In this document: positions 1 to 40,959 of the stretch, one piece after another
Position numbering within the stretch: the first letter of the stretch is position 1
Layout of the letters: every line of letters starts with the position of its first letter
Assembly: GCA_036374135.1 (NCBI GenBank)
Contig: DASUUK010000102.1
Coordinates: forward strand, 1-40,959
Origin: Euzebyales bacterium
Lineage (GTDB): Bacteria > Actinomycetota > Nitriliruptoria > Euzebyales > JAHELV01
Direction of reading: 5' to 3'
Length of the DNA: 40,959 nucleotides
Position numbers and translations under genes: made by a program
Notes under the pieces: generated by a model
What the model was told of the DNA's origin: nothing
What the model saw: only the letters and a program-made list of their open reading frames with translations
The model's database searches: none

Positions 1-54
1 CGGATCACCACCATCGTGACCAAAGCCAAGACCGGTACGCGCGCCGCGGACTGA
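1..54 (+). CDS. C-terminal end of an unidentified protein
   Basis: Only the last 17 codons are inside the window; they read in frame from base 1 to a TGA at 52-54 and encode a basic tail (RITTIVTKAKTGTRAAD). The function cannot be told from so short a piece. It is called because the frame is open from the window edge and ends just before about 150 bases with no gene. No terminator hairpin is obvious after the stop. Confidence 0.4.
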   Translation, partial: RITTIVTKAKTGTRAAD

Positions 55-206
55 TCCCGCGCTCCGAGCCGCCGCAACCGACGCCAGCACGTCAGCGACG
101 GTCGCCCGATGCACGAAAACGTCAAGGTTGCCAGCCGATCAAGGTCGCTGGCGCCGGCGGAACGGTCGGCGGACCCGGTTCGGGTCGATACGGGTCCCGC
201 TTCCGA

Positions 207-764
207 TCACGTCCGGCGGTCCCTGGCCTTCCGGCGCGACGTGTGGTCGCCGAGCGCGGCGATGCCGGAGATGAACCGGGGGACTTCCACGGTGATGAAC
301 CTGTCGATATCGATCACCAGCAGGGCAGTGATGACGGTGGGCAACAACCAACGCGCGAGGGTCGAGCCCTGCTGCCACGCGATGACGAGGAACCACGCGT
401 ACGCGATGGTCTGCAGACCCAGTCCGGCTGCCGCGTTGCCGGACAGCGCCAAGGCGCCACCCAGCACGACGGCGATCGCGATCGCGAGCGTGGGCGCGTG
501 TCCCGCGAACGCCAGCCCCAGGAGGACGGCGACACCCACGGCGCTGTCCACATGCAGATCCCACGCTCCAAGGCTTCCTTCAGTGCCCGCCCGGCGGGCG
601 ATGCGCCCGTCGAGCATGTCGGTGCACCACGCCCCGGCGAGCATCACGGCCGCGACATCGATGTGACCGCTGGCGATCGCGGGGACCAAGGCGATCGCGA
701 TCACCGCGCGCGTCGCCGTCAACGTGTCGGCGACACGCGCGAGGGCGGGGGATGATCGTGCCAT
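207..764 (-). CDS. CDP-alcohol phosphatidyltransferase family membrane protein
   Basis: This is a 185-residue integral membrane enzyme of the family that transfers a phosphoalcohol group from CDP-activated lipid or alcohol, as in phospholipid synthesis. The signature is nearly complete at residues 49-73: D-x2-DG-x2-AR-x8-G-x2-D-x3-D. The family normally has three residues between the second Gly and the next Asp, and two are seen here. Several hydrophobic segments flank the motif and there is no cleavable signal peptide. The frame stays open to a TTG at 800, but the ATG at 764 has a GAGGT ribosome site 7 bases upstream and is preferred. It stands alone, so the exact alcohol substrate is unknown. 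Confidence 0.78.
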   Translation of the reverse strand: MARSSPALARVADTLTATRAVIAIALVPAIASGHIDVAAVMLAGAWCTDMLDGRIARRAGTEGSLGAWDLHVDSAVGVAVLLGLAFAGHAPTLAIAIAVVLGGALALSGNAAAGLGLQTIAYAWFLVIAWQQGSTLARWLLPTVITALLVIDIDRFITVEVPRFISGIAALGDHTSRRKARDRRT

Positions 765-919
765 CGCGGCTACCTCGTGCTCGGGCCCGCGCCATGTCAA
801 CCGGCAGGACGCGCTGCACGGCCGTGGGCACCTTGAGCCCGGCTCAGCCTACCGACAGATCGTCGTCATCGGGCGACTGCGAGTGGGCCGTGACATTGCC
901 TGCGACCACTCCACCTCCG

Positions 920-1231
920 TCAGCAGCCGACTGCTGTGTCGAGGGCGTCGCAGACCTCGCGCATGCGTGTCGGGGTGAGGGTGGTGACGCGGTCGACGAG
1001 CATGGCCTTCCACGCCTCTCCGATGTTGTCGAGCGTCACCGCGCAGCGTGTCGGCATGCCGTCGTCGGTGTCGAGGACGACTTCGGTCGGGATGTCACGG
1101 ATCACGCGCGTGATCGATGCGATGGTCACGCGTTTGAGTACACCGATCGCAGCGTCGCGGGTGAGCACGAGCACGGGGCGGCGACCCCACTCGGGATGTT
1201 CGATCCAGTAGACGCCGCCGCGGGTCACCAC
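920..1231 (-). CDS. MazF/PemK-family toxin (probable mRNA interferase)
   Basis: This 103-residue protein has the MazF/PemK beta-barrel pattern: an N-terminal RGGVYWIEHPEWGRRPVLVL segment, where family members carry G-x-[VI]-W-x-(10)-RPVLV, followed by TIASITRVIRDIPTEV and a central VTLDNI stretch. Family members cleave RNA and are held inactive by an upstream antitoxin. Its GTG start (1229-1231) overlaps the antitoxin stop codon, the normal translational coupling of such pairs. The size and the gene order, antitoxin first, fit type II modules. The RNA cleavage specificity cannot be inferred. Confidence 0.88.
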   Translation of the reverse strand: MVTRGGVYWIEHPEWGRRPVLVLTRDAAIGVLKRVTIASITRVIRDIPTEVVLDTDDGMPTRCAVTLDNIGEAWKAMLVDRVTTLTPTRMREVCDALDTAVGC

Positions 1232-1530
1232 GGCTCGAGCCCTGCTTTGCGCTCCTCGTCGCTCAGCCGGCGTTGCTGGACGACGGTCAGGGCGCTCACG
1301 AGTGGCCCGAGGTCACCCCACTCATCGGCGTCGTACTCACCGGTCTGCGGCCTACGGGTGTAGCCGTCAACGATCTCACTGTCGATCGCGGTCTGCCTGT
1401 CGGTGGCGAGGTAGGCCTCGATCGCGTCGCGGATGATCTGTGACCGGGAGACGCCGGCACGGGCCGCGCGCTGGTCGAGCAGATCGAGCAACTGTTCGTT
1501 GAGTTGGACCATCGTCTGCGTTCTACTCAT
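1225..1530 (-). CDS. Ribbon-helix-helix antitoxin of the MazF-like pair
   Basis: This 101-residue protein has an N-terminal ribbon-helix-helix DNA-binding fold: the strand TQTMVQLNEQLLDLLDQRAA, then GVSRSQIIRDAIEAYLA, typical of CopG/MazE-type antitoxins. The C-terminal 50 residues are acidic and polar and should wrap the toxin. It is the first gene of the pair and overlaps the toxin start by 7 bases. The ATG at 1530 has no ribosome site. A TATCCT box sits 6 bases upstream, so the mRNA is probably leaderless. The palindrome covering this box and the start codon is the likely autoregulatory operator. Confidence 0.85.
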   Translation of the reverse strand: MSRTQTMVQLNEQLLDLLDQRAARAGVSRSQIIRDAIEAYLATDRQTAIDSEIVDGYTRRPQTGEYDADEWGDLGPLVSALTVVQQRRLSDEERKAGLEPW

Positions 1531-1551
1531 AGGACTAGGATAGCCCTATGA
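1527..1551 (-). promoter_or_regulatory. Operator/promoter of the toxin-antitoxin pair
   Basis: A perfect 7-base inverted repeat (TCATAGG at 1527-1533 and CCTATGA at 1545-1551) has an 11-base spacer. On the minus strand a TATCCT -10-like box at 1542-1537 lies inside it, and the antitoxin ATG begins at 1530, where transcription would be expected to start. Binding of the ribbon-helix-helix protein here would block its own promoter. No good -35 box is seen. Confidence 0.6.
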
Positions 1552-1630
1552 TGACAACATCTCGCCGCGCGACGCAGCCTGTGCGGCTCGGCGCCTTGTT
1601 GTGTTGCTGGCCCCCGTCTACTGTGCGGTG

Positions 1631-2335
1631 ATGCTCTCGCGACTGCTGTCGGTGACCTTCGATGCGCACGACGCCGCTCGCCTTGCGCAGTTCTGGGCCA
1701 ACATGCTCGGCCGGGAGGTCGTCGAGGACACCGGCGGTGCGCTCCTGCCCGGCGAGGACGCCCAACTCAGCCTCCGGTTCGTCCCGGGCCGCGCGGAGAA
1801 GGTGGGGCCGAACCGCATGCACCTTCACCTGACCAGCGCCAGCCGCGCCGACCAGCAGCACACGGTGGCCACGGCGCTGGGGCTCGGCGCCGGCCACCTC
1901 GACGTCGGGCAGCGCCCCGAGGAGGGCCACGTCGTCCTGGCCGACCCCGAGGGCAACGAGTTCTGCGTGATCGAGCCGGACAACGCCTTCCTCGCCGGGT
2001 GCGGCCTTCTCGGGGAGCTCGCCTGCGACGGCACCCGGGAAGTCGGCCTCTTCTGGAGCGAGGCGCTGGGCTGGCCGCTGGTGTGGGACCAGAACCAGGA
2101 GACCGCGATCCAGTCACCGCTCGGCGGCACAAAGGTCGCGTGGGGAGGCCCGCCCGTGGCCCCAAGACAGGTGCGGAACCGGCAGCGCTTCGACCTCGCC
2201 CCGGCCGGTGGCGACCAGCAAGCGGAGGTCGACCGGCTGGTCGTTCTCGGGGCCACTCGGCTCGCGATGGGTGAGGACGGCGCCGTCGTGCTGGCCGATC
2301 CCGACGGCAACGAGTTCTGCGTGGGAGGGAACTGA
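1631..2335 (+). CDS. Tandem VOC (glyoxalase/bleomycin-resistance fold) protein
   Basis: The 234-residue product holds two vicinal-oxygen-chelate modules. The first (about residues 1-120) begins SVTFDAHDAARLAQFWANML and ends VVLADPEGNEFCVIEP. The second (about 125-234) begins LACDGTREVGLFWSEALGWP and ends VVLADPDGNEFCVGG. The repeated LADP-[ED]-GNEFCV ending is the mark of the glyoxalase-like-domain family, which includes dioxygenases, antibiotic-binding proteins and many uncharacterised enzymes. The ATG at 1631 was chosen because the fold begins right after it; the frame stays open upstream to 1601. It is divergent from the toxin-antitoxin pair. The substrate is unknown. Confidence 0.85.
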   Translation: MLSRLLSVTFDAHDAARLAQFWANMLGREVVEDTGGALLPGEDAQLSLRFVPGRAEKVGPNRMHLHLTSASRADQQHTVATALGLGAGHLDVGQRPEEGHVVLADPEGNEFCVIEPDNAFLAGCGLLGELACDGTREVGLFWSEALGWPLVWDQNQETAIQSPLGGTKVAWGGPPVAPRQVRNRQRFDLAPAGGDQQAEVDRLVVLGATRLAMGEDGAVVLADPDGNEFCVGGN

Positions 2336-2387
2336 CCACCGGGTTGCCCAGTGGGTCAGGTCGGGACACCACCTCGGAACTAGTTGA

Positions 2388-2403
2388 CATAAGGTGCATT
2401 ATG
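2388..2403. promoter_or_regulatory. Orphan inverted repeat CATAA-N6-TTATG
   Basis: CATAA (2388-2392) and TTATG (2399-2403) are separated by 6 bases. The repeat lies in an AT-rich patch within GC-rich DNA and a TTGACA hexamer overlaps its left side (2384-2389). It resembles operators of small HTH regulators, but neither neighbour (the VOC gene ending at 2335 and the Nudix gene ending at 2465) starts here. It may be left over from a lost gene. Confidence 0.3.
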
Positions 2404-2464
2404 GGCGATGCCTTGCGGGAGGCTCCTCCAGACTCGGTGGGTCACGTGACGCCCTCGGCGCGCG

Positions 2465-2959
2465 TCAGTTGAACGCCGCCAACCGGGACGGATCGGTGTG
2501 CACGTCGTGGAGCAGCTTGATCTGCTCCGCGGTGATGCGTCCGGTGGACAGCTCAGGCAGGTCATCGACCGGCCAGAACGTCGGCGCAGCGGTCTCCATG
2601 GTCGACGCGCGCAATGTCCCGCCGGTCGGTTCACAGGCGAACATCGCCTTGTAGGCGGCGTGTGCTGGGTGCGGATGGTTGAAGGTTCGGCGGTCGATCA
2701 GCGCAAGCAGGCGCACGGCACGGACCTCGAGTCCGGTCTCTTCGCGGAACTCCCGCTCGACGGCCTGCGCCGGTGTGTCGACGACGTCGGCCCACCCTCC
2801 GGACAGCGTCCATCGCATGCCGTCCAGGCGTTCCCGGACGAGGAGGACCGTGTCACCGTCGAACAGCGCTCCGCGCACGTCGACCTTGGGCGTGATGTGG
2901 CCGTCGTCCTGACCGAGCGCGACCGCGAAACTCCCCTTACCGAACGTACGTTCGTTCAC
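2465..2959 (-). CDS. Nudix hydrolase
   Basis: This 164-residue protein has the Nudix box at residues 55-77, G-x5-D-x7-REFREETGL, with Asp replacing the usual first Glu. It binds the metal and hydrolyses nucleoside-diphosphate-linked substrates. The flanks ITPKVDVRGALF, LVRERLDGMRWTLSGGWADV and HPAHAAYKAMF resemble a Nudix subgroup that normally carries an extra N-terminal helical domain of about 60 residues. That domain is not encoded here. The frame is open further upstream to 3226, but that part has no protein-like pattern and overlaps the MarR remnant. The GTG at 2959 is the most credible start. It has no clear ribosome site and sits next to a 14-base palindrome. Confidence 0.8.
   Translation of the reverse strand: MNERTFGKGSFAVALGQDDGHITPKVDVRGALFDGDTVLLVRERLDGMRWTLSGGWADVVDTPAQAVEREFREETGLEVRAVRLLALIDRRTFNHPHPAHAAYKAMFACEPTGGTLRASTMETAAPTFWPVDDLPELSTGRITAEQIKLLHDVHTDPSRLAAFN
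2941..2954. promoter_or_regulatory. 14-bp perfect palindrome near the Nudix start
   Basis: CGAACGTACGTTCG is a perfect 14-base palindrome. The GAACG/CGTTC half-sites are typical of operators for TetR-family repressors. It falls inside codons 2-7 of the Nudix gene if that gene starts at 2959, so the true start or promoter may lie slightly differently. No TetR gene is in the window. Confidence 0.35.
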
Positions 2960-2970
2960 GGCGGTCGCCG

Positions 2971-3177
2971 TCAGGGATCGTCGGACCCGTCGATGTCCGC
3001 GCGATCGCCGAGGTGCAGCAGCGTCACGCGGAGAAGGGCGATCAACTGCTGACGCTCGGCAGCGCGACGTAACCCAGGATCTCGCGCGCAGTGGCCAGGT
3101 GCGTGACGATAGACCTCGTCGACCAGTTCGAGACCGCGCGTCGTCAGTCGCACGTTGACCCGCCGCCGGGCGGATCC
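2971..3177 (-). pseudogene. C-terminal remnant of a MarR-family regulator
   Basis: Reading the minus strand from about 3177 gives GSARRRVNVRLTTRGLELVD followed by EVYRHAPG and then RAAERQQLIALLRVTLLHLG before a stop at 2971. This is the wing strand (RRRVNVRLT) plus the C-terminal dimerisation helices of a MarR protein. A TGA stands immediately upstream in the same frame, and I find no winged-helix core in any frame between 3178 and 3349. The first two thirds of the gene are therefore missing. The remnant ends 11 bases before the Nudix start, so the two were probably once an operon. Bases 3178-3349 hold nothing I can recognise. Confidence 0.55.
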
Positions 3178-3349
3178 TCATCTGCCATCGCTCTCGCGAC
3201 GGTGCTGGCTCCGATCTCATGGGCACGACCTACGTACGGTGACCGAGCTGCTGCCCGCTGCCATGCACACCCCGTTGAAGGGTGTGCACGCGGCTGGCGC
3301 GATCGCCACCCGGAGCCACTCCCCCACTGAGGGTTCAGGCCGGAACTGG

Positions 3350-4009
3350 TCAGGCGCTCGCCTCCGAGTCGGCCGCCGGCCCCGCACCGGTGTAGGCGGC
3401 GGTCGTGCGGTCGGCCGCTTCGCGCGCTGCCTGTGGGTCGGTGCCGGCGGCGACGCTGGCGTCGCGCCACAGCTCGCTGCTGCGCCCCATGAACCAGCGG
3501 CCTTCATCGGATGCCGCCCAGGCCGCGGCGGCATCCGGATCGACGGCGCTGCCCTCGGTGAGGTGCGTCGCCAGGCCCAGCAGCGCCGCGTCCCAGCCGA
3601 CCCCGACTGCGCCGGGGCCGAACTCCGACCATCGGGTGTCGTCGACGTGGGCGACGTGCTCGAGCATCAACGTGGTGTGCCCGTCGGCCTCCTCTGTCAG
3701 TCGCACGTCGATCCAGCTCACGTCGCCACCGAACTCCCAGGTCGCGCTGAAGCGGTGCGGCGGGTCGCAGCTGCTGATCGTCCCGCTCGCATTGCCCTCG
3801 AGCTGGTAGTGGCCGCCCTCACGCAGGTCACCGCGGACCGGAAGGAACCAGCGTGGGATGCGTTCCGTGTTCGTGCACGCGTCCCAGACGTCGCCGACCT
3901 CGGCGCCATAGGTCTGCGTGATGGTGATCACGCGGGCTTCCCCCGCGGCGAGGGTGCGCGCGCCGACCGTGCGGTCGACCGCGTTGATCTGGTGCTTCAC
4001 GTCGATCAT
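3350..4009 (-). CDS. SRPBCC (AHSA1-type) domain protein
   Basis: This 219-residue protein has a START/Bet v1-like ligand-binding fold: ITITQTYGAEVGDVWDACTN, IPRWFLPVRGDLREGGHYQL, and DPPHRFSATWEFGGDVSWID, ending with helices in the region GVGWDAALLGLATHL. Members of this AHSA1-like group are commonly encoded right after an ArsR regulator. That is so here: the start ATG overlaps the ArsR stop by 4 bases (4006-4009), so translation is coupled. The last 60 residues (rich in Ala, Asp and Ser) are probably disordered apart from a short helix. The ligand is unknown. Confidence 0.85.
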   Translation of the reverse strand: MIDVKHQINAVDRTVGARTLAAGEARVITITQTYGAEVGDVWDACTNTERIPRWFLPVRGDLREGGHYQLEGNASGTISSCDPPHRFSATWEFGGDVSWIDVRLTEEADGHTTLMLEHVAHVDDTRWSEFGPGAVGVGWDAALLGLATHLTEGSAVDPDAAAAWAASDEGRWFMGRSSELWRDASVAAGTDPQAAREAADRTTAAYTGAGPAADSEASA

Positions 4010-4365
4010 GTCTGTCCCTTGTCATCGTCTGCCTGCTGAATGCGTCGCTGCCTGCGTCCGCGGGCCAGTTCGGTCGCAAGTGCGTTCAGGTGCGGTGTCC
4101 AGAAGCGGCGGAACCGGTCGAGCCACACATCCACGTCCTGCAGTGGCCCCGCGTCGAGCGTGTAGAGGCGCCGGGCGCCGTCCGGCCGCACGCGGGCGAA
4201 CCCGCTGTCGCGCAGCACCTTCAGGTGCTGGGACACGGCCGGCTGCGAGATGCCGAACTCGCTGCTGATCGCGGTCACGACCTCCCCGGCGCTGGCCTCC
4301 CCGTCCGCGAGCAGCTCCAGGATCCGGCGTCGCACCGGGTCACCCAGGACGTCGAACGCGTGCAT
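4006..4365 (-). CDS. ArsR/SmtB-family winged-helix regulator
   Basis: This 119-residue regulator has the ArsR pattern: FDVLGDPVRRRILELLADGE, EFGISQPAVSQHLKVLRDSG as the recognition helix, then the wing VRPDGARRLYTLD. It lacks the paired-cysteine metal site (ELCVC) of arsenic or cadmium sensors, so it is not a classical metal sensor of that kind. ArsR proteins of this type usually control the SRPBCC gene that follows. The ATG at 4365 lies only about 2 bases from the predicted transcription start, so the message is nearly leaderless. Its own promoter contains a palindrome suited to autorepression. Confidence 0.88.
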   Translation of the reverse strand: MHAFDVLGDPVRRRILELLADGEASAGEVVTAISSEFGISQPAVSQHLKVLRDSGFARVRPDGARRLYTLDAGPLQDVDVWLDRFRRFWTPHLNALATELARGRRQRRIQQADDDKGQT

Positions 4366-4366
4366 G

Positions 4367-4401
4367 GCTGCAAATTATAGAACCTTGCTTATATAAGTCA
4401 A
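4367..4401 (-). promoter_or_regulatory. Promoter and operator of the arsR-SRPBCC operon
   Basis: On the minus strand a TTGACT -35 box (4401-4396) and a consensus TATAAT -10 box (4379-4374) are 16 bases apart. Transcription should start near 4367, just before the ATG at 4365. A 10-base palindrome, CTTATATAAG (4388-4397), lies between the boxes, which is a typical place for an ArsR dimer to block RNA polymerase. This is the most convincing promoter in the window. Confidence 0.75.
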
Positions 4402-4496
4402 GTCAAATATGCTGCGCAGTCTCGCCGGAGTGTCCGGCGTCTCCTATGCTCCAACGACGTCCGCGGCCGCAGTCGCAGCGGGCGGATCGAGGCAGC

Positions 4497-4871
4497 GTGG
4501 ACACGGGTGACGCGGTCGCACAGGGCACGTTCGATCGCGCGGAGTACGCGGACGAGCTTGCGACCGCGGCGGGCAACCTCGACGTCGGCTCGACACTGTG
4601 GCATGCCGATGATCGGATCCGCGTGTGGGAGGTGCTGCTCGCGCCCGGCGAGCGGGGTCCGTTCCACGCCCACACCCGCAACTACTTCTGGACGGTGGTC
4701 TCGCCGGGACGCGGGCTGCAGCGCTTCGTCGACGGGACCTATGTGGTGCGCGACTACCACATGGGCGAGACGAAGGTGCTCGAGCACACGCCGCAGACCG
4801 CATTGATCCACGACCTCGAGAACGTCGGCACGACGCCACTGCGCTTCGTGACCGTCGAACTGCTCGACTGA
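4497..4871 (+). CDS. Cupin-fold protein
   Basis: The 124-residue product has a single cupin barrel. LLAPGERGPFHAHTRNYFWT gives the first metal-binding motif (His-x-His), and the second half ends ALIHDLENVGTTPLRFVTVE. Cupins of this size act as small isomerases, dioxygenases or ligand-binding proteins. The GTG at 4497 follows a GAGG ribosome site by 4 bases; the frame stays open to an ATG at 4446, but those first residues (rich in Arg, Gln and Pro) look non-coding. The gene is the first of a forward run with the PPOX-fold and FAD-monooxygenase genes (gaps of 18 and 31 bases), so a shared pathway is possible. Confidence 0.75.
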   Translation: MDTGDAVAQGTFDRAEYADELATAAGNLDVGSTLWHADDRIRVWEVLLAPGERGPFHAHTRNYFWTVVSPGRGLQRFVDGTYVVRDYHMGETKVLEHTPQTALIHDLENVGTTPLRFVTVELLD

Positions 4872-4889
4872 CCGCACCGAGGAGGAGCC

Positions 4890-5408
4890 GTGGGGTTCAC
4901 CGTCGCCAACTTCAATCACGTCGCCGAAGGGCTGCAGGAAGATCAGTTCATGATCGGCGAGCGGAGCGAGATCGAGACACTCGATGATCTCGACCCGATC
5001 TACCGCCGGTTGCTGGACGAACCCGTGACCGCCGTGCTCGCCGTGACCCGGGACGACGGTCGGACCAGCCTGACGCCCGTGTGGATCGGTTACGACGGTG
5101 ATCGTGTGCTGTTCAACCTCGCCACGCACCGTCGCAAGTGCGAGTGGTTGCGGGCCAACCCGCAGGTCACGGTGATGCTGATGAACCCGCAGAACCCCTA
5201 TCACTGGATGAGCATGCGCGCGACGGTCAGCAACGAGGTGCGCGAGGACGATCCGGACGGCGAGCGGGCGACCCGCACGATCGACGAGGCGTGGATGAAG
5301 TACACCGGCAACGAGCCGCCGTACGGCCTACGCGATCCCTCGCGCGACGAGCGCCGCGTGCTGTTCGAGTGCACGGTCGACTCGGTGTCGACGTTCGGGT
5401 TGCCGTAG
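4890..5408 (+). CDS. Pyridoxamine-5'-phosphate-oxidase-fold protein (FMN/F420 type)
   Basis: This 172-residue protein has the split-barrel fold of the PPOX family: EPVTAVLAVTRDDGRTSLTP, VWIGYDGDRVLFNLATHRRK, LRANPQVTVMLMNPQNPYHW, MSMRATVSNE. These strands match actinobacterial proteins annotated as F420-dependent or FMN-dependent reductases. It lacks the C-terminal substrate segment of true PNPOx (PdxH). The GTG start at 4890 follows a strong GAGGAG site. It lies between a cupin gene and a flavin monooxygenase gene on the same strand. The cofactor and the substrate cannot be decided from sequence. Confidence 0.82.
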   Translation: MGFTVANFNHVAEGLQEDQFMIGERSEIETLDDLDPIYRRLLDEPVTAVLAVTRDDGRTSLTPVWIGYDGDRVLFNLATHRRKCEWLRANPQVTVMLMNPQNPYHWMSMRATVSNEVREDDPDGERATRTIDEAWMKYTGNEPPYGLRDPSRDERRVLFECTVDSVSTFGLP

Positions 5409-5439
5409 GGCGGGCGCGCCACATGGCGGCGGTGCGGTC

Positions 5440-6618
5440 GTGACGCTGCGCGTCCTCGTCGTCGGCGGCTCGATCGGCGGGTTGAGCACCGCGCTGCTGC
5501 TGGCGGACCTCGGGCTCGACGTCGAGGTGTTCGAGCGCGCCGACGCCGCGCTGCAGGCGCGTGGCGCGGGCATCGTCGTGCTCCCGATCACCGAGCGCTA
5601 CCTGGTCGAGCGGGCACCCGACCGCGACCGTGTCAGCCTGGAGCTGCGCGACTGGACCTACATCGACCGTCAGGGACGGGTGCTCGCCAGCGACGCCGAC
5701 CACTACCGGTTCGCGGGTTGGAGCTCGATCTACAGCGCGTTGCTCGACGCGTTCGACCGCGAGCGGTACCACCTCGACGCGGCGATGGTCGACCTCGACC
5801 GCGATGACGACGGCGCCACCGTGCATCTGCACGACGGGCGCACGGTGACCGGTGACCTGCTGGTCGCCGCCGACGGCATCGGGTCGACGGCGCGCACGCT
5901 GCTCCTGCCCGACGTCGGACCCATGTACGCCGGCTACGTCGCGTGGCGCGGCGTGATCGACGAGGCGCAGCTGAGCGCGGGCGCACGCGAGCAACTGGCG
6001 GACGCGATGCTGTACCAGATCCTCGACGACGGCCACATCCTCGCCTACGCGATCCCCCGAGCCGACGGCGCGACCGCACCGGGCCAGCGCACGATCAATG
6101 TCGTCTGGTACCGCAACTACGCGGCAGGCGCGGAGCTGGACGATCTGATGACCGGCCGCGACGGGCGCCGGTGGGCAACGACCGTCCCTCCGGGTCAGAT
6201 CCGCGACGACCACCTGGCGGAGATGCGCACGCGCGCGGACACGGCTCTCGCGCCGACGTTCGCCGAGCTGATGACCTCGTGTCACCGGCCGATGATCCAG
6301 GCGATCGCCGACCTCGAGGTCCCGAAGATGGTGTTCGGGCGCGTGTGCCTGCTCGGCGACGCCGCCTTCGGCCTCCGGCCCCATCTGGCAGCCGGACAGG
6401 CCAAGGCGTGTGCCGACGCATGGGCGCTGCACGATGCGCTGCGGGACGCCGACCTCGACGTCGACACGGCATTGGCGCGGTGGCAGCGCAGCCAGCTGGC
6501 GCTCGGACGGTCCGCGGTCGAGCGGACGCGGCGCATGGGTGTTCGATCACAGTTCGAGCACACGATGGTCCCGGGCGACCCGACGTGGAAGTTCGGACTG
6601 TGGCGGCCCGGGGTTTGA
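5440..6618 (+). CDS. FAD-dependent aromatic-type monooxygenase
   Basis: This 392-residue flavoprotein has the three group-A hydroxylase fingerprints: the dinucleotide fold VLVVGGSIGGLSTALLLADL near residues 5-24, the DG motif LLVAADGIGSTAR near 143-155, and the GD motif VCLLGDAAFGLRPHLAAGQA near 302-321. The RPH-x-AAGQAKA variant after the GD motif recalls 2,6-dihydroxypyridine 3-monooxygenase and similar enzymes that hydroxylate nitrogen heterocycles or phenols with NAD(P)H and oxygen. The GTG start fits the motif position. The substrate is an inference only; the neighbouring cupin and PPOX genes could belong to the same breakdown route. Confidence 0.85.
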   Translation: MTLRVLVVGGSIGGLSTALLLADLGLDVEVFERADAALQARGAGIVVLPITERYLVERAPDRDRVSLELRDWTYIDRQGRVLASDADHYRFAGWSSIYSALLDAFDRERYHLDAAMVDLDRDDDGATVHLHDGRTVTGDLLVAADGIGSTARTLLLPDVGPMYAGYVAWRGVIDEAQLSAGAREQLADAMLYQILDDGHILAYAIPRADGATAPGQRTINVVWYRNYAAGAELDDLMTGRDGRRWATTVPPGQIRDDHLAEMRTRADTALAPTFAELMTSCHRPMIQAIADLEVPKMVFGRVCLLGDAAFGLRPHLAAGQAKACADAWALHDALRDADLDVDTALARWQRSQLALGRSAVERTRRMGVRSQFEHTMVPGDPTWKFGLWRPGV

Positions 6619-6700
6619 TGGCCCGGTGACCACACTGACGGTTCCCGGCGTGGTCCGGGCGACAGGTGCCCGTGACGAGCGCGGACACGACGCGGCCACC

Positions 6701-7369
6701 TCAGAGCCAGACGCTGACGGCATCCAGCGGCTTGCGGGCGATGTCGGGCACGACGGCGTCGCGGGCGGGGTAGCCGACCGGCATCAGCAGGAACGCCTGC
6801 TCGTTGGACGGCCGGTCCAGCAGAGCCGACAGGAAGCCCATCGGGCTGGGTGTGTGCGGCAGGGTCGCGAGACCCATGTGATGGATCGCCGCGATGAACA
6901 TGCCGGCGGCGATGCCGCAGCTCTCGGCGGTGTAGTAGTAGGCGCGGCGGCTGCCGTCGGCGGCGACGCCGTGGCGGTGGCGGAACAGCACGACGACGTA
7001 GGGCGCGTCGGTGATGTGGCGCTTCACCGCGTCTGTGCCGAGGGGTGCGAGCGCCTCGAGCCACGCCGTCGGCGCGCGGCGCTCGTAGAACTCGCGCTCC
7101 TCCGCCTCGGCCGCCTCGCGGATGCGCGCCTTGCGGTCGGCGTCGGCGACCACGACGAACGTCCACGGCTGCATGTGCGCGCCCGACGGCGCCGTGCTCG
7201 CCGTGCGGATCGCATCGGCGATCACATCCCGCGGCACCGGCTCGGTCGAGAACTGCCGGACCGAGCGGCGACGGTCCATCTGCGTGTGCCAGGTGCGAGC
7301 GCGCTCGCGCATGTGCTCCTCGTCGTAGCGCTGGAAGTCGAGTGGCCGCGGCTGGTAACTCGATCCCAT
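6701..7369 (-). CDS. Iodotyrosine-deiodinase-like nitroreductase-family flavoprotein
   Basis: The 222-residue FMN protein belongs to the nitroreductase superfamily and matches the iodotyrosine deiodinase branch closely. It has the FMN-binding RRRSVR (33-38) and APSGAHMQPWTFVVV (60-74). The active-site lid has the E-x3-Y-x20-K pattern (within EEREFYERR and TDAVKRH) that grips the zwitterion of halotyrosines in the animal enzyme. Later comes LLMPVGYPARDAVVPD. Such enzymes reductively remove halogen from halotyrosine. The ATG at 7369 has a GAGGAG site; the frame stays open to 7408. It is divergent from the metallophosphoesterase gene. Reduction of other quinone-like substrates remains possible. 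Confidence 0.83.
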   Translation of the reverse strand: MGSSYQPRPLDFQRYDEEHMRERARTWHTQMDRRRSVRQFSTEPVPRDVIADAIRTASTAPSGAHMQPWTFVVVADADRKARIREAAEAEEREFYERRAPTAWLEALAPLGTDAVKRHITDAPYVVVLFRHRHGVAADGSRRAYYYTAESCGIAAGMFIAAIHHMGLATLPHTPSPMGFLSALLDRPSNEQAFLLMPVGYPARDAVVPDIARKPLDAVSVWL

Positions 7370-7483
7370 CGATCCGGTCTCCTCGGCAGCGCTGTCCGGA
7401 CGATGCACGATACGCAGTCGGCACCGCCGAGGACGACCTCGGAGTCGATCCCACCGGACCGCACCATCCGCACACGCGCGCCC

Positions 7484-7508
7484 ATATCGTTATTGAGATA
7501 TCGTTGAT
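7484..7508. promoter_or_regulatory. Repeat element ATATCGTT x2 in a divergent promoter region
   Basis: ATATCGTT occurs twice in direct orientation (7484-7491 and 7498-7505). ATATC (7484-7488) and GATAT (7497-7501) also form an inverted repeat with an 8-base spacer. The element stands 4 bases before the metallophosphoesterase ATG, between that gene and the divergent flavoprotein gene. This is a plausible operator for a PadR- or MarR-type regulator, but no such gene is adjacent. Confidence 0.4.
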
Positions 7509-7511
7509 GTC

Positions 7512-8297
7512 ATGAGTCTGTCACCGACGATCGCGTCCGTCGCCGTGCTGTCGGACATCCATGGCGTGCTGGCGGCACTCGAGGCGGTGCTCACCGAGCC
7601 GGCGGTCACCGCCGCCGACCGCATCGTCCTCACGGGCGACATCGCCGCCGGTCCGCAGCCGGTCGCCGTGCTCGACCGGTTGCACGAGTTGGGTGACCGC
7701 GTGGTATGGGTACGCGGCAACGCCGACCGGGAACTCGTTGCGCTGGCGCGTGGCGGTGACACGACGATCCCCGACCCGATCGCGCCGTGGGCGGCTCGCC
7801 AGCTGTCGGACAGGCACGTCGAACGGCTGGCATCGCTCCCCCACCCGGTGACGCTGGACCTCGCAGGCTTCGGGCCGGTGCTGTTCTGCCACGGCACGCC
7901 ACGCGACGACGAGGAGGTCGTGCTGGTCGACACCCGCCTGGAGCGGTGGGCCGAAGTCCTGTCCACCGTCGACCCGTCGGTCTCAACGATCGTCTGCGGC
8001 CACACGCACATGCCGTTCCAGCGTCTGGCGCACCGGCGCCTGATCGTGAACCCGGGCAGCGTCGGCATGCCCTACGGTCGCGCCGGCGCGCACTGGGCAC
8101 TGCTGCGCGACGGCGTGGTCCAACTGCGGACGACGACCTACGACGTCGAGTCCGCGTGCGCGGACATCGTCGCGACCAGCTATCCCGATGCGGCGAGCTG
8201 GGCCGATTTCTTCATCCGCTCCCCGGCGAGTGACGCGCAGGCGCTGGCCACGTTCGCGCCGCGGGACGGGCGCGTCCTCGTCGATGAGGGCGGGTGA
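7512..8297 (+). CDS. Calcineurin-like metallophosphoesterase
   Basis: The 261-residue product has the metal-binding motifs of the metallophosphoesterase fold in order: AVLSDIHG (near residue 15), LTGDIAAGPQP (near 43), WVRGNADRE (near 70), FCHGTPRDDEEV and VCGHTHMPFQRL, then NPGSVGMP. This arrangement belongs to the YfcE/MJ0936-like group of small phosphodiesterases. The gene ends in GTGA, overlapping the possible GTG start of the XRE regulator, and the regulator in turn overlaps the ClpP-like gene. All three are probably one transcript. The natural substrate is unknown. Confidence 0.87.
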   Translation: MSLSPTIASVAVLSDIHGVLAALEAVLTEPAVTAADRIVLTGDIAAGPQPVAVLDRLHELGDRVVWVRGNADRELVALARGGDTTIPDPIAPWAARQLSDRHVERLASLPHPVTLDLAGFGPVLFCHGTPRDDEEVVLVDTRLERWAEVLSTVDPSVSTIVCGHTHMPFQRLAHRRLIVNPGSVGMPYGRAGAHWALLRDGVVQLRTTTYDVESACADIVATSYPDAASWADFFIRSPASDAQALATFAPRDGRVLVDEGG

Positions 8298-8584
8298 CGG
8301 CCATGGCAGGCACCGATGATGCCCGATCGTCGGCCTTTCCCGGGTTCGATCAGCTCCGCGACGACCTCGGCGAGGTGATCGACGACCTCGCCGTCCGGCG
8401 GCGCGCCGCCGGGCTGTCCCAGACCGAGGTCGCGGCCAGGATGGGGACGTCACAGTCCGCGGTCGCACGTCTCGAGGCGGGCCGTGGCGACGTCCGGGTC
8501 TCCACGCTCGAGCGGTACGCCCAGGCGCTCGGGCTCACGATGCGCTTCGGCGTGGGTCCACTCGACCAGGAGAGCGACGCATGA
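8294..8584 (+). CDS. XRE-family helix-turn-helix regulator
   Basis: The 96-residue protein has one lambda-repressor-like HTH domain (about residues 30-85): LAVRRRAAGLSQTEVAARMG, TSQSAVARLEAGRGDVRVST, LERYAQALGL. It is close to the HigA/XRE type but has no nuclease or HigB toxin beside it. A GTG at 8294 overlaps the previous stop and follows GAGGGCGG; an ATG at 8303 is the alternative start. Its stop overlaps the ClpP-like start by 4 bases (8581-8584), so the two proteins are made together. This suggests they work as a pair or that one controls the other. Confidence 0.85.
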   Translation: MTAMAGTDDARSSAFPGFDQLRDDLGEVIDDLAVRRRAAGLSQTEVAARMGTSQSAVARLEAGRGDVRVSTLERYAQALGLTMRFGVGPLDQESDA

Positions 8585-9231
8585 CACCCGGTGACCCGCC
8601 ACCCGAGATCCCACCGCCGGGATGGCCGATACACCCGCAGCGGATCCCGGATGATCCGCAACCGGTCATCGTTCCATCCGTGCCCGCGCACGCCGTGGTG
8701 TGGCCGGACGACCCGGTCGTGCAGTTGCGCGCCGATCGTCGCCTGCTGCTGACGGGGATCCTGGATCAGGAGACCGCCGATCGGCTGTGCGCCGAACTGA
8801 TGCTCGCCGACGGCCGGTCGGCCGACCCGATCGAGTTGATCATCAACAGTCCCGGCGGTGCGGTCGACGCCGTGCCAGCGGTCCTCGACGTCATCGGACT
8901 GCTGCGCGCGCCGCTGACCACCCGCTGCATCGGGGCGGCCGGCGGAACCGCGGCCATCGTGCTGGCCTCCGGGACGGCGGGGCGATCGGCGACGCCGCGG
9001 GCGACGATCAGCCTCCGCCTCGACGGCAGCTACGCGATCGACGGCCGTGGTGACGACGTGCGCCGCGCCGCGGCGCACGTCGAGCAGCTCTGGCAGCGCA
9101 TGGCCGAGCACGTCGCTGAGGTGTCCGCCATGACCGTCGACGAGGCCGCGTCGGCGCTGCGCGACGGCAGCCCGCTGTCGGCGACCCGCGCCCGCATCAT
9201 CGGCCTGATCGACTCCATCGCGCGACATTGA
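8581..9231 (+). CDS. ClpP-fold protein lacking catalytic residues
   Basis: The 216-residue protein has the ClpP/crotonase fold: DPIELIINSPGGAVDAVPAV (82-101), then CIGAAGGTAAIVLASGTAGR (116-135). Aligned by eye to E. coli ClpP, the nucleophile Ser of CxGQAASMG falls on Gly122, and the catalytic His of RVMIHQP falls on Arg146. The peptidase triad is therefore missing while the oligomer-forming INSPGG loop is kept. A Pro-rich N-terminal tail of about 40 residues precedes the fold. It could be a regulatory or adaptor ClpP paralogue (comparable in idea to plant and cyanobacterial ClpR). It is translationally coupled to an XRE regulator. Confidence 0.75.
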   Translation: MTPGDPPPEIPPPGWPIHPQRIPDDPQPVIVPSVPAHAVVWPDDPVVQLRADRRLLLTGILDQETADRLCAELMLADGRSADPIELIINSPGGAVDAVPAVLDVIGLLRAPLTTRCIGAAGGTAAIVLASGTAGRSATPRATISLRLDGSYAIDGRGDDVRRAAAHVEQLWQRMAEHVAEVSAMTVDEAASALRDGSPLSATRARIIGLIDSIARH

Positions 9232-9278
9232 CCACTCGACAGCGGTACCACCCCCCTCGCACCGCAGTCGGCGGGAGG

Positions 9279-9307
9279 GCTCCGCGCAGTGGTTGTGCAC
9301 GCGGAGC
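9279..9307. terminator. Hairpin between convergent genes
   Basis: GCTCCGCG (9279-9286) and CGCGGAGC (9300-9307) form an 8-base-pair GC-rich stem with a 13-base loop, exactly between the convergent stops of the ClpP-like gene (9231) and the HtrA-like gene (9315). There is no clear U-tract on either side. It may terminate both transcripts. Confidence 0.45.
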
Positions 9308-9314
9308 GTCAGGA

Positions 9315-10199
9315 TCAGTCGAACGTGACCGTGACGTCACTCTCCTCGGTGCCGCGCAGGATCCGCAGCGTGAGCGTGTCGGCGTGACCGCCCAGGGCGC
9401 CGTACAGCACGTCGACGCTGTCGACGACCGTACCGTCGATCGCCACGATCAGGTCGCCGCGACGCAGCCCGGCGGCCGACGCCGGCGTGTCGTCGAACAC
9501 CTCCTGGACGAGCAATCCGTCGCGCTCGGGCAGTCCGACGGCGCCGCGCAGGCGACGGGCGACGTGCGGTGGGGCGAGCGCGACACCGAGGCGTCGCTGA
9601 CGAGGTGACTGACCCGCCGCGAGCGTGTCGATCCGTTGGCGCAGCGTGTCGTCGGCGGGTACCGCCAGATAGAAGCCCTCGCCCAGCCGATGCGTGTTGA
9701 TGCCGAGCAACGCACCGGACCCGTCGACCACCGGCCCGCCCGACGCGCCCCGGGCCAACGGTGCCGTGTGCTCGAACGCGCCGGTGATCGGCCGGTTGCG
9801 CGGACCGCGGAACCGCCGGTCGACCGACGCGACCGTGCCGAACGTCACGCGCGTGGCGCCGTCCGACCGGGCGCGGGACAGACCGAACACCGACGCACCC
9901 AGGGACGGTGTCGCTGCGGTCCATTCGACGGGCGCGATGTCGCCCGTGTCGACGTGGATGACGGCCAGGTCGCTGTCCGCGTCGGCCGCGGCCACGGTGC
10001 CCTCGACGCGCGTGCCGTCGTGAAGCCGGATGCCGACCGACTCGGATCGCAGGTTGTGGGCGTTCGTGACGACACGGCCGTCGGCGACGACGATGCCGGA
10101 TCCGGCGCCGCGACGCCGGCCGCCGACGCCCACGACCGCGGGGCCGACGCGCGCGGCGATGTCGGAGAGCACCTCTGACAGGTCGGTGAGCGTCGTCAT
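9315..10199 (-). CDS. HtrA/Deg-type serine protease with PDZ domain, apparently cytoplasmic
   Basis: The 294-residue protein has a trypsin-like domain with the triad His48 (VVTNAHNL), Asp77 (ADSDLAVIH) and Ser153 (RGASGGPVV; Ala replaces the usual Asn in GNSGG). A C-terminal PDZ domain follows (about 200-290), with LPERDGLLVQEVFDDTPASA and LRRGDLIVAIDGTVV. HtrA proteins degrade or refold damaged proteins. Unlike most bacterial HtrA, this one has no signal peptide and no membrane anchor, so it should act in the cytoplasm. The ATG is preceded by GAGGAG. The promoter region is shared with the divergent HxlR regulator. Confidence 0.87.
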   Translation of the reverse strand: MTTLTDLSEVLSDIAARVGPAVVGVGGRRRGAGSGIVVADGRVVTNAHNLRSESVGIRLHDGTRVEGTVAAADADSDLAVIHVDTGDIAPVEWTAATPSLGASVFGLSRARSDGATRVTFGTVASVDRRFRGPRNRPITGAFEHTAPLARGASGGPVVDGSGALLGINTHRLGEGFYLAVPADDTLRQRIDTLAAGQSPRQRRLGVALAPPHVARRLRGAVGLPERDGLLVQEVFDDTPASAAGLRRGDLIVAIDGTVVDSVDVLYGALGGHADTLTLRILRGTEESDVTVTFD

Positions 10200-10223
10200 G
10201 TCAGCATCTCCTCTGCCTGCGGA

Positions 10224-10243
10224 AAGTAACTTGCTACTTGCAA
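10224..10243. promoter_or_regulatory. Probable HxlR operator between htrA-like and hxlR-like genes
   Basis: An AT-rich block holds the inverted repeat AAGTA-N6-TACTT (10224-10239) and two direct copies of ACTTGC (10229-10234, 10236-10241). The 8-mer ACTTGCAA (10236-10243) recurs in reverse orientation (TTGCAAGT, 10785-10792) just before lon. HxlR-family regulators are known to bind AGTA/TACT-type inverted repeats. Its position suggests joint control of the protease gene and the regulator itself. Confidence 0.5.
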
Positions 10244-10297
10244 CAGACTACCTAACCCGGCACCGGCGGCAACCCATTCGTTCGGCTCGCGGGTAGC

Positions 10298-10726
10298 ATG
10301 CGGTTCGTGAGCACCGCCGACACCTCGCCCCTGGTCCACGCCGCCGAGCGCGTGGGTGACCGCTGGGTGCTGCTCGTCATCGAGGCACTGCTCGAGGGTC
10401 CCCGAAGGTTCGGCGAACTGCAGGAGCACGTCGAGGGCATCGCGCCCAACATCCTGTCGAGCCGGCTCAAGCAGCTCGAGCGCCACCGCGTGGTGATCGC
10501 CCAGCCGTACCAGCAGCGGCCACCGCGGTACGCCTACGAACTGACGGCCAGCGGGTATGCGCTGGCGGGCGCACTGCGCCTGCTGGCGCAGTGGGGTGCG
10601 GCCGAGGGTGACGGCGAGCCGGTGCGCCATCGCGCCTGCGGCACGGTCGCGGAAGCGCGCTGGTACTGCCCGACGTGCTCGGCGATATTGACCGACGGCG
10701 AGACCGACGAGAGCTTCGTGGTCTGA
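10298..10726 (+). CDS. HxlR-family regulator with C-terminal zinc ribbon
   Basis: The 142-residue regulator has the HxlR winged helix: AERVGDRWVLLVIEALLEGP, RRFGELQEHVEGIAPNILSS, RLKQLERHRVV, and the wing RPPRYAYELTASG. After residue 105 comes RHRACGTVAEARWYCPTCSA, a CG...CPTC zinc-ribbon-like tail that could sense redox state or zinc. It is divergent from the HtrA-like protease and directly upstream of lon (88 bases). A shared 8-base motif stands in front of both proteases, which suggests a small protein-quality regulon. A GTG at 10307 is an alternative start. Confidence 0.85.
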   Translation: MRFVSTADTSPLVHAAERVGDRWVLLVIEALLEGPRRFGELQEHVEGIAPNILSSRLKQLERHRVVIAQPYQQRPPRYAYELTASGYALAGALRLLAQWGAAEGDGEPVRHRACGTVAEARWYCPTCSAILTDGETDESFVV

Positions 10727-10776
10727 CGACGGCCATGAGCGATTCTGCGGGAGCCATCTCCGCCATCCACCGCTAG

Positions 10777-10792
10777 CTTGTTGATTGCAAGT
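10777..10792 (+). promoter_or_regulatory. CTTG-N7-CAAG element before lon
   Basis: CTTG (10777-10780) and CAAG (10788-10791) form an inverted repeat. The right half contains TTGCAAGT (10785-10792), the reverse complement of the ACTTGCAA seen at 10236-10243. It lies 22 bases before the lon ATG at 10815 and may be a second binding site for the HxlR-family protein. Confidence 0.4.
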
Positions 10793-10814
10793 GACGAGCG
10801 AAGGTGGCTGCAAG

Positions 10815-13151
<2,337 letters not shown>

Positions 13152-13159
13152 CCCGCGCA

Positions 13160-13196
13160 GTGGCAGCCGGCGCCGTTGTCCGGCGTCAGCTGCCAC
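13160..13196 (+). terminator. Hairpin after lon
   Basis: GTGGCAGC (13160-13167) and GCTGCCAC (13189-13196) form a perfect 8-base-pair stem, with further partial pairing of CGGCGCCG with CCGGCG inside. It begins 8 bases after the lon stop. There is no U-tract, which is common in GC-rich actinobacteria. TGGCAGCC words recur at about 13210 and 13254. Bases 13197-13357 show no gene. Confidence 0.55.
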
Positions 13197-13357
13197 GCAC
13201 CAGCGGCGCGTGGCAGCCCGCACCTGGGACGGTCGTCGTCGTCGCGGCACTCTGGCAGCCGCCGCGGCTCGCCCTCCGTCGGCGTCCGGCGAGCACGCTG
13301 CCGAGAACGCGCCCCACCTCGCGTAGGCGATCGAGCAGGCCCCGCTGCCCGCGCCCG

Positions 13358-14107
13358 TCATCCGCTCCTCCGATCATCCGCTGGTCGCCTGGGGCCGAAG
13401 CGGACGTCGACCCCGGGCGAGTAGAGCACGCTGTCAGGCGGACGCCCCGCAAGCTCACCGAATCCGGCGGCCGCGAGCAACTCGTCGTCGAGGTCGCGCA
13501 GGGTCGCGGCGTGCAACGGCCAGCGGCCGTGCTCGTTCGGCCAGAACAGTGTGCGCGAGCCGCGGGCCTGTGCGTGCAGGCCCCATCGCGCGGTCAGGAA
13601 GTGCTCCAGTGGGCCCGGATCGATCCGCGATCCGATCTCCACCGCGATGCGCGAGCCCGCGCCCACCGGACCCGGCCACCGCCGGCGGCACGTGTAGGTG
13701 GCGACGGCACCGCGTCGGCGGTATCGCATCCTCGACCACAGGTACGGCAGCCCGACGGCGCGTGCGACGAGCACCGGGGCGAGACGCGAGGCGTCCAACG
13801 ACACGAACACGACCCCTCGGCGCCCGGCGGCGTCGACCGAGTACAGCCTGACGTTGGTTTCGCAGAACGAACCGTGGTACGGGACGACGGGACCGCCGAG
13901 GATGCCGATGCCCTGCATCCAGAACGGGATCAGACCGACATAGGTCCGCCCGTCGATGACGTCGGGGCGCACGCCCGGCGGCAGGTGCCCGGCCAGCCGG
14001 TCCGGCTCGACGGCCCAGTGCAGGAACGTCAGTCGCGCCCACGTCTGGGTGAACACGGTGCGTCCGACGTCACGTGGGGGGTCGGGTGTGATCGGCTCGA
14101 CGGGCAC
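13358..14107 (-). CDS. YqjF-family (DUF2071) protein
   Basis: The 249-residue protein matches the YqjF/DUF2071 family. The pattern runs TWARLTFLHWAVEPDRLAGH, LPPGVRPDVIDGRTYVGLIP, FWMQGIGILGG and SFCETNVRLYSVDAAGRRGV, followed by VFVSLDAS and a WPNEHGRWPLH strand. The fold is acetoacetate-decarboxylase-like, but the family function is unknown. It has no signal peptide. It is convergent with lon and stands alone on its strand, with a 175-base gap to the next gene. Confidence 0.85.
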   Translation of the reverse strand: MPVEPITPDPPRDVGRTVFTQTWARLTFLHWAVEPDRLAGHLPPGVRPDVIDGRTYVGLIPFWMQGIGILGGPVVPYHGSFCETNVRLYSVDAAGRRGVVFVSLDASRLAPVLVARAVGLPYLWSRMRYRRRGAVATYTCRRRWPGPVGAGSRIAVEIGSRIDPGPLEHFLTARWGLHAQARGSRTLFWPNEHGRWPLHAATLRDLDDELLAAAGFGELAGRPPDSVLYSPGVDVRFGPRRPADDRRSG

Positions 14108-14282
14108 CAGCGCAGCCTAGCGGTCACCCACCGGCGGTCCCCGCGCACCACCGGATGAGCGTGACGGCGACGTGCGCCGTGTGAGACGCCGATCTTCTAG
14201 ACTGCGCGCAGACCACCGCCACGGGGCGTTCCGCGCCGGGCGGCACGCGAATCCGACACCTTGCGAAAGGGCCGTGCCACCG

Positions 14283-14504
14283 ATGGCTGATGTGATCTGG
14301 GTGTGGGTGCCCCCGGACGAGCAGATCCAGCACCTGGCCGCGCCACCGGATGACATCCAGCTGCGCTGGGAGGGCAAGACGGTCTGCGGCATCGAGGAAA
14401 AGTTGTGGCGGGTCAGCTGGGAGAACGTCGACAACGCCAAGGCGTGTGTCGCGTGCGCCCACGCGCCGTTCACCCTGGGCGGGGACCACCGGGGGCCGCC
14501 GTAG
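14283..14504 (+). CDS. Small Cys-containing hypothetical protein
   Basis: This is a 73-residue protein not assigned to a family. It starts MADVIWVWVPPDEQIQHLAA and contains WEGKTVCGIEEKLWRVSWEN followed by KACVACAHAPF. The three cysteines (CG and CVAC) plus the nearby His could bind one zinc ion, as in small actinobacterial zinc-ribbon-like proteins. The ATG at 14283 is the first in a Trp-rich coding-like stretch; the open frame upstream to 14172 is Arg-rich and looks non-coding. Its end overlaps the convergent aat gene by 35 bases. Confidence 0.55.
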   Translation: MADVIWVWVPPDEQIQHLAAPPDDIQLRWEGKTVCGIEEKLWRVSWENVDNAKACVACAHAPFTLGGDHRGPP

Positions 14505-15144
14505 CGTCCCATCGGGCGGGATCGTTCAGCCCTGCGGCGAGCAGGTCGAGGTAGGCGTCCCTCGCCAGGTCGACCGCGCCCATCGACCGCAGGTGGTCGG
14601 TCGGCAGCTGGACGTCGAACATGTCGTAGCCGCCGTGCTCGAGGATGCGCATCGTGGCGACCATCGCGACCTTCGACGCGTCCGGCGCACGGTGGAACAT
14701 CGACTCGCCGCAGAAGACGCGTCCGACGGCCACCCCGTACAACCCGCCGACGAGGGCGCCGGCGCCGTCCCACACCTCGACGCTGTGGGCATCACCGGAG
14801 GCGTGCAGTCGGCCGTACGCCGTGCGCATCTCCGGCGCGATCCATGTCCCCTCCCCCGGCCGGTGCGCGCACGCCGCGACGACGGCGTCGAACGCGGTGT
14901 CGCTCGTGCACGAGAACGCTCCCGACCGCAGGCTGCGGCGCAGGCTGCGGGACACGTGCAGCCCGCCGATGGGGATGATCGCCCGCGGATCCGGCGACCA
15001 CCACCAGATCGTGCCGCTGTCGCCCGGCCACGGGAAGATCCCGAGCGCATAGGCCTCGCGCAACGTGGCGACCTCCAGATCGCCGCCGTACGCGAGTGGC
15101 CCGTCACCCGGGCCCCTGCGCGGATCGGGGAACCGGCTCATCAC
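14470..15144 (-). CDS. aat: Leucyl/phenylalanyl-tRNA-protein transferase
   Basis: The 224-residue enzyme attaches Leu or Phe from tRNA to proteins beginning with Arg or Lys, marking them for ClpAP degradation (N-degron pathway). Family motifs are clear: RFPDPRRGPGDGPLAYGGDL, YALGIFPWPG, WWWSPDPRAIIPIGGLHVSR, FDAVVAACAHRPGEGTWIAP, FCGESMFHRAPDASKVA, and FDVQLPTDHLRSMGA. It starts at GTG 15144 (or the next ATG, 15141), 5 bases after the fabI stop. It is therefore the last gene of the fatty-acid operon, an unusual operon partner for it. Confidence 0.93.
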   Translation of the reverse strand: MMSRFPDPRRGPGDGPLAYGGDLEVATLREAYALGIFPWPGDSGTIWWWSPDPRAIIPIGGLHVSRSLRRSLRSGAFSCTSDTAFDAVVAACAHRPGEGTWIAPEMRTAYGRLHASGDAHSVEVWDGAGALVGGLYGVAVGRVFCGESMFHRAPDASKVAMVATMRILEHGGYDMFDVQLPTDHLRSMGAVDLARDAYLDLLAAGLNDPARWDATAAPGGPRPG

Positions 15145-15149
15145 CGTGA

Positions 15150-15929
15150 TCAGCGGACGTCGGCACCCATCGCGTGCGCGCCGCCGTCGGCGTGGACGAT
15201 CTCACCCGTGACGACCGGCGTCCAGTCGCTGAGCAGCGCGCACACGACGCGCGCGACCGGTTCGGGATCGCCCGTGTCCCAGCCCAGCGGCGCGCGCTTC
15301 TGCCACACCTGCTCGTAGGTGGAGAACCCGGCGATCGAGCGTGCGGCGATGGTCCTGAGCGGTCCGGCGGCGACGAGGTTCACGCGTGTCCCCTGCGCAC
15401 CGAGGTCGCGCGCCAGGTACCGGCAGCACGACTCGAGTCCCGCCTTGGCGACGCCCATCCAGTCGTACGACGGCCACGCGACGGCCGCGTCGAAGTCCAG
15501 ACCGACGATCGCACCCCCGCCACCGGCCGCGAGCAGCGGCGCGAACGCCCGACCGAGCGCCGCGAGCGAGTAGGTCGACACGTGCACCGCCGTGGCGACG
15601 TCCTCCCACGGCGTCTGGAGGAACTGCCCGCCGATCGCGCTGTCGGGCGCGAAGCCGATCGCGTGCACCACGCCGTCGACGCCGCCCCACCGCTCGTCGA
15701 GCGTCGCGCGCACGCGGTCGAGGTGCGTCTCGTCGGTGACGTCGAGCTCGAGCACGTCGACCGCCGCCTCGAGCCGGCCGGCGATCCGCTCGGTGATGCG
15801 CATGCCACGCCCGAAGCCGGTCAGGACGATGTCAGCCCCCTGCTGCTGCGCGAGCCGGGCGACGTGGAAGGCGATCGACGCGTCGTTGAGCACGCCGGTG
15901 ATCACCAGGCGTTTGTCGGCCAGCAGCAC
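15150..15929 (-). CDS. fabI: Enoyl-ACP reductase, InhA type
   Basis: The 259-residue SDR enzyme performs the last step of each fatty-acid elongation cycle, reducing trans-2-enoyl-ACP with NADH. It carries the InhA-like catalytic set Phe146-Tyr155-Lys162 in GLDFDAAVAWPSYDWMGVAK, exactly 3 residues offset from InhA Phe149/Tyr158/Lys165. The cofactor loop is VITGVLNDASIAFHVARLAQ and the C-terminus has VTGEIVHADGGAHAMG. It starts at GTG 15929 with GAGAGGA upstream. It follows accD by 25 bases in the operon and should be the target of triclosan- or isoniazid-adduct-type inhibitors by homology. Confidence 0.95.
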   Translation of the reverse strand: MLLADKRLVITGVLNDASIAFHVARLAQQQGADIVLTGFGRGMRITERIAGRLEAAVDVLELDVTDETHLDRVRATLDERWGGVDGVVHAIGFAPDSAIGGQFLQTPWEDVATAVHVSTYSLAALGRAFAPLLAAGGGGAIVGLDFDAAVAWPSYDWMGVAKAGLESCCRYLARDLGAQGTRVNLVAAGPLRTIAARSIAGFSTYEQVWQKRAPLGWDTGDPEPVARVVCALLSDWTPVVTGEIVHADGGAHAMGADVR

Positions 15930-15954
15930 GGTCGGGTCCTCTCGGTGGTGTGGT

Positions 15955-17394
15955 CTACTGCGGCAGGTTGTCGTGACGGTAGCCGGGCCGCACCGAGCGC
16001 TCCAGGGCGCGCAGTGCCGCCGCGACGCGGGCGCGGCTGGCGGCAGGGTCGATGACCTCGTCGACGCTCAGGCGCTCAGCGGGCACGTGGGGGTCCATCG
16101 CCTCGGCGCGGTAATGACCGATCAGCTCCGGCCGGCGATCGGGCTCCGCCGCGAGCTCGCGGCGGTAGATGACGTCGATCGCGCCCTCGGCACCCATCAC
16201 GGCGATCTCGGCGCCGGGCCAGCTGAAGACGGCGTCGGCACCGAGCGACTTGGAGTTCATGACGATGTAGGCGCCACCGAACGCCTTGCGCAGGATGACG
16301 GTCACCCGCGGCACCGTCGCCTCCGCGAAGGCGTAGAGCAGCTTCGCACCCTTGCGGATGATGCCGCCCGCCTCCTGACCGGTGCCAGGCAGGAAGCCGG
16401 GCACGTCGACCAGCGTCACCAGCGGGATCCCGAACGCGTCGCACAACCGCACGAACCGCGCCGCCTTCTCGCTGGCCTCGATGTCCAGACATCCCGCGAG
16501 CACCAGCGGCTGGTTGGCGACGACGCCGACCGACCGGCCGTCGACGCGCGCGAAGCCGACCACCACGTTCTCGGCGAACTGCTCGTGAAGCTCGAAGAAC
16601 GAGCCGCCGTCCACGATCCCGCGGATGACGCGGCGGACGTCATAGGGCTCGCGGTGGTCGTCGGGGACCTGCGGCATCGGCTCGGGTTCGACCGGTACCT
16701 CGTGCGGCGGCAGGTCGTGGCACGAGCTGGGCAGGTACCCGAGCACGCGCCGCGTCAGGTCCAGTGCGTGCGCCGCGTCGTCGGCAACGAGGTGCGCGAC
16801 GCCCGAGGTCCGCGCGTGCAGTTCGGCGCCGCCCAGATCCGACAGCGACACGTCCTCGAACGTCACCGCGCGCACCACCCGCGGACCCGTGACGAACATG
16901 TGCGCCTTGTCGCGCTGCATGATGACCACGTCGGTCAGCGCGGGCGAGTACACCGCTCCGCCTGCGCACGGACCCATCACCACGCTGATCTGCGGCACCC
17001 GCCCACTGAGCGCGACGTTGCGGTAGAAGATCGAGCCGTAGCCGTCGAGCGCGGCGACGCCCTCCTGGATGCGCGCGCCGCCGGAGTCCAGGAGACCGAT
17101 CACCGGGCAGCGCACCCGCGCCGCACGATCCAGCCCCGCGGCGATCTTGGCGGCATGGACCTCTCCGAGCGAGCCGCCCAGTGCGGTCGGGTCCTGTGCG
17201 AACACCTCGACTGGCCGCCCGTGGATGCGCGCCGACCCCGTCACGACGCCGTCGCCGTCGGGCCGTTTGCGCTCCATGCCGAACGCCGTGACGCGGTGCC
17301 GCGCCTGGCTGCCCACCTCGGCGAAGCTGTCGAGGTCGACGAGCGCGGTGATGCGCGCCAACCGGTCGGCGCGCGGGTCGATGGTCTCGGTCAC
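15955..17394 (-). CDS. accD: Acyl-CoA carboxylase beta (carboxyltransferase) subunit, AccD6-like
   Basis: The 479-residue protein holds both carboxyltransferase halves. The N half has GVVTGSARIHGRPVEVFAQD, LLDSGGARIQEGVAALDGYG and MGPCAGGAVYSPALTD. The C half has VVGFARVDGRSVGVVANQP, LVTLVDVPGFLPGTGQEAGG, AYIVMNSKSLGADAVFSWPG and EIAVMGAEGAIDVIYRRE. These oxyanion-hole glycines carry carboxyl transfer from biotin to acetyl- or propionyl-CoA, making malonyl-CoA for the fatty-acid synthase. Its length and its place next to fabF match mycobacterial accD6. The biotin carboxylase subunit is not in this window. Confidence 0.93.
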   Translation of the reverse strand: MTETIDPRADRLARITALVDLDSFAEVGSQARHRVTAFGMERKRPDGDGVVTGSARIHGRPVEVFAQDPTALGGSLGEVHAAKIAAGLDRAARVRCPVIGLLDSGGARIQEGVAALDGYGSIFYRNVALSGRVPQISVVMGPCAGGAVYSPALTDVVIMQRDKAHMFVTGPRVVRAVTFEDVSLSDLGGAELHARTSGVAHLVADDAAHALDLTRRVLGYLPSSCHDLPPHEVPVEPEPMPQVPDDHREPYDVRRVIRGIVDGGSFFELHEQFAENVVVGFARVDGRSVGVVANQPLVLAGCLDIEASEKAARFVRLCDAFGIPLVTLVDVPGFLPGTGQEAGGIIRKGAKLLYAFAEATVPRVTVILRKAFGGAYIVMNSKSLGADAVFSWPGAEIAVMGAEGAIDVIYRRELAAEPDRRPELIGHYRAEAMDPHVPAERLSVDEVIDPAASRARVAAALRALERSVRPGYRHDNLPQ

Positions 17395-17406
17395 GCGTGC
17401 AGCGCC

Positions 17407-18630
17407 CTACGCGCCGGCGAGCACGACGACACCGTTCTGGCCGCCGAACCCGAACGAGTTCGACATGACGACGTCGACTGCGACCTCGCGAGGCTCGCCG
17501 TGGACGATGTCGAGGTCGACCTCGGGATCCTGCTTCTGGAGGTTCGCCGTCGGTGGGATCAGGCCGTGCTCCAGTGTCAGTGCGCCGAAGGCCGCCTCGA
17601 TCGCCCCGGCCGCGCCCAGCGAGTGGCCGGTGACGCCCTTGGTCGACGTGACCGGCGGCGCGTCGTCGCCGAACATCCGGCGGATGACCCTCGACTCCGC
17701 GGCGTCGTTGAGCGGTGTCGACGTGCCGTGGGCGTTGATGTGCCCGACCTCGGCGGCGGTGACCCCCGCATCGCGCAGCGCCGAGGAGATCGCGAGGCCG
17801 ACGCCGACCCCCTCGGGGTCGGGCGCGGTGATGTGGTGCGCGTCAGCGCTGGCCCCGTAGCCGAGCAGCCGGGCACGCACGGTCGCGCCGCGAGCCGCGG
17901 CGTCCTCGCCGCGTTCGAGGACCAGCACGCCCGACGCCTCCGCAGCGACGAAGCCGTCCCGGTCGGCGTCGAACGGCCGCGACGCGGCGGCCGGGTCGTC
18001 GACACGTGCCGACAGCGCATGCATCTGCCCGAACGCCGCGATCGACAATGGCGACAGCGCCGCCTCGGTGCCGCCGGTGATGACGACGTCACACGCGCGG
18101 GTGCGCAGCAGGTCGCGCGCGACGCCGATGGCGGTGGCGCCCGACGTGCACGCCGTGGCGGTCACCAGGTTCGGCCCGTTGGCGCCGAACTCGATCGCGA
18201 TGTGGCCGGCGACCATGTTCGGGATCATCATCGGGATCAGCAGGGGCGACACCCGTGTGGGACCTTTGTCGAGCATGATCTCGTGCTGCTGCTCCCAGAC
18301 CGGCGAGCCGCCCATGCCACAGCCCATGACGCAGCCGACGCGGGCGCCGTCCCATGTCTCGGGATCCAGCCCGGAGTCCTCGATCGCCTCACGGGCGGCG
18401 ACCAGGCCGAACTGGACGAAGCGGTCGAGCCGGCGTGCGGCCTTGCGGCCCAGCAGCGCGTTGCCGTCGAAGTCAGCGACCCGGCAGCTGATGTCGATCG
18501 GGATGCCGTGCAGGTTGGGGTCCTTGGCGGCGGCGGACCGCCCGCTGAGGACCCCGGCCCACGCCGTGTCGACACCGATCCCCGCCGGGGTGACCAGGCC
18601 GAGACCGGTGATCGCGATGTCGGTCGTCAT
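17407..18630 (-). CDS. fabF: 3-oxoacyl-ACP synthase II (KAS II)
   Basis: The 407-residue condensing enzyme extends acyl-ACP with malonyl-ACP. The catalytic triad is Cys161 (TATACTSGATAIG), His301 (HINAHGTSTPLND) and His336 (STKGVTGHSLGAAG), and the C-terminal glycine loop SNSFGFGGQNG is present. The ATG at 18630 gives the standard start MTTDIAITGLGLVTPAGIG; the open frame further upstream to 18774 overlaps the ACP gene and is non-coding. It lies 58 bases downstream of acpP and 12 bases upstream of accD, and resembles mycobacterial KasA. Confidence 0.95.
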   Translation of the reverse strand: MTTDIAITGLGLVTPAGIGVDTAWAGVLSGRSAAAKDPNLHGIPIDISCRVADFDGNALLGRKAARRLDRFVQFGLVAAREAIEDSGLDPETWDGARVGCVMGCGMGGSPVWEQQHEIMLDKGPTRVSPLLIPMMIPNMVAGHIAIEFGANGPNLVTATACTSGATAIGVARDLLRTRACDVVITGGTEAALSPLSIAAFGQMHALSARVDDPAAASRPFDADRDGFVAAEASGVLVLERGEDAAARGATVRARLLGYGASADAHHITAPDPEGVGVGLAISSALRDAGVTAAEVGHINAHGTSTPLNDAAESRVIRRMFGDDAPPVTSTKGVTGHSLGAAGAIEAAFGALTLEHGLIPPTANLQKQDPEVDLDIVHGEPREVAVDVVMSNSFGFGGQNGVVVLAGA

Positions 18631-18688
18631 GTCACGTGCCCTACTGCCGCGATGCGGGCCGCGGTCCGGCCCACGGTGGTCAACGTCG

Positions 18689-18940
18689 TCAAGCGCGCTC
18701 GACGGTGGCGCCCTTCTCCTCGAGCAGCTTGACCGTGTCGTCGAGGGTGTCGAGCTGCTCGGCCTCCTCGTCACTGATCCGCACGCCCATCTCCTCCTCG
18801 GCGGCGAGCGCGAACTCGACGAGGTCGAGCGAGTCGAGATCGAGGTCGGCGAACGTCGCCTCGGGCGAGACCTCCTCCTCGGAGACCCCGAACTTCTCGA
18901 CGAGGAGTTCCTTGACCTTGTCGTACACAGCGCTGCTCAT
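18689..18940 (-). CDS. acpP: Acyl carrier protein
   Basis: The 83-residue acidic four-helix protein carries growing acyl chains on a 4'-phosphopantetheine arm attached to Ser37 in the DLDLDSLDLVEFALAAEEEM motif. Its length and low-pI composition are normal, with a slightly extended C-terminus (KGATVERA). The ATG at 18940 lies 76 bases after the fabH stop and fabF follows 58 bases later, so it belongs to the same transcript. The conserved DSL motif leaves no doubt about the family. Confidence 0.96.
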   Translation of the reverse strand: MSSAVYDKVKELLVEKFGVSEEEVSPEATFADLDLDSLDLVEFALAAEEEMGVRISDEEAEQLDTLDDTVKLLEEKGATVERA

Positions 18941-19016
18941 GTGTTCAGTGTCCCTTCACCGTCGTTGGTCATGGTCGAACGTCCGGCGGAGTCCTTCCGC
19001 CGTGAGGGTGGCGGGG

Positions 19017-20012
19017 TCATGCCCCACGTCGGTCGAGATCCGGCCACGTCAACAGCGTCGAGCCCCAGGTGAACCCGGAGCCGAACGCCGTCACCAGGAT
19101 CCGCTCGCCGGGACGCAGCGTTGCGTCGGCCAGCGCGAGGGGTATCGAGGCGGCTGAGGTATTCCCGTAGCGGTCGACATTACTCACCCGGCGGTCGGTG
19201 GGGATGCCCAGCCGGTCGGCGACCGCCATGAGGATGCGCAGGTTGGCCTGGTGTCCGACGAACCGGTCGACGTCGTCGGTGGTCAACCCGGCCGTGTCGA
19301 GCAGCGCCAGACACGACTCGGTCATCCGTCGCACGGCGTGACGGTAGACGTCGCGGCCATCCATGGTGAGGAATCGGCCGGCTGCGTCCGGATCCGGACC
19401 GGGCATCCGGGTCCCCCCGGCCGGGACGACGAGGTGGTCCACGCCGCTGCCGTCACTGCCCAGGTCGAACGGCCCGATGGCGCCGGGCTCGTCGGGTTCC
19501 CCCGCGCGCATGGTCACCGCGCCGGCCCCGTCACCGAACAGGACCGCGGTCGACCGGTCGTCCTGGTTGGTGATGCGGGCCATCAGGTCCGCGCCGATCA
19601 GCAGCACGCGCTCGCTGACTCCCGCGGCGATCAGACCGGCCGCCGACGCCAGCCCGTACACGAAGCCCGCGCAGGCGGCCTGCACATCAAATGCGGGGAC
19701 CGAGTCCCACCCGAGACGGGCCGCCACCAGCGGCGCGACACCCGGCATCGGATGATCCGGTGTGGTGGTCGCGACGACGATCGCTGACGGGGAATCGTCC
19801 GCGGCGTTCTTGAGGACGGCCTGGGCGGCCTCGAACGCCAGATCGCTGGTCGCGACGGCCGGATCGGCGATGCGTCGTTGCGCGATGCCGGTCCGCGTGC
19901 GGATCCACTCGTCGCTGGTGTCGAGCCGCGCCGCGAGATCGTCGTTGGTGACGATGCGGTCGGGAACGGCGACACCGAGGCCGTCGAGCACTGCCGCGGT
20001 ACGTGGGATCAT
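19017..20012 (-). CDS. fabH: 3-oxoacyl-ACP synthase III (KAS III)
   Basis: The 331-residue enzyme starts fatty-acid synthesis by condensing an acyl-CoA primer with malonyl-ACP. It has the catalytic triad Cys114 (VQAACAGFVYGL), His254 (FVGHQANLRI) and Asn284 (YGNTSAASIPLAL), and the N-terminal DEWIRTRTGIAQRRIA signature. Primer choice (acetyl, branched or long-chain) cannot be read from the sequence. It lies 41 bases after the biotinyl-like gene and begins the recognisable synthase genes of the operon. No fabD or fabG is in this cluster. Confidence 0.95.
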   Translation of the reverse strand: MIPRTAAVLDGLGVAVPDRIVTNDDLAARLDTSDEWIRTRTGIAQRRIADPAVATSDLAFEAAQAVLKNAADDSPSAIVVATTTPDHPMPGVAPLVAARLGWDSVPAFDVQAACAGFVYGLASAAGLIAAGVSERVLLIGADLMARITNQDDRSTAVLFGDGAGAVTMRAGEPDEPGAIGPFDLGSDGSGVDHLVVPAGGTRMPGPDPDAAGRFLTMDGRDVYRHAVRRMTESCLALLDTAGLTTDDVDRFVGHQANLRILMAVADRLGIPTDRRVSNVDRYGNTSAASIPLALADATLRPGERILVTAFGSGFTWGSTLLTWPDLDRRGA

Positions 20013-20053
20013 GGCGTCAACCTAGCGCGGCGCCACCGCCCGCGTGCGGACGG

Positions 20054-20359
20054 TCACGCCGGCGACACGTCGAGCCAGGCCAGTGCCTGGCCCTGCCTGA
20101 CCAGTTGACGCGGGCGGACGAGCAGGTTCTTGAGCAGGGCGTCGACCGGTGAGCGCACCTCGTCCGCACGACCACGACCGCCCGTGATGTGACCGAGGAT
20201 CTGACCGGCCCGCACGCGGCCGGAGATGGCCGCCGGCTCGAACCTGCCGGTCGTCGGGGCGACGACGAGTCCCATGGTGTCGGCGCACGTGCCCTCGAGC
20301 GACGCTGGCTCGCTGGCGTTGGCATGGCCGGCAGCGGCCGGGCGGACGGGTCTGGGCAT
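20054..20359 (-). CDS. Biotinyl/lipoyl-like domain protein without acceptor lysine
   Basis: This 101-residue protein reads as a biotinyl-type barrel: MGLVVAPTTGRFEPAAISGR, VRAGQILGHI, VRSPVDALLKNLLVRPRQLV, RQGQALAWLD. In a carrier domain the EAMKM hairpin would come right after GQILGHI. Here the sequence is TGGRGRADEV, with no lysine, so it should not be biotinylated or lipoylated. It has a strong GGAGG site before the ATG at 20359 and heads the fatty-acid operon. It may be a decayed or repurposed carrier that acts as a scaffold or regulator of the acyl-CoA carboxylase; this is inference. Confidence 0.65.
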   Translation of the reverse strand: MPRPVRPAAAGHANASEPASLEGTCADTMGLVVAPTTGRFEPAAISGRVRAGQILGHITGGRGRADEVRSPVDALLKNLLVRPRQLVRQGQALAWLDVSPA

Positions 20360-20398
20360 CTGCGCCTCCGTAGGACGGCGGTGGCGTGTCGATCGTTG

Positions 20399-20420
20399 TT
20401 GACATTGACGTCAATGTCAA
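20399..20420. promoter_or_regulatory. 22-bp perfect palindrome, operator of the fatty-acid operon
   Basis: The half-site TTGACATTGAC is followed directly by its exact complement, giving 22 bases of perfect dyad symmetry. It lies 40 bases before the ATG of the first operon gene (20359) and contains a TTGACA -35-like hexamer in each direction, so a bound dimer would control transcription directly. Regulators of MerR or TetR type use operators of this symmetry; the protein is not encoded here. Bases 20421-20560 hold no gene. Confidence 0.65.
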
Positions 20421-20560
20421 TTCTGCCCCCACCACGCCATCCGCAACCACCACAGTCGACAGGTCGGCAGGACCGACCGTGCTGACGGCCGTCTGACGCA
20501 GGCCGGTCCGGCCTCTACGCTGCGGGCACGACGCACTCCCCCGCCCCGAGGAGACCGGCC

Positions 20561-21946
20561 ATGATCGACACGGACGTCCGGGACACGTTGGTCAACCGGA
20601 TGGCCACGCACCGGATCGACCTCGAGCGCCTCGTGACCATCCCGAGCGTCAGCGCGCCAGGCTTCGACCACGCCGAGCTGCGACGGTGCGCGGAGGCGGT
20701 CCGCGACCTCCTCACAGCGCGGGGTTGCAGCAACGCGCGGCTGTTGGAGGTCGAGGGCAGCCACCCGGCCGTGTACGCCGAGTGGCTGCACGCCGGACCG
20801 GACAAGCGCACCGTGCTGTGCTACGCGCACTACGACGTGCAGCCGCCCGGCGACTTGGAAGCGTGGACGACGCCGCCGTTCGAAGCGACCGAGCGCGACG
20901 GCCGTCTGTACGGCCGTGGTGCCGCCGACGACAAGGCGGGGATCATGGTGCACGTCGCCGCGATCGACGCCTGGTTGTCGACCCACGACCGGTTGCCGTG
21001 CAACGTCAAGGTCATCGTCGAGGGCGAGGAGGAGACGGGCAGCGAGCATCTGGACGCCCTGCTCGACGGCTACGGTGACCTGCTCCGCGCGGACGTCGTC
21101 ATCATCACCGACTCGGTGAACTGGAAGGTCGGCACGCCGGCGTTGACCCACTCGCTGCGGGGACTGACCGACTGCGTCGTCGAGGTGCGCGCGCTCGACC
21201 ACCCGCTGCATTCGGGCATGTACGGCGGACCCGTGCCAGATCCCGTCAGCGGCCTGGCGAAGCTGCTCGCCGGGCTCACCGACGACAGGGGCACGGTGGC
21301 TGTGCCAGGCTTCGCCGACGACGCGCCCGACGGGCCGGGATCGAGTTCGGTCGACGCGCTCGCGTTCGACCTCGACGAGTTCCGTCAGGAGGCCGGCCTG
21401 CTCGACGGCGTCGAGCTCATCGGCGCGGCCGGCCACCACGTGCTCGAGCAGCTGTGGTACCGGCCGGCCATCTCGGTGACCGGGCTCGACGCGACACCGG
21501 TCGCCATCGCATCGAACACGCTGGCGGCGACAGCGAGGGCGAAGGTCAGCGCACGGCTGGCGCCGGGACAGGACCCGGACCGCGCGCTCGACCTGTTGGT
21601 CGGCTGGCTGGAGGACCACGTGCCGTGGGGGCTGCAGGTCACCGTCACGCGTGGCGCGGCCGCCGCGGGCTACTACGGCGACCCGGATGGACCGACCATG
21701 AAGGTGGCCCGGCGTGCTCTCGCGGCCGCGTACGGCAACGACGCGGTCCTCGTCGGCCTGGGCGGCAGCATCCCTCTGATCGAACCGCTCACGAAGGCCT
21801 TCGGTGACATCCCCGCGCTGCTGACCGGTGTGGAGGATCCGGACACCCGCGCCCACGGCATCGACGAGTCGCTGCACCTCGACGACTGGGAGTGCGCGTG
21901 CCTCGCCGAGGCCTACCTGTTCGCCGAGCTCGCGGACGGGACCTAG
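20561..21946 (+). CDS. M20-family metallopeptidase (dipeptidase type)
   Basis: The 461-residue zinc peptidase has the M20 motif set: metal ligand His in VLCYAHYDVQPPGDLEAWTT, bridging Asp in RLYGRGAADDKAGIMVH, catalytic Glu-Glu in VIVEGEEETGSEHLD, then the dimerisation domain (about 190-370) and the late His in DTRAHGIDESLHLDDW. The ALDHPLHSGMYGGPVPDP segment marks the CNDP/ArgE-like dipeptidase subgroup, which hydrolyses dipeptides or acylated amino acids. It has no signal peptide, so it is cytoplasmic. GAGGAG precedes the ATG. A small coiled-coil protein follows after 8 bases. Confidence 0.93.
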   Translation: MIDTDVRDTLVNRMATHRIDLERLVTIPSVSAPGFDHAELRRCAEAVRDLLTARGCSNARLLEVEGSHPAVYAEWLHAGPDKRTVLCYAHYDVQPPGDLEAWTTPPFEATERDGRLYGRGAADDKAGIMVHVAAIDAWLSTHDRLPCNVKVIVEGEEETGSEHLDALLDGYGDLLRADVVIITDSVNWKVGTPALTHSLRGLTDCVVEVRALDHPLHSGMYGGPVPDPVSGLAKLLAGLTDDRGTVAVPGFADDAPDGPGSSSVDALAFDLDEFRQEAGLLDGVELIGAAGHHVLEQLWYRPAISVTGLDATPVAIASNTLAATARAKVSARLAPGQDPDRALDLLVGWLEDHVPWGLQVTVTRGAAAAGYYGDPDGPTMKVARRALAAAYGNDAVLVGLGGSIPLIEPLTKAFGDIPALLTGVEDPDTRAHGIDESLHLDDWECACLAEAYLFAELADGT

Positions 21947-21954
21947 AGCCCGCC

Positions 21955-22278
21955 ATGGCCCGCTCCGAGTATGACGCGGCGTACTTCACGCTGCTGCGCG
22001 CACGCGAGGAGCACACCGAGCTGCTGCGCTACCGCGAGTTCCTCGTCGGCGAACGGCACCGTCTCGACGCGTTCGTCGCGCAGGTGCGCGCCGAGGCGGA
22101 CGCCGTGCCCCGCAAGATGCGCCGACCCGTCGATCAGACCACCAAGGCGGTCGTCGAGGCCATCGGCGCCCGCCGCTCGGTCGTGCTGGCCGAGTACGAG
22201 CGGATCGATGATCGCATCGCGGCGGCCCAGGAGTTCGTCGAGGAATGCGAGGCCGAGGTCGACGAGTTGCGCGGCTGA
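21955..22278 (+). CDS. Small coiled-coil hypothetical protein
   Basis: The 107-residue protein (from ATG 21955) is charged and mostly helical, for example YDAAYFTLLRAREEHTELLR, YREFLVGERHRLDAFVAQVR and AAAQEFVEECEAEVDELRG. I do not recognise a domain. The heptad-like spacing of Leu, Phe and Val suggests a short coiled coil. It begins 8 bases after the M20 peptidase stop and is probably co-transcribed with it. It is the last intact gene before a stretch of broken genes. Confidence 0.7.
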   Translation: MARSEYDAAYFTLLRAREEHTELLRYREFLVGERHRLDAFVAQVRAEADAVPRKMRRPVDQTTKAVVEAIGARRSVVLAEYERIDDRIAAAQEFVEECEAEVDELRG

Positions 22279-22292
22279 TTTGGAGGGGATCT

Positions 22293-22327
22293 GTCAAGAC
22301 ACCCCATTGGGGGCAGATTGAGTTGAC
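22293..22327. repeat. Nested inverted repeat, possible insertion-sequence end
   Basis: GTCAA (22293-22297) pairs with TTGAC (22323-22327), and inside these CCCC-ATT-GGGG (22302-22312) forms a tight hairpin. The element stands exactly between the last intact gene (stop 22278) and the broken genes that begin near 22437. It may be the end of a vanished insertion sequence. No transposase is present. Confidence 0.3.
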
Positions 22328-22436
22328 CGCTGTCGGTGGAGATGCCCAGAGGCCACGCCCTCGCCAGGGCGACCGCGAGTTGCGGCGAACGCCAGGGTCA
22401 ACGTCGCCGGCAGGCGCTCCAGGATGACCGTGGTCG

Positions 22437-22517
22437 CGGCACGGCGAAAGCGACGATGCTGACGCCGAGCATCACCACAAGGACCTGCAGCACCCGGCGG
22501 ACGACGTAGCCGGCCAC
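22437..22517 (-). pseudogene. N-terminal fragment of a peptide ABC transporter permease (DppB type)
   Basis: From the GTG at 22517 the minus strand encodes VAGYVVRRVLQVLVVMLGVS followed by IVAFAVPR. This is the first membrane helix that opens DppB/OppB permeases. The family pattern (about 300 residues, continuing with PGDPA) is lost right after residue 28. It lies 20 bases downstream of the binding-protein fragment, the normal order in a dipeptide transporter operon. This shows the operon was cut here. Confidence 0.65.
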
Positions 22518-22537
22518 GACTTGGGGCCCTTCGTCGC

Positions 22538-22785
22538 TCAGCGGTTCAGCCGGACCTGGCTGCACAGGATCTGACCGTCTGCGCGCACCTCGTAGTTCTC
22601 CGAGCGTCGGCTGCCACGCCTGCACGATGTCGGGGTTGTACAGGTACACGTAGCTCTGCGCGTCGACGATGATCGTGACCGCTTCGTCGTGGAGCTCCTT
22701 GCGCCGCTCCATGTCGTCTCGGTCCGCACCTCGTTGAGCAGGTCGTCGACCTGCTGGTTGCAGTAGTTCTGTGTGTGTTCTGCCT
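22538..22785 (-). pseudogene. Frameshifted C-terminal fragment of a peptide ABC substrate-binding protein
   Basis: Three pieces in alternating minus-strand frames join to one family-5 binding-protein C-terminus: HTQNYCNQQVDDLLNEV (22777-22727), then ERRKELHDEAVTIIVDAQSY and VYLYNPDIVQAWQPTL (about 22711-22604), then ENYEVRADGQILCSQVRLNR (22600-22541). Two frame changes are needed, near 22722 and 22602. Only about 80 of the roughly 500 residues remain. It is followed by the DppB fragment in correct operon order. Confidence 0.7.
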
Positions 22786-23030
22786 GTCGCGCTCGGCTGA
22801 TCGTCTTGCCGTACCTGAAGGCGACGAACAGCGCGAACCCGGCGGCGGCCAGCGCGATCGTCACCGAGCCACCGACCGCGAGCGTCGTGCCGCCGGCCAG
22901 GATCCCACCGAGCAGGGGGGAGGTAGACGGCCATCACGAGGTCCTCGGCCACCAGCAGCGGGCCGATGCTGCGACCGACAACCGTTGTTCGCTCGGGGAT
23001 GCGAAGCCACTCGATCGAGAGCCCGGCGAC
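22786..23030 (-). pseudogene. Fragment of a CPA2-type monovalent cation:proton antiporter
   Basis: On the minus strand, IGPLLVAEDLVMAVYLP (ending near 22917) continues, after a one-base shift at a run of six G (22915-22920), as LLGGILAGGTTLAVGG, TIALAAAGFALFVAFRYGK and TISRAR. The LVAEDL-x-MAVYLP motif and the helix that follows are typical of Kef/CPA2 antiporters. Only about 80 of some 400 residues survive. In the same frame the fragment runs directly into the peptide-binding-protein piece, so an illegitimate junction lies near 22785. Confidence 0.6.
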
Positions 23031-23235
23031 GGATTGCCGGCTCGAACAGGTCGCTCGTGCCGCGTCAGCCTCCTTCGACGGGCCGGTCCACGAGGCGATC
23101 CCGCGGTACCGGGGCGTCGAAGTCAAGCGCTGAGCCAGCGGTGTGCTCGAACGACCGAGGTGAGGCTGTGGTAAGACCTGCTGGTCAGGAGAGGATTGTG
23201 GTCAGGGGGCGGGGCCGAACCGTCGACCTCCGACG

Positions 23236-23709
23236 TCAGTCGTCCGGGACGACGTCGCCGAAGCGGAGCACCAGGTCGTTGGGCTGCACCGTCAGGCTGA
23301 CCTCGTCGCGCGGCGCCCACAGAGGGATGCACGGCCCCTGGCCGGCGTGCCCGCACAGGCAGACCACGAGGTGGCCGTCGGGGCGCATGCCGATCAGCTG
23401 CCTCGCGTAGCTCAGGAGCTCGGTCATCGACGCCGAGCTGCCCGCCCTGCGCCAGTAGGCGTTCGCCCATCGCGATTCGGGTCGACCGTAGATGGCGAGT
23501 GCCGCGCCCCGTGTCAGGCGGGTGACCTCGGCCAGAGCCTCGGCGCCACTGAGCATCTTGTCCTGGCGCGGGCTCTTGCCGATGCGCGCGGCGCTGACCG
23601 GCGACGACAGCAGTCCGGGCAGGTCGTCGAGGTCGTAGGTCCCGGCGGCCTGGGCTGCCTTCTGCCGGTCGACGCTCACGTCATAGGTCGGGGCCTGTCG
23701 GGTTGCCAC
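23236..23709 (-). CDS. Hypothetical protein with C-terminal Cys cluster
   Basis: This is a 157-residue protein of no family I recognise. The N-terminal half is mixed (YDVSVDRQKAAQAAGTYDLD), and the middle has DKMLSGAEALAEVTRLTRGA and ALAIYGRPESRWANAYWRRA. The C-terminal part has VVCLCGHAGQGPCIPLW with three cysteines. The GTG start follows GAGGAG by a few bases, and codon use is like that of intact neighbours. It borders the broken-gene stretch but itself looks complete. Bases 23710-23853 show nothing further. Confidence 0.65.
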   Translation of the reverse strand: MATRQAPTYDVSVDRQKAAQAAGTYDLDDLPGLLSSPVSAARIGKSPRQDKMLSGAEALAEVTRLTRGAALAIYGRPESRWANAYWRRAGSSASMTELLSYARQLIGMRPDGHLVVCLCGHAGQGPCIPLWAPRDEVSLTVQPNDLVLRFGDVVPDD

Positions 23710-23853
23710 AGCACTCCTCGTCGGATCGGTGTCGGATCGAGTGTAGCTACGACGGGATGGCCCGCCGGACGCTGGTCGGCCGGTGGCGCGTGACCACCCG
23801 GCCGACCAGCCGGCGGGGCGACCAGCCCGACGCGACCGCTCGGGCGGCCGGCA

Positions 23854-24009
23854 CTACACGCGGGCGTCGGCGGGTGCGACGGACGCGGCGACCGGCGGAT
23901 GTCCCGGTCCGCTGCCGGCCGGCGCCGCGTCGCCATCACGCAGCGAACCGAGCCACAGCGCGACCGCGGCCACGATCAGCGCGACGGTCAGGCGGCGCAG
24001 GAGCCGCAC
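23854..24009 (-). CDS. Possible 51-residue single-span membrane protein
   Basis: From the GTG at 24009 the minus strand reads VRLLRRLTVALIVAAVALWL, then GSLRDGDAAPAGSGPGHPPV, to a TAG at 23854. That is a basic start, one hydrophobic span and a Pro/Ala-rich tail. It starts 13 bases after the GH65 stop (24023), so it could be translated from the same message. There is no clear ribosome site. This could be a real small membrane protein or chance coding in GC-rich DNA. Confidence 0.35.
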   Translation of the reverse strand: MRLLRRLTVALIVAAVALWLGSLRDGDAAPAGSGPGHPPVAASVAPADARV

Positions 24010-24022
24010 CCCACGGTCGTCG

Positions 24023-26413
24023 TCACGAGCGCTCCACCGCGCAGCTGACCGCCTCGCCCACCTTGAGCTCGACCTGCTCGCCCTGGTGGGTGATCGTCAG
24101 CGGGTCTCCGTCGGCCAGTTCGTAGACGACCTCGTTGTGGCGCACGTCGACGTCGATGCGCTGGCCGCGCCACTGGAGGGGGAAGTGCAGCCCGTCCCAC
24201 GTCTGTGGCAGGCGTGGTTCGAACGCCAAGGTGCCATCCGAGTCGCGCAGCCCCCCGAACCCGTACACGGCGGCCATCCACACACCGCCGGCCGAGGCCA
24301 CGTGGACCCCGTCCGCGGTGTTGCCGGCGACGTCGGCCAGGTCCATGAGCGCCGCGTTGCGGAAGTACTCGACCGCCTTGTCCTCATAGCCGAGATCGGC
24401 GGCGATGATGCTCTGGATGCACGGTGACAACGACGAGTCACCAGTCGTCAACGGGTCGTAGTAGTCGAAGTTGCGGCGCTTCTGCTCGCGGGAGAACTCG
24501 TGGTCGAGCAGGAACATGGCGAGCACGATGTCGGCCTGCTTGATGACCTGGAAGCGGTAGATCACCAGCGGGTGGAAGTGCAGCAGCAGCGGGTACTTGT
24601 CGCGCGGCGTCGCGGCGAAGTCCCAGACCTCCTTGTCGAGGAAGTTCGTGTCCTGCGGGTGGATGCCGCGTTCGGTGTCGTACGGGATGAACATCGACTC
24701 CGCCGCGTTGCGCCACTCCGCGATCTCCTCCACCGTCGCGCCGGTGTCACGGTGCAGCAGGGCGTAGCGGTCGGCGTCTCCCCTGCGGATCTCCGACACC
24801 ACGTCCGCGGCGAAGCGCAGGTTCAGCCGCGCCATCAGGTTGGTGTAGGTGTTGTCGTTGACCAGTGTCGTGTACTCGTCGGGGCCTGTGACGCCGTAGA
24901 TGTGGAAGGTGCCGTTGCCGTCGTCACGGTGGAAGCCGAGGTCCGCCCAGAGCCGCGCGGTCTCGACGAGGATCTCGGCACCGAGTGTGTGCAGCAGCTC
25001 GGTGTCGTCGGTCGCCTCCACGTACCGGCGCAGCGCGTACACGATGTCGGCGTTGATGTGGTACTGCGCGGTGCCGGCCTCGTAGTACGCCGATGCCTCC
25101 TCGCCGTTGATGGTGCGCCACGGGAACAGCCCGCCGCGCTGGCTGACCTCACGAGCCCGTTGGCGCGCATCGTCGAGCAGCGAGTGCCGGAAACGCAGCA
25201 GGTTGCGCGCGATGCGCGGAGCCGTGTACGTCAGGAACGGCAGGACGTAGATCTCGGTGTCCCAGAAGTAGTGCCCCTCGTAGGCAGATCCGGTCAGCCC
25301 CTTGGCCGGGATGCCGGTCCCTTCGGCGCGCCCCGCCGCCTGGATCAGCTGGAACAGGTTCCACCGCATGGCCTGCTGCACGGCGGGGTTGCCACGCACG
25401 ACGACGTCGCTGCGCTCCCAGAAGTCGTCGAGGTACGAGCGCTGGGCGGCCAGCAGGTCGTCGAAGCCGTCGCGCACCGCACGGTCGAGCGTGCGGTGGC
25501 AGCGGTCGGCGAGCTGACGCGTCGGCGTGCTGCGCGACGTGTGGTAGGTGCCGAACTTGTGGATGCGGATCGTTTGACCCGGCTCGGCGTCGACGACGAC
25601 GACCAGCTTGCCGAGATCCTCGTCGGCCTCGCTGTGGTAGGTGTGCTCGTTGTCGGTCTCGATCACGTGGTCGATGGCACACGCCAACGTCATGCCGCTG
25701 TCGGCGACCTTGTAGCGGAGCACCGAGCGGGTTTGCTCGGCCTCGTGGCCTTGCGGAACGAGCACGCGGTGACCGAAGCCACGGGCCTTGCGAGGGTCGC
25801 CGCCGCGGTCCCGCTCTTCCTGCTGGTTGCGGATGTGCGACGAGATCACGACCGGCGCACTGTTGTCGAGCACCGTGATCTCGTACGTGACCACCATCAG
25901 GTGCCGGTGCTCGAAGGACACCAGCCGCTCCGAGCACACGCGGATGCGCTTGCCGGCGGGAGTGAGCCACTCCAGCTCGCGCGTCACCGTGCCGCGGCGC
26001 ATGTCGAGCGAGCGCTCGTAGGACCGTAGGTCGGCGGTCGCCAGGTACAGCGGCTCGTCATCGACGTACAGGTGGAAGGTCCGCGCGTCGGGAACGTTCA
26101 GGATCGTCTGCCCGGTCGTGGCGAATCCGAACGCGTCCTCGGCGTGCTGGATGGGCCAGACCTCGTGGAACCCGTTGATGTAGGTGCCGCGTTCGACGAC
26201 GGGGCGTCCTTCGTCGTGCGTACCACGCATGCCCATGTACCCGTTCGACAGCGAGAACAGGGTCTCGACCCGGGCCAGGTAGCGGCGGTTGAAGCGCTTC
26301 TCGATCAGCTTCCACTCGTCGACCGGGTACTGGTCGTCGGGGAGGAACTTGAAGGCTCGTCGGCGCATCCGCGCCGGTACGGCGAGGACCTCGTCGTCCG
26401 GCAGCATCGTCAT
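24023..26413 (-). CDS. Glycoside hydrolase family 65 enzyme (disaccharide phosphorylase or trehalase-like)
   Basis: The 796-residue protein has the GH65 layout: N-terminal beta-sandwich (about 20-290, SLSNGYMGMRGTHDE), linker, and (alpha/alpha)6 barrel (about 330-700) with GHYFWDTEIYVLPFLTYTAP, the catalytic acid Glu in YGVTGPDEYTTLVNDNTYTN, and a phosphate-loop-like HVASAGGVWMA. A C-terminal beta domain closes it. Family members split alpha-linked disaccharides such as maltose, trehalose or kojibiose with phosphate to give beta-glucose-1-phosphate, and some hydrolyse trehalose. The beta-phosphoglucomutase gene directly upstream (22-base gap) favours the phosphorylase reading. The pair resembles M. 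tuberculosis Rv3400-Rv3401 as I recall it. Confidence 0.9.
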   Translation of the reverse strand: MTMLPDDEVLAVPARMRRRAFKFLPDDQYPVDEWKLIEKRFNRRYLARVETLFSLSNGYMGMRGTHDEGRPVVERGTYINGFHEVWPIQHAEDAFGFATTGQTILNVPDARTFHLYVDDEPLYLATADLRSYERSLDMRRGTVTRELEWLTPAGKRIRVCSERLVSFEHRHLMVVTYEITVLDNSAPVVISSHIRNQQEERDRGGDPRKARGFGHRVLVPQGHEAEQTRSVLRYKVADSGMTLACAIDHVIETDNEHTYHSEADEDLGKLVVVVDAEPGQTIRIHKFGTYHTSRSTPTRQLADRCHRTLDRAVRDGFDDLLAAQRSYLDDFWERSDVVVRGNPAVQQAMRWNLFQLIQAAGRAEGTGIPAKGLTGSAYEGHYFWDTEIYVLPFLTYTAPRIARNLLRFRHSLLDDARQRAREVSQRGGLFPWRTINGEEASAYYEAGTAQYHINADIVYALRRYVEATDDTELLHTLGAEILVETARLWADLGFHRDDGNGTFHIYGVTGPDEYTTLVNDNTYTNLMARLNLRFAADVVSEIRRGDADRYALLHRDTGATVEEIAEWRNAAESMFIPYDTERGIHPQDTNFLDKEVWDFAATPRDKYPLLLHFHPLVIYRFQVIKQADIVLAMFLLDHEFSREQKRRNFDYYDPLTTGDSSLSPCIQSIIAADLGYEDKAVEYFRNAALMDLADVAGNTADGVHVASAGGVWMAAVYGFGGLRDSDGTLAFEPRLPQTWDGLHFPLQWRGQRIDVDVRHNEVVYELADGDPLTITHQGEQVELKVGEAVSCAVERS

Positions 26414-26435
26414 GTCGCAACTCCCCGGGGGCCGG

Positions 26436-27179
26436 TCACGGCAACAGCTCGGCCAGGTCGTTCACGACGATGTCCGCGCCGTTGGCCCGCAGGGCCTCGC
26501 GCTCGTCGTCGCGGTCGACGCCGACGACCAGACCGAACGCGCCGGCGCGCCCGGCCTGGACGCCGGAGATGGCGTCCTCGACGACCACCGCGCGCTCAGG
26601 TGGCGTCGCCAGGTCCGACGCCGCCGCCAGGAACGTGTCCGGTGCGGGCTTGCCCGGCAGGCCCCGCTGCGCCGCCACGACCCCGTCGACGCGCGCGTCG
26701 AACAGGTCGAGCAGACCCGCGCTGGTCAGCACCGACACGCAGTTGCGGCTCGACGACACCACGGCCAGGCGCACGCCTTCGTCGCGCAGGTGGTGCATCA
26801 GCCGCACCGAGCCGTCGTAGACGACGACGCCCTCCTCGTCGAGCAGCCGGTTGACCAGCTCGTTCTTGCGGTTGCCCAGTCCGCAGACGGTCTCGCGGTC
26901 CGGCGGATCGGAGCGATCCCCCTCCGGCAGGTCGATGCCGCGGGAGGTCAGGAAGCTGCGCACGCCGTCGTAGCGCGGCTTGCCGTCCACATAGGTCTTG
27001 TAATCACCGTCGATGGTGAACTCGATGACGTGACCGCCCTCGCGCTCCCCTCGCTGGCGCAGGTACTCGTCGAACATCGTCTTCCACGCCCGCGCGTGCA
27101 CGGCCGCCGTGTCGGTGATCACACCATCGAGATCGAACAGCACGGCGTCGAAGCGGTCGGCGGAGAGTTGGGCGGTCAT
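26436..27179 (-). CDS. Beta-phosphoglucomutase-type HAD hydrolase
   Basis: The 247-residue HAD enzyme has motif I AVLFDLDGVITDTAAVHARA (nucleophile and acid Asp), a cap with RYDGVRSFLTSRGIDLPEGD, motif II VVSSSRNC, the Lys of GLPGKPAPDTFLAAA, and motif IV VVEDAISGVQAGRAG. This is the beta-phosphoglucomutase subgroup, converting beta-glucose-1-phosphate to glucose-6-phosphate. The ATG at 27179 has AGGCGAGG upstream; the frame is open to 27413, but that part overlaps the next gene and is non-coding. With the GH65 gene it completes a disaccharide phosphorolysis route. Confidence 0.9.
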   Translation of the reverse strand: MTAQLSADRFDAVLFDLDGVITDTAAVHARAWKTMFDEYLRQRGEREGGHVIEFTIDGDYKTYVDGKPRYDGVRSFLTSRGIDLPEGDRSDPPDRETVCGLGNRKNELVNRLLDEEGVVVYDGSVRLMHHLRDEGVRLAVVSSSRNCVSVLTSAGLLDLFDARVDGVVAAQRGLPGKPAPDTFLAAASDLATPPERAVVVEDAISGVQAGRAGAFGLVVGVDRDDEREALRANGADIVVNDLAELLP

Positions 27180-27309
27180 GATGCCTCGCCTGTCTGCCCG
27201 GTCCCTCCCCGCGCGGGTCGGCACCGACGTCGATCGTCTACCTCGCCGGTACTGTAACCGCGGGACGAGGGCCCGGAACACGCACACGACAACGGACGTT
27301 CCGACGGGC

Positions 27310-27681
27310 TCACGAGTCGTCAGTCGGCGGCGGTGGCGCGAACAGCCGGGTGAACGCCTCGATGTTGCGCCGTGCCTCGTCGAGCACCTGCTCGCCGACG
27401 GCCGTACCGCCAACCGCGGTCTGACGTCCGACCTCGAAGCTGAGCGCCTGTAGCTTCGCCAGCTGATCGGTCAGTCCCGACGCCTCGATCTGGGCGAGCA
27501 GTTCCTCGGCACTTCCGGTCGCGGCCTCGAGCCGACGCGCGACTGCGAGGAACAGCGCAACCCCCTGACGCCACTGAGCGATCGCCTCGGGCAGCTGACT
27601 GAGCTCCTCGGCCATCCGCCATCCCCACCGTGCCACGGCCAGCGGGTCGAACGGCGCCACAGCGGGTCGTTCGCCGGTCAT
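27310..27681 (-). CDS. Helical hypothetical protein
   Basis: The 123-residue product is not assigned to a family. It is rich in helices: FDPLAVARWGWRMAEELSQL, PEAIAQWRQGVALFLAVARR, LEAATGSAEELLAQIEASG, LDEARRNIEAFTRLFAPPPP. It has no signal or membrane span. The overall look is phasin-like or of a short cytoplasmic helical bundle, but this is only a resemblance. The ATG at 27681 follows GAGGGAA; the open frame further upstream is Arg-rich and non-coding. It is separated by 130 bases from the beta-phosphoglucomutase start. Confidence 0.65.
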   Translation of the reverse strand: MTGERPAVAPFDPLAVARWGWRMAEELSQLPEAIAQWRQGVALFLAVARRLEAATGSAEELLAQIEASGLTDQLAKLQALSFEVGRQTAVGGTAVGEQVLDEARRNIEAFTRLFAPPPPTDDS

Positions 27682-27803
27682 CGGTGGTTCCCTCTCGGGT
27701 TCCGTCGGGCACGCATCACTGCTCCTGCCTGGCCGACCTCCCTGGCATTGTCTTCGAGACCGCACGCCCGCACAACGCCCGGGTCAGGCCGTCGACACCC
27801 CCG

Positions 27804-28636
27804 TCATGTCTCGATCGTGCCGACCACGACGTCGACGGTGCCACCGCCCGCCCAGATCGTGCCGTCGTCGCTCTGGTCGATGTGCACCCGCCCCGACCGG
27901 CCGAGGACCGTGCCCTGACTGGCGACGTAGGGCGCGACGGCGCGTCCCGACGCGATCAGCCACTGCGCGAGCGAGGCGTTCAGGCTGCCGGTGACGGGGT
28001 CCTCGCGGGTCACGCCGTCGACGGGGAAGAACGCGCGCACCTCGAACGCCGCGGACGACGCGTCCGGGTAGGGCCCGATGACACCCACGTCGTGTCGGAT
28101 GGTGCCGGGACGCACACCGAGCACCGCGCGTCGGCGTCCGGCAGCAGGAGTGCGACCCATCCCGGCCCGTTGTCGACCCATTGGGCCTCGATCACGTCGC
28201 GGCGGTCGATGCGCAGGGCCCTCGCCAGTTCATCGACCAGCGTGTCGTCGACGGCACCCGACCGCAGCAGGGGTGGCGCAGCGAACGCGAGCCGGGACGC
28301 CCCACGTCGGATGGACACGAGGCCCGCGCCACACTCCTGCACGACCGCACCCGCGCGTGCGGGCGATCCGCCCTCGGCCAGCCACGCGTGGCACGTGCCG
28401 AGCGTGGGATGTCCGGCGAAGGGCAGTTCGGCCGCGGGTGTGAAGATCCGCACGCGGTAGTCGGCGTCCGGACGCGTCGGTGGCAGCACGAACGTGGTCT
28501 CCGAGAGGTTGGTCCACGCGGCCAATCGCTGCATGGCCGCGGTCGTCAATCCTTCGGCATCGAGCACGACAGCAACCGGGTTACCGAGATGCACTTCGGT
28601 CGTGAAGACGTCGACCTGCCGGAACGGGCGTCGCAC
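27804..28636 (-). pseudogene. PhzF-family isomerase gene with a frameshift
   Basis: The first part (28636 to about 28131) encodes FRQVDVFTTEVHLGNPVAVV, the catalytic Glu46 in NLSETTFVLPP, and ELPFAGHPTLGTCHAWL. The last part, in another frame (about 28124 to 27804), encodes AVLGVRPGTIRHDVGVIGPY, FEVRAFFPVDGVTREDPVTG and SLNASLAQWLIASG. Together they make one complete PhzF-fold enzyme of about 277 residues (diaminopimelate-epimerase-like). A one-base gap in the GCGCG run near 28124-28131 separates them. It could be a young pseudogene or a sequence error, since both halves are otherwise well preserved. It follows the small membrane protein gene by 6 bases. Confidence 0.8.
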
Positions 28637-28642
28637 GAGGCG

Positions 28643-29077
28643 TCAGGCGGTTCGCTCACGTGACCGGACCGCGCGTCCAGCCCGCTGCGGATCGACACGT
28701 CGCAGCGTCGCCACGAAGGCGCCGCACGCCACGACGTGCATCGCCGACAGCGCCACGCGGCTGGCCGGGTCGCTGGCCAGCAGCAGCGGTGACGCGAGCG
28801 ACAGCGCGGTGACCATCACTGCCACGACCTGCATGGTGCGCAACCGGGCCGGGTTCTGCGAGGCGACCACGGCCGTGGCACCCAGGCCCACCGCGAACGG
28901 GCCGATCGTGCTGATCACGACCTGCACCGGGCCGATCGGTGATGGTGCGGTCGGGATGTCGAAGCTGACGCCCAGCGCGCGACCGGCCAACAGGACAGCG
29001 ACGTTGACGACCGCGGCGACCAGCGCCGCGACGCCGCCGAGCCGCCACAACCGGTGCGGGTCCAACGTCGCCACCAT
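28643..29077 (-). CDS. Four-span membrane protein, DUF6069-like
   Basis: The 144-residue integral membrane protein has four hydrophobic helices: LWRLGGVAALVAAVVNVAVL, QVVISTIGPFAVGLGATAVV, MQVVAVMVTALSLASPLLLA and VALSAMHVVACGAFVATLRR. The arrangement and the SFDIPTAPSPIGPVQVV loop resemble a group of small actinobacterial membrane proteins (DUF6069), which have no known function. The ATG at 29077 has an ideal AGAGGAGG site. The broken PhzF-family gene starts 6 bases after it, so the two form an operon. Bases 29078-29336 hold nothing I can support. Confidence 0.75.
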   Translation of the reverse strand: MVATLDPHRLWRLGGVAALVAAVVNVAVLLAGRALGVSFDIPTAPSPIGPVQVVISTIGPFAVGLGATAVVASQNPARLRTMQVVAVMVTALSLASPLLLASDPASRVALSAMHVVACGAFVATLRRVDPQRAGRAVRSRERTA

Positions 29078-29336
29078 GTCCTCCTCTTGACCACCCGGTC
29101 CCATCGCGTCACCCGCCGCGCGCATGCAGCGGAGGGTCGTCTGCAGGCTACCCGCGGGACGCTGTCGTCGGGGTGCGAGGTGATCGAGCGCACGCGGACC
29201 CAGCTGCCGTACGCGTTCCTGTTCGCCGGTGCCGGCGTCCTGCTGGGTCACATCCCCGTCGGGTTCGGCGTCCCGTGGTGTGGATCGTGATCCCCTGTGC
29301 GCGATCGGCGTCACGGCCCAAATGGCGCGTCGGCCG

Positions 29337-30236
29337 TCACCGGTCCGTCATGGGCGCGCAGCCGCCGTGGCCGTCGGTCCGGATGTGCGGTCGCATGATG
29401 TCGACCGTCCCCTTGAACGCGTACGGATCCCGGCCGGCCACGAGCAGGATGTCACGGTGGTCGGCCGTACCCATCGGCTCGTCAGCGGCGGGATGACGCC
29501 ACGGCAGCAGCGACTCCGCGCTCATGTAATGGTTGACGAGCGCCCGCCGCGTGCCCGGTGGCCCGTCGTTCGGCAGGGAGCGGTGCAGCAGGTGGCCGTC
29601 GAACAGCAGTGCCGCGCCCGCGGGGAGTTCGACCGGTACCGCGTCATCATCCCGGTACCCGAACCCGTACGCCTCACGGGTGCAGTCGAAACGCGGATCG
29701 TGCTGGTCCCGATCCGGATAGAGGACGCCTGCGCGATGCGAGCCGGGTATGACCCACAGGCAGCCGTTTGCCGTGGTCGCATCGTCGAGCGCGATCCAGC
29801 ACGCCGTCAGTGACCGGTCCCGCGTCGGGATGTGCGTCTCGTCCTGATGCCAGGCCTGGCCCGGCCTGCCCTCCGACTTGATGAACAGCATCGACTGCAT
29901 CAGCTTCACGTTCGGGCCGATGATGTCGGTCAACGCCGTGATCACGGCGGGCACCCGCGCGACATCCCGCAGCAGCGGCGAGATCTTGTGCGGGAAGTGG
30001 ATGCACAGATAGCGCCGCAGCACAACGTCGTCGCCATCCGCCGGCGACGCGGAGGTCACACCGTCGATGGCTCCCCGGTCGCCGCGGCACAACGCGACGG
30101 ACTCCTCACGGGTGCGTAGCAGCCGTGCACTGTCCAGAGCGTTGGGGATGACCACGTAGCCGACATCGTCGTAGGCGATGACGGTGGTGTTGAGCCGTGG
30201 GTCAATGATGACGGGTGCCTTGACGCTCCGGGCCAT
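29337..30236 (-). CDS. Phytanoyl-CoA-dioxygenase-family (PhyH) oxygenase
   Basis: The 299-residue protein is an Fe(II)/2-oxoglutarate oxygenase. The iron ligands are His130 and Asp132 (GQAWHQDETHIP) and the distal His near 218 (LFDGHLLHRSLPN), with the 2-oxoglutarate-binding Arg near 230 (GTRRALVNHYMS). ACWIALDDATTANGCLWVIP and GSHRAGVLYPD are strong family strands. These enzymes hydroxylate varied small molecules, from phytanoyl-CoA to ectoine and halogenated or amine substrates. The ATG follows AGGAGG. The divergent AraC regulator (gap 112 bases) probably controls it, which suggests induction by the substrate. Confidence 0.9.
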   Translation of the reverse strand: MARSVKAPVIIDPRLNTTVIAYDDVGYVVIPNALDSARLLRTREESVALCRGDRGAIDGVTSASPADGDDVVLRRYLCIHFPHKISPLLRDVARVPAVITALTDIIGPNVKLMQSMLFIKSEGRPGQAWHQDETHIPTRDRSLTACWIALDDATTANGCLWVIPGSHRAGVLYPDRDQHDPRFDCTREAYGFGYRDDDAVPVELPAGAALLFDGHLLHRSLPNDGPPGTRRALVNHYMSAESLLPWRHPAADEPMGTADHRDILLVAGRDPYAFKGTVDIMRPHIRTDGHGGCAPMTDR

Positions 30237-30348
30237 GACGTGCCTCCTACGCGGGCAGGTGGCGTTCAGCCTCGCCCCGACGGTCCGTGCGTGGAATGCT
30301 CTGACGGCGTCGGTGCTTGTCCGGATGTGAACACGACCGGGGGTTGCG

Positions 30349-31173
30349 ATGCTCGGTCCCGCCGTAGCTGACTATCCCGCTGCGGCGCGCACGGGTCCAC
30401 GCGTGATCGACGACTGCGAGTTCGTGTGGATGCTGCGCGGGCGCGCGACGTACGTCGCGGGTCACGAACGCGTCCTGCTCGTGCCCGGACGGCTCCTGCT
30501 CGTGCCGCCGGATATCCGCCATGTGCTGCTGTGGGACGAGCAGGGTCCGTGCCGTCACGGCTATGTCCACTTCGCGCCGACCGACGTCGCGGTGGACGTG
30601 CCCGACGTCGCCGTCGTCCGGACGCCGACGGCACATGATCCGTTGGCGCGCCTGTGCACTTACCTGCTGTGGCTCGGTCACGAACGCCCGGCGGGTTGGC
30701 AGACGGCCGTGCGCGCGGCGCTGCGGGTGATGGTGCAGCTCGTGACGATCGGACCGCTGCCTGGTGCCACAGCGCCCGGCGCCCTCTCGCCCGTCCTGCG
30801 ATCGGTGATCGGGCACCTCCGGGACACGTGGGCGCAGCCGCCCCTGCGCCGCGTGACCGTCGACGAGGTGGCCGCCGCAGCATGCGTGTCGCGCAGCCAT
30901 CTGAGCCGCCACTTCCGCGCCGAGCTCGGGATCAGCCCCGCGTCCGCGCTGGAACGCCTGCGGTGTTCACGGGCCGAGGCGATGCTCGCTCGGACGAACA
31001 TGACGATCACCGCGATCGCGCGTCAGTGCGGCTTTGCGGATCTGTACCACTTCTCCCACCGGTTCCGCCGGCTGCACGGCATTGCTCCGACGGTGTACCG
31101 AAGCGCCGAGCCGACCACGTCCGTGCTCGACCACGCCGGCGTACGCCGGTTGGCCTACGCCATATGGAACTAG
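30349..31173 (+). CDS. AraC-family regulator with cupin-like sensor domain
   Basis: The 274-residue regulator has an N-terminal AraC-type cupin sensor (about 20-100: VIDDCEFVWMLRGRATYVAG, LVPGRLLLVPPDIRHVLLWD) and a C-terminal double HTH (about 170-262: VDEVAAAACVSRSHLSRHFR, ELGISPASALERLRCSRAEA, TITAIARQCGFADLYHFSHR, FRRLHGIAPTVYR). The intact second HTH and its wing match family expectations. It is divergent from the PhyH oxygenase gene and most likely activates it. A 12-base palindrome follows the stop. The inducer is unknown. Confidence 0.9.
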   Translation: MLGPAVADYPAAARTGPRVIDDCEFVWMLRGRATYVAGHERVLLVPGRLLLVPPDIRHVLLWDEQGPCRHGYVHFAPTDVAVDVPDVAVVRTPTAHDPLARLCTYLLWLGHERPAGWQTAVRAALRVMVQLVTIGPLPGATAPGALSPVLRSVIGHLRDTWAQPPLRRVTVDEVAAAACVSRSHLSRHFRAELGISPASALERLRCSRAEAMLARTNMTITAIARQCGFADLYHFSHRFRRLHGIAPTVYRSAEPTTSVLDHAGVRRLAYAIWN

Positions 31174-31175
31174 TG

Positions 31176-31187
31176 CCGGCGCGCCGG
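31176..31187 (+). terminator. GC palindrome after the araC-like gene
   Basis: CCGGCGCGCCGG is a 12-base perfect palindrome starting 2 bases after the TAG of the AraC-family gene. It could form a short hairpin and stop transcription, but there is no U-tract and palindromes of this composition arise easily in GC-rich DNA. Confidence 0.3.
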
Positions 31188-31263
31188 GCAGCTCCTCCGA
31201 GGTCCCGACCGGTGAACCCGGTGCCGTCGGCACGTCACATTCGATATCGTCGAGTGCGGATGG

Positions 31264-31809
31264 GTGCGACAACCGATCGATCGTCCGATGCTGGAGCGTG
31301 ACGCCCCGCTCGCACGTCTGCGCGCACTGCTGGACGGGATCGACGACGGCGGCGGCCGCATGGTGCTGGTGCGGGGCGAGGCCGGCATCGGAAAGACCAC
31401 GCTCGTGTCCCGCTTCCTACGCGACGCGGCACGTCGATCCGATGTGTACGTCGGTGCCTGCGACGACCTCGGGACGCCCCAGCCGCTGGGACCGATCTGG
31501 GACGTCGCGCGCGACCGACCCGACGTCGCCGCGACGTTGGCGGACGGCGAACGCCGTCGCGTGATGGACGCGCTGCTCGACCTGCTGTCGCCGCCGGGAC
31601 GTACGGCCGTGCTGGTCATCGAGGACACGCAGTGGGCCGACGAGGCGACGCTGGACGTGATCACGTTGGCGTCTGCCTGGCTGCGGTGGCCGTCACTGGT
31701 CAATCCCATGACCCATCTCGTGACGCTGATGCGTGCGGCGGCACTCGCCTTCGCCGCCCTCGCGTGGCTCCTGGCGGTCCGCTGGCTGCGGCGCGCGCTG
31801 ATCGCCTAG
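31264..31809 (+). pseudogene. Truncated STAND/LuxR-type ATPase fused to a foreign membrane tail
   Basis: The first 130 residues are the N-terminal ATPase module of a large ATP-binding transcriptional regulator (MalT/LuxR or BTAD type): MLERDAPLARLRALLDGIDD, the P-loop VLVRGEAGIGKTTLVSRFLR and Walker B AVLVIEDTQWADEATLDVI. Such proteins normally have 900 or more residues. Here the family pattern breaks off near base 31680, and the frame continues into LMRAAALAFAALAWLLAVRW with one hydrophobic helix before a stop. A deletion or recombination joined two genes. The likely start is ATG 31288 (GTG 31264 is open). It is convergent with the capA-like gene 25 bases away. Confidence 0.65.
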
Positions 31810-31834
31810 CAGAGGCGGCGGGTCCGCCCGACCG

Positions 31835-33100
31835 TCAGCCCGCCGGTCTGCCGCTGAGGTCGGTGCAGGACCGCAGGCTCCGCCAGGAGGCACGGCCCGC
31901 CTTGGCGGCATCACCGGACAGACCGGTCGCGACACCGCCCTGGAGGACCGCCGGCTTCCAGTTGGTGCGCATCGCACCGTCAGGAGCGATGGTGACCGCG
32001 AAGACCCCGCTGTCCGCACCGGGCCCGCCCGAGGTGTAGAAAACGAAGTTGCCGAGCCCGTAGTGGACGACCGCATCACCCAGGAACCCACCGGCCTGCA
32101 GACGGTGGGCGTGGCCGCCGACGACGATGTCGGCACCGGCGTCGGTCAGCTGGGCCGCGAGTTCCTGCTGACGCGGGAGCGGACACGAGGCGCCCTCCTC
32201 GCCCCAGTGGAGCATGACCACCACGGTGTCGCCTTCGCGGTCGGCACGTTCGACGGCCGCCAGCAACCGTGACAGTCCCTCGTACTCCTCCTTTGCCGAC
32301 GCGAGCCCTGCGCGGTCATTGCGCGCCGTCCACGCCTCGATCGCGAACGAGTCGAGGACCTGTGTCGCGCCGAGGAACGCGATGCGCCGACCATTGACCG
32401 TCACCCAGTGCGGGCGGTACGCCTGTTTGGCCGTCCGCCCCGCGCCGACCAGCGCGAGATCGGCACGTCGGGCCGCCACCAGCGTGTCGCGCAGCCCCCG
32501 ATCGCCGTAGTCCATGCCGTGGTTGTTGGCCACCGAGACGATGTCGACGCCGGCCTCGCGCAGGGCGGTGAGCCCCGCCTGTGGGGCGCGGAAGTTGAAC
32601 TGCTTGGGTGACGGCGCTCCCCGCGCGGTGACGGCCGTCTCCAGGTTGACCATGGCGATGTCGGCGTTGGCGAACAGATCGCCGACCGGCGCCAGCGCCC
32701 CCGCGGGGTCGGACTGCACCGCGTCCCGCAGAAACGACTCGAAGTGGACGTCACCGCCGAACGCCACGGTCACAAGCGCGCTCGGCTCTGGCGAGGAGGT
32801 CGGGCTGGCCGCGGCCTCATCGCCCTGCGACGGCGCCGCGTCGGCGTCGTCGGGCGCCGGCTCGTCCGCGCCGTCGGTCGCTGACTCCACGTCGACGACA
32901 GGCCCGTCGGCTGGCTCGGCGGTGCCGGCGACCTCCTCCATCGCCGTCACGAGAGCCGACCAGGCGGGAGGCACCAGCAGGATCGCCAGCGCCACCGCGC
33001 CCAGCAGCACCACCCAGCGCCCCCGGACCGTCAACGCCCCGGACTCGTCGCCGATCGCGACGAGCCATCCGGCGCGCCTGCCCCGGACTGCTGCGCTCAT
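31835..33100 (-). CDS. CapA/PgsA-family protein (poly-gamma-glutamate synthesis type), membrane-anchored
   Basis: The 421-residue protein has one N-terminal membrane span (WVVLLGAVALAILLVPPAWS), a low-complexity Asp/Ala/Pro/Ser linker (about 60-108), then a CapA metallophosphoesterase-like domain: VTVAFGGDVHFESFLRDAV, ADIAMVNLETAVTARG, VDIVSVANNHGMDYGDRG, VVVMLHWGEEGASCPLPRQQ, VVGGHAHRLQ and VVHYGLGNFVFY. The metal ligands Asp, Asn-His and His-x-His are all present. Family members are tied to capsule or cell-wall polymer synthesis, but most, like this one, lack the capB/capC partners, so the exact role is open. The domain should lie outside the membrane. Confidence 0.88.
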   Translation of the reverse strand: MSAAVRGRRAGWLVAIGDESGALTVRGRWVVLLGAVALAILLVPPAWSALVTAMEEVAGTAEPADGPVVDVESATDGADEPAPDDADAAPSQGDEAAASPTSSPEPSALVTVAFGGDVHFESFLRDAVQSDPAGALAPVGDLFANADIAMVNLETAVTARGAPSPKQFNFRAPQAGLTALREAGVDIVSVANNHGMDYGDRGLRDTLVAARRADLALVGAGRTAKQAYRPHWVTVNGRRIAFLGATQVLDSFAIEAWTARNDRAGLASAKEEYEGLSRLLAAVERADREGDTVVVMLHWGEEGASCPLPRQQELAAQLTDAGADIVVGGHAHRLQAGGFLGDAVVHYGLGNFVFYTSGGPGADSGVFAVTIAPDGAMRTNWKPAVLQGGVATGLSGDAAKAGRASWRSLRSCTDLSGRPAG

Positions 33101-33284
33101 GCTGCGGTGCTCCGCTCAGACGGTGCCGGCCCGCTGACGTCGACCACCACCCGAGCGGTGTCGGTCGCCGTCATCCGGACACGTACGTACGAGGTCGGCA
33201 TCTTAGCGGCATCGCAGCAACTCGCACGGCAGCGCGGACGTCGACGATGCCCCTGCCGCCGACCGCTGGGTCGCCGCCTGATCC

Positions 33285-33560
33285 CTTTCCCGGCGGCGTG
33301 CTGTACACCGCCGCCGAGAGCGGTCGGGCGACGCGCGCGATCCCTGGACGCTCGAGCGCATTGACGTACCGCTCGTCGGCCACCCCGGCGTGGCCGACTT
33401 CCGCTTCGACCGCAGCGGGCGGATCGTCACCACGACCAGCACCGAGGTGCCCATCTGGGACCGCGCGAGTGGGAGCGCGCCGCCTGTGCGACGGCCGGTC
33501 GCAACCTCACGCCCGAGGAGTGGCAGACCCACCACCGGCCGACATGGCCCACCGGCCCAC
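33285..33560 (+). pseudogene. Decayed C-terminal piece of a WD40 signalling protein (relic A)
   Basis: The frame at 33339-33469 reads a WD40 blade: DPWTLERIDVPLVGHPGVAD and FRFDRSGRIVTTTSTEVPIW. A frame change near 33470 then gives WERAACATAGRNLTPEEWQT. This ending matches the C-terminus of the large intact protein at 35811-40766 (HACAVAGRNLTQDEWNE). The rest of that protein is absent here. Upstream bases 33101-33284 and downstream bases 33561-33724 hold no gene I can support. Confidence 0.6.
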
Positions 33561-33724
33561 GTGCCCGCAGTGGCCCGCGGCGACGGGGCGATAGTGCGGG
33601 CGGGGCCGGCGATGGTGGTCGCGGTGATGATCGTTCCTCTCTGGCTGGTGATCGCGGCCTCCGGTCAGGTTCGGCCGGTGAGCCGTGTGACGCCTCGGCG
33701 GCTTCCCTCCGGGAGAGGAGGTCG

Positions 33725-33865
33725 TCCCGGGACGTCGTCTACAGCCCCCGACGGCACCCGCGTCGCGGGCTGGACGACTTCGCCTGCGACGTCGCCGCCC
33801 GCAACCTCACACAGGCCGAGTTGCGCGACACGTTCGGCGACCGTCCGTACCGCAGGACCTGCTGA
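33725..33865 (+). pseudogene. Second decayed C-terminal piece of a WD40 signalling protein (relic B)
   Basis: A broken stretch encodes VVYSPDGTRVAG (WD40 style, interrupted at a run of C) and then, in the frame 33770-33865, LDDFACDVAARNLTQAELRD and TFGDRPYRRTC followed by TGA. This is the same ending as the intact protein at 40766 (DRPYERTC) and relic A. Two relics within 600 bases imply repeated loss of related genes in this spot. Confidence 0.65.
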
Positions 33866-33937
33866 GCGGGCGGCTGCGGCGTCGCGGCCGTGCACGGCAA
33901 CCCACCGCGCAGGGACGGGATGCCGAGCGGACGTCGT

Positions 33938-34738
33938 TCAGGCGAGCAGCATGCCCCCGTCGACGACGACCGTCTCGCCGGTCATGTATCCAGCCGCGTC
34001 CGAGGCCAGGAACGCCGCGACCTTGCCGATGTCGTCGGGCTGGCCGAAGCGCTTCATCGGCACCTTGGTGTCAAGGAAGCCCTGCCGCATGGCCTCCATC
34101 TCCTCGGGCGTCATCCCGCTGCCCTCCAATGGCCCCTTCGTGCCCGGCGTGTCGATGCCACCCGGAGCGATGGCGTTCACGCGGACCCCCTTCGGCGCCA
34201 TCTCCAGCGCGAAGTTCCTGGTGAACATGATCACACCGCCCTTGGACGCGTCGTACGCGGCCAGGCCCACCATCGACGGGTGCAGGCCGTCGACCGAGGC
34301 GATGTTCACGATCGCGCCGGGGCGCGCATTGTCGGCCATCCACGCTGCGGCCGCCTTCGAGCAGAACGCGAGCGCCTTGAGGTTGATCGCGTACACGCGG
34401 TCGAACAGATCCGGTTCCATGTCGAGCATCGGCACCTGCGGGTAGATGCCGGCGTTGTTGACCAGCGCGTCGATGGCACCGAAGTGTTCGACGCACGCAT
34501 CGACGAGTTGGGCACCCGCATCGGCGTCCGTGACGTCGAGGGTGATGGCGCCGGCCTGCCCTCCCTCCTGCGTGAGACGATCGACTGCGCGCATCGCGGC
34601 ATCGCCGTCGAGATCGGCGATGAGCACGCTGGCCCCGGCTCGGCTCATCCACGTCGCGCAGCCGAGCCCGATCCCCATCGCGCCACCCGTGATCGCGGCA
34701 ACCTTGCCGGTCAAACTGAACGGTCCCCAGTCAGCCAT
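33938..34738 (-). CDS. Short-chain dehydrogenase/reductase (SDR)
   Basis: The 266-residue oxidoreductase has the classical SDR elements: cofactor loop VAAITGGAMGIGLGCATWMS, DLDG after the second strand (pointing to NAD preference), ALVNNAGIYPQV, catalytic Ser in IVNIASVDGLHPS, Tyr-x3-Lys in GLAAYDASKGGVI, and the C-terminal DAAGYMTGETVVVDGGML. The ATG at 34738 has an ideal GAGGAGG site. It is most like FabG/3-hydroxy-acyl or sugar-alcohol dehydrogenases; the substrate is unknown. It does not belong to an operon here. Confidence 0.9.
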   Translation of the reverse strand: MADWGPFSLTGKVAAITGGAMGIGLGCATWMSRAGASVLIADLDGDAAMRAVDRLTQEGGQAGAITLDVTDADAGAQLVDACVEHFGAIDALVNNAGIYPQVPMLDMEPDLFDRVYAINLKALAFCSKAAAAWMADNARPGAIVNIASVDGLHPSMVGLAAYDASKGGVIMFTRNFALEMAPKGVRVNAIAPGGIDTPGTKGPLEGSGMTPEEMEAMRQGFLDTKVPMKRFGQPDDIGKVAAFLASDAAGYMTGETVVVDGGMLLA

Positions 34739-34973
34739 GCCAACCTCCTCGTCGATCGGCCCACCAACCGATCGTGCGGAGCGCGCAGAGGACACGCCAG
34801 AGCCGATGGGCCTGACCGCTCCAGCCATTCGGGTGGGCGCGAGCCTATCGGTACGTCCGGTGTCCATTCGGCCAGGTCGCCCATGACGCAGGATTGGGTA
34901 TCTTCCCGGCACTGGGCCCGCGCGACTGACTATCGGTCGGCGGGTTCACTCATTCCGGACCCGGACGCCTCCG

Positions 34974-35144
34974 TCAGTCGTCCGAGCGCCTGCCGGGCCA
35001 TGCGACGGTCGTCACGACCGCGGCCACGATGAACACGGCGACGATCACCCAGTCGGCGACATCGGTGGTGAGCGCAACCCCGGCGAGCACAACGCCGACC
35101 AGCACGAGCACGACGGCGATCTGCGTCTCTCGTGAACCTCGCAC
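34974..35144 (-). CDS. 56-residue membrane protein with two spans
   Basis: From the GTG at 35144, preceded by a GGAGG site 5 bases away, the minus strand encodes VRGSRETQIAVVLVLVGVVL and AGVALTTDVADWVIVAVFIV, ending in WPGRRSDD and TGA at 34974. There are two clean hydrophobic helices with a short acidic turn (TTDVADW), a layout seen in many tiny actinobacterial membrane proteins. Function is unknown. The good ribosome site and composition make it a likely real gene. Bases 35145-35300 show nothing else. Confidence 0.6.
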   Translation of the reverse strand: MRGSRETQIAVVLVLVGVVLAGVALTTDVADWVIVAVFIVAAVVTTVAWPGRRSDD

Positions 35145-35300
35145 AGGTGCCTCCGCTGTGGGGCTGGAAGTGTACGTCCGGCAGCCCCGCTCGCCGGTCG
35201 ACGACCGGGGCGACCTGCCAGCCGCCGCACCGGCCGCCGTCGGCGGTGTGATTGAAGGTCGCGCGCTTCACCGCCGACTGGGCGGCCCTGATCAGGTCAG

Positions 35301-35537
35301 TCAGAGCTCGGGGACTGAAAGGGGCGCCGTGAACCCACCACCCGTGAGGTAGTCGCAGCGCACAAGTTGGGTTCCGACGCGCCTGAGGGGGCAGTTCTGC
35401 GCAGTGACAGGTGATTGCACGGTCGCGGATTCGCCCGGGTCGGGTCGGGCCGCGGCCGGCGCCGTGGTCAGGCAGACGAGCAGTGCCGCTCCCGCGGCCG
35501 TCCGCGAGAGACGTACGAGTGGCGTGGTGCGGGACAT
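35301..35537 (-). CDS. Small secreted protein with one cysteine pair
   Basis: The 78-residue protein begins with a signal peptide (MSRTTPLVRLSRTAAGAALL VCLTTAPAAA, probable cleavage after AAA). The mature part of about 45 residues contains NCPLRRVGTQLVRCDYLTGG. Two cysteines separated by 11 residues should form a disulfide outside the cell. The ATG at 35537 follows AAGGAGG, a strong ribosome site. No known domain. It is divergent from the giant BTAD-WD40 protein, whose WD40 part is predicted to lie outside, so a ligand role is thinkable but unproven. Bases 35538-35810 hold no gene. Confidence 0.68.
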   Translation of the reverse strand: MSRTTPLVRLSRTAAGAALLVCLTTAPAAARPDPGESATVQSPVTAQNCPLRRVGTQLVRCDYLTGGGFTAPLSVPEL

Positions 35538-35810
35538 GAGCGCCTCCTTGGCGTGTCTCTGGTCGATGCCACGTGCGTGGCTGCACCGACTGCGGTCGCT
35601 GTTCGTGATCCGCAACCGCGGTGGACTGAACGTGGGTCGAAGCACTGGCAACCTGCTGGCAGTTCGGTGACGATTCGATGGCAGCGGCAGCGCTGTGGGA
35701 CGAGACAGGGCGATCAGCTGGATGTACGCTCCGTCCCGCCTGGTTGTGAGGTGTCTCGGCGCATCTTTCGCTGATCAGCGAGAGGCTCGGATGGCCATAG
35801 CAGCAGTTCG

Positions 35811-38800
35811 ATGAGGACCCGGGGCGCGACTGTCGATGGCACGCTCGCGTTCTGCGTGCTCGGGCCGCTCGAGATCCGGCGGGGCGCCGGTGTGCTCCAG
35901 TTGCCCGGCCCGAGGGAACGAGCGCTCCTGGCACTGCTCCTGACCGCGCCCGGTCGGGTGGTCCCTGTGTCGGCGATCGTGTCGGGGATCTGGGGTGATG
36001 AAGCGCCCGATCACGCCGAGAAGACAGTGCAGTCGTACGTCTCCCGATTGCGTCGCGCCCTTCGGAAGGGCGACGACGCGTCGGTCGTCCTCACCCGTAG
36101 TCCCGGGTATGTTGCCGCGGTCGATTCCGACCAGGTGGACGCGGAGCGGTTCCGCATCCTGGCCGCCGACGGTCGACGCGATCTCGTGGCCGGACGCCCC
36201 GGCGCTGCGGCGGCCGGGTTGCGGGATGCGCTGGGGTTGTGGCGGGGCGAGGCGTACGCCGAGTTCGATGCACCGTTCGCCGTCGCCGAACGAGCGTCGC
36301 TGGAGGAGCTGCGGCTGGCTGCGCTCGAGGACCGGATCGCGGCCGACCTCGCGCTCGGTGCCGGGCCGGAACTCGTCGGAGAGCTCGAAACCCTCGTCAG
36401 CCGCCATCCCTGGCGGGAACGGCTCTGGGCGCAACTGATGACCGCGCTCTACCGGTCGGGGCGTCAAGCGGACGCGCTGGCCGCCTTCCAGCGAGCACGG
36501 ACGTCGCTGATCGACGAGCTGGGCATCGAGCCGGGAAGGGAGCTTCGCGCGGTCGAGGCGTTGGTGCTCGCACAGGACGAGCAGCTGCTGGTCCGCGACC
36601 CGGCACTGGCTGCGCTCCCACCAGCGCTCACAATCGCCGGGCCGCTTCTCGTCGGCCGCGAGCGTGAGCTCGACCGGTTGAGGGACGCCTACGACCGAGC
36701 GGCGACAGGGTCGGTGCAACGCGTGCTGCTCAGCGGCCCGCACGGCATCGGCAAGACCCGCCTTCTGGCGGAGCTGGCGCGGGAAGCACAGGCACGGGGC
36801 GCGCTGGTCCTCTACGGCACGAGCGGCGCAGCGCCGCGTCCGGACAGTGGACCGGTCGTCGTCCTGCTCGACGATCTGCAGCGGGCGCAGGCAGCGGAGC
36901 TGGCCGCACTCGCAACGTTCGTCGTCGCTGCCCAGCCGCCGCTGCTGGTCGTTGGCGCCTGCGTCACGGACCGCCCCGGCGCGCAGCCGCCGCCGGCGGT
37001 GTCGAGGGTGTTCCTCGATCGTCTCGAGGTTCCACCACTTCGGCCACCAGCGGTCGCTGAGATCGTCGCTTTGTATGTCCCGACCGATGCCGTCGAGGAC
37101 GGTGTCGCGGCCGTGGCCGAGACGTCGGGCATTCCCTTGCAGGTGCACGCGGCCGCCAGCCGGTACGGCGAGCGGCTGGCGACCGCACAGGTCGAGGAGG
37201 CGGCTGCGGGCATCTCCGAACCGCGACGCCGCCTCTCGGAGTCGCGCGCACGCGTCACCGAGGGAGTGCTCGACCTGCAGCGCATCCGTGTACTGCGGGA
37301 TGCACTCGCACCCGCTCAGCCGCCGCGGGTGGTGTGCCCGTACAAGGGGCTCGCGTTCTTCGACGTCGAGGACACGTCGTACTTCTTCGGCCGCGAACGT
37401 CTCGTCGCTCAGCTCGTTGCCCGCCTGGTGGATGCCCACCTCCTTGCGGTGGTCGGTGCGTCCGGCAGCGGCAAGTCGTCTGTCGTTCGCGCGGGGCTTG
37501 TCGCCGCGATCCGCACCGGCACGCTGCCTGGGAGCGACCGCTGGCGCACGGTCGTGACCTCGCCGACGCAGCCGCCGCCTGCGCTGCCAGACCGCGACGA
37601 CACGCGAACGCTGCTTGTCGCGGATCAGTTCGAGGAGCTGTTCACCGCGCAATCGCCCTCCCAGCAGAAGAACTACGCAGCGTGGCTCGCCAGCGCGGCG
37701 GCCCGGACAGACGTGACCGCCGTCGTCGTGGTGCGGTCGGATTACTACCCGCAGGTCGCCGCCCTTCCTGGTGTCTCCGAGTTTCTGACCGCCAACACGG
37801 TGCTCGTCGGTCACATGGCACGCGACGAACTGCTGGAGGCGATCCTGCTACCCGCCGGCGCGGCGGGTCTGGACCTCGAGGAAGGCCTGGCCGAGACCAT
37901 CGCGAGCGACGTGGCCGGCGAACCAGGCGGACTGCCGCTGATGTCCACCGCCCTGCTGTCGCTGTGGGAGCAGCGTGACGGTCGCAGGATGTCGCTCGCT
38001 GCCTACCACGCCATGGGTGGCGTGCGCACTGCCGTTGCACGCCTGGCCGAGGCCGCCTACGGACAGCTCACACCCGACCAGCGGTCGGTCGCGCGGCGGA
38101 CGCTGCTGCGTCTGGCTGAAACCGACGAGGCCGGCGAACCGGTTCGACGTCGCGTGCCGATCGCGGAAGTCGCACCGGACGGCGATGCCAACGGCCGCGC
38201 AGTGCTCGACACGCTGGCAGCACGACGGTTGCTGACAGTCTCGGAGACGCACGCTGAGGTCGCGCACGAGGCGCTGCTGCGCGAGTGGCCGCGGCTGCGG
38301 GGATGGCTGAACGAGGACATGACCGGCCGACGGCTGCGCAGGCACCTCGCCCCTGCAACGCGCGACTGGCTGGCCGGCGGCCGGGATCCGAGTGAGCTGT
38401 CTCGCGGACCACGGCTGACCGCGGCACTGGAGTGGCAGCGGGACCACTCCGACGACCTGACCCAGGTCGAGCACGACTTCCTCCATGCGAGCCACCGGGC
38501 GGCAGAGGCCGGGGCCCTGCGGCGCCGCCGGTCGATCAGACGGCTTCGTGGTCTGGCGATCGGCCTGGCCAGCGTGCTGGTGCTCGCCGTGGTCGCCAGT
38601 CTGATCGCAGTCGACCAGCGCAACGATGCTGCCCGAGCCTCGTTCGAGGCGGACGTGCGCGCGCTGCAGGCCATGGCGCTGGACGAGACCCGCTGGGACC
38701 GGGCGCTGCTGTACGCCGCGCAGGCGCAGCGGTTCGAGGGGTCGGAGGAGTCGCGCGCGGCGCTGCTGCAGACCGTGCAGCGCGGCCCGGAGGCGACGGC

Positions 38801-40766
38801 GGTCTACAGCGCGGACAAACCGCTGCACTCGCTTGCGGTGAGCCCGGACGGCACAAGGCTGGCTGCGAGCGGCATCAACGGCACGGTGTACGTCTGGGAC
38901 GCCAGGACGGGGCAAACCATCCAATCGGTGCGCGACGTCACCGGCCTCATGGCGACGAACCTTGATTTCAGTCCCGACGGCCGCTACGTCGCTGCGGTGG
39001 GCGTCCCGCTTCCGCTCCATGCCGAGAAGGACTACACCTTCCAGGTCGTGATCGTCGACCTCGAGCAGACACCGCCCTCCGTGTGGTACCTGCGGAGCGG
39101 CGAGGTCCACGCAGCCGCGTTCGCGGCCGACGGACGCACGATCGTGACGTTGGGCGACGGTGGTCGCGTCCGCCATGTCGATGCGGAGACCGGTGCCGTG
39201 GAGCGGGCCTTCACCCTTGATATGGAGGGATCGCTGTACGGAACCCTCCGCTGGACCGCGGACCGTCGGTACATGGTCGCGTTTGACCCCGACATCGGTC
39301 AGTTACGAGCCTGGGAGCTCGAGTCCGGCCGGCGGATGTGGTCGACGGACGAGCCCGGCATCTCCGCTGCAACGATCAGCCCAAACGGCGCGCAACTGGT
39401 CATCGGTTACGGGGACGGCCGGATCGAGCAGGTCGACCTCGCCCACGACGGAGCACGCACGCCGGTGAGTACGGTCCTCACCGAGGGACTGATCGACCTC
39501 AGGTGGTCCCCCGACGGCTCCACGTTCGCGGGAGTCACCCAGGAGCGGACCGTCGTCGTCTGGGATGCTCGCACCCTTGAGGTGACGTCCGTCCTCCGCG
39601 GCCACTGGGGGAACCTGTCGCAGGCGGCCTACTCCCCCGATAGCGGGACCATGTACGCAGCCGGGTTCGATCGGTCTGTGGTGGCGTGGGATCTCACCGG
39701 TACCAAAGGGATTGTGAGTTCTGTCGGCGCGAAGCCCCGTGCCGATGTGCACACGATCGGACTGGCGGCCGACGGGTCCGTGGCGGCCGCGGCATACGCG
39801 GACGGTCGCGTCGACGTAGTCGACATCGCCAGGAACGAAAAGGTCCAGGTGACTGTCGCCGCCGTCCCCGATGTCCTCCGCGTCGACCGTCTCGGGCGGT
39901 CCGTGCTCATCCATGTTCCGCCGCCCCGGCCTGATCCGGTGACGCGCCCTCCCGTGACTGTGCACACGCTCGATGTGCGGCGGGGCGAGCTGCTGCCGTA
40001 TGCGATAGAGCTCGACTTTCTGACGGCGTGGGATGCGGTCACCACATGGGATCACAGGGCCATCCTCGCGGTGGGACAGCAGCAGGTCGGTCTGTACGAC
40101 CTGGCTACGGGTGCCCCCGAGTCCGCCGCGCTGTTCGAAGCGTCCGACGCCGTGGCCGCAATTGGCGCACACCCTGGAGGTCGTCTTGCCGCGTTGAGCG
40201 TTGAGGGCGGCACCATTGAGATCATCGACTCGGCCAACGGCGAGCGCATCCACACCCTGGACCCCGGCGACAGATTTCGGGAGCGTCTGCCCTTCTCTCA
40301 AGTCACCTTCTCACCCGACGGCCGGTGGCTCGCTGGCGCGACCAACAGCGGCCAGGTCATCGTCTGGGACACGCGGGCATGGCGGCGTCACAACACGTTC
40401 GACGCGTCGGCCGGCTTCGCGCTCGCCTCACTCGTGTTCAGCTCGGACTCGGAGCTGCTGATAGCCGGCGGCGCAGGTACCGCCTCCATCTGGAGCCTCG
40501 GGGACCCAGCCGGTGCGGGTGTACGGCTGGACGTCGACGCCCAGCGGCCTGACGCCAACGTCCTCGTCGGCACCAAGGATGACGGCGATACCGTCGTGAC
40601 CTTCACTGAGGGCACCGGGGTGCGCGAGTGGAGGATCGCCCCCGACCGGCTGCTCGAGCACGCCTGTGCCGTCGCCGGCCGCAATCTCACGCAGGACGAG
40701 TGGAACGAGGTGTTGCCCGACCGGCCGTACGAACGCACCTGCAGTCAATGGGCAGATGGAACGTGA
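35811..40766 (+). CDS. Giant membrane-spanning regulator: winged helix, BTAD, two P-loop NTPase domains, WD40
   Basis: This 1651-residue protein combines six parts. They are an OmpR-type winged helix (about 12-105: QLPGPRERALLALLLTAPGR, KTVQSYVSRLRRALRKG); a BTAD helical domain (about 112-256: LWAQLMTALYRSGRQADALA); a first NTPase with P-loop SGPHGIGKTRLL (308-319) and Walker B VVVLLDD (349-355); an nSTAND1 NTPase that opens CPYKGLAFFDVEDTSYFFGR, with P-loop GASGSGKSS (549-557) and Walker B LLVADQFEEL (601-610); one membrane span (912-934) after a basic RRRRSIRRLR stretch; and WD40 blades (about 990-1620). It ends CAVAGRNLTQDEW and RPYERTC. The positive-inside rule puts the DNA-binding half in the cytoplasm and the WD40 part outside. 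Confidence 0.9.
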   Translation: MRTRGATVDGTLAFCVLGPLEIRRGAGVLQLPGPRERALLALLLTAPGRVVPVSAIVSGIWGDEAPDHAEKTVQSYVSRLRRALRKGDDASVVLTRSPGYVAAVDSDQVDAERFRILAADGRRDLVAGRPGAAAAGLRDALGLWRGEAYAEFDAPFAVAERASLEELRLAALEDRIAADLALGAGPELVGELETLVSRHPWRERLWAQLMTALYRSGRQADALAAFQRARTSLIDELGIEPGRELRAVEALVLAQDEQLLVRDPALAALPPALTIAGPLLVGRERELDRLRDAYDRAATGSVQRVLLSGPHGIGKTRLLAELAREAQARGALVLYGTSGAAPRPDSGPVVVLLDDLQRAQAAELAALATFVVAAQPPLLVVGACVTDRPGAQPPPAVSRVFLDRLEVPPLRPPAVAEIVALYVPTDAVEDGVAAVAETSGIPLQVHAAASRYGERLATAQVEEAAAGISEPRRRLSESRARVTEGVLDLQRIRVLRDALAPAQPPRVVCPYKGLAFFDVEDTSYFFGRERLVAQLVARLVDAHLLAVVGASGSGKSSVVRAGLVAAIRTGTLPGSDRWRTVVTSPTQPPPALPDRDDTRTLLVADQFEELFTAQSPSQQKNYAAWLASAAARTDVTAVVVVRSDYYPQVAALPGVSEFLTANTVLVGHMARDELLEAILLPAGAAGLDLEEGLAETIASDVAGEPGGLPLMSTALLSLWEQRDGRRMSLAAYHAMGGVRTAVARLAEAAYGQLTPDQRSVARRTLLRLAETDEAGEPVRRRVPIAEVAPDGDANGRAVLDTLAARRLLTVSETHAEVAHEALLREWPRLRGWLNEDMTGRRLRRHLAPATRDWLAGGRDPSELSRGPRLTAALEWQRDHSDDLTQVEHDFLHASHRAAEAGALRRRRSIRRLRGLAIGLASVLVLAVVASLIAVDQRNDAARASFEADVRALQAMALDETRWDRALLYAAQAQRFEGSEESRAALLQTVQRGPEATAVYSADKPLHSLAVSPDGTRLAASGINGTVYVWDARTGQTIQSVRDVTGLMATNLDFSPDGRYVAAVGVPLPLHAEKDYTFQVVIVDLEQTPPSVWYLRSGEVHAAAFAADGRTIVTLGDGGRVRHVDAETGAVERAFTLDMEGSLYGTLRWTADRRYMVAFDPDIGQLRAWELESGRRMWSTDEPGISAATISPNGAQLVIGYGDGRIEQVDLAHDGARTPVSTVLTEGLIDLRWSPDGSTFAGVTQERTVVVWDARTLEVTSVLRGHWGNLSQAAYSPDSGTMYAAGFDRSVVAWDLTGTKGIVSSVGAKPRADVHTIGLAADGSVAAAAYADGRVDVVDIARNEKVQVTVAAVPDVLRVDRLGRSVLIHVPPPRPDPVTRPPVTVHTLDVRRGELLPYAIELDFLTAWDAVTTWDHRAILAVGQQQVGLYDLATGAPESAALFEASDAVAAIGAHPGGRLAALSVEGGTIEIIDSANGERIHTLDPGDRFRERLPFSQVTFSPDGRWLAGATNSGQVIVWDTRAWRRHNTFDASAGFALASLVFSSDSELLIAGGAGTASIWSLGDPAGAGVRLDVDAQRPDANVLVGTKDDGDTVVTFTEGTGVREWRIAPDRLLEHACAVAGRNLTQDEWNEVLPDRPYERTCSQWADGT

Positions 40767-40786
40767 TCAGGAGGCACCGGCGAGTG

Positions 40787-40814
40787 TGGTGCTTCCAACG
40801 GGATTCGAACCCGC
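40787..40814 (-). other. 3' part of a tRNA (T-arm, acceptor strand and CCA), possible attachment site
   Basis: On the minus strand the T-arm GCGGGTTCGAATCCCGT (40814-40798) is followed by TGGAAGC, the discriminator A and CCA (40797-40787), the exact layout of a tRNA 3' end with CCA encoded. The matching 5' acceptor strand GCTTCCA, a D-arm and an anticodon arm are not found in the 100 bases upstream on that strand (40815-40959). It is therefore half a tRNA gene. Such halves mark integrase attachment sites. It lies 20 bases after the giant gene's stop. The rest of the window to 40959 shows nothing else. Confidence 0.5.
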
Positions 40815-40959
40815 GCCGCCGGCTTGAACGCGCGACCACCCCGAACGCTGTGCTCACCAGCGGAGATGCAGGTCACCGTCGAGCGAAACCTCTCCAGTCA
40901 TGTGTCCTGACAACAGAGGCTGGCTGAGCGGGGGCTGCCCTGGCTCGACGCCGTGCTAG

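Follow-up and report, generated by a model that had tools for sequence, protein, structure and literature searches.

A lysine-less biotinyl-domain protein at the head of a fatty-acid operon in Nitriliruptoria: a candidate accessory subunit of one acyl-CoA carboxylase

Introduction

Fatty-acid synthesis is committed at the acetyl-CoA carboxylase reaction. It is still an open question how bacterial carboxylases keep their loose subunits together and under control, and the locus described here poses it in a specific form: what does a protein that resembles a biotin carrier, and lacks the lysine that would accept biotin, do at the head of a fatty-acid operon? The window, that is, the whole stretch of DNA analysed, comprises 40,959 nucleotides of a Euzebyales genome (class Nitriliruptoria, phylum Actinomycetota; contig DASUUK010000102.1, assembly GCA_036374135.1). 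A first-pass annotation had described the protein, here called P0001, as a biotinyl-type protein without the biotin lysine, encoded first in an operon that also encodes a carboxyltransferase, and both parts of this description hold for the window.

Results

The operon and its first gene

The operon is a minus-strand run that consists, in order, of the P0001 gene, fabH, an acyl carrier protein gene, fabF, a carboxyltransferase gene, and fabI. The relevant features are as follows.

20561-21946, M20 peptidase, divergent neighbour of the P0001 gene
20399..20420, no strand assigned, perfect 22-base palindrome TTGACATTGACGTCAATGTCAA, 39 bases before the P0001 start codon, between the P0001 gene and the M20 peptidase gene
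20054..20359, minus strand, lysine-less biotinyl-domain protein P0001, 101 aa, gene 1 of the operon; N-terminus (about residues 1-20) of low confidence, biotinyl barrel about residues 28-97
19017..20012, minus strand, fabH, beta-ketoacyl-ACP synthase III, directly 3' of the P0001 gene
18689..18940, minus strand, acyl carrier protein gene
17407..18633, minus strand, fabF, beta-ketoacyl-ACP synthase II; start at about 18633 read from the FabF profile match, the open reading frame being open to 18774
15955..17394, minus strand, CT-A, the PccB/AccD-type carboxyltransferase of the fab operon and proposed partner of P0001
15150..15929, minus strand, fabI, enoyl-ACP reductase

The arrangement varies among relatives: no FabF was found between the acyl carrier protein and FabI in three fab operons (L158 of G018, L147 of G007, and L148 of G011), and most other relatives differ from these.

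The reading frame of P0001 occupies exactly 20359-20054 on the minus strand, from ATG through 101 codons to a stop, and a GGAGG ribosome-binding site lies 5 bases 5' of the ATG. Six comparisons within the genus give pN/pS values of 0.19-0.29, at a dS of about 0.7 to 1.1 that is near saturation; the gene is therefore under purifying selection. A chance open reading frame is ruled out by these ratios together with the ribosome-binding site and a conserved family of homologues.

A predicted biotinyl fold

The AlphaFold2 model of P0001 (pLDDT 86.1) is confident for the barrel and of low confidence at the N-terminus. Its best matches in the PDB are biotin carboxyl carrier proteins, for example the BCCP of P. 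horikoshii (2evb; Z 12.2 (VIA), rmsd 2.1, 72 residues), so that the structure prediction proposed with the first-pass annotation returned a biotinyl fold and not some other one. A profile built from 30 family members finds the biotinyl domain of the transcarboxylase 1.3S subunit (1dcz, E 5.6e-13), and aligns with the biotinyl domain of the fused BC-BCCP encoded in the same genome at an hhalign probability of 95% (E 3.6e-8). The lipoyl domain of that genome is matched more weakly (88%, E 3e-6), which speaks, though not decisively, against lipoyl rather than biotinyl kinship, with one sequence compared on each side. Searched as a single sequence, P0001 yields only a weak match to Biotin_lipoyl_2 among Pfam models at E up to 10 (20 bits, cut-off 29.8), and at E 0.01 none of the NCBIfam models is hit. 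Since model, PDB matches to BCCPs, and family-profile matches coincide, the barrel is beyond chance; profile and model make P0001 a genuine relative of the biotinyl domains, with a predicted biotinyl fold.

The acceptor lysine is missing

The true biotin carriers of the window genome are encoded elsewhere, among them a BC-BCCP near a second carboxyltransferase and an AccE match, and read EAMKM, EAMKM, and ESMKM at the biotin hairpin. A short stand-alone BCCP-like open frame of 130 aa on another contig (C113, L006) carries ESMKM and is apparently a true carrier. The EAMKM stretch of these carriers aligns with TGGRGRADEV in P0001, which places R62 or G63, depending on the aligner, at the acceptor position; neither is a lysine. 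Across an alignment of 53 family members (31 from the class and 22 from other classes) the acceptor column holds lysine in none: the residues are 30 G, 7 S, 6 R, 4 Y, 2 N, 2 D, 1 A, and 1 gap. The possibility of a displaced acceptor lysine, raised with the first-pass annotation, is excluded by the same alignment, in which 2 of the 53 members (L051 and L081) have a lysine no more than 5 columns away from the acceptor position, and by the fact that the sole lysine of P0001, K77, is not conserved. With neither an acceptor lysine nor an AMKM motif, P0001 is therefore not a carrier in the known way.

The replacement of EAMKM by a Gly/Arg-rich loop was correctly noted for the window protein and extends to its nearer relatives, which keep GGxGRAD; it does not extend to the wider family, and for this reason the function common to the family probably does not reside in the hairpin sequence. 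Conservation lies elsewhere. P35, G52, V87, and G90 are invariant in a 30-row alignment, G38, R39, V49, L80, and Q85 are nearly so, and a tryptophan close to the C-terminus is nearly invariant in a 13-row alignment across classes.

Two carboxyltransferases and AccE

The class has two PccB-type carboxyltransferases, the window type CT-A and a second type, CT-B, that is 52-61% identical to it. In a 50-row tree of selected carboxyltransferases the CT-A sequences group in one clade with support 99, whose members among the rows used all come from the class; within this selection, CT-A orthologues outside the class are ruled out. The small subunit AccE goes with CT-B: CT-B is no more than 3.4 kb away from 16 of the 20 AccE matches in the class, and none of the 20 is near CT-A. 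The window genome itself contains such a second cluster (L210 5565-10280, contig C24), in which CT-B is followed by an AccE match and by a BC-BCCP gene whose product carries EAMKM. Six genomes (G017, G018, G020, G028, G034, and G054) carry CT-A but yield no CT-B match at E 1e-80, two of them being less than 75% complete; because such genomes exist, CT-A is likely a working enzyme. We also considered whether the P0001 family replaces AccE across the phylum. This was rejected, as AccE was found, weakly, in 1 of 60 out-of-class genomes, and the 30 genomes with a listed family match show no contrast to the 30 without.

Co-occurrence of the gene with CT-A

Among 66 genomes of the class, 29 have both a P0001-type gene and CT-A, one has the gene only (G060, where the contig ends 1.1 kb past fabH), two have CT-A only (G016 and G031), and 34 have neither (Fisher p 3e-15, a value that ignores descent). 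Presence of the gene was established by the class search in 29 genomes and by the phylum scan in G038, which the class search had missed; the phylum scan drew only part of the 66 genomes, such that a few divergent copies elsewhere may be missed. Sixteen rows of the class search (E 3.5e-6 to 8.6e-4) were discounted, their long open frames (243-953 aa) being attributed to HlyD-like proteins or to other proteins of biotinyl or lipoyl type; one of these rows (L056) was inspected. Many genomes are incomplete, and nine of the 66 lack a FabH match at E 1e-60 and are thus uninformative about the operon; the remaining 57 divide into 29 with both, one with the gene only, two with CT-A only, and 25 with neither. 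In other words, the gene is retained in 29 of 31 genomes with CT-A, and 25 of the 27 genomes that have FabH and no gene also lack CT-A. The physical linkage is equally close: CT-A lies within 8 kb of 28 of the 31 gene copies in the class, and fabH adjoins 29 of the 31.

The loci without the gene are informative in their own right. Twenty fabH regions that lack it were fetched. Sixteen contain neither gene nor carboxyltransferase among the fab genes covered (one, L160, extends little beyond fabH), two contain the carboxyltransferase alone (G016 and G031), and the other two are those of G018 and G023; in this reading two weak profile matches were disregarded, of which one falls in a very long frame (L151) and the other is antisense inside fabH (L156). 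Where fab loci could be read through, fabH-acp-fabF-fabI is kept and the first gene and CT-A are both gone, despite occupying separate positions in the operon. The fabH operons of G018 and G023 contain neither, and the gene is found elsewhere, immediately 5' of CT-A. G017 has two copies of the operon on different contigs (C96, L212, and C218, L213), each with a lysine-less gene, fabH, CT-A, and a palindrome of its own.

Mapped on a FabH tree of 57 rows, the gene requires 12 changes and CT-A likewise 12; on an RpoB tree of 33 genomes the numbers are 8 and 7. The two states differ in only 3 of the 57 FabH genomes. When only supported branches are counted, each tree retains 4 independent contrasts for the gene, of which about 3 agree, none oppose, and 1 is neutral (sign test p 0.25); with only 4 contrasts the sign test is unable to reach 0.05, and the test of co-variation is underpowered. 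Separate evidence for a coupling of the gene and CT-A comes from the cases of relocation and duplication.

A putative operator

The perfect palindrome TTGACATTGACGTCAATGTCAA upstream of the P0001 gene occurs once in the window genome at up to 3 mismatches. At the same tolerance it is found in 27 of the 66 genomes of the class, once in each except for G017, which has two, one per operon copy; the reversed palindrome, used as a control, has no site in the 66 genomes at up to 3 mismatches. The site is almost always located 5' of the fab operon or of the relocated pair of P0001-type gene and CT-A, the latter being the case in G018 and G023. Among genomes without the P0001-type gene it precedes fabH in G016, G009, G013, G026, and G029, and five genomes of a single genus, likewise without the gene, have it some 1.1-1.4 kb upstream of fabH. 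In G050 it is located elsewhere. The palindrome at 20399-20420 is a probable operator, seemingly that of a regulon with a single operon.

Homologues outside the class

A scan of 396 genomes shows that short lysine-less homologues are present in other classes of the phylum, the 122 matching genomes including true carriers and E2 proteins as well. The copies examined are a selected set, mainly of best-scoring short open reading frames, taken as 12 copies and 10 further genomes; in this set all 22 fetched copies lie immediately 5' of fabH on the same strand, so that the shared operon position is found here too. The model of one out-of-class homologue is confident and all-beta (pLDDT 91.3). No carboxyltransferase (PF01039) was found near the out-of-class copies, all matches lying on other contigs except in G139, whose nearest match is about 67 kb away; 9 of 30 out-of-class genomes searched have a single PF01039 match.

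Since these copies adjoin fabH without a nearby carboxyltransferase, the link to CT-A is not ancestral, and the link to fabH is the older of the two. The partner of the lysine-less homologue outside the class may be another protein or another carboxyltransferase. Either a carboxylase has always been the partner, whichever carboxyltransferase serves, or the partner has changed. The first-pass annotation had proposed a decoy or scaffold subunit of the acyl-CoA carboxylase. This proposal is partly supported. The tie to a carboxylase agrees, within the class, with the co-occurrence with CT-A (29 genomes with both, 3 discordant, 34 with neither) and with the joint relocation; a carboxyltransferase in the operon is not general, and outside the class none was found in the operons led by the homologue.

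Discussion

We consider it somewhat more probable than otherwise that P0001 serves the CT-A-based acyl-CoA carboxylase as a dedicated accessory subunit that carries no biotin. The observations behind this reading are the predicted biotinyl fold, the missing lysine, purifying selection, and retention and relocation together with CT-A behind the same palindrome. By virtue of its carrier-like shape P0001 would bind CT-A, or the interface of CT-A with a BC-BCCP encoded elsewhere, and would stabilise or tune the complex. It would then do for CT-A what AccE does for CT-B, and, by analogy, what BADC does for the enzyme of plant plastids. We think a role in assembly or activation likelier than one in inhibition, because genomes with CT-A almost always retain the gene, even where CT-A is the sole enzyme of its kind found. 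Against a strict requirement, G016 and G031 keep CT-A without the gene.

An inhibitory role nevertheless deserves consideration. P0001 could compete with the biotinylated BCCP domain for docking on CT-A or on the biotin carboxylase, and less malonyl-CoA would be made when the fab operon is strongly expressed. In favour of such a decoy, P0001 has a predicted carrier fold whose acceptor lysine is gone, P0001 and CT-A share operon and palindrome, the co-occurrence speaks for this reading as it does for that of an accessory subunit, and plant BADC was, according to PMC11926652, initially interpreted as an inhibitor. A brake should, however, be easily lost, yet the gene is kept in 29 of 31 CT-A genomes, including those with CT-A as the sole such enzyme found, and PMC11926652 itself favours a glue role for BADC; we regard a brake as unlikely. 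A partner other than the carboxylase is suggested by gene order: as fabH adjoins 29 of 31 copies in the class and all 22 fetched copies outside it, the latter without a nearby carboxyltransferase, P0001 might act on FabH or the acyl carrier protein, for example in acyl-ACP sensing or in coupling malonyl supply to initiation, the link to CT-A being secondary. The distribution within the class makes this rather improbable, given that 25 of 27 genomes with FabH and without the gene also lack CT-A, and that in G018 and G023 the gene lies apart from fabH and together with CT-A. The remaining alternative, a relic of a former AccB whose biotin role has passed to the fused BC-BCCP and which retains little function, could account for the homology to biotinyl domains, the lack of the lysine in every member, and the true carriers elsewhere in the genome. 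It is hard to reconcile with a stable gene position and conserved residues in several classes, with purifying selection and a ribosome-binding site, or with joint relocation with CT-A, and we hold it to be very improbable.

Beyond the class, the accessory-subunit reading can be extended, at somewhat less than even likelihood, to an old family. Several classes of Actinomycetota would share lysine-less biotinyl proteins that serve as non-catalytic subunits of the acyl-CoA carboxylase supplying fatty-acid synthesis, a counterpart of BADC that arose separately and a stand-in for the epsilon subunit, which became specific for CT-A in the class of the window. If so, two carboxyltransferases of one cell would each have a helper of its own, the two helpers being unrelated in sequence. 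With its own carboxyltransferase, a single operator-like site, and natural pairs of presence and absence, such a bacterial case would also offer a small system in which to test glue against brake.

Comparison with known systems

Two known systems bear on P0001. The heteromeric acetyl-CoA carboxylase of plant plastids contains BADC, a non-catalytic homologue of BCCP without the biotin motif that is discussed as glue or inhibitor in PMC11926652. For Streptomyces, PMC13118682 describes epsilon subunits that pair with particular beta subunits, with activity depending on epsilon and the beta/epsilon pairs being modular.

P0001 is like plant BADC in that it is BCCP-like without a biotinylation motif and is tied to the carboxylase of fatty-acid synthesis, the tie of P0001 consisting in genetic co-variation with CT-A. 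Unlike BADC, it is bacterial and consists of one small domain, and its proposed partner is a PccB-type carboxyltransferase with a fused BC-BCCP, whereas the partners of BADC are a separate BCCP and CT-alpha/beta. Our literature search, in which subscription papers were thinly covered, returned lysine-less BCCP paralogues in plants only and none in a bacterial fab operon. With AccE/PccE (PF13822) P0001 shares the property of being a small, probably non-catalytic protein genetically linked to one carboxyltransferase paralogue; it differs in that it has no PF13822 match in Pfam at E up to 10 and has a predicted biotinyl fold, and in that the AccE of the class goes with CT-B. The predicted fold and the sequence profile are those of the biotinyl domain (PF00364; 2evb, 1dcz), but in contrast to BCCP there is no acceptor lysine in an E-x-M-K-M hairpin and no AMKM. 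A carboxylase role for P0001 would show that carrier domains can become structural subunits more than once. Because it lacks both the lysine of the carriers and PF13822, P0001 is filed neither under the biotin carriers nor under AccE; by analogy, it resembles BADC in kind.

Follow-up and report, generated by a model that had tools for sequence, protein, structure and literature searches.

Can one protein read a signal outside the cell and switch on transcription inside it by way of two nucleotide-binding modules? The question is raised by an open reading frame at 35811-40766 on the forward strand of the window, the whole stretch of 40,959 nucleotides from a Euzebyales bacterium that was analysed; all features described below for this gene lie on that strand. 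The frame is intact and uninterrupted, encodes 1651 aa and matches its own genome with 100% identity. Its stop is 193 bp from the contig end, and the upstream side alone is visible. The open reading frame list and Pfam give the order wHTH-BTAD-NTPase1-nSTAND1-TM-WD40, with Pfam matches to Trans_reg_C (residues 34-101, E 2.5e-12), BTAD (109-252, 2e-44), AAA_16 (280-337, 6e-19), nSTAND1 (to residue 860, 2e-105) and WD40 (from residue 1003). The protein is not a chance fusion, since two colinear proteins in another genome, L175 and L176, share the identical domain order. A SARP head, recognized by Pfam as wHTH-BTAD, and a single predicted span are found in the same chain, as the first-pass annotation had claimed in describing a one-protein transmembrane regulator, and by prediction the N-terminus is inside and the C-terminus outside. 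The domain order, the one span, the charge asymmetry around it, the kept contact residues and the conserved P-loops are read directly from the sequence. Taken together the protein is probably, at roughly 0.6, a membrane-anchored, STAND-gated SARP transcription activator that combines the workings of AfsR and ToxR/CadC.

The head starts with an OmpR-type winged-helix DNA-binding domain (residues about 12-105, 35844-36125) identified by Trans_reg_C and by matches to EmbR and AfsR. It is followed by a BTAD, the helical domain that contacts RNA polymerase (residues 109-252, 36135-36566), and an OmpR-type winged helix followed by a BTAD is the arrangement of a SARP; both Trans_reg_C and BTAD score above the Pfam cut-off. 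The best PDB sequence matches of the head are EmbR (2fez, E 2.7e-40) and AfsR (8hvr, E 5.7e-39). Contact residues reported in the cryo-EM study of AfsR (PMC10936776) were mapped onto the alignment with the PDB match. Four DNA contacts of AfsR, W74, P79, R92 and R94, are identical in the window protein (W61, P66, R79 and R81), and Q48, T88 and K95 are replaced by R35, S75 and R82. The residues that hold sigma region 4 and the alpha-CTD, R240, L243, D245, E246, L247 and L263, are all identical (R230, L233, D235, E236, L237 and L253), and E76/E77 correspond to D/E. The beta-flap contacts R59, T63, D71 and R173 are not kept and are A46, V50, S58 and S163 in the window protein. Mutation of R59, D71 or R173 lowers the activity of AfsR, whereas T63A does not (PMC10936776). 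T63 and D71 are conserved among Streptomyces SARPs; the four beta-flap contacts are not a family-defining set. Judged by its residues, the wHTH-BTAD head looks competent. The DNA upstream of the gene was also inspected for 11-bp repeats resembling SARP boxes, and the best score was matched by 11% of shuffles, so these repeats were discarded.

Behind the head are two NTPases, a compact NTPase1 (residues 277-500, 36639-37310) and nSTAND1 (residues 509-905, 37335-38525). Both P-loops are real, GPHGIGKT at 309-316 in NTPase1 and GASGSGKS at 549-556 in nSTAND1, and each module also has a Walker B motif (about 349-357 in NTPase1; 601-609, DQFEE, in nSTAND1), which agrees with the earlier proposal of two NTPase modules. 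The nSTAND1 profile scores 354 bits against a cut-off of 27.1, and this score together with the Walker A and B motifs places the domain in the nSTAND1 clade. Structure prediction, run as a check, gave nSTAND1 an AAA+ fold with an AlphaFold pLDDT of about 95. The best fold match has a Z of 15.7 over 262 residues with an rmsd of 3.8; these VIA-align 2 matches for the 255-960 model cover nSTAND1 alone and not NTPase1. NTPase1 was modelled with pLDDT mostly below 50, probably because the alignment held no NTPase1 relatives. The NTPase1 stretch alone scores 70.8 bits against AAA_16 (cut-off 32.6, E 2.5e-19) and has a GxP-like segment, SGIPLQVH, at 439-446. Its Walker A and B motifs, aligned in L175-L179, are conserved in both BTAD-headed and cyclase-headed relatives, as in an AAA_16/STAND module.

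Is NTPase1 a second switch? It is possible, if somewhat doubtful, that it survives only as a structural relic, or a spacer, from an AfsR-type NOD, leaving nSTAND1 alone to bind and turn over nucleotide. Very few residues separate Walker A from Walker B in NTPase1, and two relatives nested in the clade of the window protein, L182 and L183, manage without the module. The P-loop of L180 (GAPGMGRT) is degenerate, and in L176 the LDD of Walker B is replaced by LDY. However, six of the seven aligned proteins (the window protein and L175-L179) have an intact Walker A, and the GxP-like segment is kept in the alignment across BTAD and cyclase heads, which argues against the remnant reading.

The relatives that carry both NTPases came from 396 genomes drawn from the phylum, which were searched for proteins colinear over NTPase1 and nSTAND1; a single-protein scan of the contigs gave no relatives and an alignment-based scan did. 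Two have BTAD heads, L175 (1680 aa) and L176 (1939 aa). Four, L177 to L180, have cyclase heads, assigned by Pfam for L177 and L179 and by alignment for L178 and L180, and L180 is probably frame-broken. In the nSTAND1 tree the window protein falls in a clade with support of 100/99 together with L175-L179 and the pair L182/L183, in which BTAD is present and NTPase1 is absent. By sequence, then, the double-NTPase core is conserved, and proteins with a BTAD head and proteins with a cyclase head both occur in the clade. These data are most simply read as NTPase1 being confined to one clade and lost once, with two or more types of head joined to its core. The class III cyclase heads of L177, L178 and L179 imply a cyclic-nucleotide output of the same receptor. 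No conserved synteny was seen in the same-genus genomes.

One strong hydrophobic span is found at residues 915-935 (38553-38615), with a Kyte-Doolittle value of 2.75. It is assigned by hydropathy alone, and two milder peaks (means 1.90 and 1.95) lie inside the folded wHTH and NTPase1. In the AlphaFold model, residues 885-959 form one continuous helix (residues 631-705 of the 255-960 model). Directly before the span is the basic stretch RRRRSIRRLRG (residues 904-914, 38520-38552), predicted to be on the cytoplasmic side, and after it comes a stalk of three modelled helices (residues 936-991, 38616-38783). The 15 residues before the span are richer in K/R than those after it in 50 of 51 nSTAND1-TM-WD40 relatives, equal in one and poorer in none; the proteins are related, so the nominal p-value overstates their independence. 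A span is present in 51 of 55 WD40-bearing nSTAND1 proteins but in 4 of the 11 whose C-terminus is FGE or of another type. Solute-binding domains normally work outside the membrane, and five proteins have a Bmp/PnrA solute-binding domain after this span in place of WD40 (L057, L065 and L112 by Pfam; L195 and L197 by match to L057). The C-terminal sensor is not always outside, since the BTAD-nSTAND1-Bmp protein L088 (3535-6720, reverse strand), encoded in the same genome as the span-bearing L197, has no span.

It is improbable that the WD40 part is cytoplasmic, which would make 915-935 a membrane-surface or hairpin anchor, or a buried helix, and the protein an intracellular sensor like AfsR or Apaf-1. 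WD40 domains are usually intracellular, four WD40 relatives (L108, L126, L133 and L142) fall below the span cut-off, and L088 has a Bmp domain and no span. Proteins scored without a span can also have the C-terminal Cys pair. However, two of the four span-less WD40 relatives lie close to the cut-off (1.61 and 1.66), and such a placement would not account for the strong single hydrophobic core, its basic flank in 50 of 51 relatives, or the solute-binding domains at the same position in five proteins. The outside placement of the WD40 part, as predicted in the first-pass annotation, is well supported by these sequence comparisons. The five Bmp proteins also link a SARP head to a solute-binding domain and are possibly nucleoside-responsive regulators.

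The WD40 region (residues 995-1608, 38793-40634) is recognized by Pfam and modelled by AlphaFold as about 14 blades behind the three stalk helices, with a pLDDT of 75.5 and a weak middle, and is read as a double propeller. Foldseek matches the model to 2ymu, 1nr0 and Apaf-1, the double propellers of AIP1 and Apaf-1 being among the hits. The protein ends in a tail (1617-1644) with the conserved clasp HACAVAGRNLT..EW...YERTC (40659-40742), which contains Cys 1619 and Cys 1644. Of the 51 TM-WD40 relatives, 46 have at least two Cys among their 80 C-terminal residues. The pair was considered as evidence of export and was rejected because relatives scored without a span (L108, L126 and L133) have it too.

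The first-pass annotation had proposed that degraded kin nearby support diversifying selection. Two remnants of WD40 3' ends are indeed present on the forward strand of the window, a WD40 blade with a frameshifted C-terminal tail (REWERAACATAGRNLTPEEWQ) at about 33350-33540 and a C-terminal tail, DFACDVAARNLTQAELRDTFGDRPYRRTC*, at about 33735-33868, found by tblastn (58% to residues 1614-1644) and blastp. Fragments and frame-broken copies also occur in the same-genus genomes (L054, L055 and L064). These decayed copies reflect birth and death of copies and are no proof of diversifying selection. In two close pairs, both relatives of the window gene and not the gene itself, dN/dS is 0.10-0.27 (L182/L183) and 0.18-0.30 (L066/L067) in all domains, and the proposed selection is not supported. 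For L182/L183 the value is 0.27 in WD40 and 0.15 in nSTAND1, with lower synonymous divergence in WD40 there, and for L066/L067 it is 0.30 in both. In deeper comparisons WD40 retains 26-31% identity as against 39-53% for nSTAND1, and the pattern fits a looser sensor under purifying selection.

Nearly all head-bearing nSTAND1 relatives carry the span and WD40, and their heads vary. Pfam identifies SARP, HTH_31, Ser/Thr kinase, kinase with LuxR HTH, BTAD with kinase, cyclase, TIR, caspase, trypsin, CHAT and EAD1. The genome of the window protein itself encodes a TIR-nSTAND1-TM-WD40 protein (L062, 5984-10393, reverse strand, contig C46), the same chassis with a TIR head. In L104 (3995-9226) and L101 (4258-9852) a BTAD and a Ser/Thr kinase precede nSTAND1-TM and a C-terminal region, which brings transcription and phosphorylation outputs within one chain. 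There is an even chance that nSTAND1-TM-WD40/-Bmp proteins form a general class of bacterial surface NLR-like receptors, with a sensor outside, a STAND switch beneath the membrane and interchangeable outputs in the cytoplasm (SARP/HTH, kinase, cyclase, TIR, caspase or trypsin), to which the clade of the window protein adds a second NTPase that accepts transcriptional and cyclic-nucleotide heads.

Does the window protein then belong to defence? nSTAND1 was defined among counter-invader systems (PMC8195603), related proteins have TIR, caspase, trypsin, CHAT and EAD1 heads, the TIR-headed one in the same genome, and degraded copies are frequent in the genus. The protein could be an NLR-like conflict receptor at the surface that turns on defence genes and not genes of metabolism or development, but this is unlikely. 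PADLOC gives only weak matches to MADS components (mad8, 22 bits; mad3, 14 bits), and these are limited to the P-loop; the upstream genes are unrelated. The PADLOC matches were not taken as a sign of membership in a catalogued defence system. Positive selection was unseen in the close relative pairs, and no defence genes are found among the identified upstream neighbours, the contig ending shortly downstream. By Pfam, these neighbours encode Lon protease, carboxyl transferase, ketoacyl synthase, M20 peptidase, GH65, HAD hydrolase, PhyH, PGA_cap, short-chain dehydrogenase and trypsin-PDZ protease, and none of them suggests a partner. A 1046-aa open reading frame (15592-18732, forward strand) has no Pfam match, lies opposite the carboxyl transferase and ketoacyl synthase genes and is probably not a gene.

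For a membrane-anchored, STAND-gated SARP, the following mechanism may be proposed. The extracytoplasmic double propeller would meet a ligand or surface partner, and the resulting change would be relayed by the helical stalk and by the continuous helix 885-959, across the membrane, to the nSTAND1 NTPase. A nucleotide-dependent rearrangement of nSTAND1, probably with oligomerisation, would free the wHTH-BTAD head; the head would then engage repeats in the promoter and hold on to both sigma region 4 and the alpha-CTD. NTPase1, between the head and nSTAND1, could be a second nucleotide-binding, clamp or oligomerisation module. We infer ligand gating, autoinhibition and the role of NTPase1. In AfsR, the SARP head is inhibited by the NOD and TPR and is released when ATP binds (PMC10936776), a precedent for the inside half of the mechanism. 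ToxR/CadC are the precedent for a winged-helix regulator that operates from the membrane.

AfsR, MalT, Apaf-1, the NLRs and other STAND receptors have been studied as intracellular proteins. If the topology is right, an outside propeller drives a STAND ATPase across the membrane and switches transcription directly, and the same chassis delivers other outputs in relatives. Transmembrane gating of a STAND ATPase would then be directly testable in one protein, with a route to the signals to which many large, unannotated regulators of actinobacteria respond. A literature search of partial coverage found no study of such a protein and no experiments on any member.

How does the window protein compare with known systems? 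EmbR of Mycobacterium tuberculosis (2fez), the best PDB sequence match, shares the wHTH-BTAD head but ends in an FHA domain and has no NTPase, span or WD40. In Apaf-1 and NLR-type STAND receptors, too, a double WD40 propeller comes after a STAND ATPase; the likeness is at the level of fold only, and Apaf-1 is cytosolic and drives caspases. The nSTAND1 conflict-system proteins (PMC8195603) share the nSTAND1 core with a swappable N-terminal effector and C-terminal sensor; in contrast to them, the window protein has a transcription output and a sensor predicted to be outside, and an EAD adaptor was not found in it. ToxR/CadC-type regulators share an OmpR-type winged helix inside, a single span and an outside sensor in one protein. 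ToxR and CadC are not known to have an NTPase between the DNA-binding domain and the span. The main text of a survey of TTRs makes no mention of WD40 or BTAD (PMC10269533). AfsR of Streptomyces coelicolor (SARP-NOD-TPR) shares the wHTH-BTAD head, the STAND-type NTPase behind it and C-terminal sensor repeats. The window protein does not qualify as an AfsR orthologue, as the NCBIfam model NF053617 gives 178 bits over residues 6-352 only (cut-off 1430) and the C-terminus is not TPR. AfsR is not described as membrane-anchored, its single NOD is of a different type and its repeats are TPR, whereas the window protein has two NTPases, a membrane span and WD40.
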